From the NCBI RefSeq assembly GCF_023897015.1, contig NZ_JAMHFY010000011.1:62001-126000 (forward strand): DNA of 64,000 nt. Direction: 5' to 3'. Below the pieces are notes generated by a model that was not told the DNA's origin, made no database searches, and worked only from the letters and a program-made list of their open reading frames with translations. Positions 1 to 64,000 of this stretch are shown here, piece after piece. Within the stretch, counting starts at the first letter, position 1. Every line of letters starts with the position of its first letter. The translations under genes and the position numbers were made by a program. This DNA comes from Desulfosporosinus nitroreducens (GTDB lineage Bacteria; Bacillota; Desulfitobacteriia; Desulfitobacteriales; Desulfitobacteriaceae).

Positions 1-323
1 TTGACAATGCCGAGGCCAATATCATGTAAATCTCCTGCGACGGTACCCAAGACTATCTTACCAAGCCCTTTTTTGGCAGGGGCAGTCAAGATTGGTTCAA
101 TAACGGATAGGCCCGCATGCATTGAATTGGTGGCCATTAAAACTTCCGGAACATTAACTTTTTCCGTGCGGTATTTTTCAGCGATGATGTTAATACCAGT
201 AATTAGTCCCTTTTCAAGAATAGAATTGGCAGAATATCCTTGTGCTAAAGCTTGTTTGCAGAATTCTATCGTATCCTCAGATTCACCTTCAGCAATTGAA
301 TAGATAATATCATCAAATATCAA
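1..323 (-). CDS. Corrinoid (B12-binding) methyltransferase protein, 3' part outside window
   Basis: This is the N-terminal part of a small MtaC/MtgC-type corrinoid protein that carries a methyl group between two methyltransferases. Reading the complement from a TTG at 323, with GGAG eight bases upstream, gives a helical cap domain (residues about 1-85) and then the cobalamin-binding motif DLHDIG near residue 100, whose His is the lower axial cobalt ligand in this family. The frame runs off the window edge. It lies 11 bases downstream of the PocR/AraC regulator on the same strand, so the two are probably co-transcribed and the regulator probably controls a methyltransferase system continuing to the left. 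The substrate cannot be told from this fragment. Confidence 0.85.
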   Translation of the reverse strand, partial: MIFDDIIYSIAEGESEDTIEFCKQALAQGYSANSILEKGLITGINIIAEKYRTEKVNVPEVLMATNSMHAGLSVIEPILTAPAKKGLGKIVLGTVAGDLHDIGLGIV

Positions 324-334
324 TTGAATCGCTC

Positions 335-1609
335 CTAAAATAAGCTATTTTTATAGATCAGTGGGGTGACGCCAATATATTTCCGAAATACTTCAGCGAA
401 ATAACTTTGGCTTTTAAAGCCTATTGCTTTAGAAACTTGTTCAACACTGAACTCTGGTTTCTTCATCAGTTCTACTGCTTTTTCAACACGGACTCTAGTC
501 AGGTAATCATTAAAAGTGCAATCTAATTCTAAGCGGAATAAACGAGATAGATGGGATGGGCTAATAAAGAGATGATCGGCAGTTGCTTTAAGTGTCAGTG
601 GTTTATGGTAATTTTCCATAATGAAATTTCGGGCGTTATTAACTAAGCTGAGGTGCTTCTTGTCTGCGAGTTTAAAAATCCCATCCAGGAATTCACCTAT
701 GACCTTATGGACTTTGAAGAAGAATTCTTCTATGCGTTCAATGCTGTTAATCTCATTATTAAAATCCTGAAGTTTAACCATAACCTGTTCAGCATCAGCT
801 CCTCCTTCGACGGCCGCCCTCGATGACAGGGAGGCCAATTCAAGCACCCGTATTTTAATAGTAGCTTTATCCCCGGCGGTCTTAGTTAAGAGGTCAGTTA
901 ATAAATTCTTCAAAGTACTTTCGGCCCTGGTTTTATCACCAAGCCGTATATAACTTAGGAAACGCCTTTCATTCTTTAAATAGGTTCCATAGTCTGTAAA
1001 CTCCGCAGCGTTTTTCTTCTTTCTGTTTTCCAGATCAGCTTTTATTTGAAGGCGTTCTAAATGATAAGCATTTTCCTCCTCCATAGTATGAATGTTTCGT
1101 TTCACCAAATGATTTACCACCACAAAAAGCATGTCTGCCGCAGCTTGGGACTGCTCAGGAGAGGATATGGGGAGTTCTTTTACTTTTTGTTGCAAAGTAT
1201 CAAAGTCCATATTTTTAGAATTGGATTTCTTTAATTGTTGAAGAAAAAATTCATCAGGTTTCCACAATAATACTTGTCCGCATATGATACTTCCTAGGAA
1301 TACACTATCTACTATAATCGGGACGGCCCATATAATAAGTCCGGCATGGCAACGGAAGAAATAGGGCTCATTCCATTTGGCTGATTCTAAAGTTGCTTCT
1401 TTATATGAATCTAAACATTTCTTTTCCCCTTTACTATGGCTTCGGATAAACTGACAAAAATCGCTTCTGCTTTTATTACCCAATATGGCAAGCGTTTCTC
1501 CTTTTCTATTTACGGCTTCAATGTGCAGCCCTGTAGCCTTAGAAAAACTGGCGAGGATTTCCTCTAAGTATTGAGGATCAAGAAAACTTTCAATATTTCT
1601 CTTAGGCAT
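335..1609 (-). CDS. PocR-domain AraC-family transcriptional regulator
   Basis: 424-residue regulator. Residues about 8-165 form a PocR-type sensory domain, with conserved Cys52, Cys65 and Cys87 that could bind a cofactor or metal. Residues about 190-320 are a helical linker. Residues about 322-420 hold the two helix-turn-helix motifs of an AraC DNA-binding domain (LSRLFRLELDCTFNDYL, then SYFAEVFRKYIG). PocR proteins commonly govern cobalamin-dependent catabolism, which fits the corrinoid protein immediately downstream. The ATG at 1609 has GAGGAG seven bases upstream. The ligand is unknown. Confidence 0.85.
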   Translation of the reverse strand: MPKRNIESFLDPQYLEEILASFSKATGLHIEAVNRKGETLAILGNKSRSDFCQFIRSHSKGEKKCLDSYKEATLESAKWNEPYFFRCHAGLIIWAVPIIVDSVFLGSIICGQVLLWKPDEFFLQQLKKSNSKNMDFDTLQQKVKELPISSPEQSQAAADMLFVVVNHLVKRNIHTMEEENAYHLERLQIKADLENRKKKNAAEFTDYGTYLKNERRFLSYIRLGDKTRAESTLKNLLTDLLTKTAGDKATIKIRVLELASLSSRAAVEGGADAEQVMVKLQDFNNEINSIERIEEFFFKVHKVIGEFLDGIFKLADKKHLSLVNNARNFIMENYHKPLTLKATADHLFISPSHLSRLFRLELDCTFNDYLTRVRVEKAVELMKKPEFSVEQVSKAIGFKSQSYFAEVFRKYIGVTPLIYKNSLF

Positions 1610-1917
1610 AGCAGTCTCCTCAATTTGTTGTTAATCACTAAAGGAATAGCTTAAAGGATAAATAAAAAATTAGAACTGTTATAATATTTCGACGCAAAGC
1701 ACATAAATCCTTTAGATTATGCAGATAGAAAATACTGCAAATCTGCGTGAGGTACGTGTAATTCTAATTATTACGATGGCATCTTCTTTGCTTTCTAAAA
1801 AATTTAACGCTTTTAGCTGATTAGAGTTTGAAGCCCGTAACAATTAAAAACTGTTACGGGCTGCGCTTAATATTAAGACCCTATGCTAAATAGTTGATCT
1901 TAAATTATTTTTCTTAA
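1610..1917. other. Intergenic region with one inverted repeat
   Basis: About 300 bases separate the PocR regulator from the YggT gene. The only clear structure is an inverted repeat, AGCCCGTAACA at 1832-1842 and its complement at 1852-1862. It lies 56 bases past the yggT stop and could end that transcript, but no good U-tract follows on either strand. The promoter of the PocR regulator should lie near 1620-1720; I cannot pick its boxes reliably. Confidence 0.4.
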
Positions 1918-2265
1918 TTAACGACTTTCTGGTGTGTGATGAGGTCTGCTAATCTCAATTAACTTAACAATTCCCCAAGCTATAATTGCATAAACAATCA
2001 TAGCAATAATCGTCGTTGGCTCTAAAATGGACTGAGCCTCAATCCCTTTGGTGACTGCGGACCTGAAAATACCAGTAAAAGGGGATAGGAATGCTTGTGA
2101 TACTGAATATATAAATGAAACAAAAGGACTTTGAGGATTGGCACCAAGAAGTTTGAAGACTAGACGAAAGGCCAATAACACTTCCAGAACACCCAAGATA
2201 TAGTATACTATGTTCTTTGCTTTCAAATTGGGGTGGTTTATTTTTATATCCGTACTTTCGTTCAT
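1918..2265 (-). CDS. YggT family membrane protein
   Basis: 115 residues with two hydrophobic segments (about 20-42 and 82-103) joined by a loop containing the family pattern FVSFIYSVSQAFLSPFTGIFR. This matches the YggT/YlmG family of small inner-membrane proteins, linked in other bacteria to cell division or membrane stress. The ATG at 2265 is preceded by GGAGGG. It stands alone, divergent from cooS. No specific role can be assigned. Confidence 0.8.
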   Translation of the reverse strand: MNESTDIKINHPNLKAKNIVYYILGVLEVLLAFRLVFKLLGANPQSPFVSFIYSVSQAFLSPFTGIFRSAVTKGIEAQSILEPTTIIAMIVYAIIAWGIVKLIEISRPHHTPESR

Positions 2266-2479
2266 TTATTATCCCTCCATAATCTATTTATTGATTTTAT
2301 CTTTCCAAATTTTATAGCGAACTATTACAGCCGAATTGAACAGGAAATTAATGCCAGAATAGCAACCGAATCAGTTGATTTGAAGAAGGCTTTATTTAGT
2401 TTACAGATTACAGATCTGTACATATTTAGCACGGCAGATGAGCAAACTTTCAATAGTAATTATAAAAGGGGGATAGGTA

Positions 2480-4399
2480 ATGTCTGAAACCATATTGGAA
2501 AAGACTGAGGGTCGAATAAGTTACCATGATTCAGTTGAAGCAATGATAGGAAGAATCAGGGAAGACGGTATGTCCAACTCCTTCGATCGTTGGACTGAGC
2601 AGGAAAAGATTCGCTGTAAATTTTGTCTTCAAGGCTTAACTTGTCAACAATGTGCTCAGGGACCTTGCCGAATCAGTGAGAAGACTGGTCAGGATAAAGG
2701 GGTTTGTGGAATCGGACCTGATGCTATGGCTATGAGAAAGTTGTTGCTTCAAAATATTATGGGAGCAGGCACCTACAGCCATCATGCTTATGAAGCATTC
2801 AGGACCCTTAAGGCCACAGGAGAAGGGAAAACTCCATTTAAAATTACGGATGTCAATAAACTTAAATGGATGTGTGAAAAGCTTGGACTCAACACGAATC
2901 AGGATACTAACCAGATGGCCATACAATTAGCTGATCTGCTCAATGCCCAAATGAACATTGGTGTAGAAGAGCCGAATCTCATGGTTGAAGCCTTTGCTCC
3001 AAAGAAGCGGAAAAAGGTCTGGAAGGACTTACATATCTATCCAGCGGGAGCTCTTCACGAGGAGCAAAATTGTGTCGCGAGTTGCTTGACTAATGTCGAT
3101 GGAGATTATGTTTCGCTCGCGCTCAAAGCCTTGCGCCTAGGGCTTTCCACAATTTATAATGCCCAAATTGGGCTGGAAATGACTCAGGATATTTTGTTTG
3201 GTACGCCTAAACCACACGAAGTCAATGTTGATCTGGGGATCATGGACCCGGATTACGTTAATATTGTGTTTAATGGACACCAACCTTGGCCTGGCGTTGC
3301 AACTATCCAAAAGGCTAAAATGGCGGAAGTTCAAGAGCGAGCTAAAGCGGCTGGGGCGAAAGGGCTAAGAATCGTCGGGTCCATCGAAACCGGACAAGAA
3401 TTAGTTCAGAGATTTCCGGTGGATGATGTTTTTGTGGGTTTAATGGGGAATTGGTTGACTATAGAGCCTCTCTTAGCTACAGGAACCGTAGATGTCCTGG
3501 CTATGGATGAGAACTGTTCGCCACCGGCTATTGATATGTATGCAGAACAATACCAAATAACCTTGGTAGCAGTCAGCACGATCATTGGTATACCGGGTCT
3601 TCAACATAAAATTCCGTATCATCCTGCTGAAACGGACGCCATGGCCGATCGACTCATTGAGCTAGGTATTGAAAACTTCAAAAAGCGTAAAGGGAAAATT
3701 ACTGCAAAAGTCCCTAAAATTATACAAAAGGCGATTGCGGGATTCTCCACAGAAGCCGTTTTGGAGGCCCTTGGCGGTAAACTTGATCCATTGGTGGATG
3801 TCATTGCCGCTGGAAAAATTAAGGGTGTTGTCGCCTTAGTGAGTTGCTCAACTATCAGAAATGGTCCTCAAGATTGGAACACGGTGAATCTCGCTAAAGA
3901 ACTTATCAAGAAGGATATCTTGGTAGTATCTGCTGGATGCGGCAATCATGCTTTGGAAGTGGCCGGGCTTTGTAACATGGATGCCGTTAAATTGGCGGGC
4001 AGCGGTTTAGGAGAAATATGCGGTGCCTTAAAAATCCCGCCGGTCTTGAGTTTTGGAACCTGTACGGATACAGGAAGAATCTCGATGCTCGTTACAGCGC
4101 TGGCAGATCATTTAGATGTCGACGTTCCTCAATTGCCTATTGCAGTAACTGCACCTGAATGGATGGAGCAAAAAGCGACAATTGATGGAGTATTTGCTGT
4201 GGCATACGGTGCGTACACTCATTTGTCGCCGACTCCCTTTGTGACAGGCGCGCCTCAACTCGTTAAATTATTGACCCAAGATGTTGAGGGACTAACCGGA
4301 GGGAAGGTCGCTCTCGGAGATGATCCGGTAGAAGTCGCCAATAACATTGAAGCTCACATTATTGAGAAGAGAAAAGGTCTGGGATTGAGCAATAACTAA
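2480..4399 (+). CDS. cooS: Anaerobic Ni-Fe carbon monoxide dehydrogenase, catalytic subunit
   Basis: 639 residues, full length for the monofunctional CooS family, which interconverts CO and CO2 at a Ni-Fe-S C-cluster in the cytoplasm. The N-terminal Cys cluster (Cys46, 49, 55, 58, 63 and 76) fits the ligands of the D and B iron-sulfur clusters, and the rest carries the Rossmann-like domains with further Cys/His ligands (for example SCSTIRNGPQ, SAGCGNHALE, SFGTCTDTGR). ATG 2480 follows AAAAGGGGG. No CooF, acetyl-CoA synthase or hydrogenase gene adjoins it, so it may couple through free ferredoxin. Its place beside C1 methyltransferase loci suggests a link to Wood-Ljungdahl metabolism (inference). 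A terminator follows. Confidence 0.95.
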   Translation: MSETILEKTEGRISYHDSVEAMIGRIREDGMSNSFDRWTEQEKIRCKFCLQGLTCQQCAQGPCRISEKTGQDKGVCGIGPDAMAMRKLLLQNIMGAGTYSHHAYEAFRTLKATGEGKTPFKITDVNKLKWMCEKLGLNTNQDTNQMAIQLADLLNAQMNIGVEEPNLMVEAFAPKKRKKVWKDLHIYPAGALHEEQNCVASCLTNVDGDYVSLALKALRLGLSTIYNAQIGLEMTQDILFGTPKPHEVNVDLGIMDPDYVNIVFNGHQPWPGVATIQKAKMAEVQERAKAAGAKGLRIVGSIETGQELVQRFPVDDVFVGLMGNWLTIEPLLATGTVDVLAMDENCSPPAIDMYAEQYQITLVAVSTIIGIPGLQHKIPYHPAETDAMADRLIELGIENFKKRKGKITAKVPKIIQKAIAGFSTEAVLEALGGKLDPLVDVIAAGKIKGVVALVSCSTIRNGPQDWNTVNLAKELIKKDILVVSAGCGNHALEVAGLCNMDAVKLAGSGLGEICGALKIPPVLSFGTCTDTGRISMLVTALADHLDVDVPQLPIAVTAPEWMEQKATIDGVFAVAYGAYTHLSPTPFVTGAPQLVKLLTQDVEGLTGGKVALGDDPVEVANNIEAHIIEKRKGLGLSNN

Positions 4400-4461
4400 G
4401 TAGCTAAGTAAACCTTCTACCAAGGCTAAGAATCTTCAAAGCATAATCGACTAGAAAAAGG

Positions 4462-4495
4462 GGCGCCTCAAATAATATTGAGGTGCCTCTTCATT
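4462..4495 (+). terminator. Rho-independent terminator of cooS
   Basis: GGCGCCTCAA at 4462-4471 pairs with TTGAGGTGCC at 4479-4488 (one G-T pair), followed by TCTTCATT. It lies 63 bases after the cooS stop. Confidence 0.7.
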
Positions 4496-4646
4496 ATAAA
4501 ACCGGAATAACCCTATATCCTGCAATCTCTATTGGTGTAGGTTTGTTATTTGTTATATGTTTATAAAATTACCCCTCAAAGCCTTGCTGAAATAAAAAAA
4601 TGATGCTAACAAAGATTGAACAAATTTTGCAATCTTTGTCGAACGT

Positions 4647-4675
4647 TTGACAAAACAAATTTTAGATTATAAGAT
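4647..4675 (+). promoter_or_regulatory. Sigma-70-type promoter of the corrinoid/GntR/activator operon
   Basis: TTGACA at 4647-4652, a 17-base spacer and TAAGAT at 4670-4675. It is the best promoter match before the gene at 4776 and lies just upstream of an inverted-repeat operator. Confidence 0.6.
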
Positions 4676-4689
4676 TTAATTTGAATATT

Positions 4690-4727
4690 CCTGTTATACC
4701 TGTATATATAACATCAAATATAACAGG
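4690..4727. promoter_or_regulatory. Putative GntR operator region
   Basis: CCTGTTATA (4690-4698) and TATAACAGG (4719-4727) form an inverted repeat around TGTATATATAACA (4701-4713). The core resembles TGTATATACA seen at 8408 and 9298 before the two following units. GTATATAC-like palindromes are typical targets of HutC/TreR-type GntR proteins, and such a protein is encoded in this operon. Confidence 0.5.
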
Positions 4728-4775
4728 CATTATTTAAGCTTGCAAAGCCGTAATATGGTTTAGGGGAGGGAAAAG

Positions 4776-5456
4776 ATGAAAGACTTAGGCGAAATAAAGG
4801 AATCATTAGTCAGATGTGTGGAACAGTTAGACGAAGAAAACTCTCTTAAATTGGCTAAGGAAGTCTTAATTGAAGGGATTGACCCTCTATACCTGCTTGA
4901 TTTAATGAATGAAGGGATGAAGAGGGTAGGGAAACTCTATGACTGCAGAGACTATTATATCGCAGACTTGATCATGGCAGGGCTTATCTTTAGACAAGTA
5001 TTGGAACTAGAAGAAATGACTGACTTTTTCCATGCGAAGTACAATAAAAAAACCGGAAAGATTGTTATAGGCACTGTTAAAGGAGATATACACGATATTG
5101 GAAAAGACATTTTCAGATATATGTTAGAAGCAAATGGCTTTGATGTGATCGACCTGGGGGTAGATGTCTCGAGAGAGCTCTTTGTAAAAAATGTTAAAAA
5201 ACATAATCCGGATATTTTAGCGCTGAGCGGTGTGTTAACGAGCACTGTAGATGAAATGAGAGAAGTCGTAAACTCTTTGAGGGAAGCACACCTTAGAGAT
5301 AAAGTTAAGATCATTATAGGTGCTAATCATCTTACACAAGAAGCTTTTAGGTTCATTGGTGCAGATGGGTTTGCAACAGATGCTTCAGTAGGGGCTAAAT
5401 TATGCAGGGAATGGATGAACGTTGGTAATGGACAAGGAGTAGAAGGTAATGGCTGA
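4776..5456 (+). CDS. Corrinoid protein of a methyltransferase system
   Basis: 226 residues. Residues about 5-85 are the four-helix cap domain and residues about 94-215 the Rossmann-like B12 domain, with DIHDIG at 104-109 (His106 the expected cobalt ligand), then LSGVLTST and a late Gly-Ala-Asn segment. Such proteins accept a methyl group from a substrate:corrinoid methyltransferase and pass it to a second enzyme. ATG 4776 is preceded by GGGGAGGG. The gene overlaps the GntR gene by eight bases, so translation is probably coupled. It is one of four MtaC/MtgC-like proteins in the window. Confidence 0.92.
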   Translation: MKDLGEIKESLVRCVEQLDEENSLKLAKEVLIEGIDPLYLLDLMNEGMKRVGKLYDCRDYYIADLIMAGLIFRQVLELEEMTDFFHAKYNKKTGKIVIGTVKGDIHDIGKDIFRYMLEANGFDVIDLGVDVSRELFVKNVKKHNPDILALSGVLTSTVDEMREVVNSLREAHLRDKVKIIIGANHLTQEAFRFIGADGFATDASVGAKLCREWMNVGNGQGVEGNG

Positions 5457-6147
5457 TCCGGTTTATATCAAAATTGTTGAAGACATCAAGAAAAAAGTAA
5501 ACAGCGCAGAATTAAAGCCTGGTGATACCGTTCCTCCTGAAACCGCACTTTGTAAAGAATATGGGGTCAGCCGAATGACGGTTAGAAAAGGGTTGGCTAT
5601 TTTAGCAAGTGAGGGATACATCTATTCTGTTCCTGGTAAAGGCAGTTACGTCCAAAAACCAGAAGTTAACAAATATACTTTACATTATGATGAGATGAAT
5701 AACCCTATTAATAGTGTTGATAACGCCAGACTGTTAGAAGTGTCAATTATTATGCCCGATGAAAAGTTAGCAGATGAGTTGCAAACTACCAGAAATAAGC
5801 ATGTTATTATGATTCGGAGGTTATTCTATACAGAAGGAAGTCCCGTAGCTTATGATGTAAAATATTTACTATATAGTAAAGGGATGCCTATTGTAGAAAA
5901 GGAAATTGAACAAGCGACATTTCAGGAAATGGTCTCAAATAGTATGCCCATTTTTGCATTAAAGAAAAGAATTAGTATTAGTGCTCAGATACCTAATAAA
6001 GAGATTAAACGATATCTCAATATTTATGATGATCTTGCCTTATTAGTGGTTGAGCAGAAACTTTATAACAATGAGAACAAGCCAATTGGCATAGGTATCA
6101 CTAGTTATAGGGGAGACTATATAAAATTGCAAGGCAGCAGTGATTAA
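5449..6147 (+). CDS. GntR family regulator, HutC/UTRA type
   Basis: 232 residues. Residues about 5-70 are a winged helix of the GntR family (ETALCKEYGVSRMTVRKGL is the recognition region), and residues about 88-228 form a UTRA ligand-binding domain. Its position inside a methyltransferase operon, and the repeated TGTATATACA boxes before three adjacent units, make it the likely local repressor, with a methylated substrate or product as inducer (inference). ATG 5449 has AAGGAG upstream and overlaps the end of the corrinoid gene. Confidence 0.88.
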   Translation: MADPVYIKIVEDIKKKVNSAELKPGDTVPPETALCKEYGVSRMTVRKGLAILASEGYIYSVPGKGSYVQKPEVNKYTLHYDEMNNPINSVDNARLLEVSIIMPDEKLADELQTTRNKHVIMIRRLFYTEGSPVAYDVKYLLYSKGMPIVEKEIEQATFQEMVSNSMPIFALKKRISISAQIPNKEIKRYLNIYDDLALLVVEQKLYNNENKPIGIGITSYRGDYIKLQGSSD

Positions 6148-6203
6148 TCCGGAGTCCAAAGTGCAAGGTTAGAGTTTAATGACACAGGGTGGAGGGAGCT
6201 TTC

Positions 6204-8054
6204 TTGAAATATCATAAAGTGGTTTTTCAGCCTGGCAATGTATTAGTAGAAGCGGCGGATGGCAGCACACTCAAGGAAGTTATGAATGAAGCCGGTTTAG
6301 AGTTTGATTTTCTCTGTGGTGGACGAGGAACTTGCGGAAAATGTCGGGTCAAAGTTTCTAAGGGATTGACGACACCGGTTACTAGGGAACAAGAAATACT
6401 TCAAGTGAAGGAATTAGACGAAGGTATTCGTTTAGCGTGCTTAACTGCTGTGCACAATGACCTAATAGTGGAGCTTCCAAACCAAAATAAACTTAAACAC
6501 AATATCTTAATAGCTGCCAGTGAAAGAACTTCCAAGATTGAACCACTGCTCCTCAAAGTACCCATTGAAGTCGATAAGCCTTCGCGTGAAACTCAGAGTT
6601 CTGATTGGCGTCGCTTGATAGAAAGCTTAGTCAGACAAGGGTACAAGGAGAGTGAATTAGAGACAACAGTCTCTATTCTAAGGCAGATGCCAGATGTCAT
6701 TAGAGGTGCCAATAATCGGATTACGGCAGTTATGTATCAAAGTAAAGTAGCTGGAATCGAACCGCAGGATTCTGAGAAATCGATGCTCGGAATGGCCTTC
6801 GATATTGGTACAACTACCATTGTGGGCTATCTGCTCGATCTTTATACTGGGAAAGAGTTAAGTGTGGTTTCTACCCTTAATCCCCAGACCGTGTTTGGGG
6901 CAGATGTAATTTCGCGGCTCACCTTTGCGAGCCATGAAGAAAATGGTCTAACAAAACTGCAGAGGGCTGTGGTTGAGGCTATTAATAAACTAATTGATGA
7001 AGCGGCACAAAAAGCGTCTGTTTTGAGGAATGACATCTATGCCATTTCTATCGCAGCGAATACTTGTATGCATCATATTTTTCTAGGCATAAATCCTCAG
7101 AGTATTGCAGTATCCCCTTATGTGCCTGCCCTGAGTGAACCTTTGGCATTAGATGCTTCGGAACTTGAAATAAGCATTAATCAGGCTGGAAAAGTGTTTA
7201 TGTTGCCAAATATTGCTGGTTTTGTAGGGGCCGACACAGTTGCAGTGTTGTTGACCACCGAGTTGGATCAGAGTGAAGATATTAAGCTTGTTATAGATAT
7301 TGGCACTAATGGTGAAATTGCCCTTGGTTCCAGAGAAAAAATAGTTGCCTGTTCAGCTGCAGCAGGCCCTGCTTTTGAGGGGGCCCAAATCAGCAGTGGG
7401 ATGAGGGGTGCCGCGGGGGCGATCGACCATGTTTACTATAGGGACAAGCTTGAGTATTCCGTGATAGGGGGAGGGAAACCCTTAGGAATATGCGGTTCTG
7501 CTTTGCTTGATGCTGTCGCGGGATTAGTAGAGCTTGGTATTCTTAATAAGAGAGGAAAAATCTTAGCCTTCGACCAACTAACAAATCCTGCGGCCCAAAG
7601 GTTTAAGGAAAATCTCGTACAATTTGAAGGCCAAGGCGCATTTTTGCTTGCTGAAGCCGGTATAACCGGACACGGCAGACCTATTATGATTACTCAGTCA
7701 GATATCAGAGAACTTCAGATGGCCAAGGGAGCAATGGCGGCAGGGGTCAGAGTTTTAATGGAGACCTATGGCATTCAAGCCCAAGATATTAAAGAAGTCC
7801 TCTTGGCCGGGGCTTTTGGAAACTACTTGAATCCCCATAGTGCCTGTGTTATAGGGTTGATTCCCCCTGAACTGGAAAGTAAAATTCGAATGATTGGCAA
7901 TGCAGCTGGCACTGGCTCAAAATTGGCGTTACTTTCTTCAAGTGAATTCCGTAGAACGAAGGATATTGCTGAGGCTGTTAAATTTGTTGAGTTGGGCAGT
8001 TATCCTAGATTTAATAGTATTTTCGGTGAATGCACATATTTTAAAATCCAATAA
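6204..8054 (+). CDS. Corrinoid-protein reductive activator (2Fe-2S plus ASKHA domain)
   Basis: 616 residues. An N-terminal ferredoxin domain carries Cys38, Cys44, Cys47 and Cys79 for a [2Fe-2S] cluster. A linker follows, and from about residue 190 an ASKHA-type ATPase region appears (MAFDIGTTTIVGYLLD; later VIDIGTNGEIALG and LLAGAFGNYL). Proteins of this DUF4445 layout use ATP to help return inactive Co(II) corrinoid to Co(I), reactivating methyltransferase systems. I chose TTG 6204, because GGAGGG lies nine bases before it; the GTG at 6189 would overlap that site. It should serve the corrinoid proteins at 4776 and 9372 and possibly the one at 39261, since no other activator lies in the window. 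Confidence 0.88.
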   Translation: MKYHKVVFQPGNVLVEAADGSTLKEVMNEAGLEFDFLCGGRGTCGKCRVKVSKGLTTPVTREQEILQVKELDEGIRLACLTAVHNDLIVELPNQNKLKHNILIAASERTSKIEPLLLKVPIEVDKPSRETQSSDWRRLIESLVRQGYKESELETTVSILRQMPDVIRGANNRITAVMYQSKVAGIEPQDSEKSMLGMAFDIGTTTIVGYLLDLYTGKELSVVSTLNPQTVFGADVISRLTFASHEENGLTKLQRAVVEAINKLIDEAAQKASVLRNDIYAISIAANTCMHHIFLGINPQSIAVSPYVPALSEPLALDASELEISINQAGKVFMLPNIAGFVGADTVAVLLTTELDQSEDIKLVIDIGTNGEIALGSREKIVACSAAAGPAFEGAQISSGMRGAAGAIDHVYYRDKLEYSVIGGGKPLGICGSALLDAVAGLVELGILNKRGKILAFDQLTNPAAQRFKENLVQFEGQGAFLLAEAGITGHGRPIMITQSDIRELQMAKGAMAAGVRVLMETYGIQAQDIKEVLLAGAFGNYLNPHSACVIGLIPPELESKIRMIGNAAGTGSKLALLSSSEFRRTKDIAEAVKFVELGSYPRFNSIFGECTYFKIQ

Positions 8055-8195
8055 GGCATGGAAAATAACGATATATTACCTAATGAAGCAAGGGACTGAC
8101 AAAGTTCTTTGCTTCTTTTCCTTTTTAGTTGCATCCAACGGAACAAACCATAGTTTGAACATGGTTATATTAGTCTCTCTCCATGCTTCAAGGTC

Positions 8196-8239
8196 GCGAT
8201 TCTAACAACTAAAATCTTCATTTTAGTTGTTAGAATCGC
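8196..8239. repeat. Perfect 20-bp hairpin after the activator gene
   Basis: The 20 bases at 8196-8215 are exactly complementary to 8220-8239, with a CTTC loop. It lies 142 bases past the activator stop. The stem is long enough to end or stabilise the transcript, but no U-run follows, so its role is uncertain. The rest of 8055-8364 shows no gene. Confidence 0.7.
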
Positions 8240-8364
8240 AAGGCGCCTATGGCCTGGTGCCATTAAGTTTCCTCTAAATGCATGTCCATTGGTTAAAAGT
8301 AATTTGAATCAAGATTTTAAATTGTAACAAGAGTTAAAATTGAGTGACTTGTGAAAAAGATAAT

Positions 8365-8393
8365 TTGACAAGTAAATTGAATATTGTTAATAT
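8365..8393 (+). promoter_or_regulatory. Sigma-70-type promoter of the methyltransferase gene
   Basis: TTGACA at 8365-8370, 17 bases, then TAATAT at 8388-8393. An operator-like TGTATATACA follows at 8408, near the expected start of transcription. Confidence 0.65.
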
Positions 8394-8407
8394 AACCCCA
8401 TAAGACA

Positions 8408-8417
8408 TGTATATACA
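8408..8417. promoter_or_regulatory. Putative GntR operator TGTATATACA
   Basis: Perfect ten-base palindrome 15 bases after the -10 box, where a bound repressor would block transcription. The identical decamer is at 9298. Confidence 0.55.
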
Positions 8418-8447
8418 GGAGTAGATATGAAGCGAGGAGGGCCTCAA

Positions 8448-9260
8448 ATGATTATTATTGGCGAAAAAATAAATGGAACTATACCAAGTGTTAAAAAGGC
8501 CATTGAGCAAAAGGATGAAGAGTTTATTCGAAGCCTTGCCATACGCCAGACAGAAGCAGGTGCAGATTATCTTGATGTCTGTGCCAGCACTTCACCAGAT
8601 GTTGAAGTAGATACTTTATTATGGATGATGGATATTATTCAGAACGCAGTGGATACTCCTTTATGTATCGATAGTCCAAATCCGCACGTTATTGAAAAAG
8701 TTTTCCCTTATGCTAAACGTCCTGGATTGATCAACTCTGTATCAGAAGAAGGCGGAAAATGCGAGATAATCTATCCGATTATTAAAGGGACGAAATGGGA
8801 AGTTATTGCACTGACATGTGATAACAGGGGAATCCCCAAGGACATTCAAACAAGGGTGGAAATCACAAAGGTCTTGGTTGAAAAGGCTCTAACGTATGAT
8901 ATTGGCCCTGACAGGATCCACATTGACCCGCTTGTAATGGCACTGTCTGCAGATAATCAATCGCTGCTGAACTTTGTCGAAACCTTAAAAGAAGTTAAAA
9001 CCTTATACCCTGCTATTAAAGTAACTTCTGGGTTAAGCAATATATCCTTTGGAATGCCTTTAAGAAAAGTGGTTAATCAACACTTCTTAACCTTAGCGAT
9101 TGACGCAGGAATGGATTCTGCCATCTTAGATCCTTGTAATCGGGATTTGGTGACAACGCTATATATAACAGATGCTTTACTGGGTAAAGATCGATTTTGT
9201 AGAAATTACTTGAATGCTTACCGCAAAAACAAGATAGGTCCTCTAAAAACGGACGCTTAA
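8448..9260 (+). CDS. Methylcorrinoid:tetrahydrofolate methyltransferase
   Basis: 270 residues forming one pterin-binding TIM barrel, the fold of MetH/AcsE/MtgA-type enzymes that move a methyl group between corrinoid and tetrahydrofolate. Recognisable parts are IIIGEKINGT, ADYLDVCAST, CIDSPNP, INSVS, DPLV and GLSNISFG. It is probably methyltransferase II of the 4.8-16.4 kb locus. ATG 8448 is preceded by GAGGAGG at a seven-base spacing; an upstream in-frame ATG at 8427 has no such site. It is a paralogue of the gene at 60843. Confidence 0.9.
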   Translation: MIIIGEKINGTIPSVKKAIEQKDEEFIRSLAIRQTEAGADYLDVCASTSPDVEVDTLLWMMDIIQNAVDTPLCIDSPNPHVIEKVFPYAKRPGLINSVSEEGGKCEIIYPIIKGTKWEVIALTCDNRGIPKDIQTRVEITKVLVEKALTYDIGPDRIHIDPLVMALSADNQSLLNFVETLKEVKTLYPAIKVTSGLSNISFGMPLRKVVNQHFLTLAIDAGMDSAILDPCNRDLVTTLYITDALLGKDRFCRNYLNAYRKNKIGPLKTDA

Positions 9261-9296
9261 GATTTCGGATAAAGAGAACTATTTTTTTGCCTAATC

Positions 9297-9325
9297 TTGT
9301 ATATACAGTTAAATCTAGGTATACT
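9297..9325 (+). promoter_or_regulatory. Promoter overlapped by a TGTATATACA operator
   Basis: A weak -35 TTGTAT (9297-9302), 17 bases and a -10 TATACT (9320-9325). The palindrome TGTATATACA (9298-9307) lies across the -35 box, so repressor binding would exclude polymerase. It precedes the corrinoid/UroD operon. Confidence 0.55.
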
Positions 9326-9371
9326 CTAAGTTCGCATAGTTAAGTTATCTAAAATTAGAGGAGGTTTAATC

Positions 9372-10010
9372 ATGATCGATTTACAGTTACTAACTCAAGC
9401 AGTAGGAGACCTTGACGAAAACACGATTTTAACGATGATTAACGATTTCGTAGCTACAAACCCCAGCGGTGAAGATGCCCAGAAGGTTGTTTTCGCTTGT
9501 CAACAGGGGATGGCGATTGTCGGAGAGTTGTTTGAAAAGAACGAATACTACGTTGGTGACTTGATTTTTGCCGGGGAATTACTATCGAAAACGATCGATT
9601 TACTAAAACCTGTTCTAAGCAGTGTTGCTACCCAAAAATTCGGTTCCATCGTTATCGGTACTGTTGCAGGAGACTTACACGATATTGGCAAGAATATTTT
9701 CGGGAGTATGGCAGAAGCAGCAGGCTTCGACGTTTACGACTTAGGAATTGACGTTTCACCCAGTGCGTTTGTCGAGAAAGTGAAAGAGGTTAAACCACAA
9801 ATCGTTGGGATGAGCGGAGTTCTGACCCTTGCTATCGATTCTATGAAAAATACGGTTGATGCGTTAAACGAAGCTGGCTTAAGGGACAGTGTAAAAATAA
9901 TCATTGGCGGGAATCCTGTCAATGAAGATGCCTGTAAGCAAATTGGCGCGGACGCTTTCACAACGAACGCTGCTGAAGGGCTGAAAACTTGTCAAGGGTG
10001 GGTGAAATAA
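9372..10010 (+). CDS. Corrinoid protein of a methyltransferase system
   Basis: 212 residues with a helical cap (about 1-85) and a B12 domain containing DLHDIG at 101-106 (His103). It carries the methyl group between the UroD-type methyltransferase encoded two bases downstream and the methyl-THF enzyme encoded just upstream. ATG 9372 follows GAGGAGG. The tight spacing to the next gene argues that this is the cognate corrinoid partner of that enzyme. Confidence 0.93.
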   Translation: MIDLQLLTQAVGDLDENTILTMINDFVATNPSGEDAQKVVFACQQGMAIVGELFEKNEYYVGDLIFAGELLSKTIDLLKPVLSSVATQKFGSIVIGTVAGDLHDIGKNIFGSMAEAAGFDVYDLGIDVSPSAFVEKVKEVKPQIVGMSGVLTLAIDSMKNTVDALNEAGLRDSVKIIIGGNPVNEDACKQIGADAFTTNAAEGLKTCQGWVK

Positions 10011-10011
10011 G

Positions 10012-11166
10012 ATGACGGATGCTGCAGCTAGGACGAATGAACGAAATCAGATTTTCCGCGATCTATTCAGCGGAAAAACTCCAAAAAGAGTACCGATCAG
10101 CAACCCGGCAACCCAAGATTTTGCTATTCAACATGCCGGTTTGGACTTGGCAGAGTGTCAATGGGATCTAACTAAATTAGAGCCAGTGTACGATAAATTT
10201 TGTCAAGATTTCTACACCGACACTTATCCTGGCGGTTCCATCAGAATTCCTTCACACTATCAAATTCTAGGGTCAACCCCTATCGTCATGAGTTCCAGCG
10301 GATTCATGCAGCATCCCGATGTCGTGGGCATGCTGGCTGAGGAATATGACCAATTTATAGCATCCCCTTATGATTGTATTGTCGAAACGATTTTGCCTCG
10401 GTTATACACGGGGTTTAACGGGGAACCTGGCAAAGTGGCTATGACGTTAGCTAAGGCGATGCGAGCACAATCCGATGATCTGGCCTATCTGGGAGCAATC
10501 AGGGGGAAAATGAATGCCAAATATGGCTTTGCTACAATGATTGGTGCTCTGACAGAAGCTCCCTTTGATTTCATGGCTGACTTTCTGAGAAGTTTCAAAG
10601 GGATTTCAGGTGATGTCAGACGGTATCCTGATAAGGTGGCGGCAGCCTGTGAAGCTGTATTACCTTTGATGATTAAGAAGGGTACTCTGCCGAATCCGTC
10701 AATGTTAGGGTATACGTTTATTCCGCTTCACATGGCGCCCTATTTGCGTGATAAGGACTTTGCAACACTATACTGGCCGACCTTCAAGAAGCTAGTTGAG
10801 ACATTGGCTAGTATGGGTCAAAATGTCCAGTTGTTTGTGGAACAAGACTGGATGAGATACCTCGATTATCTGTATGAATTGCCAGAAAACACAATTATGA
10901 GGTTTGAATACGGAGATGCAAAAGTTATTAAGGAAAAACTGGGCAAAAAACACATCATCTCAGGGCTCTATCCAGTGACATTGTTGCAAACTGGGACTAA
11001 GCAACAGTGTGTGGATAAGGCCAAAGAATTATTAGATATCCTCGCTCCAGGAGGAAGATATTGGTGGCAAGCGGATAAAAGCATTATTCATTTGGAAGCC
11101 AGCGGTCCGGTTGTAGAAAATCTCAAAGCTGTCTTGGATTATGTTCATGAAAACGGAACCTACTAA
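10012..11166 (+). CDS. Uroporphyrinogen decarboxylase-family methyltransferase I
   Basis: 384 residues of the UroD fold. In this context it is a substrate:corrinoid methyltransferase and not a haem-pathway enzyme, because it is two bases behind a corrinoid protein. Visible segments are NERNQIFRDLFSGKTPKRVPI at the N-terminus (residues about 8-28) and the late barrel strands IMRFEYGDAKV and HIISGLYP. The His-X-Cys zinc pattern of MtaA-type enzymes is not evident. Related proteins in Desulfitobacterium and acetogens act as O-demethylases on methoxylated aromatics, so an aryl methyl ether is the leading guess. Substrate unproven. Confidence 0.82.
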   Translation: MTDAAARTNERNQIFRDLFSGKTPKRVPISNPATQDFAIQHAGLDLAECQWDLTKLEPVYDKFCQDFYTDTYPGGSIRIPSHYQILGSTPIVMSSSGFMQHPDVVGMLAEEYDQFIASPYDCIVETILPRLYTGFNGEPGKVAMTLAKAMRAQSDDLAYLGAIRGKMNAKYGFATMIGALTEAPFDFMADFLRSFKGISGDVRRYPDKVAAACEAVLPLMIKKGTLPNPSMLGYTFIPLHMAPYLRDKDFATLYWPTFKKLVETLASMGQNVQLFVEQDWMRYLDYLYELPENTIMRFEYGDAKVIKEKLGKKHIISGLYPVTLLQTGTKQQCVDKAKELLDILAPGGRYWWQADKSIIHLEASGPVVENLKAVLDYVHENGTY

Positions 11167-11186
11167 AACTGGGGGGAGAGGATAAA

Positions 11187-11330
11187 ATGGATTCGAAATA
11201 TTATGTCACTTGGGAAGAATATTTAGCAGAGCACCCAGAATTAGAGGGTAAGCCTCAACAAGCAATCGCACCTAAGATCGAGAAGTATGAAGATGCAATG
11301 TTTACGTTTATCATGGATTTGTTATTGTAA
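11187..11330 (+). CDS. Small hypothetical protein downstream of UroD-type methyltransferase
   Basis: 47 codons, ATG 11187 to TAA 11330, preceded by GGGGGGAGAGG at good spacing and 20 bases after the methyltransferase stop. The product is acidic and ends in a hydrophobic FTFIMDLLL. I recognise no family. The strong ribosome-binding site and operon position make it likely to be expressed. Confidence 0.55.
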   Translation: MDSKYYVTWEEYLAEHPELEGKPQQAIAPKIEKYEDAMFTFIMDLLL

Positions 11331-11568
11331 GTCAATCTCATATTAAGGCTGATTAAAGGGCAACAGCGGACTCGCAGGGAAACCATTATGCACGTGCTGC
11401 AAAAGAATGTTTTGTCGAGGCCGGATGTTGCCCTCCTTTGGTCTAAAATATTTCTGAATATTCCCAGTTGGTAAATAAATCCAGATCTACAGAAGGAGGT
11501 GCGAAGAGGGGAAATAAAGAGAATAAAGCTGATTGGCTAAAGAAATTGAGTTTGAGAGGAGATTTACT

Positions 11569-12933
11569 ATGGAGACGGAAAAGAGATTAAAAAAGTCGGT
11601 TATTAATCTTTACGGATTACCTTCCTTTGGATTCCAGTTATTTGTAAACATGGAGGTATTCTATTTCGCGGCATTTTTAACAGATTTCGCCAAGCTGCCT
11701 ATGGCTCTGGTTGGTACAGTATTACTGATCACTAGTATTTTTGATATTTTATGGGTTCCAACTGCAGGGGTCCTTTTGGAAAAGAGCAATATGAGGTGGG
11801 GTAAATACCGTTCATGGCTGCTTGTAGGACCACCTTTTGCTGCATTGTTCTTTGTTTTACAGTTTTCAAAAATCGGCTCTCCAACAATGAATGCTATTAT
11901 TATTACCGTCGGATTTGTCGTCAGTCATTTGATTTGGAATATTTTTTATGCTGGACATGTTGCCTTGAATTCCTCCATGACAACTGTACGAGAAGAAAGA
12001 ATTGCTATGTCGACAAACAGGGGGATGTTTAATTCCTTAGGTGCTATCGCCTTTTCCTTAATCGGTATGAAGATGATCTTAGCCCTTGGCGAAGGAAAAG
12101 ACCCTGCCACGGGATATACGCTAACCGTTATAATTACGGGAATTGTCATGATTGCTTGTTATTTTTCCTTGTTCTTTATGACCAAAGACTATGCTTTCCA
12201 CGGAACCTCTGCTCAAACAGGAAAACCTGCCGAAAAAATGCCTATTGGCGAGATGCTGAAACAGATCGTAGTCAACCCGCCACTTATGGGCTTGATGTTG
12301 GGTGAACTTGGCAGATATTTAGGTAGGTTTGTTATTTTTGGACTAGCGTTCTATTATTTTAAATATGTTGTCAATAATCTGGCTGTTATCACGATTTTCA
12401 TGACGGGGCTTAACGTTGTTACCTTCGTCGGTGCTTTGATTGCAAATCCACTTGCTAAGAAGTTTGGTGAGAGAAATGTCTATATTTTGTCACTTTCAAT
12501 CTTTATAGTAGGGCTGTTGGCGGTATGGGCCTTACCTATGAATTATGTTTCCTTCATGATCATCATGTTCATCGCCTATTTAGGATATGGCATGCCTGAT
12601 GCTTTAGGTGTTGTTATGTATTCATCGACGGTTGATTATGGTGAATGGAAAACCGGCAAGAATGCCAGAGGATTTATCATGTCTCTCATTAGTTTTCCAA
12701 TCAAGACGGCAATTCTTGTAAAAAGTGTTATCATCACAGGAATACTGGCGGGAGCAGGATTTGTTGCAAATATGAAGGCTACACCAGTACTAGTAGAATC
12801 TATCAAAAACGGGTTAACTCTAATTCCAGCGATTATTATGCTTGCAGGTTTGATGTTCATTATTTTCCTCTATAAAATTACACCTCAAAGTCTTGCAAAA
12901 ATGCAAAGTGAAATCGCGGCAAGAAAAGCCTAA
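11569..12933 (+). CDS. GPH/MFS-type cation symporter
   Basis: 454 residues with about twelve membrane segments. The layout (LYGLPSFGFQLFVNMEVFYFAAFLT at the start, then WGKYRSWLLVGPP and YGEWKTGKNARGF) is that of the glycoside-pentoside-hexuronide:cation symporter family, which has relatives moving non-sugar substrates. ATG 11569 has GAGAGGAG upstream; a start at 11533 lacks one. Placed inside the methyltransferase locus, it probably imports the methylated substrate or a related compound (inference). A hairpin terminator follows. Confidence 0.82.
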   Translation: METEKRLKKSVINLYGLPSFGFQLFVNMEVFYFAAFLTDFAKLPMALVGTVLLITSIFDILWVPTAGVLLEKSNMRWGKYRSWLLVGPPFAALFFVLQFSKIGSPTMNAIIITVGFVVSHLIWNIFYAGHVALNSSMTTVREERIAMSTNRGMFNSLGAIAFSLIGMKMILALGEGKDPATGYTLTVIITGIVMIACYFSLFFMTKDYAFHGTSAQTGKPAEKMPIGEMLKQIVVNPPLMGLMLGELGRYLGRFVIFGLAFYYFKYVVNNLAVITIFMTGLNVVTFVGALIANPLAKKFGERNVYILSLSIFIVGLLAVWALPMNYVSFMIIMFIAYLGYGMPDALGVVMYSSTVDYGEWKTGKNARGFIMSLISFPIKTAILVKSVIITGILAGAGFVANMKATPVLVESIKNGLTLIPAIIMLAGLMFIIFLYKITPQSLAKMQSEIAARKA

Positions 12934-12961
12934 GTCAAAACTGGAGTTATGCCAATTCGAA

Positions 12962-12999
12962 AAATAAGAGAGATGATTGTGCTTCATCTCTCTTATTTC
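12962..12999 (+). terminator. Terminator after the GPH symporter
   Basis: AAATAAGAGAGATGA at 12962-12976 pairs with TCATCTCTCTTATTT at 12984-12998; the strand then reads into CACTTAAAA. Long AT-rich stem, 28 bases after the stop. Confidence 0.65.
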
Positions 13000-13066
13000 A
13001 CTTAAAACAGTAAGCGATTATTCGTCCTTAAGTAATCGTTACTTTAAATAGGAGTTGAAGTTAAAT

Positions 13067-13924
13067 ATGGAAGAAAAAGATCTACAAAAATTTATTGATG
13101 TAATGCCAATTTTAAACGGAGTAATGCAGGACGATATTACCACTATTGTGTTTGATCTTCGAAAAGAAATAATTGCAGCTTATGCACCAGGCCAACTCAA
13201 AATGCCTTCAAAAGTTGGGGATCCAATTAAAAATATGGAAAATTATAATCTTGTCAAGAGAAGTAAAAAGCAATTACCATCGATAGTTCCCACGAGATTC
13301 TTTGGAGTTCCTGCAAAAGGTCTTCTTACGCCAGTGTTTGATGAGGCTGGAGAGGTTGTTGCCATCGTATCGGTTTCCAAAAGCATCGAAAAAGAAGCAA
13401 AAATCGAAGAAGGTACTTCTAAGCTCTTTTCCTCTATGGAACAATTAAACGCTGGTGTTGAGGAAATTGCTTCGAGTTCACAACACCTATCAACTTTTAT
13501 CAAAGAAATGGATGAATTCAGTACGCAAACTGAAGAAAAAATAAACGAGATCGACAGCATAATAGAGGATATTAAAAACATATCCAAACATTCAAATCTC
13601 CTGGCTTTAAATGCGTCTATAGAAGCAGCAAGAGCGGGAGAGGCCGGCCGAGGATTCAGTGTTGTTGCAAAAGAAATGGGCAAACTCTCAAGCTTAAGCA
13701 AGGATTCGGCTGAAAAAGTTGCAGGGTCACTTTTGGAAATCAAAAAGGCGATTCAATTTATAAGTGGGGGAATTAATAAAACAAGCCTTTCCTCGGAAAA
13801 CCAAGCAGCGGCGACTGAAGAAATGGCTGCTACAGCCGATGAGGTTGTTTTAATTGCCAAGCAGCTGGCTGATTATGCAAAGATTCAAACGGTGGATGAA
13901 TTAATCAGACAGAAGAAGATATAA
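13067..13924 (+). CDS. Soluble sensor protein with methyl-accepting chemotaxis signalling domain
   Basis: 285 residues, no membrane segment. Residues about 1-110 are a small-molecule sensor domain ([11 protein letters not shown] at the front and a [17 protein letters not shown] strand near its end), and residues about 115-285 are a chemoreceptor signalling hairpin with the conserved tip [18 protein letters not shown]. It would report a cytoplasmic ligand to CheA/CheW. ATG 13067 is 12 bases after GGAG; a TTG at 13055 sits on the site itself. A paralogue sits at 59958 beside the nicotinate genes, so such sensors recur beside methyltransferase loci here. Confidence 0.85.
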
Positions 13925-13970
13925 CTACTTCTTACCTATTTTAGAAGGATTGTAGGAGGAGATGGTTAAC

Positions 13971-15401
13971 ATGGCAGAACAGAAAGAAAAAGGATGGCAA
14001 AGGTATCATACGATTTGGCTAATGCTCTTTATTGGCTGGGTAGTCTCCTATGCTGACCGAACATTGACGGGCCCAGTCGTTACCTGGATGATTGCAAACA
14101 AGGTTGGTTTTTTAGAAGCAGCCAGTAACCCTCATGCTCTGGGCGGTTTGCTGGGAAGTCTATTTTTCGCTGGATACATGCTGACACAATTTCCGGGAGG
14201 GTACTTTGGTGATAAGTTTGGGTACAGGACTATTGTTGTTATCAGTATCTTCTGGGCGGGCATTACCACCTTATTAACGGGACTAACCGGCGGCTTAGTG
14301 GCCTTTATTGCCTTGCGGGTTTTCACCGGACTTGGTGAAGGGGTTCTCTATTCAAATGACCGCTCACTGGTTGCCGAAGTGACTCCGCCTAATAAGCTTG
14401 GTCTTGGCATGGGAGTGGTTATGGGCGGACTTACTGTGGGCTTGTCTGCTGCCTTGGTAGGAACAGTATACTTAATTGAGTGGGCCCAACCTTCGATGGG
14501 CGTCAATGCTTGGAAAGCGCCTTTTCTTATCTTGGGGACAGTTACAATTATTGCTGCAGTCTTTATTCGTCAGGCTCTAAAACCTCAAGGGAAAATCGGT
14601 TCTGAGAACTTCGGCAAGGCCTTATTCAATTTGCTTAAATATGCTGTTGTATTCTTGGTGGCCATTATGGCTGTCTATTTCATAACAAATGCTCTGCATT
14701 TAAATGATGTGATGATTGCAGTTATCTTAACCTGTTTAGCGTTTGTATTAATTGCCTTTATCTTTATTAAGAAAGGGCATGAAGTTAGCCCGATATTAAA
14801 GGACAAAAATCTTGTGCTTATTTATATTTCTTATATTGCGATATTATGGCATCTCTGGTTTTATGGCTTTTGGGGGGGCGCCGTAATCAAGGATTTTGGC
14901 GGTGGTACTCTAGCGTCTGCACTGTTGGTTATTTCGTTTAATGCTATAGCTGGGGTAATCGGCTTTCCTTTAGGCGGAAAAATCTCAGATATGGTAGCCC
15001 ATAAAACTAATGGTCGTCGTAATGTCTTAATTGCGATGGAAGCACTTTTAACGGTCTTTATCTTTGTATTTGCTGCCTATGTCATGTCCGGAGGAAATGA
15101 TATGGTAGTGCAATCGGTCATTCTCTTTGTTTCAGGTTTAATCTTTTTTGCGTTGCAAGCGGTTGCCCACGCCCTTACTTCAGAAATTGCTCCTGTTCAT
15201 TTACGCGGAGCAGCCTTCGGAATGCTGAATCTTGTGTCTGAAATTGGAGCAGTATTATCGCCAGTAATTTCGGGAGCCATTCGAGACAGCACAGGAAGTT
15301 GGGGAACGCCCTTGATATTAGATGGTGTTCTAATGGGTATCAGCTGTATAATGATTATGGGAGTAAGTACGAAACTTGCGGATAATAGCAAGCAGGTGTA
15401 A
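13971..15401 (+). CDS. MFS transporter, anion:cation symporter type
   Basis: 476 residues with about twelve membrane segments. WVVSYADRTLTGPV in helix 1 and GYFGDKFGYRT after helix 2 are characteristic of the anion:cation (sugar acid or aromatic acid) branch of the major facilitator superfamily. The ATG at 13971 has AGGAGGA ten bases upstream; an ATG at 13962 is too close. As the second transporter of the locus it may carry a carboxylated methoxy-aromatic or its demethylated product (inference). Confidence 0.85.
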   Translation: MAEQKEKGWQRYHTIWLMLFIGWVVSYADRTLTGPVVTWMIANKVGFLEAASNPHALGGLLGSLFFAGYMLTQFPGGYFGDKFGYRTIVVISIFWAGITTLLTGLTGGLVAFIALRVFTGLGEGVLYSNDRSLVAEVTPPNKLGLGMGVVMGGLTVGLSAALVGTVYLIEWAQPSMGVNAWKAPFLILGTVTIIAAVFIRQALKPQGKIGSENFGKALFNLLKYAVVFLVAIMAVYFITNALHLNDVMIAVILTCLAFVLIAFIFIKKGHEVSPILKDKNLVLIYISYIAILWHLWFYGFWGGAVIKDFGGGTLASALLVISFNAIAGVIGFPLGGKISDMVAHKTNGRRNVLIAMEALLTVFIFVFAAYVMSGGNDMVVQSVILFVSGLIFFALQAVAHALTSEIAPVHLRGAAFGMLNLVSEIGAVLSPVISGAIRDSTGSWGTPLILDGVLMGISCIMIMGVSTKLADNSKQV

Positions 15402-15458
15402 GGTTTGAATTTAGGAATGAAGAAGAGTTGCATTAACAGAGCATTGGAGGGACTTAAG

Positions 15459-15794
15459 ATGGCAACAGGAATTATTCACTGCGGGGCCTGTGGTTTTACC
15501 ATTAATGTCAAGGCGGTGAGCGATGACAGTCAGTCAAGTTCTCGAAGAAGCAAGATGATAAAACTGGAGATAACAAGCGATTGTCCTAATTACCAAAAGA
15601 TTGCCAAAGAGTTGACTGAGGTTGATGCCTACAAGGAAATTCTGCATAAACTTCATACAGGAAAGGTTTATGAAGTTTTTGCCAAATATAGCCCCCATCC
15701 AAGCTGCCCGGGAGTTTCAGGAATTCTAAAAACCGTGGAAGTGGCGGCTGGTATGGCATTGCCCCAAAACGCCAGCATAAGCGTAACGAAGTAG
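15459..15794 (+). CDS. Small Cys-containing protein, DUF6951-like
   Basis: 111 residues with Cys pairs HCGACG (residues 8 and 11), a Cys in SDCPNY and one in HPSCPG, suggesting a metal or Fe-S site. Central segment VDAYKEILHKLHTGKVYEVF is amphipathic. It resembles the uncharacterised DUF6951 group found beside corrinoid methyltransferase genes in anaerobes. ATG 15459 follows TTGGAGGG. It ends 16 bases before a DUF2284 gene. No biochemical role can be assigned. Confidence 0.7.
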   Translation: MATGIIHCGACGFTINVKAVSDDSQSSSRRSKMIKLEITSDCPNYQKIAKELTEVDAYKEILHKLHTGKVYEVFAKYSPHPSCPGVSGILKTVEVAAGMALPQNASISVTK

Positions 15795-15810
15795 AAAAGG
15801 TGGCAATTGA

Positions 15811-16365
15811 ATGGAAACTGTTGTAAATGATCTAGTCAAGGACGCCCTTGCCTTAAATGCAACTCATGCTTCAGTTGCTGAAGTGGCTGAGATCAAGTTT
15901 AATGAGGATTTCAGAAAGCTGTGTGAACAGAATTCCTGTGGATCTTACAATAAAAACTGGATGTGCCCTCCTGCAGTGGGTCCTATCAAAGATTTGAAAG
16001 AGAGGGCCATAAGATTTAAGCAGGGTCTTTTGTTCCAGACTGTCCACCCAATAGCAAGTTCTCTTGACTGGAAAGGCATGATGGAGGGAGGGGCCAATCA
16101 TACGAAAATATTCAGAAAAATACTTGAGTGTATGGAAAATAACTACAACTTTAAAGAAATCCTCCCGTTGAATGCCGGTCCCTGTACTTATTGTACAAAG
16201 TGTGCCTATCTCGCGGGAGAAAAGTGCCAGTTTCCCGATAAGGCAGTGTCGTCAGTTGAAGCAAATGGAATTGACGTAATGGACTTGGTAAAAACCTCTG
16301 GAATACCTTATTATAATGGTAAAAATACAGTTTCCTATGTAGCGCTGATCTTATTTAATAGTTAA
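15811..16365 (+). CDS. DUF2284 metal-binding protein
   Basis: 184 residues. Two Cys groups stand out: Cys38, Cys43 and Cys52 (CxxxxC then MCPP), and Cys125, Cys128, Cys131 and Cys139 (CTYCTKC), matching the predicted metal or Fe-S ligands of the DUF2284 family. These proteins often sit near corrinoid-dependent methyltransferases. ATG 15811 lies 10 bases after an AAAAGG site. It closes the first methyltransferase locus, followed by a strong terminator. Confidence 0.8.
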   Translation: METVVNDLVKDALALNATHASVAEVAEIKFNEDFRKLCEQNSCGSYNKNWMCPPAVGPIKDLKERAIRFKQGLLFQTVHPIASSLDWKGMMEGGANHTKIFRKILECMENNYNFKEILPLNAGPCTYCTKCAYLAGEKCQFPDKAVSSVEANGIDVMDLVKTSGIPYYNGKNTVSYVALILFNS

Positions 16366-16428
16366 TTAAGCTTTTTCACAGATGCGAATTTCTAATTCCG
16401 ACACCTGTGAGAAAGATACTTAAATAAA

Positions 16429-16466
16429 ACAACGGTTGCCATTGTCTGGCAACCGTTGTTTTTTGT
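16429..16466 (+). terminator. Rho-independent terminator closing the methyltransferase locus
   Basis: ACAACGGTTGCC (16429-16440), a seven-base loop, the complementary GGCAACCGTTGT (16448-16459) and a T-run GTTTTTTGT. A textbook intrinsic terminator. Confidence 0.9.
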
Positions 16467-16611
16467 ACAGGCATCTTCGCTGGTACACCGTGTCAACCGC
16501 CCACAGGATTTCCTTCGGCGCGAAGAGCCCGTTGACTTAGTAATACCATAATCTTATAGCTAAATAAGAATAAAAATATTCAGAATATTAAATAAATATA
16601 ACAAGGAACGC

Positions 16612-16722
16612 ATGGCGGCCTATAAAGCTCCAAGGGTTGTAGAATTTCTAACTGAATTCCCCAAAAACTATAGCGGAAAGATTATGAAGAAAGAGCTTTT
16701 CAATAGGTATGTTAATATGTAA
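16612..16722 (+). pseudogene. C-terminal remnant of an AMP-forming acyl-CoA synthetase
   Basis: 37 codons ending in TAA encode a peptide beginning MAAYKAPRVVEFLTEFPKN and ending with SGKIMKKELFNR. This is the C-terminal signature of acyl-CoA/acetyl-CoA synthetases, where the GK lysine is the catalytic acetylatable residue. Nothing of the preceding 500 residues is present upstream, so it is a relic of a deleted gene. Bases 16467-16611 show no gene. Confidence 0.7.
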
Positions 16723-16822
16723 TATTTATATATTTATTTGTAAAATACAGAAGAAGCGGTAAAAAGAGTTTATGACCTGAAATAGTGGCATAATGGCAAC
16801 AATGTTTAACGAGTTCCTAAAT

Positions 16823-16860
16823 AATAGGGGCGTGCTAAAAGTTTGAGCACGACCCCTATT
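16823..16860 (-). terminator. Hairpin terminator at the metA end
   Basis: AATAGGGGCGTGCT (16823-16836) pairs with AGCACGACCCCTATT (16846-16860) with a one-base bulge. It lies 27 bases past the metA stop on the minus strand. Confidence 0.65.
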
Positions 16861-16886
16861 TGGATATCGATTTAAATCATCGTTAG

Positions 16887-17810
16887 TTAACGACCGCCTA
16901 AATCATAGGGAGTCTCTTGGTAGACATAGTAATTTAACCAGTTTTGGAAGAGTAAGCTTGTATGCGAGCGCCAATTGTGAATTGGCGTTTTAGTAGGATC
17001 ATCATTTGGAAAATAAGTTTTTGGAAGAGCAATAGAAAGTCCTTTAGCAATGTCTCGATCATATTCCTCTTTTAAGGTTAATGTATCGTACTCTGAATGT
17101 CCCGTTACAAAGACTTGTCTTCCGTCTTTGGATACGACGATGTAAATACCTGCTTCGTCAGATTCAGATAGAATCTCTAATTCTGGGTGTATTTGAAGGT
17201 CAGAACGCTTGATTTCGGTGTGCCGAGAGTGGGGAACATAAAATACATCGTCAAAGCCTCGGAGGAGTTGCATTCCATTCAAACCGCTTTTATTAACATT
17301 GTGCTGAAAAACCCCAAACATTTTCTCGGCGAGAGGGTATTTAGGGATACCGTAATGATGATACAGACCAGCTTGGGCTCCCCAGCAGATGTGAAGCGTA
17401 GAGGTTACATGAGTTTTTGTCCAATCCAGGATTGTTTTAAATTCCTCCCAATAGGTGACTTCCTCAAATTTTAAATGCTCAACGGGGGCTCCTGTAATAA
17501 TCATACCGTCAAACTTTTGGTGTTTAATCTCAGCGAAATTTTTATAAAAGGAATCTAAGTGTTCCTGTGCCGTATTTTTAGATATATGTGTGTCAATACG
17601 CAAAAGCACAATATCAACTTGTAAGGGCGAATTGCCGAGCAGTCTCAAAAGTTGTGTTTCGGTAGTTTCTTTAATTGGCATGAGGTTGAGTATCACAATC
17701 TTCAAAGGACGGATATCTTGGTGAAAGGCGCGTTCTTCCCCCATGACAAAGATGTTTTCTTGATGCAATATGTCTAAAGCGGGTAAATTTTCAGGTATTT
17801 TAATAGGCAT
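16887..17810 (-). CDS. metA: Homoserine O-acyltransferase (MetA family)
   Basis: 307 residues, normal for MetA, which acylates the hydroxyl of homoserine in methionine synthesis. The catalytic Cys142 is in [16 protein letters not shown] and the His/Glu pair in VTGHSEYD. In Firmicutes such MetA proteins usually use acetyl-CoA, which agrees with the O-acetylhomoserine sulfhydrylase upstream. The ATG at 17810 has a GGGGGG site. It follows metY with a 127-base gap on the same strand and so is probably under the same SAM riboswitch. Confidence 0.95.
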
Positions 17811-17835
17811 GGAGAACCCCCCTTTGAGGCGTCAG

Positions 17836-17883
17836 CTCGATGTACGGCTTTCGAAATTCAAGATACAGTTGGCGCACATCGAG
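17836..17883. repeat. Inverted repeat between metY and metA
   Basis: CTCGATGT at 17836-17843 is complementary to ACATCGAG at 17876-17883. It may fold in the metY-metA message as a processing or partial termination element. No U-tract. Confidence 0.35.
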
Positions 17884-17937
17884 TTCGCCCGTATATTTTT
17901 GTGAAGGACTGTGAGAATAACTTAGCGCTGTTTGAAC

Positions 17938-19272
<1,335 letters not shown>

Positions 19273-19313
19273 TTAAATTTGCGAGAGGAGTATTGTTACA
19301 GTAGTTCTGATAA

Positions 19314-19346
19314 ATAAAAACGACCACTTCAAGAGAAGCGGTCGTG
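19314..19346 (-). terminator. Riboswitch-controlled terminator before metY
   Basis: On the minus strand the complement of 19321-19344 forms a ten-base stem with an AAGA/TCTT loop, followed by five U's (19320-19316). It directly follows the SAM-I aptamer and is the expression platform. Confidence 0.85.
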
Positions 19347-19364
19347 ATGTTATTTAACACGCTA

Positions 19365-19471
19365 CTCTCATCTCTCAGAACCTAGGGTTCTGTTGGAATT
19401 AGCACCTCATAGCTTATGCTATCGGTTGCCGGGCATCATTGGGCCAGTCCCTCCGCCACTCTTGATAAGAG
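19365..19471 (-). ncRNA. SAM-I (S-box) riboswitch aptamer
   Basis: Reading the complement, P1 is CTCTTATC (19471-19464) pairing with GATGAGAG (19372-19365). Between them are the conserved S-box elements AAGAGTGGCGGAGGGACTGG, GATGCCCGGCAACC and a closing AACAGAACC...GGTTCTGAGAGATGAGAG region. It binds S-adenosylmethionine and, with the terminator at 19314-19346, stops metY-metA transcription when SAM is plentiful. Confidence 0.95.
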
Positions 19472-19628
19472 AAATTCTATATTCAGTTGTTTTGTTTGGA
19501 ATATAGCTTACTATAAATCAAATTTAGGTCTGTGTCAACATACAGTTATTGCTAATTTGGGCGTGTTATATATAATTGATGAATGAGTCTGGTATTGAAT
19601 GCCAGGGGACTGTTCCTAATGACATGTG

Positions 19629-19674
19629 ACAGGGGAGACGGTCCCTTTGTCTTGGACAAGAGAACCGTCCCCAT
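19629..19674. repeat. GGGGACGGT-type dispersed inverted repeat
   Basis: ACAGGGGAGACGGTCCC and, inverted, GAGAACCGTCCCC flank a short TTGTC/GACAA stem. The same GGGGACGGT core recurs at 32470-32520 and at 48215-48226, so this is a dispersed element of the genome. No gene is visible in 19472-19720. Confidence 0.5.
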
Positions 19675-19720
19675 GTTTTAGCCCATGTCTAACAATGTAA
19701 TTGTGTTTGAAAGGCATTAT

Positions 19721-20095
19721 TTAGAGTAAACGAGCTAAGCCCACTCCTAGTGCTACCCCAGAAAAACCTACGATGATGCTGAGGAAGGTATATAAACCTG
19801 CCGTTAAAAGACTTCCACCTTCAAGTAAGGAAATCACTTCAAAACCAAAGGTGGAGAATGTCGTAAAGGCACCTAAAAAACCGACGCCGATTCCCAGGCG
19901 CCAGAGAGGGCTGACGTTTAGTCGTTCTACAAATAATATATGCAAGAAGCCTAAGAGAAAAGCACCGATGATATTAATCAAAAATGTATGAAGCGGGAAT
20001 CCTTGATTCCATCTATTTGAAAGATACATTCCAAGGCCATAGCGGGAAAGAGCCCCGAGTGCACCTCCCACAGCAATGACAAGTACAGTTTGCAT
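19721..20095 (-). CDS. crcB: Fluoride ion channel FluC/CrcB
   Basis: 124 residues with four membrane helices. GGALGALSRYGLG in helix 1 and FLGAFTTFSTFGFE in helix 3 are the family signatures, including the Phe box and polar Thr/Ser track that pass F-. It exports fluoride as a dual-topology dimer. One copy is present, which is enough for a homodimer. The ATG at 20095 follows AAGAGG. I did not find a convincing fluoride riboswitch upstream. Confidence 0.93.
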   Translation of the reverse strand: MQTVLVIAVGGALGALSRYGLGMYLSNRWNQGFPLHTFLINIIGAFLLGFLHILFVERLNVSPLWRLGIGVGFLGAFTTFSTFGFEVISLLEGGSLLTAGLYTFLSIIVGFSGVALGVGLARLL

Positions 20096-20374
20096 TATTT
20101 TAACCTCTTATTGTTAAATTTGAAAAGGTATTTTAAAATTGAATGGAGTTATTATATTATTAGAACAGGCAGAGAATAATAGTTTTTCTTTATTTATAAT
20201 AATACATAAAACTAAGGTTAACAACCATGGCTCCCATCATCAGGTTCTTGTAAGATTTTTACTTAGGAAAGGAAAGCTATCTGTTGAGACGTTGTGGAAT
20301 CGTTAGAAAAGAAGTATTATTATACAAATCTATTAAATGCTGAGATCTAGAAACTGAAAACTGAGGTGTAATCT

Positions 20375-21301
20375 GTGATTAATGATCCCCTAAAAATCTT
20401 CGTTACTATAGTTGAAAACAAGGATTTGTCTCAGGAGGCAGAGGAACTTTATCTATCTCATCCCAATGTCAGTTCGCAAATCCAGAGCTTGGAAGAAGAA
20501 CTCGGCACAAAGCTTGTTAACAGCTCCTCAAAGCATTTGGAACTTACGCAATCGGGCGAGATATACTATGAATACGCTAAACAAATTTTGCTTTTGCAGG
20601 AAAAGGCTAAACAGGAAATCAAGAGGATTTCAAATGTGCTTACAGGGAATTTGAAGGTGGGAGCCAGCTTTACAATCGGAGAATATATTTTGCCCTTTGT
20701 AGTGGCGGAATTTGCCGCTCAATATCCGAAGGTAGAGATTGAAACGTCTATCGCTAATACGAGAGAGATAATCCAGGGGGTTCAAGCTAACTCTTTAGAC
20801 ATTGCCCTTGTGGAAGGAGAAGTCGATCATCATTCAGATATTCTCGTCCGTCCATTGATGGAGGATGAAATTATTTTATTAGTACCGAACCAACATCCCT
20901 TGGCAAGGCTACCCATTGTTACGCATGAGCATCTCCAAGACCAAGTGTGGATTCTCAGAGAAAGCGGTTCTGGAACTCGTGCGTTCAGCGATAAACTCTT
21001 CCAAGAATGGGGAATCAAGGCCAGAAAATCTTATATCTTTGGAAGTGGTCAAGCCATTAAGCAGGCGGTTACAGCTGGATTAGGAATTGCACTCGTCTCA
21101 CGTTGGATTGTGCGCAAAGAGTTAAATGCGAAGGAATTAAAGACGATCAGAATTAAAGGAAATCCCCTGACTCGTTCTTTTTACTTAATAGGACCGAAAA
21201 ATCACGAAACCTCCGAGGCCATGGAAGTCTTCACCGAGCAACTTTTGACCCTGGAGTCTACTACATGGAGGAAATTAGGTAAAAAAGGAATCGTAATTTA
21301 A
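20375..21301 (+). CDS. LysR family transcriptional regulator
   Basis: 308 residues. Residues about 5-64 are the winged HTH (LSQEAEELYLSHPNVSSQIQ is the recognition helix region) and residues about 90-295 the periplasmic-binding-like effector domain (GNLKVGASFTIGEYILP). The general look is that of the CysL/CysB-like branch. GTG 20375 has GAGGTG upstream. It is divergent from crcB and upstream of a radical SAM gene. Target and effector are unknown. Confidence 0.88.
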   Translation: MINDPLKIFVTIVENKDLSQEAEELYLSHPNVSSQIQSLEEELGTKLVNSSSKHLELTQSGEIYYEYAKQILLLQEKAKQEIKRISNVLTGNLKVGASFTIGEYILPFVVAEFAAQYPKVEIETSIANTREIIQGVQANSLDIALVEGEVDHHSDILVRPLMEDEIILLVPNQHPLARLPIVTHEHLQDQVWILRESGSGTRAFSDKLFQEWGIKARKSYIFGSGQAIKQAVTAGLGIALVSRWIVRKELNAKELKTIRIKGNPLTRSFYLIGPKNHETSEAMEVFTEQLLTLESTTWRKLGKKGIVI

Positions 21302-21391
21302 TTGGATTCTAATAGTTGTTTGTCTGAGTTTACTGAGCTTTTTTGTAAAGAGTATAACGAAAGGGCTCAGAGTTGAGGGGAGTGACATAGT

Positions 21392-22468
21392 ATGAAAGAT
21401 GTGGTTGACTTAGTTTTTCATCCTGCGCCTTCTATTGAACGTCTTTACCTGGAGTTAACCAACCGTTGTAACTTGTCTTGCGAAATGTGTTACCGACAGA
21501 AGTGGCAAGAACCCATGGGGGATATGTCGACAGAAGTCTTGAATTCGATTGCCGGTGAGGCGAAAGTTTTCCCTGATCTACAGGAGGTAATCCTTGGAGG
21601 GATTGGTGAACCGACGATTGCAAATAATTTTCGACAAGCCGTTGAACTATTCGCTTCTAGGTATAAAGTTTCTGTGACTACGAATGGGACTACGTTAGAT
21701 GATGAATTGATCGATTTTCTAGTTTCTCGGAAAGTAGCAAAGATAATTTTGTCGGTTGATACGACAGATGTTCAGACATTTGCTTCCATTCGCCATCAAA
21801 ATGTACAAGGGATCTTAGAAAGTACACGTCGTATAGCAGAACAAAGTGTCAAGGGAGGACCGGAGATTATATGGGAGTTTCTAGTTATGAAAAGCACTCT
21901 TCCATATCTGGTAGAAACCGTACGCCAAGCGGCACAATTGGGAGTAACTCGAATCTTTGTTTCCCATGTTATCCCCATGAGAGAAGAGATGCTGGCAGAA
22001 ACTCTTTATTATCCCGCTAAGTCTTCCGAGATGGATAAAATTTTCAGAGCAGCTATGATTGCGGGGCTGTCAAAAGGTGTGGAGGTAGTCTTGCCCCAAA
22101 GCGAGTTGAAAACAGATCGATATTGCAAGTTTGTAGAGACACAAAGTGCGGTTGTACGTTGGGATGCTCAGGTTTCTTCCTGTTATCGATTTCTCCATTC
22201 TTATCCTGAGTATGTTTTTGGGAGATATAAGCTGATTGATTCTTATAGTTTTGGTTCGATCGAGCAGCAATCGTTGTTAGAAATCTGGACAGCGCCTAAG
22301 TTTATGAGTTATCGTTATAATGTTCTGCACGGGGAATATGCATCGTGTCCTGATTGTAAGTGGGTCGATGGCTGTGACATGGTTCTTCGGGCAGACATGG
22401 ATTGCTTAGGTCACGCTCCAGCGTGTGGAGATTGCCTTTGGGGACGAGGAATAACAGTCTGCCCGTAA
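21392..22468 (+). CDS. Radical SAM maturase, tungsten-cofactor oxidoreductase type
   Basis: 358 residues. CNLSCEMC gives the radical SAM cluster (Cys26, Cys30, Cys33), followed by the barrel and a C-terminal SPASM-like Cys-rich tail (CPDCKWVDGCDMVLRADMDC and APACGDCLWG) that should hold one or two extra [4Fe-4S] clusters. The whole resembles the Cmo-like proteins that accompany tungsten aldehyde ferredoxin oxidoreductases. No such oxidoreductase lies in this window, so its partner is unidentified. ATG 21392 follows GAGGGGAG. Confidence 0.75.
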   Translation: MKDVVDLVFHPAPSIERLYLELTNRCNLSCEMCYRQKWQEPMGDMSTEVLNSIAGEAKVFPDLQEVILGGIGEPTIANNFRQAVELFASRYKVSVTTNGTTLDDELIDFLVSRKVAKIILSVDTTDVQTFASIRHQNVQGILESTRRIAEQSVKGGPEIIWEFLVMKSTLPYLVETVRQAAQLGVTRIFVSHVIPMREEMLAETLYYPAKSSEMDKIFRAAMIAGLSKGVEVVLPQSELKTDRYCKFVETQSAVVRWDAQVSSCYRFLHSYPEYVFGRYKLIDSYSFGSIEQQSLLEIWTAPKFMSYRYNVLHGEYASCPDCKWVDGCDMVLRADMDCLGHAPACGDCLWGRGITVCP

Positions 22469-22520
22469 GTCATACTTTCAATTGGATTATTGTGAAGATA
22501 TTCCTTATGTATTTCAAGCG

Positions 22521-22558
22521 TAACAAGCCCCAAGGTCATATGACTTTGGGGCTTGTTA
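22521..22558. terminator. Convergent hairpin between radical SAM and YueI genes
   Basis: The 18 bases at 22521-22538 pair with 22541-22558 (one mismatch), with a two-base loop. The stem includes the last codons of the minus-strand YueI gene and lies between two convergent genes, so it may serve both. Confidence 0.6.
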
Positions 22559-22955
22559 CATCAATATTTTCTATGTCAACTGCTTCATTGCTCACTACAA
22601 CCAATCCGGTCTCACTGGTAAGTTCGGGATCATGAATCATAGTATAAGATTTCCCCATTGCTCGGGCGAATTCTATGTACTTATCGGTAAAGCGAGGACT
22701 CAAGGTTCCATTTATAAGCATCTTCGAGCTCTTTTTATGATTCAAGGCTTCCTTAATTTCCGGGTAAATTAATTTCTCGGCAACTTGCTTTTTTGTTAAA
22801 CGCAGGATGATGCGTTCGCGGAATTCGCCTAGATAGTTTATTTTTTCATCGTGTTTTAATTCAGGTATACCATGTATTCCTAGAGCTATTCTTTGGAGTG
22901 ATGTGTCCTTATTAACCAGAGCGGGTAAAACATCAGCATTAAGTTCGGATTCCAT
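22536..22955 (-). CDS. YueI family protein (DUF1694)
   Basis: 139 residues matching the YueI family: RIALGIHGIPELKHDEKINYLGEFRERI near the front, then a ribosomal-L7Ae-like fold with FARAMGKSYTMIHDPE. Function unknown in the family; the fold suggests RNA or nucleotide binding. ATG 22955 follows AAAGGAGG. It stands alone between convergent and co-oriented neighbours. Confidence 0.82.
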   Translation of the reverse strand: MESELNADVLPALVNKDTSLQRIALGIHGIPELKHDEKINYLGEFRERIILRLTKKQVAEKLIYPEIKEALNHKKSSKMLINGTLSPRFTDKYIEFARAMGKSYTMIHDPELTSETGLVVVSNEAVDIENIDVTSPKVI

Positions 22956-23047
22956 GTGGGCCTCCTTTAAAGTCTTTGTTACTGATATAATTTACCTTTA
23001 TCTAGAGGATATGCATTTTGATCACTCTGTTTTTTTCCTTTTGTGTT

Positions 23048-23518
23048 TCAGAGTCTGAAGGTTGCTTTGAGACGTTGGGTCTCTAGGAATAAACCAAGGG
23101 CATCATCTATGTTATTGACAATCAAATCGGCAGATAGGAGAGCTTGCGTGGAGGCACCCTCGCAGCCGATGACGGCAATGCCCAAGCGGGCATGTTTAAG
23201 CATTAATTGATCGTTTGCTCCGTTTCCGATAGCTGCAACTTCACGAGTGCCGAACTTTAACACATAATCTGCTTTTTCTTTGACGTGTTCTATGCTCTCT
23301 AATACCTTTACCTGAACGGATAACCCTTCACATTGCTGTACCACGGTACCGAAGGTGTCCGAAGTAAGAATATGGATTTCCAGAAAAGGTGACAGGCGGC
23401 TGATACTTTCTCTGACAGATTTAAACATTTGCCCATCTAAAGCTAATGTTCCGTTGTAATCAAGGACTAATACCTCGAGGTTCATATTTTCCCGGCCAGG
23501 AATAACGGCTTGAATCAT
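23048..23518 (-). CDS. HAD-family phosphatase-like protein
   Basis: 156 residues related to the soluble P-type-ATPase-like branch of the HAD superfamily. Motif I is LDYNGTLALDG, in which the second catalytic Asp is replaced by Asn. Motif IV is present (AIGNGANDQLMLKHA). The start at 23518 has GGGAGG nine bases upstream. A second possible start at 23563 overlaps the histidine-kinase stop as TAATG but has no ribosome-binding site. It is the third gene of the two-component operon. Substrate unknown. Confidence 0.78.
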   Translation of the reverse strand: MIQAVIPGRENMNLEVLVLDYNGTLALDGQMFKSVRESISRLSPFLEIHILTSDTFGTVVQQCEGLSVQVKVLESIEHVKEKADYVLKFGTREVAAIGNGANDQLMLKHARLGIAVIGCEGASTQALLSADLIVNNIDDALGLFLETQRLKATFRL

Positions 23519-23562
23519 TTCAATTTCCTCCCTGAATTTAGTTATGGTAAGTGCAGTTTTCA

Positions 23563-25395
23563 TTACATTGGCAGTTTAATCTCTATTTCGGTACCTTTGC
23601 CAAGTTCACTCTGAACAGAAACCTTGCCGTCATGAAGCTCGAGCAGGTGCTTGGCTATAGCAAGTCCCAGTCCTGTGCCCAGGCCTTTACGGGAGCTGTC
23701 AACCTTGTAAAAACGGTCCCAAATATAGGGGAGTTCATCATTCGCGATTCCATACCCTTGATCGCGAATGATAATGGACAGAGTATTGTTCTCAATAATT
23801 CTTGATTCAACCCAGACCAAGGTATTAGCGGGCGAATATTTGATTGCATTGTCCAAAAAGATAACAAATAATTGACGCAGACGATCATAATCGCCTAGAA
23901 AAGGAGGCAGATCTGATTCGGGCTGATAGAGAATTTTAATCTCTTTTTGATCGGCAATTGTTTGCAGACTTTTCACAAGGTCAGCAAGAAGGCTAGAGAT
24001 ATGAACCCTATTTTTGTGAATCATAATTTTGCCGGATTGAAGGCGGGAAAGCTCCATAAGATCTCCAACTAAACGTTCCAATCCACGTGTTTCGGAAAGA
24101 ATCCTTTGGTGGTAACGTTTGATATCCTCACTGTTTTCAACCATCCCATCTACAAGTCCTTCAACAGAACCACGGATGACGGTCAGTGGGGTTCGAAATT
24201 CATGAGATACATTGGCGACAAAATCTCTCCTTAGTTGTTCAAGTCGCTCGCTTTGGCTGATATCCTGAACAAGAGCAACGCTTCCGGTAACCATTCCGTG
24301 GTTGTCAATAATGGGAGAAAGAGTAAGCTTAAGCTTTTTGCCCAACCAGTCTTTAAATACTTGGGCAGGTTTCTTATCTTCCATAACTCTTGTAAGCTGG
24401 GCCTCAATTTCTAAGGAATTGAGGTCCTCTTCCACAGCTTCAATCAGATAGGGTTGGGGTCTATTCATTATTTCCGCGAGAGCGGTATTGACGCTTATAG
24501 GCTTTAGAGTCGTGTCAAAGGCAACGATTCCTTCGGAAATACTCGAAATTATGTCATCGAGTTTTCCTTTCTCCTGAAAAAGTTGGTTGATAGTATGTCC
24601 CAGTTTTAGAGCCAAATGGTCAAGAGAGTTACCCAGCTGTCCCAATTCATCCTTACGATTGATTCCCGTTCTAGCTGAATAATTTCCTCGGGTGATTTCC
24701 AGAGCGGTAGAATTCATTGCTTTTAAGGGGCGGGTAAAGAGCAGGGAGTAGAAAATCCCCAAGCCAATGGCTAGCAGGAGTGCCACAAAAAGACTGATTG
24801 CCAAAATCCTAACTGCCTTATTCAAGGTTGCTGTAACTCCTGTTACAGGAGTATGCAGCAACACTGAGCCGATAACTCGGTGGTCGGAATCAACGATAGG
24901 AACGCCCACCGTAAGAGTAGCTTCATTATAGACGCTGCTGAAACTTTCACTGACGGATTCTTTACCTTTTAAAACCTCTTGAATAACCGCTTCTGCCTCT
25001 AAGGGCAGTGGCTCAGAGTTATACATCTGCCCCTGACCCATACCTTTTCCAAAACCGGATTTTTGCCCATTACCACTGCCCTTGCCCATCCCCATCCCCA
25101 TCTCTGACTTCGTTGAGGGGTTGCCTTTACTGTCAGTAATCCAAACATTTGCTTCAGCCATCGTATCAAGGAAACGCATTGTTCCAGCCAAACCTCTAAT
25201 TTGGCCAAAATTCTCTGAGTTTTCGGCCATGACCTCAGCTATGCTTCGAGCGCGTACCAGCATGGTTTCTTCCCGACTGTCAAAGGCATATTGGCGGAAC
25301 ATCTGGATGAATAGCAGGCCAATTGCAAGCATGGAAATGAGCATGATTATAACAAAGCTGGCAGTTAATTTGAAAGAAATTTTTTCCCTAAACAT
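23563..25395 (-). CDS. Sensor histidine kinase with HAMP and PAS domains
   Basis: 610 residues. One membrane helix at about 10-30, an extracellular sensor loop of about 160 residues, a second helix near 190-212, HAMP (about 213-265), PAS (about 278-370), HisKA with the phosphorylated His in VSHEFRTPLTVI, and HATPase_c with DNAIKYSP and GTGLGLAIAKHLL. The layout is that of PhoR/ResE kinases. The extracellular loop has an unusual Gly/Met/Lys-rich run near residues 97-125 (MGMGMGKGSGNG...). It overlaps the response-regulator gene by eight bases. Confidence 0.93.
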   Translation of the reverse strand: MFREKISFKLTASFVIIMLISMLAIGLLFIQMFRQYAFDSREETMLVRARSIAEVMAENSENFGQIRGLAGTMRFLDTMAEANVWITDSKGNPSTKSEMGMGMGKGSGNGQKSGFGKGMGQGQMYNSEPLPLEAEAVIQEVLKGKESVSESFSSVYNEATLTVGVPIVDSDHRVIGSVLLHTPVTGVTATLNKAVRILAISLFVALLLAIGLGIFYSLLFTRPLKAMNSTALEITRGNYSARTGINRKDELGQLGNSLDHLALKLGHTINQLFQEKGKLDDIISSISEGIVAFDTTLKPISVNTALAEIMNRPQPYLIEAVEEDLNSLEIEAQLTRVMEDKKPAQVFKDWLGKKLKLTLSPIIDNHGMVTGSVALVQDISQSERLEQLRRDFVANVSHEFRTPLTVIRGSVEGLVDGMVENSEDIKRYHQRILSETRGLERLVGDLMELSRLQSGKIMIHKNRVHISSLLADLVKSLQTIADQKEIKILYQPESDLPPFLGDYDRLRQLFVIFLDNAIKYSPANTLVWVESRIIENNTLSIIIRDQGYGIANDELPYIWDRFYKVDSSRKGLGTGLGLAIAKHLLELHDGKVSVQSELGKGTEIEIKLPM

Positions 25396-26080
25396 GCTTC
25401 ACCTCAAATTTATAGCCTACTCCCCAAATGGTTTTAATATCCCAGTTAAGGGGTTCATTAATAGAAAGCTTTGATCTGAGCCTTTTAATATGAGTATCCA
25501 CTGTACGGGCATCGCCAAAATAATCATCTCCCCACACGCTGGTTAAGAGATTGTCTCGAGAGAAGACTTTTCCGGGGTTGGATGCCAAAAGCCAAAAAAT
25601 TTCGGTTTCCTTCTTTGTAAGACTGAGAAGTTGACCGTTTAATGTCACCTTATAATCTGAAATGTTGATTTCCAGACCAGGGTGACGCACAATATCTTTT
25701 CTCTGTTCCTCAGAAATATCAAGGCGCCTCAATACTGCGCGGATGCGAGCCATGACTTCACCGGGACTGAAGGGTTTCACAATGTAGTCATCTGCACCAA
25801 TGTCCAGACCCATGATGCGGTCGCCGTCATCTCCCTTGGCAGTAATCAAGATGATAGGCACGTTCGAATTACTGCGGATTTCCTTGCAAACTTCGAACCC
25901 ATCTTTTTCTGGCATCATAACATCCAAGAGCAAAAGCACGGGTGCGAATTCATAAAATTTCTTCAAGGCTTCTTCACCATTATGGGCTATGATTGGTGAA
26001 AAACCTTCCTTGGTTACATATCTATGAAGTATTTCCAGGATGTCATCATTATCATCGGCAATTAGGATATTCTTGTTCAA
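25388..26080 (-). CDS. OmpR/PhoB family response regulator
   Basis: 230 residues. A receiver domain (about 3-118) has the acidic pair DDND at the front, the phosphorylatable Asp in LLLDVMMPEKDG and the Lys in VKPFSPGE. A winged-helix DNA-binding domain follows (about 130-228) with TVDTHIKRLRSKL. It should be phosphorylated by the kinase encoded immediately downstream. TTG 26080 is preceded by GGAGGTG at a seven-base spacing. Confidence 0.93.
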   Translation of the reverse strand: MNKNILIADDNDDILEILHRYVTKEGFSPIIAHNGEEALKKFYEFAPVLLLLDVMMPEKDGFEVCKEIRSNSNVPIILITAKGDDGDRIMGLDIGADDYIVKPFSPGEVMARIRAVLRRLDISEEQRKDIVRHPGLEINISDYKVTLNGQLLSLTKKETEIFWLLASNPGKVFSRDNLLTSVWGDDYFGDARTVDTHIKRLRSKLSINEPLNWDIKTIWGVGYKFEVKHV

Positions 26081-26317
26081 AATGACACCTCCCTATTTTT
26101 CTAATTTAATTGTAGCACTAAACTAAATAATGTTTGTGACATAATTGTGTCATTGGTAAGATCACATAACATATTGCGCACACAACGGTGTTGAAGTTCA
26201 TGAAGATCATCGGCACAATGGAAAATTAGGGAGGGAATCTCTTTTTATTTATTTCTAGGAAAAAAACTAGGAACCATAATAAGATTTCAAATTATGATAA
26301 ATGTTACACATAATATA

Positions 26318-26370
26318 TTGACCTATAATGCCGTTATAACATATAATAAATTATAGTGGTTATATGTTAT
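26318..26370 (+). promoter_or_regulatory. Promoter and inverted-repeat operator of paaX-like gene
   Basis: TTGACC (26318-26323), an 18-base spacer and TATAAT (26342-26347) form a good promoter. ATAACATATAA (26336-26346) and its exact complement TTATATGTTAT (26360-26370), 13 bases apart, overlap the -10 and start region. This placement suggests autorepression. Bases 26081-26317 show no gene. Confidence 0.6.
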
Positions 26371-26390
26371 GTGTGAGGGGGAGGTATTAT

Positions 26391-27242
26391 ATGAAGGTTA
26401 TTCTACGCAAGAACGATAGTGCAACAAGTCTACTACTTTTCATTTATAATAATTATTTGACCCACTACAATCAGGATACCATCAAGTTATCTAGTTTGAT
26501 CCAAATTATGAAAGCTTTTGGGAAAAGCGAAACTGCCACAAGAATGTCACTTTCCAGAACAGTAAAATCAGGCATCCTTATAAATATAAATGATGGTAGC
26601 GAAGTGTATTATGCTTTGGACTCTGGTGGTAGAGATGCTATCAACACCTGGAATGCAGGAATGCAGCAATTTTGGAAAAGGTACGCTTTAAGAAATAAAC
26701 CATGGAATAAGAAATGGTATTTAGTTAATTTGGAATTTAGGGAAGAGAATAAAGCAAACAGGTCAACTATTTCAGAAAAATTGCAACAAATTGGATTTGG
26801 TATCTTAAGTGCAAATACGTGGATTTGCCCATACTGTCAAACCGATGAGCTTCAAAAGATATCAACTGAATTTAATATGAACACCGGAGTCGTTGAAATG
26901 AATGGTGAGATGACAATTAATGAAGATATGATTTCTTTTGTGGATAAGGTTTTTCATCTTAAGGAACTAGAGAAATCTTATGAAAACTTTATAAAGATAT
27001 TTAATAAAAAGCTTGAAGAAACTAAAAAACTATATCAGGAAGAATGGTTCGTAGAGGGAGGACACTCGTTGCCATTATTACATGCTCTTGGTTGGGAGTT
27101 TTTATCTATAGCAACCGATGATGCGACATTGCCTAAAACATTATACCCTGCATGGGCTGGTGATGAAGCAGCACAACTAATGCTTGAATTAAGGAGGATT
27201 CTTTTAGAAGCTGCGATAAAGTATCTAGGGAAGTTTGAATAA
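26391..27242 (+). CDS. PaaX family transcriptional repressor
   Basis: 283 residues. The N-terminal winged helix (about 1-90, FGKSETATRMSLSRTVKSGIL), a central domain (about 100-170, KPWNKKWYLVNLEF) and the C-terminal PaaX domain (WFVEGGHSLPLLHALGWEFLSI) are in the expected order. In proteobacteria PaaX represses phenylacetate catabolism and is released by phenylacetyl-CoA. No paa genes are seen here, so the inducer is unknown. ATG 26391 follows GAGGGGGAGG; an upstream start at 26364 has no site. Confidence 0.8.
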   Translation: MKVILRKNDSATSLLLFIYNNYLTHYNQDTIKLSSLIQIMKAFGKSETATRMSLSRTVKSGILININDGSEVYYALDSGGRDAINTWNAGMQQFWKRYALRNKPWNKKWYLVNLEFREENKANRSTISEKLQQIGFGILSANTWICPYCQTDELQKISTEFNMNTGVVEMNGEMTINEDMISFVDKVFHLKELEKSYENFIKIFNKKLEETKKLYQEEWFVEGGHSLPLLHALGWEFLSIATDDATLPKTLYPAWAGDEAAQLMLELRRILLEAAIKYLGKFE

Positions 27243-27306
27243 ATTTGAGGTTCAAGTCAAGTTCGAGTAAGTTTTAGTTTGATTCCAATTGTGAGGAGGT
27301 TTAATA

Positions 27307-27954
27307 ATGAACGCACAAGAAATTTTAAATTATCTGAAAATGCTGGCGAACAATAGTTTGTGGGTGAACTTTTCAATGCATATTCTAGCTTTAATGGCCC
27401 TGTCTGCAATATTCGTGATAACCAAAGAGAACTTAAGACGATGGATATTTCAAGGAACCGTAAGTATTCTGTTGTTATCCGTGACAATCAATGCACTTGT
27501 TTTTGGCAACCCTTTTCATGCTGTTACGTTTGGCATATTAGCATTAACTGCACTAGTACAACTATTTTTGAGGAAGGAAAATATTCAAATAGCTGATAGC
27601 AAATGGATAATTGTTATTGCTCTATTCTTTATTTTCATTGGATTGTGGTACCCAGAATTTGTCGATGAAAATGCTTTTGCGCTTCTGGTGGTTTCACCTG
27701 TAGGAGTTATTCCCTGTCCAACGCTGCTTACAACTATAGGACTTTTAATGCTTATTATACCTAGTGTGAGTAGGTTTCAATATATAATTACAATTATGAT
27801 GGGTATTGTATATGGAGTAATAGGAGTATTTGTTTTTAAAGTATACTTGGATATCACGTTGTTAATTTTGGCTTTGTACGCAAGTTGTATTTATTTTAAG
27901 GGTATTCTGCATGCGAAGTCGAGAACAGTTTTATGTTCAAGAGCAGCCGAATAA
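27307..27954 (+). CDS. Integral membrane protein, DUF6064-like
   Basis: 215 residues with about seven membrane segments and very few charges in them. The conserved-looking loop VVSPVGVIPCPTLLTTIGLL suggests a ligand or ion site. It matches the DUF6064-type membrane proteins of unknown role. ATG 27307 follows GAGGAGG. It lies 64 bases after the paaX-like gene and may be co-transcribed and controlled by it. Confidence 0.65.
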   Translation: MNAQEILNYLKMLANNSLWVNFSMHILALMALSAIFVITKENLRRWIFQGTVSILLLSVTINALVFGNPFHAVTFGILALTALVQLFLRKENIQIADSKWIIVIALFFIFIGLWYPEFVDENAFALLVVSPVGVIPCPTLLTTIGLLMLIIPSVSRFQYIITIMMGIVYGVIGVFVFKVYLDITLLILALYASCIYFKGILHAKSRTVLCSRAAE

Positions 27955-28078
27955 AGTGCCTATACTGATAATCTCAATTATCAGTTGGTGAATGATGTTG
28001 AAACGCTGTTTCTTGGGGGCATGTCGATAGCACTATCTATGCCATAAACTTGATATTAACTATTGCTAGTGACAAAGG

Positions 28079-28135
28079 TCCGACGTGTTAAAGAACTAAG
28101 TATCAGTTCATTAACACGTCGGATTTGGTTATTTT
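28079..28135 (+). terminator. Terminator downstream of the membrane-protein gene
   Basis: TCCGACGTGTTAA (28079-28091) pairs with TTAACACGTCGGA (28111-28123), with an inner GAACT/AGTTC stem, followed by TTTGGTTATTTT. A smaller hairpin, CTGATAAT/ATTATCAG, is at 27965-27984. Confidence 0.75.
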
Positions 28136-28223
28136 AGTAGATATTGACAAGGAAGTCGATGAGTGTATTATGTTAAGTGATATTATAAAATTAATATTCT
28201 TAATTATGGAGGAGCGTGTGAAC

Positions 28224-28703
28224 ATGTTTACGATTATGATGTACATTGTGGCTTCCTGCTTGCTTATCCTTTCATTTGTAAAAGACAGAAAAAAGACGTT
28301 ACTAGCTATGAAAAAGGCTTGGAAGTCTTTTGAAAATATTCTGCCCCAGTTCCTAGCGATTATAGTTATTATAGGGATCATGCTGGCAGTCTTGAGTCCT
28401 GAGGTTATTTCGGGATTAATCGGAGAGAAATCAGGGTGGTTGGGGATGTTAATGGCTTCTCTGGTTGGTTCAGTTACCCTAATACCTGGATTTGTAGCAT
28501 TTCCATTGACTGCGGCTTTGTTGAAAAGCGGTGCTGGTATTATGCAAATCGCTGTATTTATTTCAACCTTAATGATGGTTGGAATCGTGTCAATCCCTCT
28601 GGAGATAAAGTATTTTGGCAAAAAGGCAGCCTTACTTAGGAATAGCTTAGCCTTCGTATTTTCGTTTATAGCAGCAATAGCAATCGGGGTGGTGTTGAGA
28701 TGA
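28224..28703 (+). CDS. Permease half, YraQ/DUF318-like (first subunit)
   Basis: 159 residues with four or five membrane segments. The motif GEKSGWLGMLMASLVGSVTLIPGFVAFPL matches the GxxSG...G(S/A)...P(L/G) signature of the DUF318 permease family, here in a half-size protein. The next gene encodes the other half and overlaps it by four bases (ATGA), so the two probably form a heterodimer. ATG 28224 has GGAGGAG nine bases upstream. Substrate unknown. Confidence 0.75.
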   Translation: MFTIMMYIVASCLLILSFVKDRKKTLLAMKKAWKSFENILPQFLAIIVIIGIMLAVLSPEVISGLIGEKSGWLGMLMASLVGSVTLIPGFVAFPLTAALLKSGAGIMQIAVFISTLMMVGIVSIPLEIKYFGKKAALLRNSLAFVFSFIAAIAIGVVLR

Positions 28704-29239
28704 AAATGCTAGCTAAACGATACAAGTACTTCTTGGCACTGATTGTGATTAATATGCTGGTTTACATTTTGTATCCATCAGTCGGCCAAAAGTCAATGAA
28801 CATCACATGGAACAATACGGTCGAAATGCTTTCGGTAATACCACCGATATTTGTATTATTAGGGCTATTAGATGTGTGGGTACAACGAGAAACAATGATC
28901 AAGTTGATGGGTGAGAAATCGGGGATAGTGGGAATTTTGATAGCATTTTTCTTAGGTTCAGCTGCAGCCGGGCCATTATACGCGGCTTTTCCTATAGCAG
29001 GAGTACTCCTGCACAAAGGGAGCAAGTTTTCTAATGTCTTAATCTTTATTGGTGCCTGGTCCACTACTAAAATACCGATGCTCTTATTTGAGGCTTCTGC
29101 GATGGGCTGGAAGTTTATGCTGACTCGGTTTGTAATCGACATACCCGGAATTATGGTAATAGCTTATGTCACTGAAAAGCTATTGAATGAAAAAGAAAAA
29201 CAGTATATTTATGATCAGGCTGGTAATGTTGTAGCATGA
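28700..29239 (+). CDS. Permease half, YraQ/DUF318-like (second subunit)
   Basis: 179 residues with about five membrane segments. It repeats the family signature as GEKSGIVGILIAFFLGSAAAGPLYAAFPI, which is clearly homologous to that of the preceding protein. The ATG overlaps the preceding stop codon, implying coupled translation and a 1:1 complex. YraQ-like permeases are proposed metal, metalloid or small-anion exporters; nothing here decides which. Confidence 0.75.
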   Translation: MKMLAKRYKYFLALIVINMLVYILYPSVGQKSMNITWNNTVEMLSVIPPIFVLLGLLDVWVQRETMIKLMGEKSGIVGILIAFFLGSAAAGPLYAAFPIAGVLLHKGSKFSNVLIFIGAWSTTKIPMLLFEASAMGWKFMLTRFVIDIPGIMVIAYVTEKLLNEKEKQYIYDQAGNVVA

Positions 29240-29328
29240 CGGAAATTGAATCTATTCGATGACAAGGCGGGTTTAAAAAGGTAGAATATAGGGAGACAAA
29301 TTAAAGCAAGTTGAAAGTGGAGGCTAAG

Positions 29329-29850
29329 ATGGAACTTATTCTTACAATCATTGGAATTAACGTGGTCTATGTGTCCTTATACACCCTGCGAATGATTTTC
29401 GTAATAAAAGGGCAGCGGATTTTGGCATCTATTCTTTCTGTAGTTGAGATTTTTGTTTATATGACAGGGCTGGGGATTGTCCTGCAAAATCTTGATAATT
29501 ATTGGAATCTAGCCGCTTACTGTGCTGGTTATGGATTAGGAGTATATATCGGCAGTCGAATCGAGGAATATATTGCTTTAGGTTATGTGACTGTTCAGGT
29601 AACAGTAGATTGTGTTGAAATAGAATTGCCGTCAATATTACGGGAATCTGGATATGGTGTTACTTCTTGGTTAGCCGATGGTAAAGATGGTCAACGGCTT
29701 ATGATGCAGGTTTTAGCAAAGAGGAGCAATGAACGTAAGTTGCTTGACATCCTCGATAAAAATTGCCCCAAAGCTTTTGTTGTTTCTTATGAACCTAAAA
29801 ATTTCAAAGGCGGATTTTGGATTAAACGAATGCCTAAACCTTTTGAATAG
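29329..29850 (+). CDS. DUF2179 (UPF0316-like) membrane protein
   Basis: 173 residues. Three membrane helices (about 3-22, 32-55 and 60-80) are followed by a cytoplasmic DUF2179 domain (about 90-173, with GYGVTSWLADGKDGQRLMMQVLAKR). DUF2179 modules occur in YitT-type proteins and may bind ligands. ATG 29329 follows GTGGAGG at a six-base spacing. A short terminator at 29856-29897 follows. Function unknown. Confidence 0.82.
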   Translation: MELILTIIGINVVYVSLYTLRMIFVIKGQRILASILSVVEIFVYMTGLGIVLQNLDNYWNLAAYCAGYGLGVYIGSRIEEYIALGYVTVQVTVDCVEIELPSILRESGYGVTSWLADGKDGQRLMMQVLAKRSNERKLLDILDKNCPKAFVVSYEPKNFKGGFWIKRMPKPFE

Positions 29851-29855
29851 TGAAG

Positions 29856-29897
29856 CAAACAGCCCTTATGGTAGGAATCTATCATAGGGGCTGTTTG
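29856..29897 (+). terminator. Terminator after the DUF2179 gene
   Basis: CAAACAGCCC-type stem (29856-29874) pairs with the complementary bases at 29879-29897 with two mismatches. It begins six bases after the stop codon. Confidence 0.65.
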
Positions 29898-29946
29898 TAT
29901 GGGCATAACTAAGGGGCAGAAAATATATTTTGGGTGAAAGCTGCTC

Positions 29947-30110
29947 GGCGATACTCTATCCTACGCCGGTAGGCATTCCTACTGGGATCACGGCTTCGGC
30001 GATACTCTATCCTACGCCGGTAGGCATTCCTATTGGGACCACGGCTTCGGCGATACTCTCCACCGGAGACTATCGTACCGGAGACTATCGTCACCGAAGT
30101 AGAATAAGGA
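29947..30110. repeat. 51-bp tandem repeat with a degenerate third unit
   Basis: Units begin at 29947, 29998 and 30049, exactly 51 bases apart. The first two differ at only a few bases; the third matches for about a dozen bases and then shifts to a short CGGAGACTATCGT repeat (two copies, near 30063-30090). G+C is visibly higher than in the flanks. On the minus strand it is open and would encode a 17-residue Arg/Tyr-rich repeat, but no plausible gene start exists. It fills the gap between the DUF2179 gene and the small minus-strand gene. Confidence 0.85.
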
Positions 30111-30154
30111 ACACCCACAAGAAGTGGGAGTCGTGGAATTGATAAAATAGGTAA

Positions 30155-30418
30155 CTAAGCTTTGTATAAATACCATTTACAAGTACTTAGCTCATATTTG
30201 AGTTCGTACAGTTTTAATAGCCCGTTCAGTTCACTTTGGCAACGAAAAATAATCATGCGATTACCGGCAAGTTTCTCTTCGGAGCGGGTCAAGATTCGGT
30301 CTACCTTAACAACTGCGTTGGAGGCATCAGCGGAAGTCATTTTATATCGAATAGGATTAGGGGTTCCTTCTAGTGTAAACCATGCAATCATTTCGATTGG
30401 CTGCATTAAAATCTTCAT
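30155..30418 (-). CDS. Small conserved-looking hypothetical protein
   Basis: 87 residues. It reads MKILMQPIEMIAWFTLEGTP at the front, then a basic region (KVDRILTRSEEKLAGNRMIIFRC) and ends KYELSTCKWYLYKA. I recall similar small proteins in clostridia but no named family. The ATG at 30418 has AGGTG upstream. A LexA-like box lies 60 bases upstream, so it may be DNA-damage inducible. It is monocistronic. Confidence 0.6.
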   Translation of the reverse strand: MKILMQPIEMIAWFTLEGTPNPIRYKMTSADASNAVVKVDRILTRSEEKLAGNRMIIFRCQSELNGLLKLYELKYELSTCKWYLYKA

Positions 30419-30477
30419 ATATATCACCTAGCCTACATTAAAGAATATACTATTAGCTGTCATAACTTTACTTTAGC

Positions 30478-30491
30478 GGAACAAATGTTCC
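30478..30491. promoter_or_regulatory. Putative LexA (SOS) box
   Basis: GGAACAAATGTTCC is a near-perfect palindrome that fits the Gram-positive LexA consensus CGAACRNRYGTTYC at 13 of 14 positions. It stands in the expected promoter position of the minus-strand gene starting at 30418. The remaining gap to 30695 shows no other feature. Confidence 0.5.
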
Positions 30492-30695
30492 GTGTAAAGA
30501 GTATATATGTTTCCGGCGTAAATTATTCCTAAAATATATTTTTTGAAGCAAAAACTAGCGAGACCTTTCTATCTTTATTTTGATTTTAAATCAAAACTTT
30601 AAAATGTTTATTAAATTAAGAAGGATTCAAATAGTAGGTGTAGAATAGAGTGTATAAGCATAGCAAAATAATCTGAATAGTTAGGAGCTGAGTTT

Positions 30696-31124
30696 ATGTT
30701 TAAAAAGATTTTGGTAGCTACAGATGCCTCGGAGTATTCACAACGAGCGCTAAAGACTGCTTTAGAAATTGCACAGAAATATGGCGCTGAGGTTGAACTT
30801 CTGTTCGTTACGTACATTAGGGAAGCGTATTGGGGCTATAATGTGACTTATGGCGTTTTGGTTCCTCAGGAACAAATTGACGAATCAGGAGAGCGCGCCT
30901 TAGACGCTACACTTGAGGGAATTGATGTAGGAGATGTCGTTTTAAAAAGGAAAAAGGTACAAGGATATCCAGCAACTATGATCTTAGAAGAAGTTGAGAA
31001 AGAGGGAATTGATTTAGTGGTCATGGGGAGCCATGGCTATGGACCGATTACGGGTTCTTTGTTAGGAAGTGTGAGTCAGCATGTCCTCCACCGTGCAGAA
31101 TGCCCTGTTCTGATTGTTAAGTAA
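30696..31124 (+). CDS. Universal stress protein A family protein
   Basis: 142 residues, a single UspA domain. FKKILVATDASEYSQRAL at the front and the ATP-binding loop VVMGSHGYGPITGSLLGSVS near the end (G-2x-G-9x-G-S/T pattern) are diagnostic, so it probably binds ATP. ATG 30696 has TAGGAG upstream. A close paralogue follows at 31323, likely from a tandem duplication. Confidence 0.93.
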   Translation: MFKKILVATDASEYSQRALKTALEIAQKYGAEVELLFVTYIREAYWGYNVTYGVLVPQEQIDESGERALDATLEGIDVGDVVLKRKKVQGYPATMILEEVEKEGIDLVVMGSHGYGPITGSLLGSVSQHVLHRAECPVLIVK

Positions 31125-31322
31125 ATGAGGTTTGAAATAGCTAAAAGTTATGGAGACAATATGAGTACGCTATTGACTAGTGATATATATTAATGATAAT
31201 GTTCAGATGTAGTCATTATATTCTGTTTTTGCCGTAATTTAGTTTACGAAGTCCGCAGATCCTCATAGTAGGCAGATCACTAGAAAACAGTTGAAAGATC
31301 TGAATTAGGAGGAGGGTGAAGC

Positions 31323-31751
31323 ATGTTTAAAAAGATATTGGTAGCCACGGATGCTTCGGAGTATTCACGTCGAGCGTTACAAAATGCTTTGGATCTTGCC
31401 CGGAAATTCCAGTCTGAAATCGTGCTTTTGTTTGTCACGTATAATCCGGAAGCCTATTGGGGTTATAATTCAGCTTATACCATAGAAATTACGCGAGAAG
31501 AGATTGAAGAAAGAGGAAAGCTGACGTTAGAAGCATCCATTAAAGGAATCGATATTAGCGGCGTCCCCTTTAAGAAAAAAATGATACAAGGACACCCATC
31601 GACCGTAATTTTAGAAGAAGTTATCAATGAGAATATCGACTTGGTAGTAATGGGAAGTCATGGCTACGGGCCAATAACCGGAGCGGTATTAGGCAGTGTG
31701 AGTCAGCGCGTCCTGAGAAAAGCAACCTGTCCTGTTCTTATCGTGAAATAA
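31323..31751 (+). CDS. Universal stress protein A family protein (paralogue)
   Basis: 142 residues, same length as the preceding UspA gene and similar throughout, including FKKILVATDASEYSRRAL and VVMGSHGYGPITGAVLGSVS. Divergence is concentrated in the middle (residues about 20-90). It has its own AGGAGGAGG site, and 198 bases separate it from its twin, so it may be separately transcribed. A terminator follows. Confidence 0.93.
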   Translation: MFKKILVATDASEYSRRALQNALDLARKFQSEIVLLFVTYNPEAYWGYNSAYTIEITREEIEERGKLTLEASIKGIDISGVPFKKKMIQGHPSTVILEEVINENIDLVVMGSHGYGPITGAVLGSVSQRVLRKATCPVLIVK

Positions 31752-31772
31752 AGCAATGAGCTGAACATTGAA

Positions 31773-31812
31773 AAGGCTGTTGACATCAAATTTGTCGACA
31801 GCCTTCTTAAAT
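31773..31812 (+). terminator. Terminator after the second UspA gene
   Basis: AAGGCTGTTGAC (31773-31784) pairs with GTCGACAGCCTT (31794-31805) with one G-T pair, followed by CTTAAATT. It may also serve the convergent gene at 31849. Confidence 0.7.
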
Positions 31813-31848
31813 TAGAAATTGTATAAGTTAAGCTTCCAGTAAGGCGGG

Positions 31849-32364
31849 CTAAAACGGAAGGCCCATACGTCGAATGAGGGCAAATCCTGCTCGTTTGGCG
31901 AGGGGGAAGAATACTTTGCGTACAAGAGGCAGGCCGACACGCCGAATGAGAGGAATTCCTACTTTGCGTGCTAAAGGAGGACCAACGTGTTGTGCGATGG
32001 GAAGTCCTACTTTGCGTGCCAAGGGAGGTCCGAATTGCTTCATGAGAGAAGGACCGTATTTTTTCAGAAGAACTCCAGCCTGTTGTTGCCAGAGGTCAGG
32101 CGATTCTGCTGTTGCGGAGGAGGATTGAAGTTGCGGTAAAGTTGTTTGCTTTTGAATAGGAGACGTCGGTTGAGTTACTGGTTGAGTTATAGGTTGACCT
32201 ACCGGCTTATTCATTGATTCGGAAGCCGGTCTGGAATTCTGCAGTTGGTCAATTGATGGCCCGGGCCCCTGCTGCTGAGCAGGTTTAGTTTCCTGCCGTT
32301 GCATGGGGGAGAACCTGTTGTATTGGGTTGGAGAGTAACCCCGTTGCCCCATCAACGATTTCAT
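31849..32364 (-). CDS. Octapeptide-repeat cationic protein
   Basis: 171 residues of unusual composition. Residues about 10-85 are rich in Gln, Pro and Ser and look disordered. The last 65 residues consist of about eight tandem octapeptides of the form G-(P/L/I)-P-L-x-R-K/R-V (GPPLARKV, GLPIAQHV, GPPLARKV, GIPLIRRV, GLPLVRKV, then degenerate copies). The repeats alternate hydrophobic and basic residues, suggesting binding to membrane, nucleic acid or another polyanion. ATG 32364 has GGGGG seven bases upstream. I recognise no family. Confidence 0.65.
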   Translation of the reverse strand: MKSLMGQRGYSPTQYNRFSPMQRQETKPAQQQGPGPSIDQLQNSRPASESMNKPVGQPITQPVTQPTSPIQKQTTLPQLQSSSATAESPDLWQQQAGVLLKKYGPSLMKQFGPPLARKVGLPIAQHVGPPLARKVGIPLIRRVGLPLVRKVFFPLAKRAGFALIRRMGLPF

Positions 32365-32469
32365 GGGCAAGCCCCCTTATATAAATGTGTGAATCCTTGA
32401 GTTCATAATACACGGTATGCATTTTTAAGAATAATGTTCCATATAAGTTAATCATTGGATGAAACGTGT

Positions 32470-32520
32470 GGGGGGACAGCTCTTTTAACACAATTAATAT
32501 GTTAAAAGACCGTCCCCCTT
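32470..32520. repeat. Inverted repeat with GGGGACGGT core
   Basis: A 20-base arm at 32471-32490 (GGGGGACAGCTCTTTTAACA) pairs with 32502-32519 with small bulges. Its GACCGTCCCCC arm matches the dispersed element at 19629. It lies between two minus-strand genes and could terminate the niaP-like transcript, whose stop is 77 bases before. Confidence 0.55.
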
Positions 32521-32596
32521 GTTGTGGAATTAAATAATGTTAAGAAGCAGTTGCCCTATTACTTCAACTGCGTTATTAATGAAAATATGATTTTAA

Positions 32597-33922
32597 CTAA
32601 GAGTCTTCATCCATGGGCCTGCCTTTTGTTTCTTCGCCAAGGATGATTACATTGAGGGCAGTCAGAATTAGTACTGTCGAAAACATAAGGAAAACAGATT
32701 GTGAGGATAACCGGTAAGATCCTATCATTAACCCGACTACGATGGGGGCCAGAATTCCTCCGATTCTTCCGAATCCAGCAGCCCACCCAGACCCAGTGGC
32801 CCGAGCATGCGTCGGATAAAGTTCAGGTGTATAGGTATAGACAATTCCCCATGCCCCAAGATTAAAGAAGGACATTAGAGATCCCGTTAAAAGGATGGTT
32901 TGGACATCCGTGCTTAGTCCAAAGAAATAGGCGGAAATTGCTGTACCGATGAGATAGATAGTCAGCGTTGGCTTTCGACCAATCTTGTCCACCAAATACG
33001 CAGCACTGAAATAGCCAGGGATTTGCGCCAATGTCATCGTCATAACATATTGGAAGCTCTTGGTTAAAGTGAATCCCTTGAGGGCTAATAGGGAAGGAAG
33101 CCAAGTGAAGATTCCGTAATAGGCGAAGACTATACCAAACCAGAGAAGCCAAAGAAAGACTGTTCTCTTGATGAATCTTCTAGAAAAGAGTTCTGTTACT
33201 GCCATTTTAGGCCCAGTTTTCGAAATATGTTGCGGGACCTGTTTCGTAGCAGGGCGTTCGATACCTGATTGAATTTCGATACTCTTAACAATTGCTTCCG
33301 CTTGATCTAATTTACCCTTTGAGGCTAAATAGCGTGGTGATTCCGGAATAGACTTCCATAGATAGAATACATAAAGGGCAGGGAGGGCGCCAATGTAAAA
33401 TGCAGATTGCCACCCTAACCAAGGAATGATGACATATGAGACTAGAGCAGCTAAGAGCCACCCAATAGCCCAAAAACTTTCCAAGAGGACAAGAAATTTA
33501 CCACGGTGTTTGGCTGGAGAAAATTCACTCACCAACGTTACTGCGACAGGTAGTTGACCGCCTAAACCAAAGCCGACCAAGAAGCGAAAAAACAAGAGGG
33601 ATTCATAGTTCCAAGACAGTCCGCATAATCCCGTGGCGATACTATAAATTATCAGAGTCGAGGCAAAAACCTTCTTGCGGCCAATAAGGTCCGCAATAGT
33701 TCCGGAAAGAATAGCCCCAATTGCCATACCGACAAGTCCAATGCTTCCGATTGTACCAACTTGCTCTGGACTTAGATTCCAAGCCTTCATTAATACGGGG
33801 AGGACAAAGGAAATGATACCCGTGTCCATAGAGTCAAACATCCAACCTAAGCCGGCCGAGATCAATAGGAGATAATGAAATCTAGAGACGGGTAATGTTT
33901 CTAGGCGTTGTGTTAAGGTCAT
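32597..33922 (-). CDS. MFS transporter, NiaP-like niacin permease
   Basis: 441 residues with twelve membrane helices. The sequence closely follows the Bacillus NiaP (YceI) niacin transporter as I remember it: GLGWMFDSMDTGIISFVLP in helix 1, WNLSPEQVGTIGS, LIGRKKVF, LVSEFSPAKHRGKFLVLLES, and the late SFFNLGAWGIVYTYTPELYP and RATGSGWAAGFGRIGGI. It lies next to the nicotinate locus and divergent from its sigma-54 activator. It is therefore likely the route for nicotinate entry, either for NAD synthesis or for catabolism. The ATG at 33922 follows AAAGGA. Confidence 0.8.
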   Translation of the reverse strand: MTLTQRLETLPVSRFHYLLLISAGLGWMFDSMDTGIISFVLPVLMKAWNLSPEQVGTIGSIGLVGMAIGAILSGTIADLIGRKKVFASTLIIYSIATGLCGLSWNYESLLFFRFLVGFGLGGQLPVAVTLVSEFSPAKHRGKFLVLLESFWAIGWLLAALVSYVIIPWLGWQSAFYIGALPALYVFYLWKSIPESPRYLASKGKLDQAEAIVKSIEIQSGIERPATKQVPQHISKTGPKMAVTELFSRRFIKRTVFLWLLWFGIVFAYYGIFTWLPSLLALKGFTLTKSFQYVMTMTLAQIPGYFSAAYLVDKIGRKPTLTIYLIGTAISAYFFGLSTDVQTILLTGSLMSFFNLGAWGIVYTYTPELYPTHARATGSGWAAGFGRIGGILAPIVVGLMIGSYRLSSQSVFLMFSTVLILTALNVIILGEETKGRPMDEDS

Positions 33923-34380
33923 TTCATTCGTCCTTTCTAATATAATTTGTTATGTTCTATACATGTATGACGTTTTCTGTAGTATAATACATTTTCCTTA
34001 TTATGTCGCAAAATTCTAAAATAAAGGAATTAGCAGAGATCATTCGATTTGTTATTTTGGAAGGCTATTTGTCGAATTAGTAGTCACAAGGCATTGTTTA
34101 GATCTTAAGAATAGCGTCTTTAGGTAAGTGTGTGACCTGTATAGTAGAACTGGCCGATGGATTACTTGGTCATGAGAGATTGAATAGATTTCTTTTGATA
34201 AAAATATTTCGACATTTTCCTGTTCGAACGGTTATTATAAAGGTAGCAAACGGGACTGCTTGGGTTTAAAAATGGGGATATTTTTGGATTGCGAAGAGAA
34301 TTGGATTGATAAGTTTCTACTAAGTTCAGAGGTTATTTAAGTCATCTTGCCTGTTAATAATTGTATTTGTGGAGGTTGAA
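33923..34380. other. Divergent intergenic region between niaP-like and activator genes
   Basis: About 460 bases, AT-rich. A palindromic ATACATGTAT is near 33959-33968, just upstream of the transporter gene, and could be an operator. I found no -24/-12 sigma-54 promoter, so the activator is probably read from an ordinary promoter. No gene is visible. Confidence 0.4.
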
Positions 34381-35988
34381 ATGAGCAATCATTATGATTT
34401 GGAAAAACTTATAATGATCTTGCCAATTTTGGCAAGATCAATGGGTGGATATGCAACGATTACTGACTTTGGAGGACGTCGATTATGTACCGTTGATTGG
34501 AACGGAACGGAAATAACGAAATTGAATGGAGAGATATACGATTTAGCGAGAGATGCGGGTCAACAAGCTTGTCCGTTAATTGGTGTTTCTCAAATAGTAG
34601 ATCAGGCTGATGCTTGGGCATTGCCAATAGGTGACTATGTCTTGTCGTGCAGTAATGTTGAACGGCTCAAAAGAGAACAGAAATTCCTGGATGCATTTAT
34701 TAAGGCGCTTCCGATGATCGCCCAAGTGGCAGGTGGGGAAGCTGTAATTTTTAACGATATGGGTGAACGGTTATTAAGTTATTACTCGAATGGAACCGAG
34801 CGACACCAATTGAAGGGGCAAGTGAGCAAACAGGCCCGACAAGCTATGGCTTCCCAGGAGCCTGTGGTAGGAAAGTCTTTTTCTGTTAATGGAGCAATGG
34901 CTGTACGTATTCCTATTACAGAGAAAATTGGTTTCGGATTTAATAATGAAAATGCAGTTCGCCAACATCAAAAATTATATGATGAAGTTAAGAAATTTCA
35001 AAGTGCGAACTATTGTTTTGAAGATATTATAGGGGAAAGTGAAGTATTAGCCAAAACAAAGAGTATGGCAAAATTCGTTGCAAATGGTATTTCGTCGATT
35101 CTTATTTATGGAGAAACTGGAACTGGAAAGGAATTGTTTGCTCAATCAGTTCATAATGCCAGTGAGCGTCGATATCGGCCGTTCGTGGCGTTAAACTGTG
35201 GAGCTCTACCAGCTTCCCTTATTGAGAGTAATCTCTTTGGTTATGAAGAAGGGGCTTTTACCGGGGCGAAGAAAGGAGGAAGCCCTGGTGCTTTTGAACA
35301 AGCGAATGGGGGTACTATCTTTCTCGATGAAATTAGTGAGATGGAAATTAGCCTACAAACCAAATTGCTGAGAGTGCTTCAAGAAAGAGAAGTAGTACGA
35401 GTGGGCGGATTCAAAGCTAAGAGAATTGATGTTAGGGTCATTGCCTCCACCAATAAAGAATTAAACGATCTCATTGCGGATGGGAACTTTAGGCAGGACC
35501 TTTTCTATCGATTAAACGTGGTCCAGTTGAAAATTCCTTCGCTGAGAGAGCGGGTTGGGGATATTGTTTTATTAGCCAGATACTTTGTTCATAAATTTGC
35601 TTTGTCCTTTGGTAAACCTATTGAGGATATTGACAACGGAACATTGAAGATATTGCAAAATTATCCCTGGCCGGGAAATGTCCGTGAACTTCAGAATTGT
35701 ATCGAATCTGCAATGAATATGGTACGGGAGGAGTCGATACTCCTACCTGAACACTTGCCGCTTTACCTGAGGCAAGGCCAAAAAGCTCTGCAAGAATCCG
35801 TGGTTGTTGAAATCGGGAATGGGCTTAATTTAAAAGAAGCTTTGTCAGGAACCGAAAAACTAATTATCCAAAAAGCCCTAGAAATGGCTAAGTATAAAAA
35901 GGTTAAAACCGCTCGCATTCTAGGTATAAGTACAGCGACCTTATGGCGGAAACTAACTGAGTATGGGATGGAACGAGAGCATATCTAA
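34381..35988 (+). CDS. Sigma-54-dependent activator with duplicated sensor domain
   Basis: 535 residues. Two tandem sensor repeats (about 5-88 and 98-188) share the pattern LPxxA...GG.A...D..G.RLL.....NGTE...L.G....AR.A. An AAA+ domain (about 213-440) follows with Walker A GETGTGKE, the sigma-54 contact loop GAFTGA, Walker B GTIFLDEI and the arginine-finger region. A Fis-type HTH ends the protein (about 490-530, VKTARILGISTATLWRKLTEYG). It is the obvious activator of the sigma-54 promoters at 36220, 36416, 38798 and 38984. ATG 34381 has GGAGG five bases upstream. Ligand unknown; a methylated amine or nicotinate is the natural guess. Confidence 0.93.
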   Translation: MSNHYDLEKLIMILPILARSMGGYATITDFGGRRLCTVDWNGTEITKLNGEIYDLARDAGQQACPLIGVSQIVDQADAWALPIGDYVLSCSNVERLKREQKFLDAFIKALPMIAQVAGGEAVIFNDMGERLLSYYSNGTERHQLKGQVSKQARQAMASQEPVVGKSFSVNGAMAVRIPITEKIGFGFNNENAVRQHQKLYDEVKKFQSANYCFEDIIGESEVLAKTKSMAKFVANGISSILIYGETGTGKELFAQSVHNASERRYRPFVALNCGALPASLIESNLFGYEEGAFTGAKKGGSPGAFEQANGGTIFLDEISEMEISLQTKLLRVLQEREVVRVGGFKAKRIDVRVIASTNKELNDLIADGNFRQDLFYRLNVVQLKIPSLRERVGDIVLLARYFVHKFALSFGKPIEDIDNGTLKILQNYPWPGNVRELQNCIESAMNMVREESILLPEHLPLYLRQGQKALQESVVVEIGNGLNLKEALSGTEKLIIQKALEMAKYKKVKTARILGISTATLWRKLTEYGMEREHI

Positions 35989-36027
35989 ATTATAATAGAA
36001 CTATTTAAGCTCAACATCTTTAGAGCT

Positions 36028-36043
36028 ATTTCATTAATGAAAT
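36028..36043. promoter_or_regulatory. Putative enhancer (UAS) palindrome for the sigma-54 activator
   Basis: ATTTCATTAATGAAAT is a perfect 16-base palindrome centred about 185 bases upstream of the -24 element at 36220. Its core matches the larger palindrome at 38591-38636, at the same distance from the second copy of the promoter. That is a typical position for an enhancer-binding-protein site. Confidence 0.6.
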
Positions 36044-36219
36044 GACTCATTGCAAACTTGAAACACCTTCTTAATTATTTACCTATTCAGTGGGTGAAAT
36101 CATTTCGAAGGTGAATTGATACCCTTGTCATTTATCTACAAATATTAGCTCGAATTACATTATACCGTTTAAATACGCCTTAAAAAGACAGAATAAAGGT
36201 TATTTAAAGAATATAATTA

Positions 36220-36235
36220 TGGCACGAAATTTGCA
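36220..36235 (+). promoter_or_regulatory. Sigma-54 (-24/-12) promoter of the BCCT gene
   Basis: TGGCACGAAATTTGCA fits the consensus TGGCACGNNNNTTGCW at every fixed position, with ten bases between the GG and GC pairs. Transcription should begin near 36247. Confidence 0.9.
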
Positions 36236-36310
36236 AACCTAAGTGAATAAGTATTAAAAATAATCACTTAATACTGAATTGCTTTTTGATTCTCAAAAAG
36301 TGTTCAAGGC

Positions 36311-36355
36311 AATGGTGCCTTAGATTAGTAGTAATAACTAACCTAAGGCACCATT
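36311..36355 (+). promoter_or_regulatory. Long leader hairpin, copy A
   Basis: Bases 36311-36328 pair with 36338-36355 with one A-C mismatch and a nine-base loop. The stem includes GGTGCCTTAG. No U-run follows, and it lies between the two sigma-54 promoters, so it may act in the leader RNA or as a DNA site. It is conserved in copy B. Confidence 0.75.
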
Positions 36356-36415
36356 TCGGCTATTTTGAAAGGAGAGATGTCCCTTATGTAAAAATAACTG
36401 ATCTATGTGGTTCGT

Positions 36416-36431
36416 TGGTACGCGAATTGCA
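36416..36431 (+). promoter_or_regulatory. Second sigma-54-like promoter, copy A
   Basis: TGGTACGCGAATTGCA matches the sigma-54 consensus except C to T at position 4, with correct spacing. It is conserved in copy B at 38984. Confidence 0.65.
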
Positions 36432-36466
36432 TATGTCATTCTGTACCGGCTAAACAGTGGTGATAC

Positions 36467-36499
36467 ATGAAAATTCCCGGCAGTGAAGAGATTATGTAA
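36467..36499 (+). CDS. Putative ten-residue leader peptide, copy A
   Basis: ATG to TAA encodes MKIPGSEEIM, with GGTGAT just upstream. Copy B at 39091 encodes MKITGSEEIM, one residue different, with the same stop. Conservation of the frame in both copies suggests either a translated leader or simply overall sequence conservation. Immediately after the stop is AAAGGAGGG, a strong ribosome-binding site not used by the BCCT gene itself. Confidence 0.35.
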   Translation: MKIPGSEEIM

Positions 36500-36546
36500 A
36501 GGAGGGAATTGTTGTTAAGGAATCCATCAAAATGTTAAAGTACTCT

Positions 36547-36788
36547 GGATTAATATCTAGATGGAGGTAAAGAGATTCTTAAAAACCGCAACCGGCCTAT
36601 AAGAAGACCGAAAAATGGTGGTTGGGAATGGTAATCCTGTTCTATGTCCTGTAATTAAAGGATGGGTCTTGACATGTTCCATTTGTAGCAATGCCATGCT
36701 TACAACTTACTCTCTAAGTAATCGAGTCCCTGTTGTATTTTCAGAAATTGTTATTCCGAGTTTAGAACATGAATTTGGAGGGAGAAAC
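36547..36788 (+). other. Non-conserved end of the BCCT leader, possible relic of a small membrane protein gene
   Basis: No intact gene. An open frame at 36583-36654 reads KPQPAYKKTEKWWLGMVILF and ends a few residues later. It looks like the N-terminus of a small membrane subunit but has no start codon; an ATG at 36561 is out of frame with it. This may be a frameshifted remnant. Confidence 0.3.
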
Positions 36789-38315
36789 ATGAACAAACTG
36801 TTGGGTGATTACGATAAGCCTTTATTTTGGCTAAACACTTTAGCTTTAGTCGCGATCTGCGGAATTGCTGTTTTCTTTACGGATCAGTTTGGTGCCTTTT
36901 GGAATAGTATTCAATCTTTTCTTACAACAAATTTTGGGTGGTTTTACACTTTTGTAGTTGTAGCGGCACTTATCTTTTGTTTTGGTTTTTCATTTAGCAA
37001 ATACGGATCGTTGAAATTAGGTAGGGATTCCGATAAACCTGAATATTCTACCTTTACTTGGGTAGCTATGTTGTTTAGTGCCGGGATAGGTGTAGGAGTT
37101 TATTTTTGGGGAGCGGCTGAGCCTTTGTTTCACTATATGCAAACGCCTTACTTGGCGCAAGCTGCTACTCCTGAAGCCATACCCCAAGCTATGGCGATTA
37201 CATTTCTCCACTGGGGTATTCACGGTTGGGCTTTGTATGTAATTGTTGGTTTAGGGATTGCCTTTGCGGCTTATAGATTAAATAAACCTCTGTCATTATC
37301 TTCAGCTCTTTATGGACTTTTAGGAGATAAAATTAAAGGTCCATGGGGGAAGATTATAGATTTTCTTTGTGCTTTTGCTACGGTGGCGGGACTTTCCACA
37401 TCAATTGGTATGGGTGTTTTGTCGCTTTCATATGGAGTGGCAAAGCTTTTAGGTATAGAACCAACACTAACGATTAACCTAGTGGTTATGATTGCTATAT
37501 TTATATTTTATACTTTCTCTACAACTGCGGGAATTGAAAAGGGAATGGCAAGAGTAAGTACTATAAATGTTTATTTGTGCTTTGGTGTGGCTATATTTGT
37601 GTTCGTATTTGGTCCATCTAGATTTCTTATAAATCTCTTTTTTGATAGTATGGGTCAATACGTACAATACATGCCATTTATGACTTTTTGGAATGATTCT
37701 GTTGGCCAAAGCGGATGGTTAGGTTGGTGGACAACATTTTATTGGGCATGGTGGCTTGCTTTTATTCCATTTGTGAGTGGCTTCCTTGCTAGAATTTCCA
37801 AAGGGCGTACTGTAAGACAGCTACTTCTTGGAGGGATGTTCTTTCCTTCCCTAATTATGTATGTATGGTTTAATATCATGGGAGGAACCAGTATTCATCT
37901 TGAAACAACTGGTGTACTCAATTTATGGGATGCAGTTCAAGCTTCCACTGAATCGGGTTATTATTTAATGCTAGAGGCATTTCCATTTACGACTTTAATT
38001 AGTGTGATTGTACTGATTAACTTGTTAACATTCCTAGTTACTTCTGCAGATGCAGGCTCAATTTATGTTGGGGTTGTTATGTCAAAGGGAACTGCAAATT
38101 CTACCTTAGGAATGAGATTTATCTGTGCTATATTAATTGCAACATTGCCGATTGCTCTAATTATCGGAGGTGGCTTAAAAGCCCTTCAAACAATGTCAAT
38201 AGTTGCAGCTTTCCCTTTTGGCATAATAACAATTTTAGTCATGTTTTCAATTATCAAAATGTGTACGTTAGATAGTTCGCATCTTACTGATGATGCAATT
38301 AAAGTAGAAGAATAA
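36789..38315 (+). CDS. BCCT family betaine/carnitine/choline-type transporter
   Basis: 508 residues with twelve membrane helices. The family's core motif region is present (FSAGIGVGVYFWGAAEPLFHY), as is the helix-8 Trp box (WTTFYWAWWLAFIPFVSGFLARISKGRT). BCCT proteins import quaternary ammonium compounds by Na+ or H+ symport or by substrate/product antiport. It lies behind its own sigma-54 leader and upstream of a corrinoid protein/MttB pair, so it should import the methylated substrate. ATG 36789 has TTGGAGGG upstream, while the longer frame back to 36615 lies in the leader. Confidence 0.93.
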   Translation: MNKLLGDYDKPLFWLNTLALVAICGIAVFFTDQFGAFWNSIQSFLTTNFGWFYTFVVVAALIFCFGFSFSKYGSLKLGRDSDKPEYSTFTWVAMLFSAGIGVGVYFWGAAEPLFHYMQTPYLAQAATPEAIPQAMAITFLHWGIHGWALYVIVGLGIAFAAYRLNKPLSLSSALYGLLGDKIKGPWGKIIDFLCAFATVAGLSTSIGMGVLSLSYGVAKLLGIEPTLTINLVVMIAIFIFYTFSTTAGIEKGMARVSTINVYLCFGVAIFVFVFGPSRFLINLFFDSMGQYVQYMPFMTFWNDSVGQSGWLGWWTTFYWAWWLAFIPFVSGFLARISKGRTVRQLLLGGMFFPSLIMYVWFNIMGGTSIHLETTGVLNLWDAVQASTESGYYLMLEAFPFTTLISVIVLINLLTFLVTSADAGSIYVGVVMSKGTANSTLGMRFICAILIATLPIALIIGGGLKALQTMSIVAAFPFGIITILVMFSIIKMCTLDSSHLTDDAIKVEE

Positions 38316-38388
38316 GTAATAAGGAAATGTAAAGCCTTAAATAATTACGAAGTTTCGAAATTTTGTAGATTGGAATCCTTATATTGTT

Positions 38389-38436
38389 AAATTAAACTGC
38401 CCTAGGATTATTTAGCTCAGGGCAGTTTAATTTTAG
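38389..38436 (+). terminator. Rho-independent terminator of the BCCT gene
   Basis: AATTAAACTGCCCT (38390-38403) pairs exactly with AGGGCAGTTTAATT (38419-38432), followed by TTAG. It closes the BCCT transcript before the second leader. Confidence 0.85.
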
Positions 38437-38590
38437 TGTTGTAACGAAAATCTACCATTTTTCTACCAAATTTGCCATCAGTTTTTATGGTTACTGCAGT
38501 AACATGCGGAAGCCTGCTGCTTGGAATACCTTGAAACCCACGGAACCCGCTACCACCCCCAAGCATTAAGAGCATGTTTACGGAGGGGTG

Positions 38591-38636
38591 AGTATGCAAT
38601 TAATCATTTCATTAATGAAATGATTAATTGCATACT
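38591..38636. promoter_or_regulatory. 46-bp perfect palindrome, putative enhancer site
   Basis: Bases 38591-38613 are the exact reverse complement of 38614-38636, with no loop. The centre TCATTTCATTAATGAAATGA includes the 16-base palindrome found in copy A. It is centred about 185 bases upstream of the sigma-54 promoter at 38798. It could be a doubled activator site. It could also fold as a cruciform. Confidence 0.85.
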
Positions 38637-38797
38637 TGAAATTTTTTTCTAAATTACTGACTTTTCAGCGGGAGAAAACCATTTCAAAATTGAATTGATA
38701 CCCCTGTCATTTATCTACAAATATTAGCTCGAATTACATTATACCCTGTAAATACGCTTTAAAAAGACAGAATAAAGGTTATTAAGGAATATAATTA

Positions 38798-38813
38798 TGG
38801 CATGAAATTTGCA
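38798..38813 (+). promoter_or_regulatory. Sigma-54 (-24/-12) promoter of the demethylase genes
   Basis: TGGCATGAAATTTGCA, one change (C to T) from the sigma-54 consensus, with correct spacing. Equivalent to the promoter at 36220. Confidence 0.85.
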
Positions 38814-38879
38814 AAAACTAAGTTGATAGGTATTAACTTAATACTGAAGTGCTTTTAATTTTCAAAAAGTGTTCAAGGC

Positions 38880-38921
38880 AATGGTGCCTTAGATTAGTAA
38901 TAACTAACCTAAGGCACCATT
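38880..38921 (+). promoter_or_regulatory. Long leader hairpin, copy B
   Basis: Bases 38880-38897 pair with 38904-38921, with the same single mismatch as copy A and a six-base loop. The stem is conserved while the loop differs in length, which suggests that the paired form matters. Confidence 0.75.
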
Positions 38922-38983
38922 ACGGCTATTTTGAAAGGAGTGATGTCCCTTAATGTAAAAATAAACTAATCTATGTGGTTTGT

Positions 38984-38999
38984 TGGTACGCAAATTGCA
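38984..38999 (+). promoter_or_regulatory. Second sigma-54-like promoter, copy B
   Basis: TGGTACGCAAATTGCA, with the consensus GG and GC pairs at the right distance. Counterpart of 36416. Confidence 0.65.
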
Positions 39000-39090
39000 T
39001 AGAAAATAAGTTAGAAAGTTAAGCTTAACTGATCAGCGAAAAAGAATATCATTTTTGTATCATTCTGTACCAGCTAAACAGTGGTGATAC

Positions 39091-39123
39091 ATGAAAATTA
39101 CCGGCAGTGAAGAGATTATGTAA
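39091..39123 (+). CDS. Putative ten-residue leader peptide, copy B
   Basis: Encodes MKITGSEEIM and stops at TAA 39123, which is followed by AGGAGGGG. See copy A at 36467. No known family. Confidence 0.35.
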   Translation: MKITGSEEIM

Positions 39124-39135
39124 AGGAGGGGATTG

Positions 39136-39222
39136 TTGGCTAAGGAATCCATCAATAAAATGTTAAAGTACTGTAGAAGCGGCGGTGTAGTATTTCAATA
39201 TATTCTAGCGGTAGCTCAATAA
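39136..39222 (+). CDS. Possible 28-residue small ORF in the leader
   Basis: TTG 39136, five bases after AGGAGGGG, opens a frame for MAKESINKMLKYCRSGGVVF and eight more residues to TAA 39222. In copy A a one-base deletion ends the same frame after nine codons, so any function is not shared. It stops 38 bases before the corrinoid gene. It may be a translated leader or chance. Confidence 0.3.
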   Translation: MAKESINKMLKYCRSGGVVFQYILAVAQ

Positions 39223-39260
39223 CTACTATATAAAAATGCGAATATTAGGAGGAAAAAATA

Positions 39261-39896
39261 ATGACTAGTTATGCAGATGTAGCTCAGAGTGTGATCTCCG
39301 GTGATGAAGATTTAGTAAAGGAACAGGTGAATAGCCTTTTAGCAGCAGGAGAAAGCCCCTTGAAAATTATCGACGAGGGATTAATTGCCGGAATGAATGT
39401 CGTAGGAGTTCGTTTCAAAGCTGGTGATATGTATGTGCCTGAAGTTCTTATGTCGGCACGGAGTATGAGTACAGGAGTTGAGATTGTTAAACCGCTGATT
39501 GCTGTGGCTGATATGAAAGTCAAGGTTAAAGTGGTACTGGGTACAGTGAAAGGCGATCTTCATGATATTGGCAAGAACCTTGTTCGCATTATGATGGAAA
39601 GTAGTGGTCTGGAGGTTATTGACGTAGGGATAGATATTTCACCAGAGAAATTCATGGATGCAATTAGAGAGCATAACCCTGATGTATTGGCTATGTCAGC
39701 CTTGCTAACTACTACCATGGCTAACATGAAAAGTACGATTGATGTGTTAGTAGAAGAAGGTTTGAGAGATAAAGTTAAGGTAATCGTTGGTGGGGCGCCA
39801 GTTTCACAGGAGTTTGCGGATACCATTGGTGCTGACGGTTTTGCTGCAGATGCTGCCTCTGCGTCGGATCTCTGTAAAGCTCTTGTTGCAAAGTAG
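39261..39896 (+). CDS. Corrinoid protein partner of the MttB-family methyltransferase
   Basis: 211 residues in the MtgC/MttC mould: helical cap (about 1-85), then the B12 domain with DLHDIG at 99-104 (His101 as cobalt ligand), and MSALLTTT and GGAPVS loops. It accepts the methyl group from the MttB-type enzyme encoded 231 bases downstream. ATG 39261 follows TTAGGAGG. It is the first full gene behind regulatory leader copy B, so its synthesis should depend on sigma-54 and the activator at 34381. The 231-base gap to the next gene holds no feature I recognise. Confidence 0.94.
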   Translation: MTSYADVAQSVISGDEDLVKEQVNSLLAAGESPLKIIDEGLIAGMNVVGVRFKAGDMYVPEVLMSARSMSTGVEIVKPLIAVADMKVKVKVVLGTVKGDLHDIGKNLVRIMMESSGLEVIDVGIDISPEKFMDAIREHNPDVLAMSALLTTTMANMKSTIDVLVEEGLRDKVKVIVGGAPVSQEFADTIGADGFAADAASASDLCKALVAK

Positions 39897-40127
39897 TAGG
39901 AGACTTATAACACCTTATTGCTTAATGTAAATTAATACCATTTTCATTTTGGATTTGCTCAGAAACCCATAGTTAATAGGAAAATATTGGTGTATTGTGA
40001 ATGATATATTGACTGCTCATAGAAATGGGCTTTATGAAGTAAAGTAAGGTTGCTTTCGGCCATGTTTTTTCTACAACTTCAGTCAACTTGATCATAGAAG
40101 CATCAATAATTACAAGGAGGCAAAACA

Positions 40128-41585
40128 ATGGCGAGCGATTTGAGTATACGGATTTTAAGTACAGATGAGGTCGAATTTTTAAAAGAGAAGATTCAGACAC
40201 TACTAACAACAAAGGGATTTAAAATTGAACATCCAGAAGTAATGGAAATATTAAAAAAAGCGGGCGCGGAGGTATCAGAGTCCACTGGCTTAGTTAAGTT
40301 GCCTAAATCCTTATTTGAAGAAGCCTTAAAACAAGTTCCTCGTGAGTTCACTTTAGCAGGTATTGACCCTAAAAATGATTTGAAATTTCCTCATCCTCAA
40401 GGATTGTTCCATACGAGGACGTGCACAGGCGGTATGTTCTATCCTAATGAAAGTGAAAACGGCGAGTATCATCACATTTTGATCGAAGAGGTAGCAGAGT
40501 GGACAAGGTTAGTTAACTCCTTGGAAAATATCAACTTCTGGTCGTTGCCATCAACAAATCCTGTAGGTTTCCCCGCAGAAACTATTGATATTCATACACT
40601 TAATACTGTTTTACGAAATACGACAAAACATGGCTGGGTACAGCCCTATGAAGCAGATAATATTAAATATTTGATAGAAATGGCCGCTGCTGTAGCTGGC
40701 GGAAAAGATAAACTTCGCGAGAGACCCATTATCAGCGCGATTTGCTGCTCTGTTCCTCCCTTGACGTACAAATATATGGATATGAATATCATTTACGAAT
40801 GCTGTAAGGCTGGGGTTCCGCTTCAACCTTGTTCTTTACCGGCGGCCGGTGCCAATGTCCCTATTACTCCGTCAGGAATTGCTCTGATGGCCTGCGCAGA
40901 GGTGTTGGCGATGATTTTAATGGCCCAAATTATTGCGCCTGGAACACCATGTGTGGCTACACCGCTGTTATTTGAAATGGATATGTTGACAACTGTCACT
41001 ACACAGGCTTCTATGTCCACAACTATGGGAAGAATGATGGCCATGCAGCTCTTTAGTGAAGGATATGGTATCCCTTGCCATACTTATGGTACGGGTACGG
41101 ATAGTTGCACTATGGATGGACAAGCTGGATTTGAGCAAGCTTCCATCAGTCACATGGTTGCTTTAGCAGGAGCCTCAGTCCTTGGCGGAGCAGGTCAGAT
41201 CGAAACCGCTAAGGCTATCAATCCTATGCAGTTAATTATCGATAACGACGTTTTCGGATTGGTGAAACAATTGAAGGGCGGTTCTATCGTCGATGAGGAA
41301 GCTGTTGATTGGGCTGATGTCATAGCACTAGCCGAGCATGAAGGATTTGTGGATAAAAAACATACCTTTAAGCATTTCCGCGATGGTTACCGGACAAAAG
41401 TCTTTTCTCGCGATTCAAGAACAGCTTGGGTAGGAAAAGGCAGCAAAGACATTGCCGCGAGGGCTAAAGATCAATATCAATTAATAAAGGGAAATTATCA
41501 GCCCATTAACCTGCCTAAAGAAGTAACTGAAGAATTGGATGCAATCGTAAAACGCGCTGATGAAGAACTTGGCAAGAAAAACTAA
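40128..41585 (+). CDS. MttB-family (non-pyrrolysine) N-methyltransferase
   Basis: 485 residues of the trimethylamine methyltransferase superfamily, TIM-barrel enzymes that transfer a methyl group from a quaternary amine to a corrinoid protein. No in-frame amber codon interrupts it, so it belongs with the non-Pyl branch (MtgB for glycine betaine, MtpB for proline betaine, MtcB for carnitine and similar). Visible segments are TRTCTGGMFYPNE, LPSTNPVGFPAETIDIHT, HGWVQPYEADN and GTGTDSCTMDGQAGFEQA. ATG 40128 follows AAGGAGG. Coupled to a BCCT transporter and followed directly by nicotinate catabolism, it may demethylate N-methylnicotinate (trigonelline); this is inference. Confidence 0.92.
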   Translation: MASDLSIRILSTDEVEFLKEKIQTLLTTKGFKIEHPEVMEILKKAGAEVSESTGLVKLPKSLFEEALKQVPREFTLAGIDPKNDLKFPHPQGLFHTRTCTGGMFYPNESENGEYHHILIEEVAEWTRLVNSLENINFWSLPSTNPVGFPAETIDIHTLNTVLRNTTKHGWVQPYEADNIKYLIEMAAAVAGGKDKLRERPIISAICCSVPPLTYKYMDMNIIYECCKAGVPLQPCSLPAAGANVPITPSGIALMACAEVLAMILMAQIIAPGTPCVATPLLFEMDMLTTVTTQASMSTTMGRMMAMQLFSEGYGIPCHTYGTGTDSCTMDGQAGFEQASISHMVALAGASVLGGAGQIETAKAINPMQLIIDNDVFGLVKQLKGGSIVDEEAVDWADVIALAEHEGFVDKKHTFKHFRDGYRTKVFSRDSRTAWVGKGSKDIAARAKDQYQLIKGNYQPINLPKEVTEELDAIVKRADEELGKKN

Positions 41586-41650
41586 AGGTCCTCAAGTGTG
41601 CTAACTTAAGAGCAACTCCGACAAGCTGGAAGTAGAGCTTTTAATATACA

Positions 41651-41700
41651 GGATGGGGACGAAATGAATTGAGAGACTTGGTCCCCATCCCCTTTTGGGG
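41651..41700 (+). terminator. Hairpin between the demethylase and nicotinate genes
   Basis: GGATGGGGAC (41651-41660) pairs exactly with GTCCCCATCC (41681-41690), with a 20-base loop, then CCTTTTGGGG and CATATTTTT. It may end most demethylase transcripts or work as an attenuator; some read-through into the nicotinate genes is possible. I see no sigma-54 promoter in 41586-41779. Confidence 0.65.
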
Positions 41701-41779
41701 CATATTTTTCTGCACTATGAAAAACTGATCGGATGATGTAACCAACAAGGGCCATTATTTTTATTAAGGATGCGATTTT

Positions 41780-42655
41780 ATGCCAGATCTAAGTGAATAT
41801 TACCAACCGCAATCTTTGACCGCTGCTCTGGAGCTATTAGCAAAATCAAACGGTAAATTGATTCCCTTGGCGGGAGGGACCGACATCGTTCCGGCGATGG
41901 GAAAGGGGGAGCTAAAGGCCAACGGGCTAGTTGACTTATCTAAGTTATCGGAAATTCGGCGGATCAGTATGGACGACAGTGAGATAAAGATAGGTAGTTT
42001 GACTACCTTCGCGCAAATTGAGACTTCCCCCCTAATACAAGCGAAGGCGTCGCTATTGGCAGACGCTGCGGCTGCAGTCGGTTCACCTCAAATTCGCACT
42101 ACAGGGACTATTGGTGGAAATATTGCCAATGCTTCGCCGGCAGCTGATACGGTTACAGCTTTGGTAACGTTAGATGCCCAGGCGAGGCTTGATTCCATTA
42201 AGGGATCTCGGCGTGTACTTGTGAGTGAATTATTGTGCGGAGTCGGAAAAACCAATATTCACCCCCAGGAAATAATCACAGAGATAACCTTTAAGATACC
42301 ATCTACAGGTAGTAAAACTGGTTTTATCAAGTTAGGCCGCCGTAAAGCCTTGGCGATAGCGAGAATGAATCTAGCGATTATTGTAACCTTAGACAATGGG
42401 AAAATTAGTTTTGCCCGTGTAGGTTTGGGTGCCGTCGGGCCAAATCCTCGTCGTTATCCGGTTTTGGAGAATAGTTTGGTGGGGCAAAGTCCATCGGAAT
42501 CTTTAATCGACGAATTTGCCATTGAGGCTGAACGTGAAGTAACGCGAGTTTTGGGTTCTCGGCCTTCAGCCATATACAAGTGTGAAGCTGTGAAGGGGAT
42601 CGCTCGGGATTTGTTGAAAAAAATGTTCTCGGATAGTGGACAGGGGGTGGTGTGA
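41780..42655 (+). CDS. ndhF: Nicotinate dehydrogenase, FAD subunit
   Basis: 291 residues of the FAD-binding medium-subunit family of molybdenum hydroxylases. The FAD motifs are PLAGGTDIVPAM (about residues 33-44) and the later TIGGNIANASPAADT. With ndhS, ndhL and ndhM it forms the nicotinate dehydrogenase that hydroxylates nicotinate at C6 and passes electrons to NADP+ in Eubacterium barkeri. The gene order F-S-L-M is that of E. barkeri. The ATG has only a weak site (AAGGATG), and the stop overlaps the start region of ndhS. Confidence 0.88.
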   Translation: MPDLSEYYQPQSLTAALELLAKSNGKLIPLAGGTDIVPAMGKGELKANGLVDLSKLSEIRRISMDDSEIKIGSLTTFAQIETSPLIQAKASLLADAAAAVGSPQIRTTGTIGGNIANASPAADTVTALVTLDAQARLDSIKGSRRVLVSELLCGVGKTNIHPQEIITEITFKIPSTGSKTGFIKLGRRKALAIARMNLAIIVTLDNGKISFARVGLGAVGPNPRRYPVLENSLVGQSPSESLIDEFAIEAEREVTRVLGSRPSAIYKCEAVKGIARDLLKKMFSDSGQGVV

Positions 42656-42656
42656 A

Positions 42657-43151
42657 GTGGCTCAATTTCACTTAGAAATGAAGGTTAACGGCAAAGCAAT
42701 AGCTCTAGACATCGATCCGGGATTGCGGTTACTAGATGTCTTACGTGATATTCTACATTTAACCGGCACCAAAGAAGGATGTGGAGAAGGGGAATGCGGC
42801 GCTTGCTCGGTCATCCTTGATGACGAGTTGGTTGACTCCTGTTTGATTCTTGCTCCTCAAGCTTATGGTAGAGAGGTAATAACGATTGAAGGCCTTGCCC
42901 TAAATGGAGAACTCGATCCTTACCAACAAGCTTTTTTAGAGGTTGGTGCCGTTCAGTGCGGGTACTGTACACCGGGAATGATCTTAGCTGCAAGAGTGTT
43001 GCTGAATCACAAGCCCAAGCCTTCCCAACAGGAGATAGCAAGGGCGATATCGGGCAACCTTTGTCGCTGCACGGGCTATGCAAAGATTGTTCAAGGCGTT
43101 GAAATAGCAGCATCTATTAAGGAAACGAAAGAAGGTGTCTCCCGTGCCTGA
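42657..43151 (+). CDS. ndhS: Nicotinate dehydrogenase, small 2x[2Fe-2S] subunit
   Basis: 164 residues. The N-terminal plant-type cluster uses Cys42, Cys47, Cys50 and Cys62 (GCGEGECGACS), and the C-terminal cluster Cys101, Cys104, Cys136 and Cys138 (CGYCTPGM and GNLCRCTGY). It carries electrons from the molybdenum site to FAD. The GTG at 42657 has GGGGGTGG upstream. The gene starts two bases after the ndhF stop and its end overlaps the ndhL start, as in a tightly built enzyme operon. Confidence 0.92.
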   Translation: MAQFHLEMKVNGKAIALDIDPGLRLLDVLRDILHLTGTKEGCGEGECGACSVILDDELVDSCLILAPQAYGREVITIEGLALNGELDPYQQAFLEVGAVQCGYCTPGMILAARVLLNHKPKPSQQEIARAISGNLCRCTGYAKIVQGVEIAASIKETKEGVSRA

Positions 43152-44418
43152 ATATAGTATTATCGGCAAGTCAGTGCAGCGGGTTGACGGACCGCGAAAA
43201 GTTTCCGGGCAGGCTCAATATGCAGCAGATCTGAATATCCCGGGTGCTCTTTGTTTGAAAGTATTGCGCAGTAAGGTAGCCCATGCCTTAGTGAAAGAGA
43301 TAAATGTAAGTGAAGCCTTAAAGGTTCCTGGGGTGGTACAAATTTTCACCCATGCCGATATCCCTGGGATTAATAGCTACGGAATAATAATCAAAGATCA
43401 GCCGGCTCTAACTAATAAGGTACGCTTCAAAGGGGATGCTATAGCCTTAGTGGCGGCCCAGGATGAAGCAAGCGCGATTATAGCTCTGAGCTTGATTGAG
43501 GTAACCCTTGAGGAACTGCCTCCAATTTACGATGTTAAGGCTGCAATGAGGGAGGATGCTCCGGCAATCCACGATAGGGGTAATAGTATCTCAGCCTATA
43601 GGGTAAAAAAAGGGAATGTTGAATCAGCCCTGAAACAAGCAGAAGTTATAATTACTGGGAGTTATACCACCCAACGTATTGAGCATTGCTATATCGAAAC
43701 AGAAGCTGGAGTAGCCTATATGGACAATGACCTGCTGGTGATTAAGGCAGGTACTCAGAATCCTCATTATGACCGGCGTGATGTTGCCAGGGTCTTGGGC
43801 TTACCCATGAATAAAGTAAGGATTATCCAAACTACGACCGGCGGTGGGTTTGGCGGCAAATTAGATATTTCCGTGCAGTGTTTCCTCGGCTTAGCTGCTT
43901 TAAAGTTAGGACGACCAGTGAAAATTGCATATGATCGACATGAGTCTTTTATTTCTACTGGAAAACGCCATCCATTCTACATTGATTACACCACTGCGGC
44001 CGACAAAGAAGGAAAGTTGTCCGCCGTTAAAGTTAGAATCGTTGGAGATACAGGGGCCTACGCATCCTACGGCCCGGCAACTTTGCTTAGGGCTGCGGTA
44101 CACGCAACGGGGCCTTATGAAGTACCTAATGTGGATATCGAAGCTTCTTGTGTCTATACCAATAATCCCTTTAGTGGAGCGATGCGGGGCTTCGGCACAC
44201 CGCAAATGGCGTTTGCTTGCGAGAGCCAGATGGATTTGGTCGCCCAGGCTGTAAATATTAGTCCTGTGGAAATGCGTCGTCGCAATATTTTTCAAAAAGG
44301 TGCGGTTACTGCTACCCAGCAAAAACTGGATGCTAGTATCGGTATCGGAAAAACTTTAGAGGCTGCTTGGGAAAAAGCTCTCCAGGTAATGCCTGGCCTG
44401 GGGGATGAAAATATATGA
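43144..44418 (+). CDS. ndhL: Nicotinate dehydrogenase, large molybdopterin subunit
   Basis: 424 residues, equivalent to the N-terminal half of a xanthine dehydrogenase molybdenum subunit: the a/b hammerhead (about 15-120), then the first molybdopterin-binding part with GGGFGGK and GAMRGFGTPQ. In almost all relatives this is fused to the next part, but here, as in E. barkeri, it ends and ndhM follows with a four-base overlap. The E. barkeri enzyme carries a labile non-selenocysteine selenium at molybdenum; no selenocysteine codon is needed or seen. GTG 43144 has GAAGG upstream; GTG 43135 is the alternative. Confidence 0.9.
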   Translation: MPEYSIIGKSVQRVDGPRKVSGQAQYAADLNIPGALCLKVLRSKVAHALVKEINVSEALKVPGVVQIFTHADIPGINSYGIIIKDQPALTNKVRFKGDAIALVAAQDEASAIIALSLIEVTLEELPPIYDVKAAMREDAPAIHDRGNSISAYRVKKGNVESALKQAEVIITGSYTTQRIEHCYIETEAGVAYMDNDLLVIKAGTQNPHYDRRDVARVLGLPMNKVRIIQTTTGGGFGGKLDISVQCFLGLAALKLGRPVKIAYDRHESFISTGKRHPFYIDYTTAADKEGKLSAVKVRIVGDTGAYASYGPATLLRAAVHATGPYEVPNVDIEASCVYTNNPFSGAMRGFGTPQMAFACESQMDLVAQAVNISPVEMRRRNIFQKGAVTATQQKLDASIGIGKTLEAAWEKALQVMPGLGDENI

Positions 44419-45413
44419 AAAAACGTGGGTACGGTCTAGCTAATATGTGGTATGGCATTGGAAATACAGCTAACCCCAATCCTTCAGGTGCATTTGTTGA
44501 TTTTTTGGATGATGGGACGGCTATCGTGTTGACCGGCTGCGCTGACATTGGGCAGGGTTCAAATACTGTCCTGGCTCAGATTGCGGCTGAGACCTTAGGT
44601 ATTTGTATAGAAGATGTCGTCATCATATCAGCTGATACTGAAGTAACGCCAGATGCGGGTGCTTCATCGGCATCTAGACAAACGTATGTTTCGGGCAATG
44701 CAGTTCGCTTGGCTGCCGAAAAGGTTCGGGATCAGGTTATTGCTATAGCAGCCGAAATATTAAATTTACCGACAGAAACGGTAAACCTCTATCAAGGGGA
44801 GATATGGAATAGCAACGAGTCTAGTGGCGTGAGTATAAAAGATATTATTATCAAGTGCCGAAGCAAAGGTATCTTAACTCTAGGACATGGCTCATATAAT
44901 CCGGTTACCACTATGCTGGATCCGGAAACCGGAAAGGGTATCCCCTATGCGACCTATGCTTTTGCCACTCAGGTAGCTGAAGTAGAAGTAGATACGGAAA
45001 CAGGTATAGTAGAAGTCAAACAAATTGTAGCTGCCCATGATGTTGGTACGGCCATCAACCCACAAAATGTGGAAGGACAGATTGAGGGAGGCTGTGCTAT
45101 GGGGATAGGTTATGCTTTGCTTGAAGAAGTAATTCTCAAGGATGGCGAAATACAAAATCCTGGCATGTCAACCTATCTGATTCCTACATCTTTAGATGTT
45201 CCGGAAATTCATACCATCATCATCGAAGAATCTGAAATTAGCGGACCTTACGGAGCAAAAGGGGTGGGTGAACCAGCCTTGGTGCCGACGGCTGCGGCTA
45301 TTGCTAATGCTGTTGCCGACGCTTTGGGAATTCGCATTTATGATTTGCCACTAACCCCTGAAAGAGTCGTGGCAGCACTAAAATCGGCGCAGGAAGATAG
45401 TAAGAAAGTATAA
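44415..45413 (+). CDS. ndhM: Nicotinate dehydrogenase, medium molybdopterin subunit
   Basis: 332 residues matching the C-terminal half of the molybdopterin subunit. It has GCADIGQGSNTVLAQIAAET, ASSASRQTYVSGNA, and near the end the GPYGAKGVGEPALVPTAAAI loop containing the catalytic Glu of the family. The ATGA overlap with ndhL implies coupled translation and one-to-one assembly. The split large subunit is the hallmark of nicotinate dehydrogenase and strongly supports the substrate assignment. Confidence 0.92.
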   Translation: MKKRGYGLANMWYGIGNTANPNPSGAFVDFLDDGTAIVLTGCADIGQGSNTVLAQIAAETLGICIEDVVIISADTEVTPDAGASSASRQTYVSGNAVRLAAEKVRDQVIAIAAEILNLPTETVNLYQGEIWNSNESSGVSIKDIIIKCRSKGILTLGHGSYNPVTTMLDPETGKGIPYATYAFATQVAEVEVDTETGIVEVKQIVAAHDVGTAINPQNVEGQIEGGCAMGIGYALLEEVILKDGEIQNPGMSTYLIPTSLDVPEIHTIIIEESEISGPYGAKGVGEPALVPTAAAIANAVADALGIRIYDLPLTPERVVAALKSAQEDSKKV

Positions 45414-45498
45414 AGCGAAGGAGACTTTCTGGGGAAAAGGCAGAAAGGATAACTGACGCTGTGGTGTCATTAACTAGATGCGTAGAGGAGGGGACTTT

Positions 45499-46659
45499 AT
45501 GGGGATTATAGCACTAGTAAACATTGGAATGATTGTAACTGGGGATATTAAACAACCGCTCAGTAAGGCAACTACGATGGTTGTTCAAGATGGAAAAATT
45601 GCCAAAATCGGTAACGCTGATATTTTGGAAGGTTTTAAGGTGGAAAAGACGATTGATGTAGCAGGGATGACCGTTACCCCGGGCTTAATCGACTCTCATG
45701 TCCATCCGGTGATTGGAGATTATACCCCTCGCCAAAAAACCCAAGATTATCTGGATGGTTCCGTACATGGTGGAGTGACAACATTTATCTCCGCAGGTGA
45801 ACCTCACTTTCCTGGACGTCCAAAAGATCCCGCTGGAACCAAGGCCTTAGCGATACTGGTTCATAAGTCCTTCAAAAACTTACGTTCATCCGGTTTAAAA
45901 GTTCATGGTGGGGCGGTAATTCTGGAAAAGGGACTTGTGGAAGCCGATTTCGCTGAGATGGCCAAGGAAGGGGTTTGGCTCGTAGGGGAAGTAGGCTTGG
46001 GAAGTGTAAAGAAACCGGAAGATGCTGTACCAATGGTTAATTGGGCCAAAAAATATGGTATGAAAATAGCGATGCATACTGGTGGGACTTCAATTCCAGG
46101 AAGCTCAACTGTTACAGCGGATGATGTCATTGCGGTCCAGCCTACGGTAGTATCCCATGTTAATGGTGGTCCTACGGCTATTGCTCCTGCCGAAGTCGAA
46201 AAGTTGATTAACACTACTGATTTGACGCTCGAGATTGTACAATGTGGCAATCCGAAGATTGCTGCTTTAACCGTCAGTAAATTGGCAGAGAAAGATGCTT
46301 TAGATAGAGTCATCTTCGGAAATGATTCTCCGTCCGGAACGGGTATTATTCCGTTGGGAATCTTACGGACGATAAGCTTTATAGCTTCTATAACGAATGT
46401 TTCTGCTGAGAAAGTTATCGCCATGGCAACAGGCAATACTGCTCGGGTCTTTGGTTTGGAGACGGGTCTTATCGCTGAAGGTAAAGAAGCCGACTTGGTG
46501 ATAATGGATGCTCCCATGGGTTCAATAGGGAGCAACGCCTTAGAAGCGTTAGAGGCGGGTGATTTACCAGCAGTTGCTCTTGTAATGGTTGATGGAGTTA
46601 TCAAAGTTACCAAGAGTCGTAACACTCCCCCTTCCGAACGTAATTATTCTGTAAAGTAA
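45499..46659 (+). CDS. ena: Enamidase (tetrahydro-6-oxonicotinate hydrolase)
   Basis: 386 residues of the amidohydrolase superfamily. The metal motif DSHVHP (His67 and His69) is followed by more ligands in AMHTGG and SHVNGG and by FGNDSPSGTG. Enamidase is a bifunctional Fe-Zn enzyme that opens 1,4,5,6-tetrahydro-6-oxonicotinate and removes ammonia to give (S)-2-formylglutarate. ATG 45499 has GAGGAGGGG upstream; the longer frame from 45478 does not. Position between ndhM and hnr agrees with the pathway. Confidence 0.92.
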   Translation: MGIIALVNIGMIVTGDIKQPLSKATTMVVQDGKIAKIGNADILEGFKVEKTIDVAGMTVTPGLIDSHVHPVIGDYTPRQKTQDYLDGSVHGGVTTFISAGEPHFPGRPKDPAGTKALAILVHKSFKNLRSSGLKVHGGAVILEKGLVEADFAEMAKEGVWLVGEVGLGSVKKPEDAVPMVNWAKKYGMKIAMHTGGTSIPGSSTVTADDVIAVQPTVVSHVNGGPTAIAPAEVEKLINTTDLTLEIVQCGNPKIAALTVSKLAEKDALDRVIFGNDSPSGTGIIPLGILRTISFIASITNVSAEKVIAMATGNTARVFGLETGLIAEGKEADLVIMDAPMGSIGSNALEALEAGDLPAVALVMVDGVIKVTKSRNTPPSERNYSVK

Positions 46660-46695
46660 TCTGTAGTTAATGGATGACAGGGAGGACTGAACTTC

Positions 46696-48183
46696 ATGGC
46701 AGTTGTGATTGATAGTGAGATATGTAAGGGATGTGGTATCTGTAGTAAGGAATGTCCTAACAAGGCTATCCTTATTCAGGATAAAAAGGCTTTTATTCAA
46801 GATAGTTGTACTGGCTGCGGAATCTGTACTAGAGTATGCCCTTTCAACGCGGCTGCTGAGATCAGTGAGATTAAAGAAGGGGCAGTAAAATGTACCTCTT
46901 GTCCTGTACAATGCGAGGTTTTAGAAGGGTACACGGGAGCTTGCCAACGCTATAGAAATGATAGAGGTCAGCTTATCCGTAATCGGAAACTAGTGACGGA
47001 TGTTATTCCAGGAGGCCCACTGATTACTGCAGTTGGGGCTGGAACTGCCTATCCATGCTGTCGACCAGCACCGCATATTGTTCAGGATACTATTGATGGT
47101 GTAGAGATGGTTACTGTCGTGACCGAAGCGCCTTTAAGTTACAGTGGAATTAAGGTTAAGATCGATACTAATTTGTTTGTAGGTGAAGAAGGCACTAAGG
47201 TTAAGCGTAATGGCAAAGTTGTTGGGATGGTTGATACTGAAGAGTACGGTTCTAAAATGCTCTCAATTGGCGGAGCAAATCTTCTTACAGGTAAAGATGG
47301 ATTTATTGTTGCTCGAACCATTGTGGAAATCGCCAATGGAGAACGAGTGACGTTGAAAGTTGAGAATAACACCCTGGAACTTCAAGTTGGTTGTCCACCA
47401 ATTATCAACGGGGTAGAAGATACAAAGATGCGTGTTGGTTGTGGAAGTGCAACGATTGGGATGTTTGCTGCGAAGCTCAAAGAAGTTGTCGATGAAGCGA
47501 TCATTCTTGATCACCATGTGGTTGGCTTGCTCTCAGAGCATATGGCTGGAGAATCAGTCGGTATGAGCTGGAGCGGAATCATTCCCAATGCCAGACGGAG
47601 TACGCGGGGACGTTACTTCGGGGAACATGGCCAGGGCTGGGGTGGAACTAATATAGAAAATCCAAAAGATGCGATTAAGTCGGTCGATATGTCCAGGGCT
47701 AAGCCAGGTATGAAAGTCCTTGTAACCGAGACCACTGGAAGAATGGCAGCCCTATTCGAGGTTCAAATAGATGGTTCCGTGCTTGAAGTATCCATGACCG
47801 ATGAGGTTAAGAGTGGAGTTGATGCTATCCGCGATACGTGTGAAAATGCACGAGTATCCGCTCTCTATGTTGGAGGAACAGGTGGAAGTGCACGTGCTGG
47901 AGTGGCGGTAAATCCGCTTAAAGTAACACAGGCTGTCCATAACCGAGAGGCATTATTAACCATCGGCGGTGCTGAAGTCTTTGTGCTCCCTGGTGGGGGA
48001 ATTAACTTCATGGTCGATGTTGAAAAAGTAGTTTCCAAAGCTTTTACTTGGGTTCCCACACCGGCAACAGTAGCTCCGGTAGAATATACGATGTCCTTAG
48101 AAAAGTATAAGGAAATTGGTGGCCATATCCAGGCGATCAAGAAGCTGAGTGAGATCGTGTCTCAAGAGGACTCCTCCAGCTAA
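46696..48183 (+). CDS. hnr: 6-Hydroxynicotinate reductase
   Basis: 495 residues. The N-terminus is a two-cluster ferredoxin (Cys10, 13, 16, 20 and Cys38, 41, 44, 48), followed by Cys66, Cys69, Cys73 and Cys83, which could ligate a further [2Fe-2S] cluster. The long remainder is the flavin-bearing part peculiar to this enzyme. The E. barkeri enzyme contains one [2Fe-2S], two [4Fe-4S] and covalently bound flavin and reduces 6-hydroxynicotinate to tetrahydro-6-oxonicotinate with reduced ferredoxin. ATG 46696 follows AGGGAGG. A G+C-rich insertion separates it from the rest of the operon. Confidence 0.9.
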   Translation: MAVVIDSEICKGCGICSKECPNKAILIQDKKAFIQDSCTGCGICTRVCPFNAAAEISEIKEGAVKCTSCPVQCEVLEGYTGACQRYRNDRGQLIRNRKLVTDVIPGGPLITAVGAGTAYPCCRPAPHIVQDTIDGVEMVTVVTEAPLSYSGIKVKIDTNLFVGEEGTKVKRNGKVVGMVDTEEYGSKMLSIGGANLLTGKDGFIVARTIVEIANGERVTLKVENNTLELQVGCPPIINGVEDTKMRVGCGSATIGMFAAKLKEVVDEAIILDHHVVGLLSEHMAGESVGMSWSGIIPNARRSTRGRYFGEHGQGWGGTNIENPKDAIKSVDMSRAKPGMKVLVTETTGRMAALFEVQIDGSVLEVSMTDEVKSGVDAIRDTCENARVSALYVGGTGGSARAGVAVNPLKVTQAVHNREALLTIGGAEVFVLPGGGINFMVDVEKVVSKAFTWVPTPATVAPVEYTMSLEKYKEIGGHIQAIKKLSEIVSQEDSSS

Positions 48184-48840
48184 AGCCTCTACTCTGAAAA
48201 AAGCAGACTAGACAGGGGGACGGTTCTGTCGGGCTCTGGGGCGGAGCGCTTTTCTACACGCGTCTGCGAGTTCCGCCGCTGGCTCGCTGGACGGTTCGCG
48301 AGCGCGTCCGAACCTCTGGGTATTTCTGCATGTGAACCTGCGGCGCGCTACGGGGACGCGAACCGTCGGCGCTCGCCTTAGCGCGGCTTCACTGACGCAT
48401 CCGCTTAGCAGAAAAGCGCTCCTTCAGCCAGTTTATTGAGTGAGTAAGCAGAACTTTGGGGGTGCTCTGGTTAGGTTTCGCGGAATCTTGCACGTGTTAG
48501 CATTTTTCATCATCTGCTGGTGCTACGGCAGCGGCATGGAGGGCTACTCTGAAAAAAAGCCCAGTCAGACCCCAAACGGCAGTTTCGCCTACAGGAGTGA
48601 ACGAATCTCATGGAGAGGCGGTAAGGCCCACAAAGCTTGGGCGGGGAAGCGCAGCCACGGGTTCACTCCAGGTATTACCCGGAGGTTTGGCGAAGCTCCC
48701 GCGCAAGCGCGTGGGCGAGCCTCGGAATGTTGAGTGAACGGATGTGGGTGAAACTGCCCGACCCAAGCGACCCGTTTTCATCCTCTGCTGGTGCTGAGGC
48801 AGCGGCATGGGGGGCTATCCCCGAAGGAACTTCGTGGTGA
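48184..48840. mobile_element. G+C-rich, structured, non-coding insertion inside the operon
   Basis: About 650 bases of much higher G+C than the neighbours. Part one opens with GGGGGACGGTTC and is bounded by GGAGCGCTTTTCT (48243-48255) and its exact complement (48410-48422), with inner self-complementary blocks. Part two holds two direct copies of a roughly 47-base segment (48503-48549 and 48775-48822) containing TCTGCTGGTGCT, and the string CTACTCTGAAAAAA recurs at 48189 and 48544. Open frames here lack ribosome-binding sites. It looks like a REP-like or miniature mobile element with no transposase of its own. Confidence 0.6.
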
Positions 48841-48857
48841 AGGAGGTGTCTTCCCAA

Positions 48858-49730
48858 ATGATTAATGTCTTAGCCGAAGATCGAGTCTTCCTGAATTATG
48901 GACCGGTTCAAATGATGTTAATGGCCCAGGCACATGGACGGGTAATCACAAGGCAACTGCAAGAGGCAGCCGAGTATGTGATCAAGATTCTGTCAGAATT
49001 GGCCGAAGTTCAAAAACAAGCAAAAGATGTTTTAACATTGAATGAAGCGGATCTTAATGTCTATCCCTTGCCTTTACGGTTGATGGTCGAGGCTGTATTG
49101 GAAACCGGAGATCGGACCTTAACGCCCATGGCAGCGGTAGCGGGTACTTTTGCGGACTTAGCAGGTGACTGGTTGGTGGAAAAAGGTGCCTCAAAGGTCA
49201 TGATTAATAACGGCGGGGATATTGCGCTAAGATTGCAAGGAAACGAAAAGACGAAGCTGGGGCTGACGCCGAGTATTGAAGCTTCAGGGTATAGCCATAT
49301 TCTTAACCTTACAGCTGAAGCTGGAATTGGGGGAGTCGCAACCAGTGGCTTGGGAGGGCGCAGCTTTACAAAGGGCATCGCCAGTGCTGTGACGGTTGTT
49401 GCAAAGACTGCTCGAGTCGCCGATGCCTGTGCGACGCTGATAGCTAATCATTGTTTTACTGAAGATCCGGGCATTTCAAGATTGCCAGCTGAATTATTGG
49501 ATCCAAATACGGATATACCCGGTCATCTGGTGACAGTTAGGATAGGGGATTTAAGCCCTCAAACTAAGGTGAAAGCTTTGGAAAATGGCTTGCGAAAGGC
49601 TATAGAACTTAAGTCTCAAGGCCGTATTCACGGTGCCGTACTCTTTCTTGATGACTTGGTGATGATGATACCTGATAACTTGTGTCAAGCAGCAAAACTT
49701 GAAGGAGGAAATCAAGATGGAAATTCGTAA
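48858..49730 (+). CDS. UPF0280 family protein, ApbE-related
   Basis: 290 residues of the UPF0280 family, related in fold to ApbE, the enzyme that attaches FMN covalently to Thr/Ser. Visible segments are INNGGDIALRL and a Gly-rich GIGGVATSGLGGRSFTKGIA, like the flavin-binding region of ApbE. Its place directly after hnr, whose E. barkeri homologue has covalent flavin, makes a role in Hnr flavinylation an attractive inference. ATG 48858 is preceded by AGGAGGTG, which lies right at the end of the G+C-rich insertion. Confidence 0.8.
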   Translation: MINVLAEDRVFLNYGPVQMMLMAQAHGRVITRQLQEAAEYVIKILSELAEVQKQAKDVLTLNEADLNVYPLPLRLMVEAVLETGDRTLTPMAAVAGTFADLAGDWLVEKGASKVMINNGGDIALRLQGNEKTKLGLTPSIEASGYSHILNLTAEAGIGGVATSGLGGRSFTKGIASAVTVVAKTARVADACATLIANHCFTEDPGISRLPAELLDPNTDIPGHLVTVRIGDLSPQTKVKALENGLRKAIELKSQGRIHGAVLFLDDLVMMIPDNLCQAAKLEGGNQDGNS

Positions 49731-50295
49731 AATTGTAACGGTCGTTGAAGAAACTCATAAAGATGGCGAAAAGACTGTTGTAAACCCCACACGAAAGGCG
49801 GCTGCTATGGCCGTTATCAAAAATCCATTTGCAGGACAGTACGTGGAAGATTTAACAGAGCTGATGGAAATCGGTGAACAATTGGGTTCGATGCTCGCTG
49901 AACGGGCAGTAAAAGCACTGGGAATTGCCAAAGAAGATGTTGAGAGCTACGGCAAGGGAGCAATTATTGGAGAAAAGGGTGAACTTGAACACGCCGCTGC
50001 TATTTTACATCCTCGTTTAGGCAAACCTTTTCGGGATGAGGTTGGAGGAGGTAAAGCAATTATCCCTTCTGCTAAGAAACTTGGCGGAATCGGAACAGGC
50101 TTAGATGTACCTGTTCATTACAAAGATGCAGCTTTCGTACGTACACACTACGATGCTATGGAAGTGAGAATTGCGGATGCTCCTAGAGCGGATGAGTTGG
50201 TTGTTGCGCTAGTTGTTACGGATGCAGGGCGTCCGCATCCTCGAATCGGTGGTTTACAAAAAAGCGAAGTTAAAGGTGAAGACGGACTTAGATAA
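49717..50295 (+). CDS. AA_synth/DUF1185 family protein
   Basis: 192 residues of the so-called amino acid synthesis family (DUF1185). It begins MEIRKIVTVVEETHKDGEK, has GKGAIIGEKGELEHAAAILH in the middle and ends with a segment DAGRPHPRIGG. Members occur beside amidohydrolase and cyclic-amide catabolic genes. Its reaction here is unknown; formylglutarate or tetrahydro-oxonicotinate handling is possible. ATG 49717 follows AAGGAGG and overlaps the end of the UPF0280 gene, so the two are co-expressed. Confidence 0.78.
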   Translation: MEIRKIVTVVEETHKDGEKTVVNPTRKAAAMAVIKNPFAGQYVEDLTELMEIGEQLGSMLAERAVKALGIAKEDVESYGKGAIIGEKGELEHAAAILHPRLGKPFRDEVGGGKAIIPSAKKLGGIGTGLDVPVHYKDAAFVRTHYDAMEVRIADAPRADELVVALVVTDAGRPHPRIGGLQKSEVKGEDGLR

Positions 50296-50328
50296 GTAAC
50301 CGATGTATAAATATTGGGGGGCTTTACA

Positions 50329-51216
50329 TTGAAAGTAGGCTTTATCGGAATTGGTGTCATGGGAAAACCAATGGCTAAAAATATATTAGGCGCAGGGTAT
50401 CCGTTGTTTGTCAATGATGTGAATGATGTAGCGGTGCAAGAGCTTGTTGCAGAAGGGGCAAAAAGGGTACAGAGTCCACGTGACTTAGCTCAAGAGGTCG
50501 ATGTTGTTATCACAATGTTGCCTAATGGGGGGATTGTAGAGCAGGTCCTGCTTGGAGAACAGGGGATTTTTGCCGGGGCAAAGCCGGGATTTACGATCAT
50601 TGATATGTCGAGTGTTGCACCAACATTTACACAAAAGATGGCAAAGCTAGCCTTAGAGCAGCAGATTAATTATATCGATGCACCGGTAAGTGGTGGGGTA
50701 AAGGGCGCAACAGAAGGAACCTTAACCATCATGGTGGGCGGCGAGAAGGAACTTGTGGAACGTTATCAAGGGTTGTTGGAGGTTATGGGTAAGAAAATTT
50801 ACCATGTCGGTAAGGTTGGGGCCGGAGACGCAGTAAAGATCGTCAATAACCTATTGTTGGGCGTAAATATGGCTGCTGCAGCTGAAGCATTTGTCTTAGG
50901 AACAAAGCTGGGGCTGGACCCCCAAGTCCTTCTGGAAATTATTAACGCTAGTTCTGGTAACAGCTACGCACTCGCAGCCAAGATGCCTAACTTCGTTTTT
51001 AAAGGTCAGTTTGAGGCAGGATTTGCAATTGACCTCCAATATAAAGATCTTGAACTCGCTATCCAAACAGCTAAAGAGGCCAAAGTTCCGATGATGCTAA
51101 CGAATGTTGCCCAACAGGTATTTGAGCAAGCGCGAGCTGCAGGGCTAGGACGGGAAGATATTTCGGCTGTGATCAAACCACTAGAAGATCTGTTGAATAT
51201 TAAAGTCCGTGCTTAA
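50329..51216 (+). CDS. hgd: 2-(Hydroxymethyl)glutarate dehydrogenase
   Basis: 295 residues of the 3-hydroxyisobutyrate dehydrogenase family. GFIGIGVMGKPMAKNI is the NAD-binding start, DAPVSGGVKGATEGTL the substrate motif, and GAGDAVKIVNNLL carries the catalytic Lys. In nicotinate fermentation it reduces (S)-2-formylglutarate with NADH to (S)-2-(hydroxymethyl)glutarate. TTG 50329 has GGGGGG seven bases upstream. It lies just before the dehydratase, matching pathway order. Confidence 0.9.
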   Translation: MKVGFIGIGVMGKPMAKNILGAGYPLFVNDVNDVAVQELVAEGAKRVQSPRDLAQEVDVVITMLPNGGIVEQVLLGEQGIFAGAKPGFTIIDMSSVAPTFTQKMAKLALEQQINYIDAPVSGGVKGATEGTLTIMVGGEKELVERYQGLLEVMGKKIYHVGKVGAGDAVKIVNNLLLGVNMAAAAEAFVLGTKLGLDPQVLLEIINASSGNSYALAAKMPNFVFKGQFEAGFAIDLQYKDLELAIQTAKEAKVPMMLTNVAQQVFEQARAAGLGREDISAVIKPLEDLLNIKVRA

Positions 51217-51242
51217 TACTTAAGAAACTGAAGGTGAGCCAA

Positions 51243-52664
51243 GTGGAGAAAATTATTAAATTAATTCAAGCAAAGGGATATCAAGTCGGAAATTTAACCT
51301 TAGGCGAAGTTGTTGAAATTGCAGACGCTTTAGAGTTACGCGCCAGTGATGTTGTTATCGTCGAAGCAATGTCCCAGAATGCTATGACCCGAGAAGAGGT
51401 TATCGATGCCGTTATCAACGCCTTTGCGCACAACCTTTATGCCGCAGAGGTGGGCATTACCTCCGGTTCAAGCTTTTTGCTTGGTAAAGCACCTCAAGAA
51501 TTAGCTTATAATGACTTTTCTAATCGTTTATTTGAAGACGACCTCATCAATAAGATACTAGTATATACTCTAGCGGCTCAAGTTGGTAACCATTCTTGCG
51601 GCCTGCAACCCTGCGCTGGAACAGGGGATTCTTGTACCTATACCGGAATTTACCGTGCGCTACAGGAGATCATTGAAGATAAAGAAGAATTGGCACGTAT
51701 AGTATCTGTGATGCTAAAAGTAGGAACTATCTTTCGTGCGGGCAAAACATCTACGGGTTGCAATATGGAAGGCTTTGGGGCTGGGGCTGCTGCCGCCGCA
51801 GCAACATTTGTAGAATATCGCAAAGGACAGCCAAGAGCGCTGGCTAAAGCAATAGTTTTGGCGTTATCTCCAACGATTGGTGTACCATGCACTCCTCGGG
51901 TAATGGTATCAGGGTTATGCGCCACTCATATCGGTGGCGGCGTGGTTATTGGCAATTTAGCAGCAAACCTGGCAATGCATACAAATATTCCCGTCGATGT
52001 ACCTGTCGACGTCATGGTTGCCATGGCATCAGCAGTACACCCGGTTTCAGCGACCCAAATAGTTCCTGTAGTTAACGATTATATGCAATCTTTCTTTAAA
52101 ACGAACCTTGAGGTTGAATACTTCGTAGATGATTCAATTAAGGAAAAAGAAAAGACAAACATTGAAGTGACTATGGACAGAGCCTTAAAAGAAGCCCGTG
52201 TACTCGCTGAAAAAGCTAATTCAATAGTAAAACCCTTTGGCGAAGCAGTGGTTGGGGGAAGTAGCCAAGCCGTAGGATCACCGACGAATACCGGTCGTAT
52301 TGCTCATGCCTTGGCGAAAGGGGAAATCACTGGAGTTAAGATCGAATTGTATGCAGAATTGTTTGCGCGGCGTGGAATTAACGTTCCGGGAATTCTTATG
52401 GCTGCAGTCCTGGGGGCAGGCACAGATAACGGTAAAGCCTATCGGGAGATCATGCAAAGAGTCAAGGATAAAAAGATAAGAATAGAAATACTAAAAGTGG
52501 ATGAGCCTCAGATGCAAAGGATTACTGTCTCCGCTACTGAGCAAAGTTCAATGGTCGAAGCTCTGAACAGAGGGGGCGCTCGATTGGTTCTTAAAAATGC
52601 CAGGCCATCCCTAGAGGAAGCCTTCATGGCAGCAAAGCGGTTAGGAATTGTTCTCGTTGATTGA
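51243..52664 (+). CDS. hmd: 2-(Hydroxymethyl)glutarate dehydratase, serine dehydratase-like
   Basis: 473 residues with the alpha-domain features of [4Fe-4S] L-serine dehydratases: NHSCGLQPCAGTGDSC, STGCNMEGFGAGAAAAAATF and VPCTPRVMVSGLC, whose cysteines are candidate cluster ligands. In E. barkeri the homologue is predicted to remove water from 2-(hydroxymethyl)glutarate to give 2-methyleneglutarate. GTG 51243 sits five bases after GGTGAG, although GTG 51234 is also in frame. The stop overlaps the next gene's upstream region by design of the operon. Confidence 0.88.
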   Translation: MEKIIKLIQAKGYQVGNLTLGEVVEIADALELRASDVVIVEAMSQNAMTREEVIDAVINAFAHNLYAAEVGITSGSSFLLGKAPQELAYNDFSNRLFEDDLINKILVYTLAAQVGNHSCGLQPCAGTGDSCTYTGIYRALQEIIEDKEELARIVSVMLKVGTIFRAGKTSTGCNMEGFGAGAAAAAATFVEYRKGQPRALAKAIVLALSPTIGVPCTPRVMVSGLCATHIGGGVVIGNLAANLAMHTNIPVDVPVDVMVAMASAVHPVSATQIVPVVNDYMQSFFKTNLEVEYFVDDSIKEKEKTNIEVTMDRALKEARVLAEKANSIVKPFGEAVVGGSSQAVGSPTNTGRIAHALAKGEITGVKIELYAELFARRGINVPGILMAAVLGAGTDNGKAYREIMQRVKDKKIRIEILKVDEPQMQRITVSATEQSSMVEALNRGGARLVLKNARPSLEEAFMAAKRLGIVLVD

Positions 52665-52684
52665 TCGAATGGAGGAGAAGTAGA

Positions 52685-53911
52685 GTGAACCAAATAGAAC
52701 GATATTTGGCAATTGCAGCAGGGAAAGAAGAGGTTCACGCCGGAGAAGATATAACGGTTAAGGTTGATCTGGCTATAGCCCATGATATTACTGGGCCCAT
52801 GGCAGTGGAACAATTCAAGAAGATAGGTATTAATCACGTTTTTGATGCAAAAAAGGTGGTCTTTGTCCTAGATCATATCATTCCTGCAGCTACGGTCGAG
52901 GCTAAAGTTTTGCACAATGTTCTTAAACAGTTTTCTCAGGAATACGGAGTTAAACTCTACGACAAAGGAGAAGGGGTTATTCACCAAGTAATAGCCGAAA
53001 AACATCGTTTAAAACGAGGCGAGATCTTGATAGGTGCAGACTCCCATACATGTATGGCTGGTGCTTATGGTGCTTTAGCAATCCCAGTTGGTGCCACAGA
53101 GTTAGCAGCTACTATGGCCACCGGTACGATTGATTTAGAGGTGCCAGACGTCTGTGAGATTCGTATCGATGGGAAGCTTCAGCTTGGAGTTTACGCTAAG
53201 GATGTTATCTTACATTTGATTGGATATTTCGGGACGGCAGGATTTACCGATCAAGGAGTTATTTACACGGGTAGCTTAATGGATCAGCTAACTATGGATG
53301 ATAAAATGACGATTTCCAATATGGGTATCGAGATGGGGACCATGATTAGTTATTTTGCAGATCCGGATCAACCCGTAGGAACGGTTAAAGAAGTTTATAC
53401 CTTCCAAGCTGAGGATATTCCAGCGAGCGTAGCATGCCCGCCCAATCCGGGTATTGTGGTCAAAGCGGCGGACCTCTCTTCAACCAAGATATCGCAAGTT
53501 GTCATCGGAAGCTGTACGAATGGACGCTTAAGTGACATGTTGGTGGCTGCTGAAGTACTTAGGGGTCGCAAGGTGGCTGAGGGCGTTACATTATTGATAA
53601 TACCCGCTTCAGTAGATATTGCCCAGCAAATGGAGGATCAAGGTTTAAACCGTATCTTCCGTGAAGCCGGAGGTATGATAACCAGCCCAGGATGTGGTCC
53701 TTGTTTTGGAGCTCATATGGGACTTTTAGCTGCTGGCGATGTTGCTGTTTCTACAACGAATCGAAATTTCCCTGGCAGAATGGGTCATCGTGACGGAAAA
53801 GTATTTCTCGCATCCCCTCGCCTTGCAGCAGAAAGTGCGATTGCTGGAACAATCGTAACCCCTGGTATGGTGGTGCCTTTAGGAGGTTTAGCCGATGAGT
53901 TGGAAAAGTAA
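52685..53911 (+). CDS. dmdA: 2,3-Dimethylmalate dehydratase, large subunit
   Basis: 408 residues of the aconitase/LeuC family. The Fe-S cysteines are in IGSCTNGRLSDM and SPGCGPCFGAHMG, with VLDHIIPA and GADSHTCMAGAYGA also conserved. With DmdB it hydrates dimethylmaleate to (2R,3S)-2,3-dimethylmalate. It differs from housekeeping LeuC only by context: it lies in the nicotinate operon between hmd and mgm. GTG 52685 has GGAGGAG at a good distance. Overlaps dmdB by 17 bases. Confidence 0.9.
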   Translation: MNQIERYLAIAAGKEEVHAGEDITVKVDLAIAHDITGPMAVEQFKKIGINHVFDAKKVVFVLDHIIPAATVEAKVLHNVLKQFSQEYGVKLYDKGEGVIHQVIAEKHRLKRGEILIGADSHTCMAGAYGALAIPVGATELAATMATGTIDLEVPDVCEIRIDGKLQLGVYAKDVILHLIGYFGTAGFTDQGVIYTGSLMDQLTMDDKMTISNMGIEMGTMISYFADPDQPVGTVKEVYTFQAEDIPASVACPPNPGIVVKAADLSSTKISQVVIGSCTNGRLSDMLVAAEVLRGRKVAEGVTLLIIPASVDIAQQMEDQGLNRIFREAGGMITSPGCGPCFGAHMGLLAAGDVAVSTTNRNFPGRMGHRDGKVFLASPRLAAESAIAGTIVTPGMVVPLGGLADELEK

Positions 53912-54404
53912 GCTTCGCGGTCGTGTATGGAACTTAGGTGGTAACGTTGATACAGATCAGATTTTCCCAGGATATGCAATGGCAGCTCCTGCAGACAAAT
54001 TTAAGGAGTATGCGCTTGCTGGTAGCGAGATTCCGGATTTCGCCAAGAAGGTACAGGCTGGAGATATTATCGTAGCAGGTGAGAATTTCGGCTGCGGTTC
54101 TAGTCGGGAGCAAGCAACCGTCGCTCTGAAGGAAGCAGGCGTTGGATTAGTCATCGCTAAATCCTTTGCTCGAATTTTTAGGCGCAATGCGATTAACATT
54201 GGATTGCCGGTTCTAGTATGTGACCTGGAACAGCAAGTGAAAAACGGACAGGAAATTGAGGTAGACCTAGTGTCTGCTGAGGTTACATTTTGTGCGAGTG
54301 GCGAAAAAATCAGCGGAACTATTTTAGCTTCCAATGTTTTGGAGACCTTAGAAGCTGGTGGGCTTATTGCCAAAGTCCGAAAACAATTGGGGGGAAGAAC
54401 TTAA
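53895..54404 (+). CDS. dmdB: 2,3-Dimethylmalate dehydratase, small subunit
   Basis: 169 residues, the swivelling domain of the aconitase family (LeuD-like). [18 protein letters not shown] opens it, and [12 protein letters not shown] is the substrate-binding loop. It pairs with DmdA, whose gene it overlaps by 17 bases. ATG 53895 has TTAGGAGG upstream. The stop overlaps the mgm start as TAATG. Confidence 0.92.
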
Positions 54405-56251
54405 TGCAGGAAAAAACAAAGAAGATCATTAGAGAAGACTATGAACGCGTTCAAGCTTACGAAAAGGTTTTTGGGGTAGAAATGCCTAAAATGAGCCCGG
54501 ATGGTTCTATTACCGGCTTGCCGGCTCCTTTTCCCCGAACTGTTAATGGGGTTGAACGCAGTGGTTACCGTATTACAGAATTGGGTCGCCATGCAGCCCA
54601 GACAGGTATACCTATCCAAAATCCTATTTTGGGTCGTAATTCTGCTGAAGAGACTTATCAGGAATCATCAGCGATGTATAAAGTTGCTGAGGAACTAAAT
54701 ACAAATCTCTTCCATTTTGTGCATTCCGAGGCTACCCGGCATATTGATCCGTTAGACGGGGCAGATTTGATTGAGCAGTCCCGGGGGAAAGGTGGCATAA
54801 CACCAGCTGGCGAGCGTCAATTCATAGAACTGGGCGGTGGAGCAAACCATCCCCTACGTATTAACGCTACCGGAGATACACCGCACTTATCCATTATTAA
54901 TTCCCTGATTGCCGGCTTCGATGGTACAGATATCGGACCCGTTATCCATGTTCATTTCGGCGGGCGGGGTATTCATGATTATAAAACGAAGGTCTTCAAC
55001 GGGTATAAAGCACTGCAAGTCTGTGCTGAAAATAATATTTTTGTCCAAACAGATTCCCATAAACACCTTAATAATATTGGTGGAACTGATGGTATGGCCC
55101 TAGCGATGTGCTTATTAGCCGAAGGTCTTGCGATCCATGCCGAATTACCCAGCGCACTTAGCGGTATCCAAATGAATGTAGCCGGAATCAATTTACTGGC
55201 TGACTTAGCTGTCATGCGGGCCTTTAGGCAACTTATGTGGAGTGAGTTTCTGATTGTCGTCCCTGAGACTTTCCAGAACCCTCCGGCTGATCTAATTGCT
55301 GAGCAAGCTCACTTTGCCCGGATGGCGATTAGTGCCAAATTAGGAGGAGCAAACTTCTATCGGCCAAAAGCAGCGGAAAACGTCGGGATTCCGACGGGAG
55401 GATCAATGGCTAAGGCGATTTGGGCAACGCAAAATGTCTTTGAAAATACCGCTTCCTATAAAATTGAGGATCCGGCAATTGACCGCCGCCAAGCTGAAAT
55501 AGTTGCAGAGGCTTTGGCTGTTTTGGCGAGCACCTTTGGATTGTCTCGGGAGTTAAGCCCGGAAGAAATCGGACCGGATTTTTGGCTTAAATATGGGGAT
55601 GAAGAGCTTATCGATATCATTGTCGCTGCTGGGAAAAAAGGCATTCTCGATTCACCGAGAGCAGCTGCTTGGGATCTAAAACGAGGGGTAAAAACCCACC
55701 GCGGGAAAGACGGAATTCGCCGCTATATTCCGGGATATGGTCCCGTTGATGTTCCTGTGGATAAAATCTCCTTTACTGCTGAGAAGGTTACAGTGGAAGA
55801 TGAGAAGCCGATTACTAAAAAAGAAAAGATACTTTTAGCAACAGTTGGCGCGGATGCGCATGTGGTAGGGATCAATGTTATTCGTGAGGCGTTTGAGCAA
55901 GCGGGTTATGAAGTGATTTATTTACGGGGAATGAACTTACCTGAAACAGTGGCTGAGGTTGCTGCAGAAACCAAAGCGGATGTGGTTGGGGTCAGTAATC
56001 TCTTAGGTTTAGGTTTAACGTTATTCCCCCGTGTAGAAAAACGCCTTAAAGAACTTGGAATCCGGGATAATGTAGTACTCATGGCTGGAGGGCGGATTGC
56101 AGAGAAAGAAGAGGAACACGCTCTGATCGAACAAAAAATGAAAAACGAAGGGACCGATTTCCTAGGAGTTGAGAGTTTCTTTGGTCCAGGTACTGATCCA
56201 CAGGATGTCATTAGATGGGTTGAAGAAAGAATGAACGAAAGAGGGAAATAG
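54404..56251 (+). CDS. mgm: 2-Methyleneglutarate mutase (coenzyme B12 dependent)
   Basis: 615 residues. The large N-terminal catalytic barrel is followed from about residue 480 by a cobalamin-binding domain with the ADAHVVG motif (D-x-H-x-x-G, the His displacing dimethylbenzimidazole), VSNLLGLG and AGGRIAE. The enzyme rearranges 2-methyleneglutarate to (R)-3-methylitaconate by a radical mechanism using adenosylcobalamin. Size and domain order match the E. barkeri enzyme. The start ATG overlaps the dmdB stop, with GGGGGAAG upstream. A reactivating-protein candidate lies two genes downstream. Confidence 0.92.
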
Positions 56252-56252
56252 T

Positions 56253-57392
56253 ATGACAGAGCAACTCAGGATACGATGTGCTATTTTAAGGGCGGGTACG
56301 AGTAAAGGGATTTTCCTCATGGAAAATGATTTGTCATCAGATACACAAAGAAGAGATCAAGAGATCTTGGCCATTTTTGGTAGCCCGGATGTAAGGCAAA
56401 TTGACGGCTTAGGTGGAGCAGATCCTCTAACGAGTAAGGTAGCTATTATTGGGCCTTCTACACGATCTGATGCCGATGTCAATTACACGTTTGGGCAAGT
56501 GAGTATAGGAACAGAACTGGTTGATTTTTCGGGAAACTGCGGAAATATATCGTCAGGTGTGGGTCCTTTCGCCATAGACGAAGGTTTAGTAAGGGCTGTT
56601 GAACCGGTCACGAAGGTCCGTATTCACAATACAAATACCGGTAAAATTTTGGTCGCTGAGGTTCCAGTGAAAGATGGTAAAGCCCAAGTATGCGGTGACT
56701 ATAAAATCGCTGGAGTTCCTGGCACTGGAGCAAAAATCATGTTGGACTTTGCCGGTACCGTTGGTTCTGCAACTAATAAGATGTTACCTACCGGGAAGGT
56801 AGTAGATGTTCTTAATATCGAAGATTTTGGCACATTAGAGGCTTCAATTATTGATGTTGCCAATCCGATGGTTTTTGTACGTGCCAAGGATTTAGGGCTT
56901 ACAGGGATTGAAACTCCAGCTCAAATTAACGGAAATAAGGAAATGCTGGATCTGCTAGAAAAAATCCGTGGTAAGGCGGCAACCATGATTGGTATGGCTA
57001 AAGACGAAGAAGATGCGTTGAAAAACAGTCCCGCCTTTCCGATGATTGCTTTTGTCAGTGAACCACAAGATTATGTCGACTTTACTACGGGTAAGGCAAT
57101 TAGGGCTGATCAAGTTGATTTTGTATCCAGACTCATGTATATGCAAGTGATACACAAAACCTATGCAGGTACAGGAACTACTTGTACTGGAGCAGCAGCG
57201 AAAATCCCGGGTTCGATTGTAAACCAAGTGACCCTTTCTAAATCTCCACTGGTTAGGATCGGCCATCCTGCGGGTGTTATTGATATCGAAGTTCAAGCTA
57301 AAGAAGAAGGTGCCGAGATTAAGCTTGAAAGAGCGGCCTTTGGCCGTACTGCACGTCGCATTATGGACGGTTATGTGTATATTTCAAGATAG
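56253..57392 (+). CDS. mii: 3-Methylitaconate isomerase (PrpF family)
   Basis: 379 residues of the PrpF/AcnD-accessory fold, related to diaminopimelate epimerase. RCAILRAGTSKGIFLMEND near the start and GTGTTCTGAAAKIPGS later contain the expected Cys/Lys active-site positions. It moves the double bond of (R)-3-methylitaconate to give 2,3-dimethylmaleate, the DmdAB substrate. It starts one base after the mgm stop. Confidence 0.92.
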   Translation: MTEQLRIRCAILRAGTSKGIFLMENDLSSDTQRRDQEILAIFGSPDVRQIDGLGGADPLTSKVAIIGPSTRSDADVNYTFGQVSIGTELVDFSGNCGNISSGVGPFAIDEGLVRAVEPVTKVRIHNTNTGKILVAEVPVKDGKAQVCGDYKIAGVPGTGAKIMLDFAGTVGSATNKMLPTGKVVDVLNIEDFGTLEASIIDVANPMVFVRAKDLGLTGIETPAQINGNKEMLDLLEKIRGKAATMIGMAKDEEDALKNSPAFPMIAFVSEPQDYVDFTTGKAIRADQVDFVSRLMYMQVIHKTYAGTGTTCTGAAAKIPGSIVNQVTLSKSPLVRIGHPAGVIDIEVQAKEEGAEIKLERAAFGRTARRIMDGYVYISR

Positions 57393-57430
57393 CATAGGGA
57401 AATGATGGTTGCCAAGGAAGTGAAAGTATT

Positions 57431-58855
57431 ATGCCCCAAGTTCTTTTAGTCTACGATGTGGGAAGTACTTATACCAAGGTATCGGCATTCAATCGAGATG
57501 AGACCAACTTAACGTTTATCGGTCGTTCCCAAGCTCCGACGACTGTGGAAAACATCGAAACAGGACTTATCAATGCTTGTCATAATCTTGCTCGTGATCT
57601 TCAGTGGACAGAGGTCATTTCCTCCCACACGTTAGCAACGAGTTCTGCCGCAGGTGGGTTGCGGATGGTAGCGATGGGTTATATGCCTAGAGTTACTGCG
57701 AAGGCTGCGAAAGAAGTGGCAATGAGTGCCGGTGCCCGAGTATTAGAGATTATTTCACATGAGACACCTATTGATTTTCGCTTAGAGGTACTACAGGAAA
57801 TCAAGCCTGATATTATTCTCTTAGCCGGTGGGACAGATGGTGGAGATCAGGATTCTCTGCTGGAGAATGCCGAAGTTATTGTTAACAGTAAGACGCATAG
57901 TGTGGTCATTATTGCCGGAAATACTGAAGCTCAACCAAAAGTGGATGAGATCTTGAAAATTGGCGGGATTCGTGCGATTCGGGTGCCTAACGTTATGCCA
58001 ACGATCCATGAGTTGAAAGTCAAACCAGCTCGGGAAGCCATTCATCAGGAATTTATTCGGCAAATTACACGGGCTAAAGGTTTAGGGCGCTTACTAGAAA
58101 TAGTCTCGAATGGACGGGTTATTCCGACACCTGGTGCGGTGCTGATGGGGGCAGAGCTCTTGGCTCTGGGTACCCATGAAAAAGAGGGGTATGGCGATAT
58201 CCTAGTCATAGATATTGGTGGGGCAACAACGGATGTCCACTCTGTTTTACCTGATTTAGCAAACCTATCCAAAGAAGAAACGGGCTTAGTCGTTTCGAAT
58301 GAGAAGCAGTTATCTTACAGAACGGTCGAAGGTAATCTAGGATTAAGAGTGAGTGCTGCAGGCATTGTGGAAACGGTTGGAGCAAGTGGAGTTTTGGCCA
58401 AAGTTGGTTTAGAAGGCGAAGATTTAACCAAGGAAATCCAAGTATATGCACAGTATCTCGAGAAGAACCCAGAACACATCAGCATCCATGAAAAAGAGAT
58501 AAACTTTGATAAAGCGTTAGCTATTAGCGCCATAGAAATAGCCATTAAGCGACATGCAGGGTATTTTGCCCAGAGTTTTGACCCGGTGCTCGGTATTGTG
58601 CCGGGAACACCCGTCGGTCGCGATTTGCGTAAAGTTCAGAGAGTTATCGCAGTGGGGGGCATTTTTGCTCATTCGACAAAAGAAGAGGCCTTGGAAATTT
58701 TGCACAAATCCTTCGCCAATCGAGGAATTTCTTTACTGCCAGAAAAACCTGAGTTTGTGGTGGATCATAATTATCAGTTATATACCATTGGGGCTATGGC
58801 CGAAGAATACCCTAATGAAGCGCTTTCCTTAGCAGAAAATAATATTCTATACTAG
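57431..58855 (+). CDS. MutL/GlmL-type ASKHA protein, probable mutase reactivase
   Basis: 474 residues of the glutamate mutase MutL/GlmL family, with ASKHA nucleotide-binding features VYDVGSTYTKVSAF at the start, LAGGTDGGD and VIDIGGATTDVHSV in the middle. These proteins are encoded with B12-dependent glutamate mutases and are thought to assist or reactivate them. Its place after mgm and mii implies that it serves 2-methyleneglutarate mutase by exchanging damaged cobalamin (inference). ATG 57431 follows AAGGAAG. A small hairpin at 58856-58877 separates it from dml. Confidence 0.82.
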   Translation: MPQVLLVYDVGSTYTKVSAFNRDETNLTFIGRSQAPTTVENIETGLINACHNLARDLQWTEVISSHTLATSSAAGGLRMVAMGYMPRVTAKAAKEVAMSAGARVLEIISHETPIDFRLEVLQEIKPDIILLAGGTDGGDQDSLLENAEVIVNSKTHSVVIIAGNTEAQPKVDEILKIGGIRAIRVPNVMPTIHELKVKPAREAIHQEFIRQITRAKGLGRLLEIVSNGRVIPTPGAVLMGAELLALGTHEKEGYGDILVIDIGGATTDVHSVLPDLANLSKEETGLVVSNEKQLSYRTVEGNLGLRVSAAGIVETVGASGVLAKVGLEGEDLTKEIQVYAQYLEKNPEHISIHEKEINFDKALAISAIEIAIKRHAGYFAQSFDPVLGIVPGTPVGRDLRKVQRVIAVGGIFAHSTKEEALEILHKSFANRGISLLPEKPEFVVDHNYQLYTIGAMAEEYPNEALSLAENNILY

Positions 58856-58877
58856 CCAGAAAGTACAAACTTTCTGG
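58856..58877. repeat. Small hairpin between the reactivase and dml genes
   Basis: CCAGAAAGT (58856-58864), a four-base loop and ACTTTCTGG (58869-58877). It begins at the stop codon of the preceding gene and has no U-run. Possibly an mRNA stability element. Confidence 0.45.
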
Positions 58878-59006
58878 AAGGTCCCTTCTCGCCATCCTTG
58901 GCTGCATGGACACTCGGCCATCCATGGCCATCGCCTGAAGGCTTGGAGCAAGCAAAAGTTTTCATTAAAAGATTCCCAAAAAGTTTGAATTAAGGAGCTA
59001 ATCATT

Positions 59007-59873
59007 ATGAATAAAGGTAAAGTTTTAAGGGATTTACTGGCGGCTAAAGAAATTTTAATTGCCCCTGGGGCACATGATGTCTTAACAGCAAAGATCATTG
59101 AGAAAGCCGGTTTTCAGGCTGTTTACATGACGGGCTATGGCCAAGCGGCAAGTCATTTGGGTACAGCGGACGTTGGATTAATGACAATGACTGAGATGTT
59201 AGCACGGGCAAACAATTTTGCCAGCGCCGTTGATATTCCGGTAATAGCTGACGGTGACACGGGATTCGGAAATGCTGTTAACGTTATGAGAACAGTGCGT
59301 CAATATGAAATGGCGGGAGTAGCCGCTATACAATTAGAAGATCAAGTGGCACCCAAAAAGTGTGGACACATGACGGGACGCCAGGTTATTCCGATGGACG
59401 AAATGGTGGGCAAAATTATGGCGGCTGTCGAAGCGAGGCAAAATCCTGATTTCGTGATCATTGCCCGTACGGATGCCCGAACTATTCATGGAATTGACGA
59501 GGCTGTTCGTCGTGCTAAAGCTTATGAAGAAGCAGGGGCAGATATAATTTTTGTTGAATCACCAGAATCGGTTGAAGAGATGAAGAGAATCACATCCAGT
59601 TTTAACGTTCCGGTTTTAGCAAATATGGTAGAGGGTGGACGAACTCCTCTGTTATCGGCTCGAGAATTAGAAAAGTTAGGGTATGATTTGGTCATCTTCC
59701 CGACTGCTTCAACGTACATGGTGGCTCAAGCCATGAAGAATTTAATGGAAGAACTCATGAAGACAGGTACGACAGAAAACTTAATATCGGAAATGATTCC
59801 ATTTCCAGAATTTAATGAACTAATTGGTCTGGCGGAAATTCGTGAGCTAGAAGCGAGATTCGTTATTGGTTAG
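59007..59873 (+). CDS. dml: 2,3-Dimethylmalate lyase
   Basis: 288 residues of the isocitrate lyase/PEP mutase family. The Mg-binding and catalytic loop features are ADGDTGFGNAVNVMRTVR, EDQVAPKKCGHMTGRQV (KKCGH catalytic motif) and ARTDARTIHG. It splits (2R,3S)-2,3-dimethylmalate into propionate and pyruvate, the last step of nicotinate fermentation. The ATG follows AAGGAG. As a family it is close to methylisocitrate lyase, so context decides the substrate. Confidence 0.92.
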   Translation: MNKGKVLRDLLAAKEILIAPGAHDVLTAKIIEKAGFQAVYMTGYGQAASHLGTADVGLMTMTEMLARANNFASAVDIPVIADGDTGFGNAVNVMRTVRQYEMAGVAAIQLEDQVAPKKCGHMTGRQVIPMDEMVGKIMAAVEARQNPDFVIIARTDARTIHGIDEAVRRAKAYEEAGADIIFVESPESVEEMKRITSSFNVPVLANMVEGGRTPLLSARELEKLGYDLVIFPTASTYMVAQAMKNLMEELMKTGTTENLISEMIPFPEFNELIGLAEIRELEARFVIG

Positions 59874-59957
59874 AGTCTCTTTCCAATTTCCCCTTTTTTC
59901 GATCAACCTATAGACTTATGAAAAATAAGTGAGAAGTGAATTGAGAGGGTGAAGTTA

Positions 59958-60767
59958 GTGAAGCTCGAGGCCTTTTTAGAAGTTGCGACTGAGTTACAAC
60001 AACTCTATGATGAGGAGGTCGCGGTATGCATTCTAGATACAGAGAAAGTGTTGGTTTGGTATCCGGGGCCTAACTTGAACATGAAAGTTAAAGTGGGTGA
60101 TCCCTTGCCTATAGGTGGAATATCCGAAGAAGCCATTCGTACTGGGAAGCGTATTGTAAGGCGTGTACCTAAAGAGGTATTGGGAATTTCCTATGTGGGA
60201 ATAGGTTATCCGATCAAGGAAAACGGTATTGTAGTCGGGTGTGCCGTAATTGACATTTCAGTCGCCAAGTATGATACATTGACCGACGCCGGTCAGGAAA
60301 TTTTAGCAGCAGTAGAACAAATATCCGCTTCTGCCGAAAACTTGTCTGCTTCTTCTGAGGAACTTGCGGCTACTGTGAAAAATATGGATAAAGAGACTAC
60401 CCATGTACTTCAGGAGATTGAACATACGGGTAAAGTAAAGGACGAAATCCATAAGATTTCTATGCGGACTAATATCCTTGGACTGAATGCGTCTATCGAA
60501 GCCGCTAGAGCTGGTGAATTTGGTCGGGGTTTTTCGGTTGTTGCTGATGAGGTTCGGAAGCTCTCCGAATCCACAAGAGTCTCGACAACGGAAATTGAGA
60601 TCGACCTAAAAACTGTTCAAAATTCTGTCTTTAACTTGATCGAAGCGATAAGTCAATTGGGTACAGTTACTGAGTCTCAAGCCTATGCAGCTGCTGAACT
60701 GTCATTAGCTCTGGGGCAAATTGCTAGTTTGGCTGAAAAGCTTGTTGAGATAGGTACCCGAAGATAA
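59958..60767 (+). CDS. Soluble sensor protein with chemoreceptor signalling domain
   Basis: 269 residues, no membrane segment. Residues about 1-110 are a ligand-sensing domain ([21 protein letters not shown], then [20 protein letters not shown]), and residues about 115-269 a chemoreceptor signalling hairpin with [19 protein letters not shown]. Same architecture as the protein at 13067. It presumably signals intracellular nicotinate-pathway or methyl-donor status to the chemotaxis array. GTG 59958 has GAGAGGG at eight bases; GTG 59949 would overlap that site. Confidence 0.85.
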
Positions 60768-60770
60768 CCG

Positions 60771-60810
60771 ACGGCTTAATGTGTATATTAAGGCATAAGC
60801 CGTGTTTAAT
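60771..60810 (+). terminator. Hairpin between the sensor and the methyltransferase
   Basis: ACGGCTTA (60771-60778) pairs with TAAGCCGT (60796-60803), followed by GTTTAATTTG. A weak terminator that may allow read-through to the methyltransferase. Confidence 0.5.
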
Positions 60811-60842
60811 TTGTTCTTTATTTAATTTAAGGAGGAAAAGAA

Positions 60843-61640
60843 ATGTTGATTGTAGGAGAATTGATTAACGCTAGCCGGAAGGCCATTGGTGAGGCCATCA
60901 GAACCCAAAATGTTGAGTATATCCAAAAGGTAGCAAAGGATGAGTTCGAAGCCGGAGCGGATTACATTGATGTCAATGCTGGTATTTTTGTTGGCAAGGA
61001 GCCGGAATACCTGCAGTGGCTCGTGAAAACTGTTCAGGAGGTTGTCGATGCCCCTTGTTGCCTTGACAGTCCTGACCCTAAGGCTATCGAGGCGGCCTTG
61101 TCTGTACACAAAGGTGTTGCGATGATTAACTCTATTTCTTTGGAAAAAGATCGTTATGATGCATTGATTCCAGTAGTTGCTGGAACGGACTTAAGAGTTG
61201 TGGCACTTTGTATGAGTGATGAAGGCATGCCAGAAACTATGGATGCCCGACTAAGAATTGCCGAAAAACTCATTAATGGACTCGTCAAAAACAATGTACC
61301 GCTCGATCACATTTATGTGGATCCATTGGTACAACCAATTTCTACAAACAGCACCTTTGCCGTGGAATTTATAAATTCCGTCGAAGCGATTATGACTCAG
61401 TTTAAAGGGGTCCATACGATGTGCGGATTGTCTAACATATCTTATGGTCTGCCGGAACGGAAATTCATGAATCATGCCTTTGCCATTATGGCGATTGGCA
61501 AAGGGTTGGATGGCCTCATTATTAATCCCTTGGACAAGATGATGATGGCTAGTTTGATCACGGCTGAGGCGCTGGCAGGTAGGGATGACTATTGTGTCAA
61601 GTATCTTAAGGCCTTTCGAAACAAACAGTTCGAGTTCTAA
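60843..61640 (+). CDS. Methylcorrinoid:tetrahydrofolate methyltransferase
   Basis: 265 residues, a pterin-binding TIM barrel of the MtgA/AcsE type: LIVGELINAS, ADYIDVNAG, CLDSPDP, MINSIS, DPLVQPIS and CGLSNISYGLP. It would take the methyl group from the corrinoid protein at 39261 and make methyl-tetrahydrofolate. Nicotinate fermentation itself needs no such enzyme, so its place at the end of the nicotinate operon is one reason to connect the operon to an N-methylated substrate. ATG 60843 follows AAGGAGG. Paralogue at 8448. Confidence 0.9.
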   Translation: MLIVGELINASRKAIGEAIRTQNVEYIQKVAKDEFEAGADYIDVNAGIFVGKEPEYLQWLVKTVQEVVDAPCCLDSPDPKAIEAALSVHKGVAMINSISLEKDRYDALIPVVAGTDLRVVALCMSDEGMPETMDARLRIAEKLINGLVKNNVPLDHIYVDPLVQPISTNSTFAVEFINSVEAIMTQFKGVHTMCGLSNISYGLPERKFMNHAFAIMAIGKGLDGLIINPLDKMMMASLITAEALAGRDDYCVKYLKAFRNKQFEF

Positions 61641-61650
61641 TTTAGACAAT

Positions 61651-61692
61651 AAAAGGCTCCATGAAAACGCAAGCGTTTCATGGAGCCTTTAC
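61651..61692. terminator. Bidirectional terminator between methyltransferase and ridA
   Basis: AAAGGCTCCATGAAA plus ACGC (61652-61670) pair with 61673-61690, with a two-base loop, A-run before and TTT after. The genes on each side converge on it. Confidence 0.85.
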
Positions 61693-61699
61693 AATTTCA

Positions 61700-62080
61700 T
61701 TATTCAGCGAGAGCAATCGCTTCAATTTCAACAATAGCATCCTTAGGCAGACGTGCAACTTGAACAGCCGAACGGGCAGGTGGATTAGTTGGGAAATAGG
61801 TGGCATATACGGTATTCATAGCAGCAAAGTCATTCATGTCTCTTAGAAAAACTACAGTCTTAACGATTTTGTCCATAGAAGAACCTGAAGACTCTAGAAT
61901 GGCTTTGACATTATCTAAAGATTGTTTAGTTGCTCCTTCAATATCAGCGACCAATTCTCCACTTTGAGTGTTGATAGGGAGCTGTCCGGATGTGAAAATC
62001 AAGTTTCCTACTTTAACCCCTTGAGAATAGGGTCCGATAGCCGCAGGTGCATTTTGAGTATTGAGAGTTTGTTTATTCAT
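61700..62080 (-). CDS. ridA: RidA family reactive enamine/imine deaminase
   Basis: 126 residues of the RidA/YjgF family. APAAIGPYSQGVKVGNLIFT at the front and a C-terminal NPPARSAVQVARLPKDAIVEIEAIA hold the substrate-binding Arg. It hydrolyses 2-aminoacrylate-type enamines to keto acids and ammonia. It may be housekeeping, but a location next to a pathway with an enamide intermediate is suggestive. ATG 62080 follows AAGGAGG. Confidence 0.93.
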   Translation of the reverse strand: MNKQTLNTQNAPAAIGPYSQGVKVGNLIFTSGQLPINTQSGELVADIEGATKQSLDNVKAILESSGSSMDKIVKTVVFLRDMNDFAAMNTVYATYFPTNPPARSAVQVARLPKDAIVEIEAIALAE

Positions 62081-62411
62081 GGTGATCTACCTCCTTGAAG
62101 TTGTTATGTATTAGCATAAAGCTCTTTTGCAATGACCAACTAAATTTAAGTATACCTGATTTTACAAGAATAAATCAAGCAAGATATTGGGATTTTAGGT
62201 AGCAGAGGAATACTTTAGGTTAGTTTTGCCCGATTAGTTAAGTTTTATCAACGTCATCAAGAAGACTTGGAGTTCCAAAACTCAATGTTGTAAATTAAGG
62301 GGGAATTTGAGTAAGTATTTTAGGGTTGTAAAAGGAGAACCCTAGCTATTGAATAAGAAAATTTTCCTTCAGTTGCAGTTTTGGAGAAAAACGAAAACGA
62401 AGGGGTAAAGT

Positions 62412-62561
62412 ATGGGGACAGATAGTTTAGACTCCGGAGACCATGATAAGTTACATCGGGCATTAAAAAAATCGACATATACAGATGATGCGTTGGGTGG
62501 AGCCATTGGGACAGGAATTCTATGGATCAGGGGCTTCAATTCGAGTTCCGTTTTCACTTAA
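62412..62561 (+). pseudogene. Decayed amino-acid permease (APC family) remnant
   Basis: The frame from ATG 62412 contains LHRALKK and ALGGAIGTGI, the N-terminal signature of APC amino-acid permeases. Between and after them the expected residues appear in other frames: RHIQMM at about 62487-62504 and YGSGASIRVPFSL after about 62520. At least three frameshifts within 120 bases and no later membrane segments show a dead fragment. The rest of 62081-62700 shows no gene. Confidence 0.7.
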
Positions 62562-62709
62562 TTAAGGTAGCATGAGGCTTTGTAGCGTATAGCCTAAATG
62601 ACAAATAAATATATGCAGGATATTTGTGAACTAGGCAAGAACACAAAGTGAAAAAGCGGTATTTCGGATATTAAGATATAAAAGATATTTCAAAAAGGAA
62701 GTGTTTATC

Positions 62710-63975
62710 ATGAGTTTAATTTATACAATATTTGTTCCACACCCGCCCCTCCTAATTCCAGAGGTGGGTCGGGGAGAGGAACGTAAATGTCAAGCGAGCT
62801 TAGACGCCTATCAGGAAGTTGCACGGCGCATAGCTCAAGCGGAGGTTGAGACGGTAATCCTGGTTTCACCCCATGCCCCTCTTATCAAGGATGGAATGAC
62901 TCTCGCAGTGGATAATATTATTCAAGGGAGTTTTGCTCAGTTTGGGGCAGCTCAGGTCAGTTTGTCCTTTGAGAGTGATCTAGTGGTTATGGCACAATTT
63001 CAAAATCTCTCGGGAGTTGTTTCGATACAGGGTTCTATCGATCATGGCGCATTTGTGCCCCTCTATTTTTTACAAAAAGCAGGGTGGAAAGGAAAGGTTG
63101 TTCTCTTAGGAATGCCCTTGGAACGGCCGGAAGAGTATGGTGAGCGTATAGGACAAATCCTCGAGGATTTACCCGGACGCTATGCTATTGTGGCTAGTGG
63201 GGATCTCTCCCATCGTTTGAAAGAGGACGGACCCTATGGCTTTGATTCAGCAGGACCTGAATTTGACCAATTCGTGGTAAACACTCTTCAGAGGGATTCT
63301 AAGAAAATAGACAATTTGTCGGATGCCCTCATCGACAAAGCTGGGGAATGTGGGTATCGGAGTCTCCGCTTGGCGCTGGCAGCTAAAGAGGGAGCACCTG
63401 AAGTGCTTTCTTATGAAGGGCCGTTTGGGGTAGGATATCTGGTGGCAGATTTATATCATTCTTCACCTTTGCCACGGTGGGCGCGACGTTGCCTAACCAC
63501 CTTTTTAAAGAAGGGGGGCTCTGAGCTATTGGACTTAGCGGACATGTCCACACCCGAGTTGACTGGACGGAGGGGATGTTTTGTCACGCTAAAACAAGGC
63601 GGAAATTTACGGGGATGTATTGGAACCACTGAACCCTGGCAGGAAAATCTAGCGTTAGAAATTCAACATAATGCGATTGCTGCCGGAACCCAAGATCCAC
63701 GTTTTCGTCCTGTTCGAAGCGAGGAATTGGATACCATAAGTTTCACGGTAGATGTTCTGGGGGAACTTGAGAAAATTGCAGGACCTGAAGGGTTGGATCC
63801 TTGGAAGTATGGTGTTGTTGTTCGCCAACGTGGCAGAAGCGGACTTTTACTCCCCCATTTAGAAGGGGTCGATACGGTTTCAGATCAAATTAATATTGCT
63901 AAACAAAAGGCGGGGATTCCAGCAGGAGACTCGGTGGAACTTTGGCGCTTTGAGGTTAAGAGGCATTATGAATAA
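62710..63975 (+). CDS. AmmeMemoRadiSam system protein A (MEMO-like plus AMMECR1 domains)
   Basis: 421 residues. Residues about 1-255 are a LigB/MEMO-like domain (HPPLLIPEVGRGEE, VSPHAP, VASGDLSHRL with His residues that could bind a metal). Residues about 265-421 are an AMMECR1 domain with the diagnostic GNLRGCIGT. The family is found with a radical SAM protein and a separate MEMO protein; these may lie beyond the window edge at 64000. Function not established. ATG 62710 has AAGGAAG upstream. Confidence 0.88.
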   Translation: MSLIYTIFVPHPPLLIPEVGRGEERKCQASLDAYQEVARRIAQAEVETVILVSPHAPLIKDGMTLAVDNIIQGSFAQFGAAQVSLSFESDLVVMAQFQNLSGVVSIQGSIDHGAFVPLYFLQKAGWKGKVVLLGMPLERPEEYGERIGQILEDLPGRYAIVASGDLSHRLKEDGPYGFDSAGPEFDQFVVNTLQRDSKKIDNLSDALIDKAGECGYRSLRLALAAKEGAPEVLSYEGPFGVGYLVADLYHSSPLPRWARRCLTTFLKKGGSELLDLADMSTPELTGRRGCFVTLKQGGNLRGCIGTTEPWQENLALEIQHNAIAAGTQDPRFRPVRSEELDTISFTVDVLGELEKIAGPEGLDPWKYGVVVRQRGRSGLLLPHLEGVDTVSDQINIAKQKAGIPAGDSVELWRFEVKRHYE

Positions 63976-64000
63976 TGAAACTAATATAAGTAATCAAAAC

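Follow-up and report, generated by a model that had tools for sequence, protein, structure and literature searches.

A UPF0280 protein paired with 6-hydroxynicotinate reductase is a probable maturation factor and a candidate flavin transferase

The nicotinate gene cluster and its UPF0280 gene

The DNA analyzed here (the window) is a stretch of 64,000 nucleotides from Desulfosporosinus nitroreducens. It contains a gene cluster whose content is that of the nicotinate fermentation set. An MttB-like gene of the trimethylamine methyltransferase family (40128-41585), scoring below the curated cut-off of its family, marks the upstream edge. On the forward strand, as for all window genes given below with coordinates, the region 41780..45413 encodes an FAD subunit, a 2x[2Fe-2S] subunit and a split molybdopterin subunit, which we took to be nicotinate dehydrogenase-like from their sequence and from knowledge of the pathway. 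The molybdopterin subunit (43135-45413) is made of two overlapping ORFs, a split like that of ndhL/ndhM in E. barkeri. An amidohydrolase gene (45478..46659, assigned by profile and pathway knowledge), presumably the enamidase, is followed by hnr (46696..48183), which encodes a 6-hydroxynicotinate reductase (Hnr) of 495 aa by profile and sequence. Furthermore, the cluster holds 2-(hydroxymethyl)glutarate dehydrogenase-like and serine-dehydratase-like genes, an aconitase-like pair, and mutase, isomerase and lyase genes.

The N-terminus of Hnr forms a 2x[4Fe-4S] domain with the cysteines C10/13/16/20 and C38/41/44/48, and four more cysteines (C66/69/73/83) are invariant. Compared with Hnr of Eubacterium barkeri, the window protein thus has cysteine sets for two [4Fe-4S] clusters and one further cluster, which presumably fits the cofactors reported for that enzyme; the pathway gene sets we also take to be alike. 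A PDB search with the whole Hnr model returned, among the matches listed, hits to the ferredoxin part only, leaving a domain of about 400 aa unmatched. The E. barkeri enzyme reportedly carries a covalent flavin, and we know of no protein that has been named as its installer.

It had been predicted from the DNA that a UPF0280 gene adjoins hnr. Indeed, hnr directly precedes this gene, though here with 674 bp between them. The spacer (48184..48857, forward strand) carries a 43-nt direct repeat (48504 and 48775) and inverted repeats. Most relatives have overlapping genes or a gap of at most 30 bp; locus L002 carries a spacer of comparable length (721 bp), and most relatives have none. Because of this rarity, the spacer is probably an insertion into a normally overlapping gene pair. 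An AA_synth (PF06684) family gene (49714..50295) follows UPF0280, as it does in most clusters, and is present in two copies in several Pseudomonadota. To our knowledge, no role in nicotinate degradation has been assigned to it.

The UPF0280 gene (48858..49730) encodes 290 aa and was assigned to the Hnr-linked clade of UPF0280/COG2122 by ORF, profile, structure and tree. The longest frame opens at 48807, while the ATG at 48858 agrees with the start in relatives and is preceded by AAGGAGGTG (48840..48848, forward strand), a likely ribosome-binding site. Reading the N-terminus (MINVLAEDRVFLNYG) by eye revealed no signal peptide. The NCBIfam PRK04334 models for UPF0280/COG2122 match the product with an E value of 4e-69, with a score of 233 bits against the curated cut-off of 290 bits of the best model. 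The family signatures PMAAVAG, NGGD, TSG and ADAxAT are all present, the nearest PDB sequence is 2o34, and plasmid-borne homologues are annotated as "UPF0280 family protein" by NCBI.

Co-occurrence of UPF0280 with Hnr and with DUF39

A genome scan with Hnr yielded 36 loci from Bacillota and Desulfobacterota, in 33 of which UPF0280 lies directly downstream of hnr. The L012 and L017 genomes encode an Hnr-type UPF0280 elsewhere and not beside hnr; in the L013 genome, whose Hnr sits at a contig end, no UPF0280 copy was found. A second UPF0280 copy in the D. nitroreducens genome lies directly after DUF39 and NIL-ferredoxin genes.

Co-occurrence across genomes, named as a check in the original prediction, was analyzed in two phylum samples and on plasmids, and the pairing held in each. 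Among 398 genomes of the window's phylum we detected Hnr in 15, DUF39 in 133 and UPF0280 in 148. UPF0280 is present in 15/15 genomes with Hnr and in all 142 with Hnr or DUF39. When DUF39-free genomes were considered separately, UPF0280 was found in 9/9 that encode Hnr and in 6/256 that do not (Fisher 3e-13, a value that ignores shared ancestry). Two of these six UPF0280-only genomes have the gene at a contig end beside a NIL-ferredoxin gene or a DUF39 remnant, and three carry fragments. The sixth, G346, has an intact UPF0280 that stands alone (L119:7671-8405). This copy belongs to the homocysteine-linked clade and lies beside a molybdo-oxidoreductase gene, and the genome gave neither a DUF39 nor an Hnr match. 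In the second sample, 128 genomes of another phylum, the 24 genomes with a full or split full-length Hnr are the same 24 that contain a high-scoring UPF0280. The link between DUF39 and UPF0280 is looser there, since DUF39 was found in two genomes (G406 and G443) that gave no match to UPF0280.

On Pseudomonadota plasmids, Hnr and UPF0280 were each found in 26 records, 25 of them common to both. In the remaining Hnr record, from Rhizobium gallicum, a profile reading of the DNA recovered UPF0280 beside hnr, and the two genes adjoin in all 14 plasmid Hnr loci examined. Plasmid Hnrs (L232, L234, L235-L245) lack the N-terminal 2x[4Fe-4S] domain and keep C66/69/73/83. They are still paired with UPF0280, and hence the partnership does not require the ferredoxin portion. 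In some of the plasmid loci, hnr has a ferredoxin-NADP reductase gene nearby. The Hydrogenophaga plasmid pBPS33 (L231) carries UPF0280 at four places (tblastn) in tandem units of about 10.8 kb with IS1071, and no Hnr match was obtained on that plasmid. Pairing of the two genes, with overlap, was seen in three phyla, and their co-occurrence is almost without exception. From the linkage as a whole we conclude that UPF0280 is very likely a dedicated maturation factor or partner of Hnr.

Hnr-linked and homocysteine-linked UPF0280 proteins are separated in the tree by a 100/100 branch. The sole apparent misfit, L038, is the homocysteine copy of this genome, mislabelled by score. The clades also differ at single positions, with Arg168, Asn117 and Thr89 in the Hnr type versus Pro or His, Glu and Gly in the homocysteine type. 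Members of the second clade (DvMF_0044, MA1715) and the solved DVU1097 (2o34) share family, fold and the NGGD/TSG/ADAxAT signatures with the window protein. Like UPF0280 at the hnr locus, they have a reductive enzyme as their known partner, in their case one with a ferredoxin-like companion; this partner is DUF39, whereas that of the window clade is Hnr. Flavin transfer would not be the first biochemical role for the family, as originally suggested, because genetic evidence already shows that COG2122 is needed together with DUF39 for homocysteine synthesis (PMC5764234), and it has been tied to sulfide assimilation in M. acetivorans (cited in PMC12068725).

UPF0280 might instead traffic sulfur or persulfide, as proposed for MA1715, and thereby aid Hnr and DUF39 alike in forming Fe-S clusters or cysteine persulfides. 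A sulfur-transfer role has been suggested for COG2122 (PMC5764234; PMC12068725), and both partners work with Fe-S proteins. In Hnr-type UPF0280, however, none of the invariant or nearly invariant residues is a cysteine, and the ApbE fold with its triad Ser and Asp is kept. Moreover, many Fe-S enzymes do without a UPF0280-type partner, and we regard a sulfur-trafficking role as rather unlikely.

Fold and active site compared with ApbE

UPF0280 had been proposed to have a fold related to that of the flavin transferase ApbE and a Gly-rich loop like the one in ApbE, and both features were recovered. The AlphaFold model is confident (pLDDT 94.5) and superimposes on 2o34 with Z 21.6 over 216 residues and on Ftp with Z 17.2 over 218 residues (3.3 A), while the best unrelated fold reaches Z 8.2. 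Across the FAD:protein FMN transferases ApbE, Ftp and FmnB, the common T-fold gives Z 15-17 with 13-19% identity over the structural match. The Pfam ApbE match is sub-threshold for the window protein (E 9e-4) and above threshold for some relatives. The loop is NNGGD (117-121), with N118 to D121 invariant.

Uricase and GTP cyclohydrolase also resemble the model, with Z 7-8. Uricase and other relatives with this T-fold have heterocyclic substrates, and the UPF0280 gene lies inside a nicotinate cluster, so that the protein could itself catalyze a step of nicotinate breakdown instead of serving as a maturation factor. We consider this improbable. The other family partner, DUF39, makes homocysteine, a reaction that involves no heterocycle; the gene is separate from hnr in two of the genomes described above; and we know of no missing step in the characterized pathway that UPF0280 would fill.

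The active site was mapped by profile alignment to V. cholerae ApbE, for which we worked out a numbering offset of 16. Catalytic residues of that enzyme are Ser241, His257 and Asp285 (PMC12052999). S163 of the TSG signature matches Ser241 and D189 of ADAxAT matches Asp285, both being 94-100% conserved, and T193 (Thr or Ser) takes the place of the Thr in ApbE ADxxAT. In contrast to these shared residues, no conserved counterpart of the general base His257 was found in UPF0280; Hnr-type proteins have Arg at position 168, where homocysteine-type proteins have Pro or His. It has also been noted that the homology of COG2122 to ApbE seemingly stops short of the flavin-binding region of ApbE (PMC5764234).

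A canonical ApbE might flavinylate Hnr, with UPF0280 being irrelevant to the flavin. Cytosolic ApbEs exist (PMC12052999), and a full-length ApbE is encoded in 21 of 38 Hnr genomes. In the other 17, five of them listed with a completeness of at least 95%, no ApbE other than UPF0280 was found, and a canonical ApbE can thus not be the general installer. ApbE targets carry the strict motif D-x-x-[S/T]-G-A-[S/T] (PMC12052999), which is absent from Hnr. Taken together, this makes flavinylation by a canonical ApbE highly improbable.

A candidate flavin acceptor and the role of UPF0280

The original prediction had seen no clear ApbE target motif in Hnr. This stands for the strict motif, whereas a relaxed form, [DE]xx[ST]xxT, is conserved. 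Hnr residues 137-143 (EMVTVVT, encoded at 47104..47124 on the forward strand) fit it in 81 of 82 sequences, and Thr143 and Glu144 are present in 82/82. Thr143 is, in our reading, the best candidate flavin acceptor. Thr253 in the GCGSAT loop, considered as another acceptor, is less conserved (68 Thr and 11 Ser among 82 Hnrs). DUF39 contains DVVTT[G/A]T or DIVTTGT in 61/61 intact sequences. A conserved Cys follows five residues later and, judged by sequence context, is probably the counterpart of the essential Cys54 in MA1821. Each family has a single conserved [DE]xx[ST]xx[ST], with a chance of 0.013 for Hnr and 0.024 for DUF39 by column shuffling, values to be read with the relaxation (Glu allowed, GA dropped) having been chosen after the data were seen. 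Homology between Hnr and DUF39 was also considered: the best hhalign match pairs VDVVTVVTEAPLSYSG with VDVVTTGTFGPMCSSG, a score reached by 56/150 column shuffles, and no intermediates were found in 42 genomes searched. With homology unsupported, the likeness of the motifs would be convergent or due to chance, unless structure shows otherwise.

Since UPF0280 is ApbE-like in shape and adjoins hnr in almost every Hnr genome, it probably installs the Hnr flavin. The fold, the kept Ser and Asp, the reported covalent flavin of Hnr and the many Hnr genomes without ApbE make flavin transfer the most economical chemistry. The lack of a conserved catalytic His, the sub-threshold Pfam match and the absence of a strict motif from Hnr count against it, as does the limited reach of the homology between COG2122 and ApbE. 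We give about even chances to the full reading, in which UPF0280 works in the cytosol as a maturation factor dedicated to Hnr and acts, most likely, as an ApbE-like FMN transferase, and the same to covalent transfer onto Hnr as such. Together with FAD and a metal, UPF0280 would place FMN onto a hydroxyl group of Hnr, Thr143 being favored. The covalent flavin may then take single electrons from the Fe-S clusters and deliver them to the two-electron reduction of 6-hydroxynicotinate.

The linkage and fold evidence would fit equally well if UPF0280 were a chaperone, a subunit or a non-covalent carrier through which Hnr gains or keeps its flavin, with the covalent bond forming autocatalytically. 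Autocatalytic attachment occurs in many 8-alpha-linked flavoproteins, and the conserved His282, His477 and Cys249 of Hnr offer alternative attachment sites. The lack of a conserved ApbE general-base His in UPF0280 points the same way, whereas a mere carrier would have no need of the triad Ser and Asp or of T193. We consider a carrier role unlikely.

An extension of flavin transfer to DUF39 is speculative. It is possible, if doubtful, that UPF0280 proteins form a cytosolic flavin transferase family with two types of client, Hnr and DUF39. Both would receive the flavin on the final Thr of their similar D/E-x-x-T-x-x-T motifs. DUF39 would then be an unrecognized covalent flavoprotein, in which the flavin links the NIL/ferredoxin partner to thioaldehyde reduction. 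Such a flavin would account for the need of anaerobes and methanogens for COG2122 in methionine synthesis. The COG2122 family is widespread, and its role has so far been genetic and not chemical. Should UPF0280 be a flavin transferase, the ApbE fold would have a cytosolic branch directed at targets of its own, and a hidden flavin would be suggested in the alternative homocysteine pathway found in anaerobes and methanogens.
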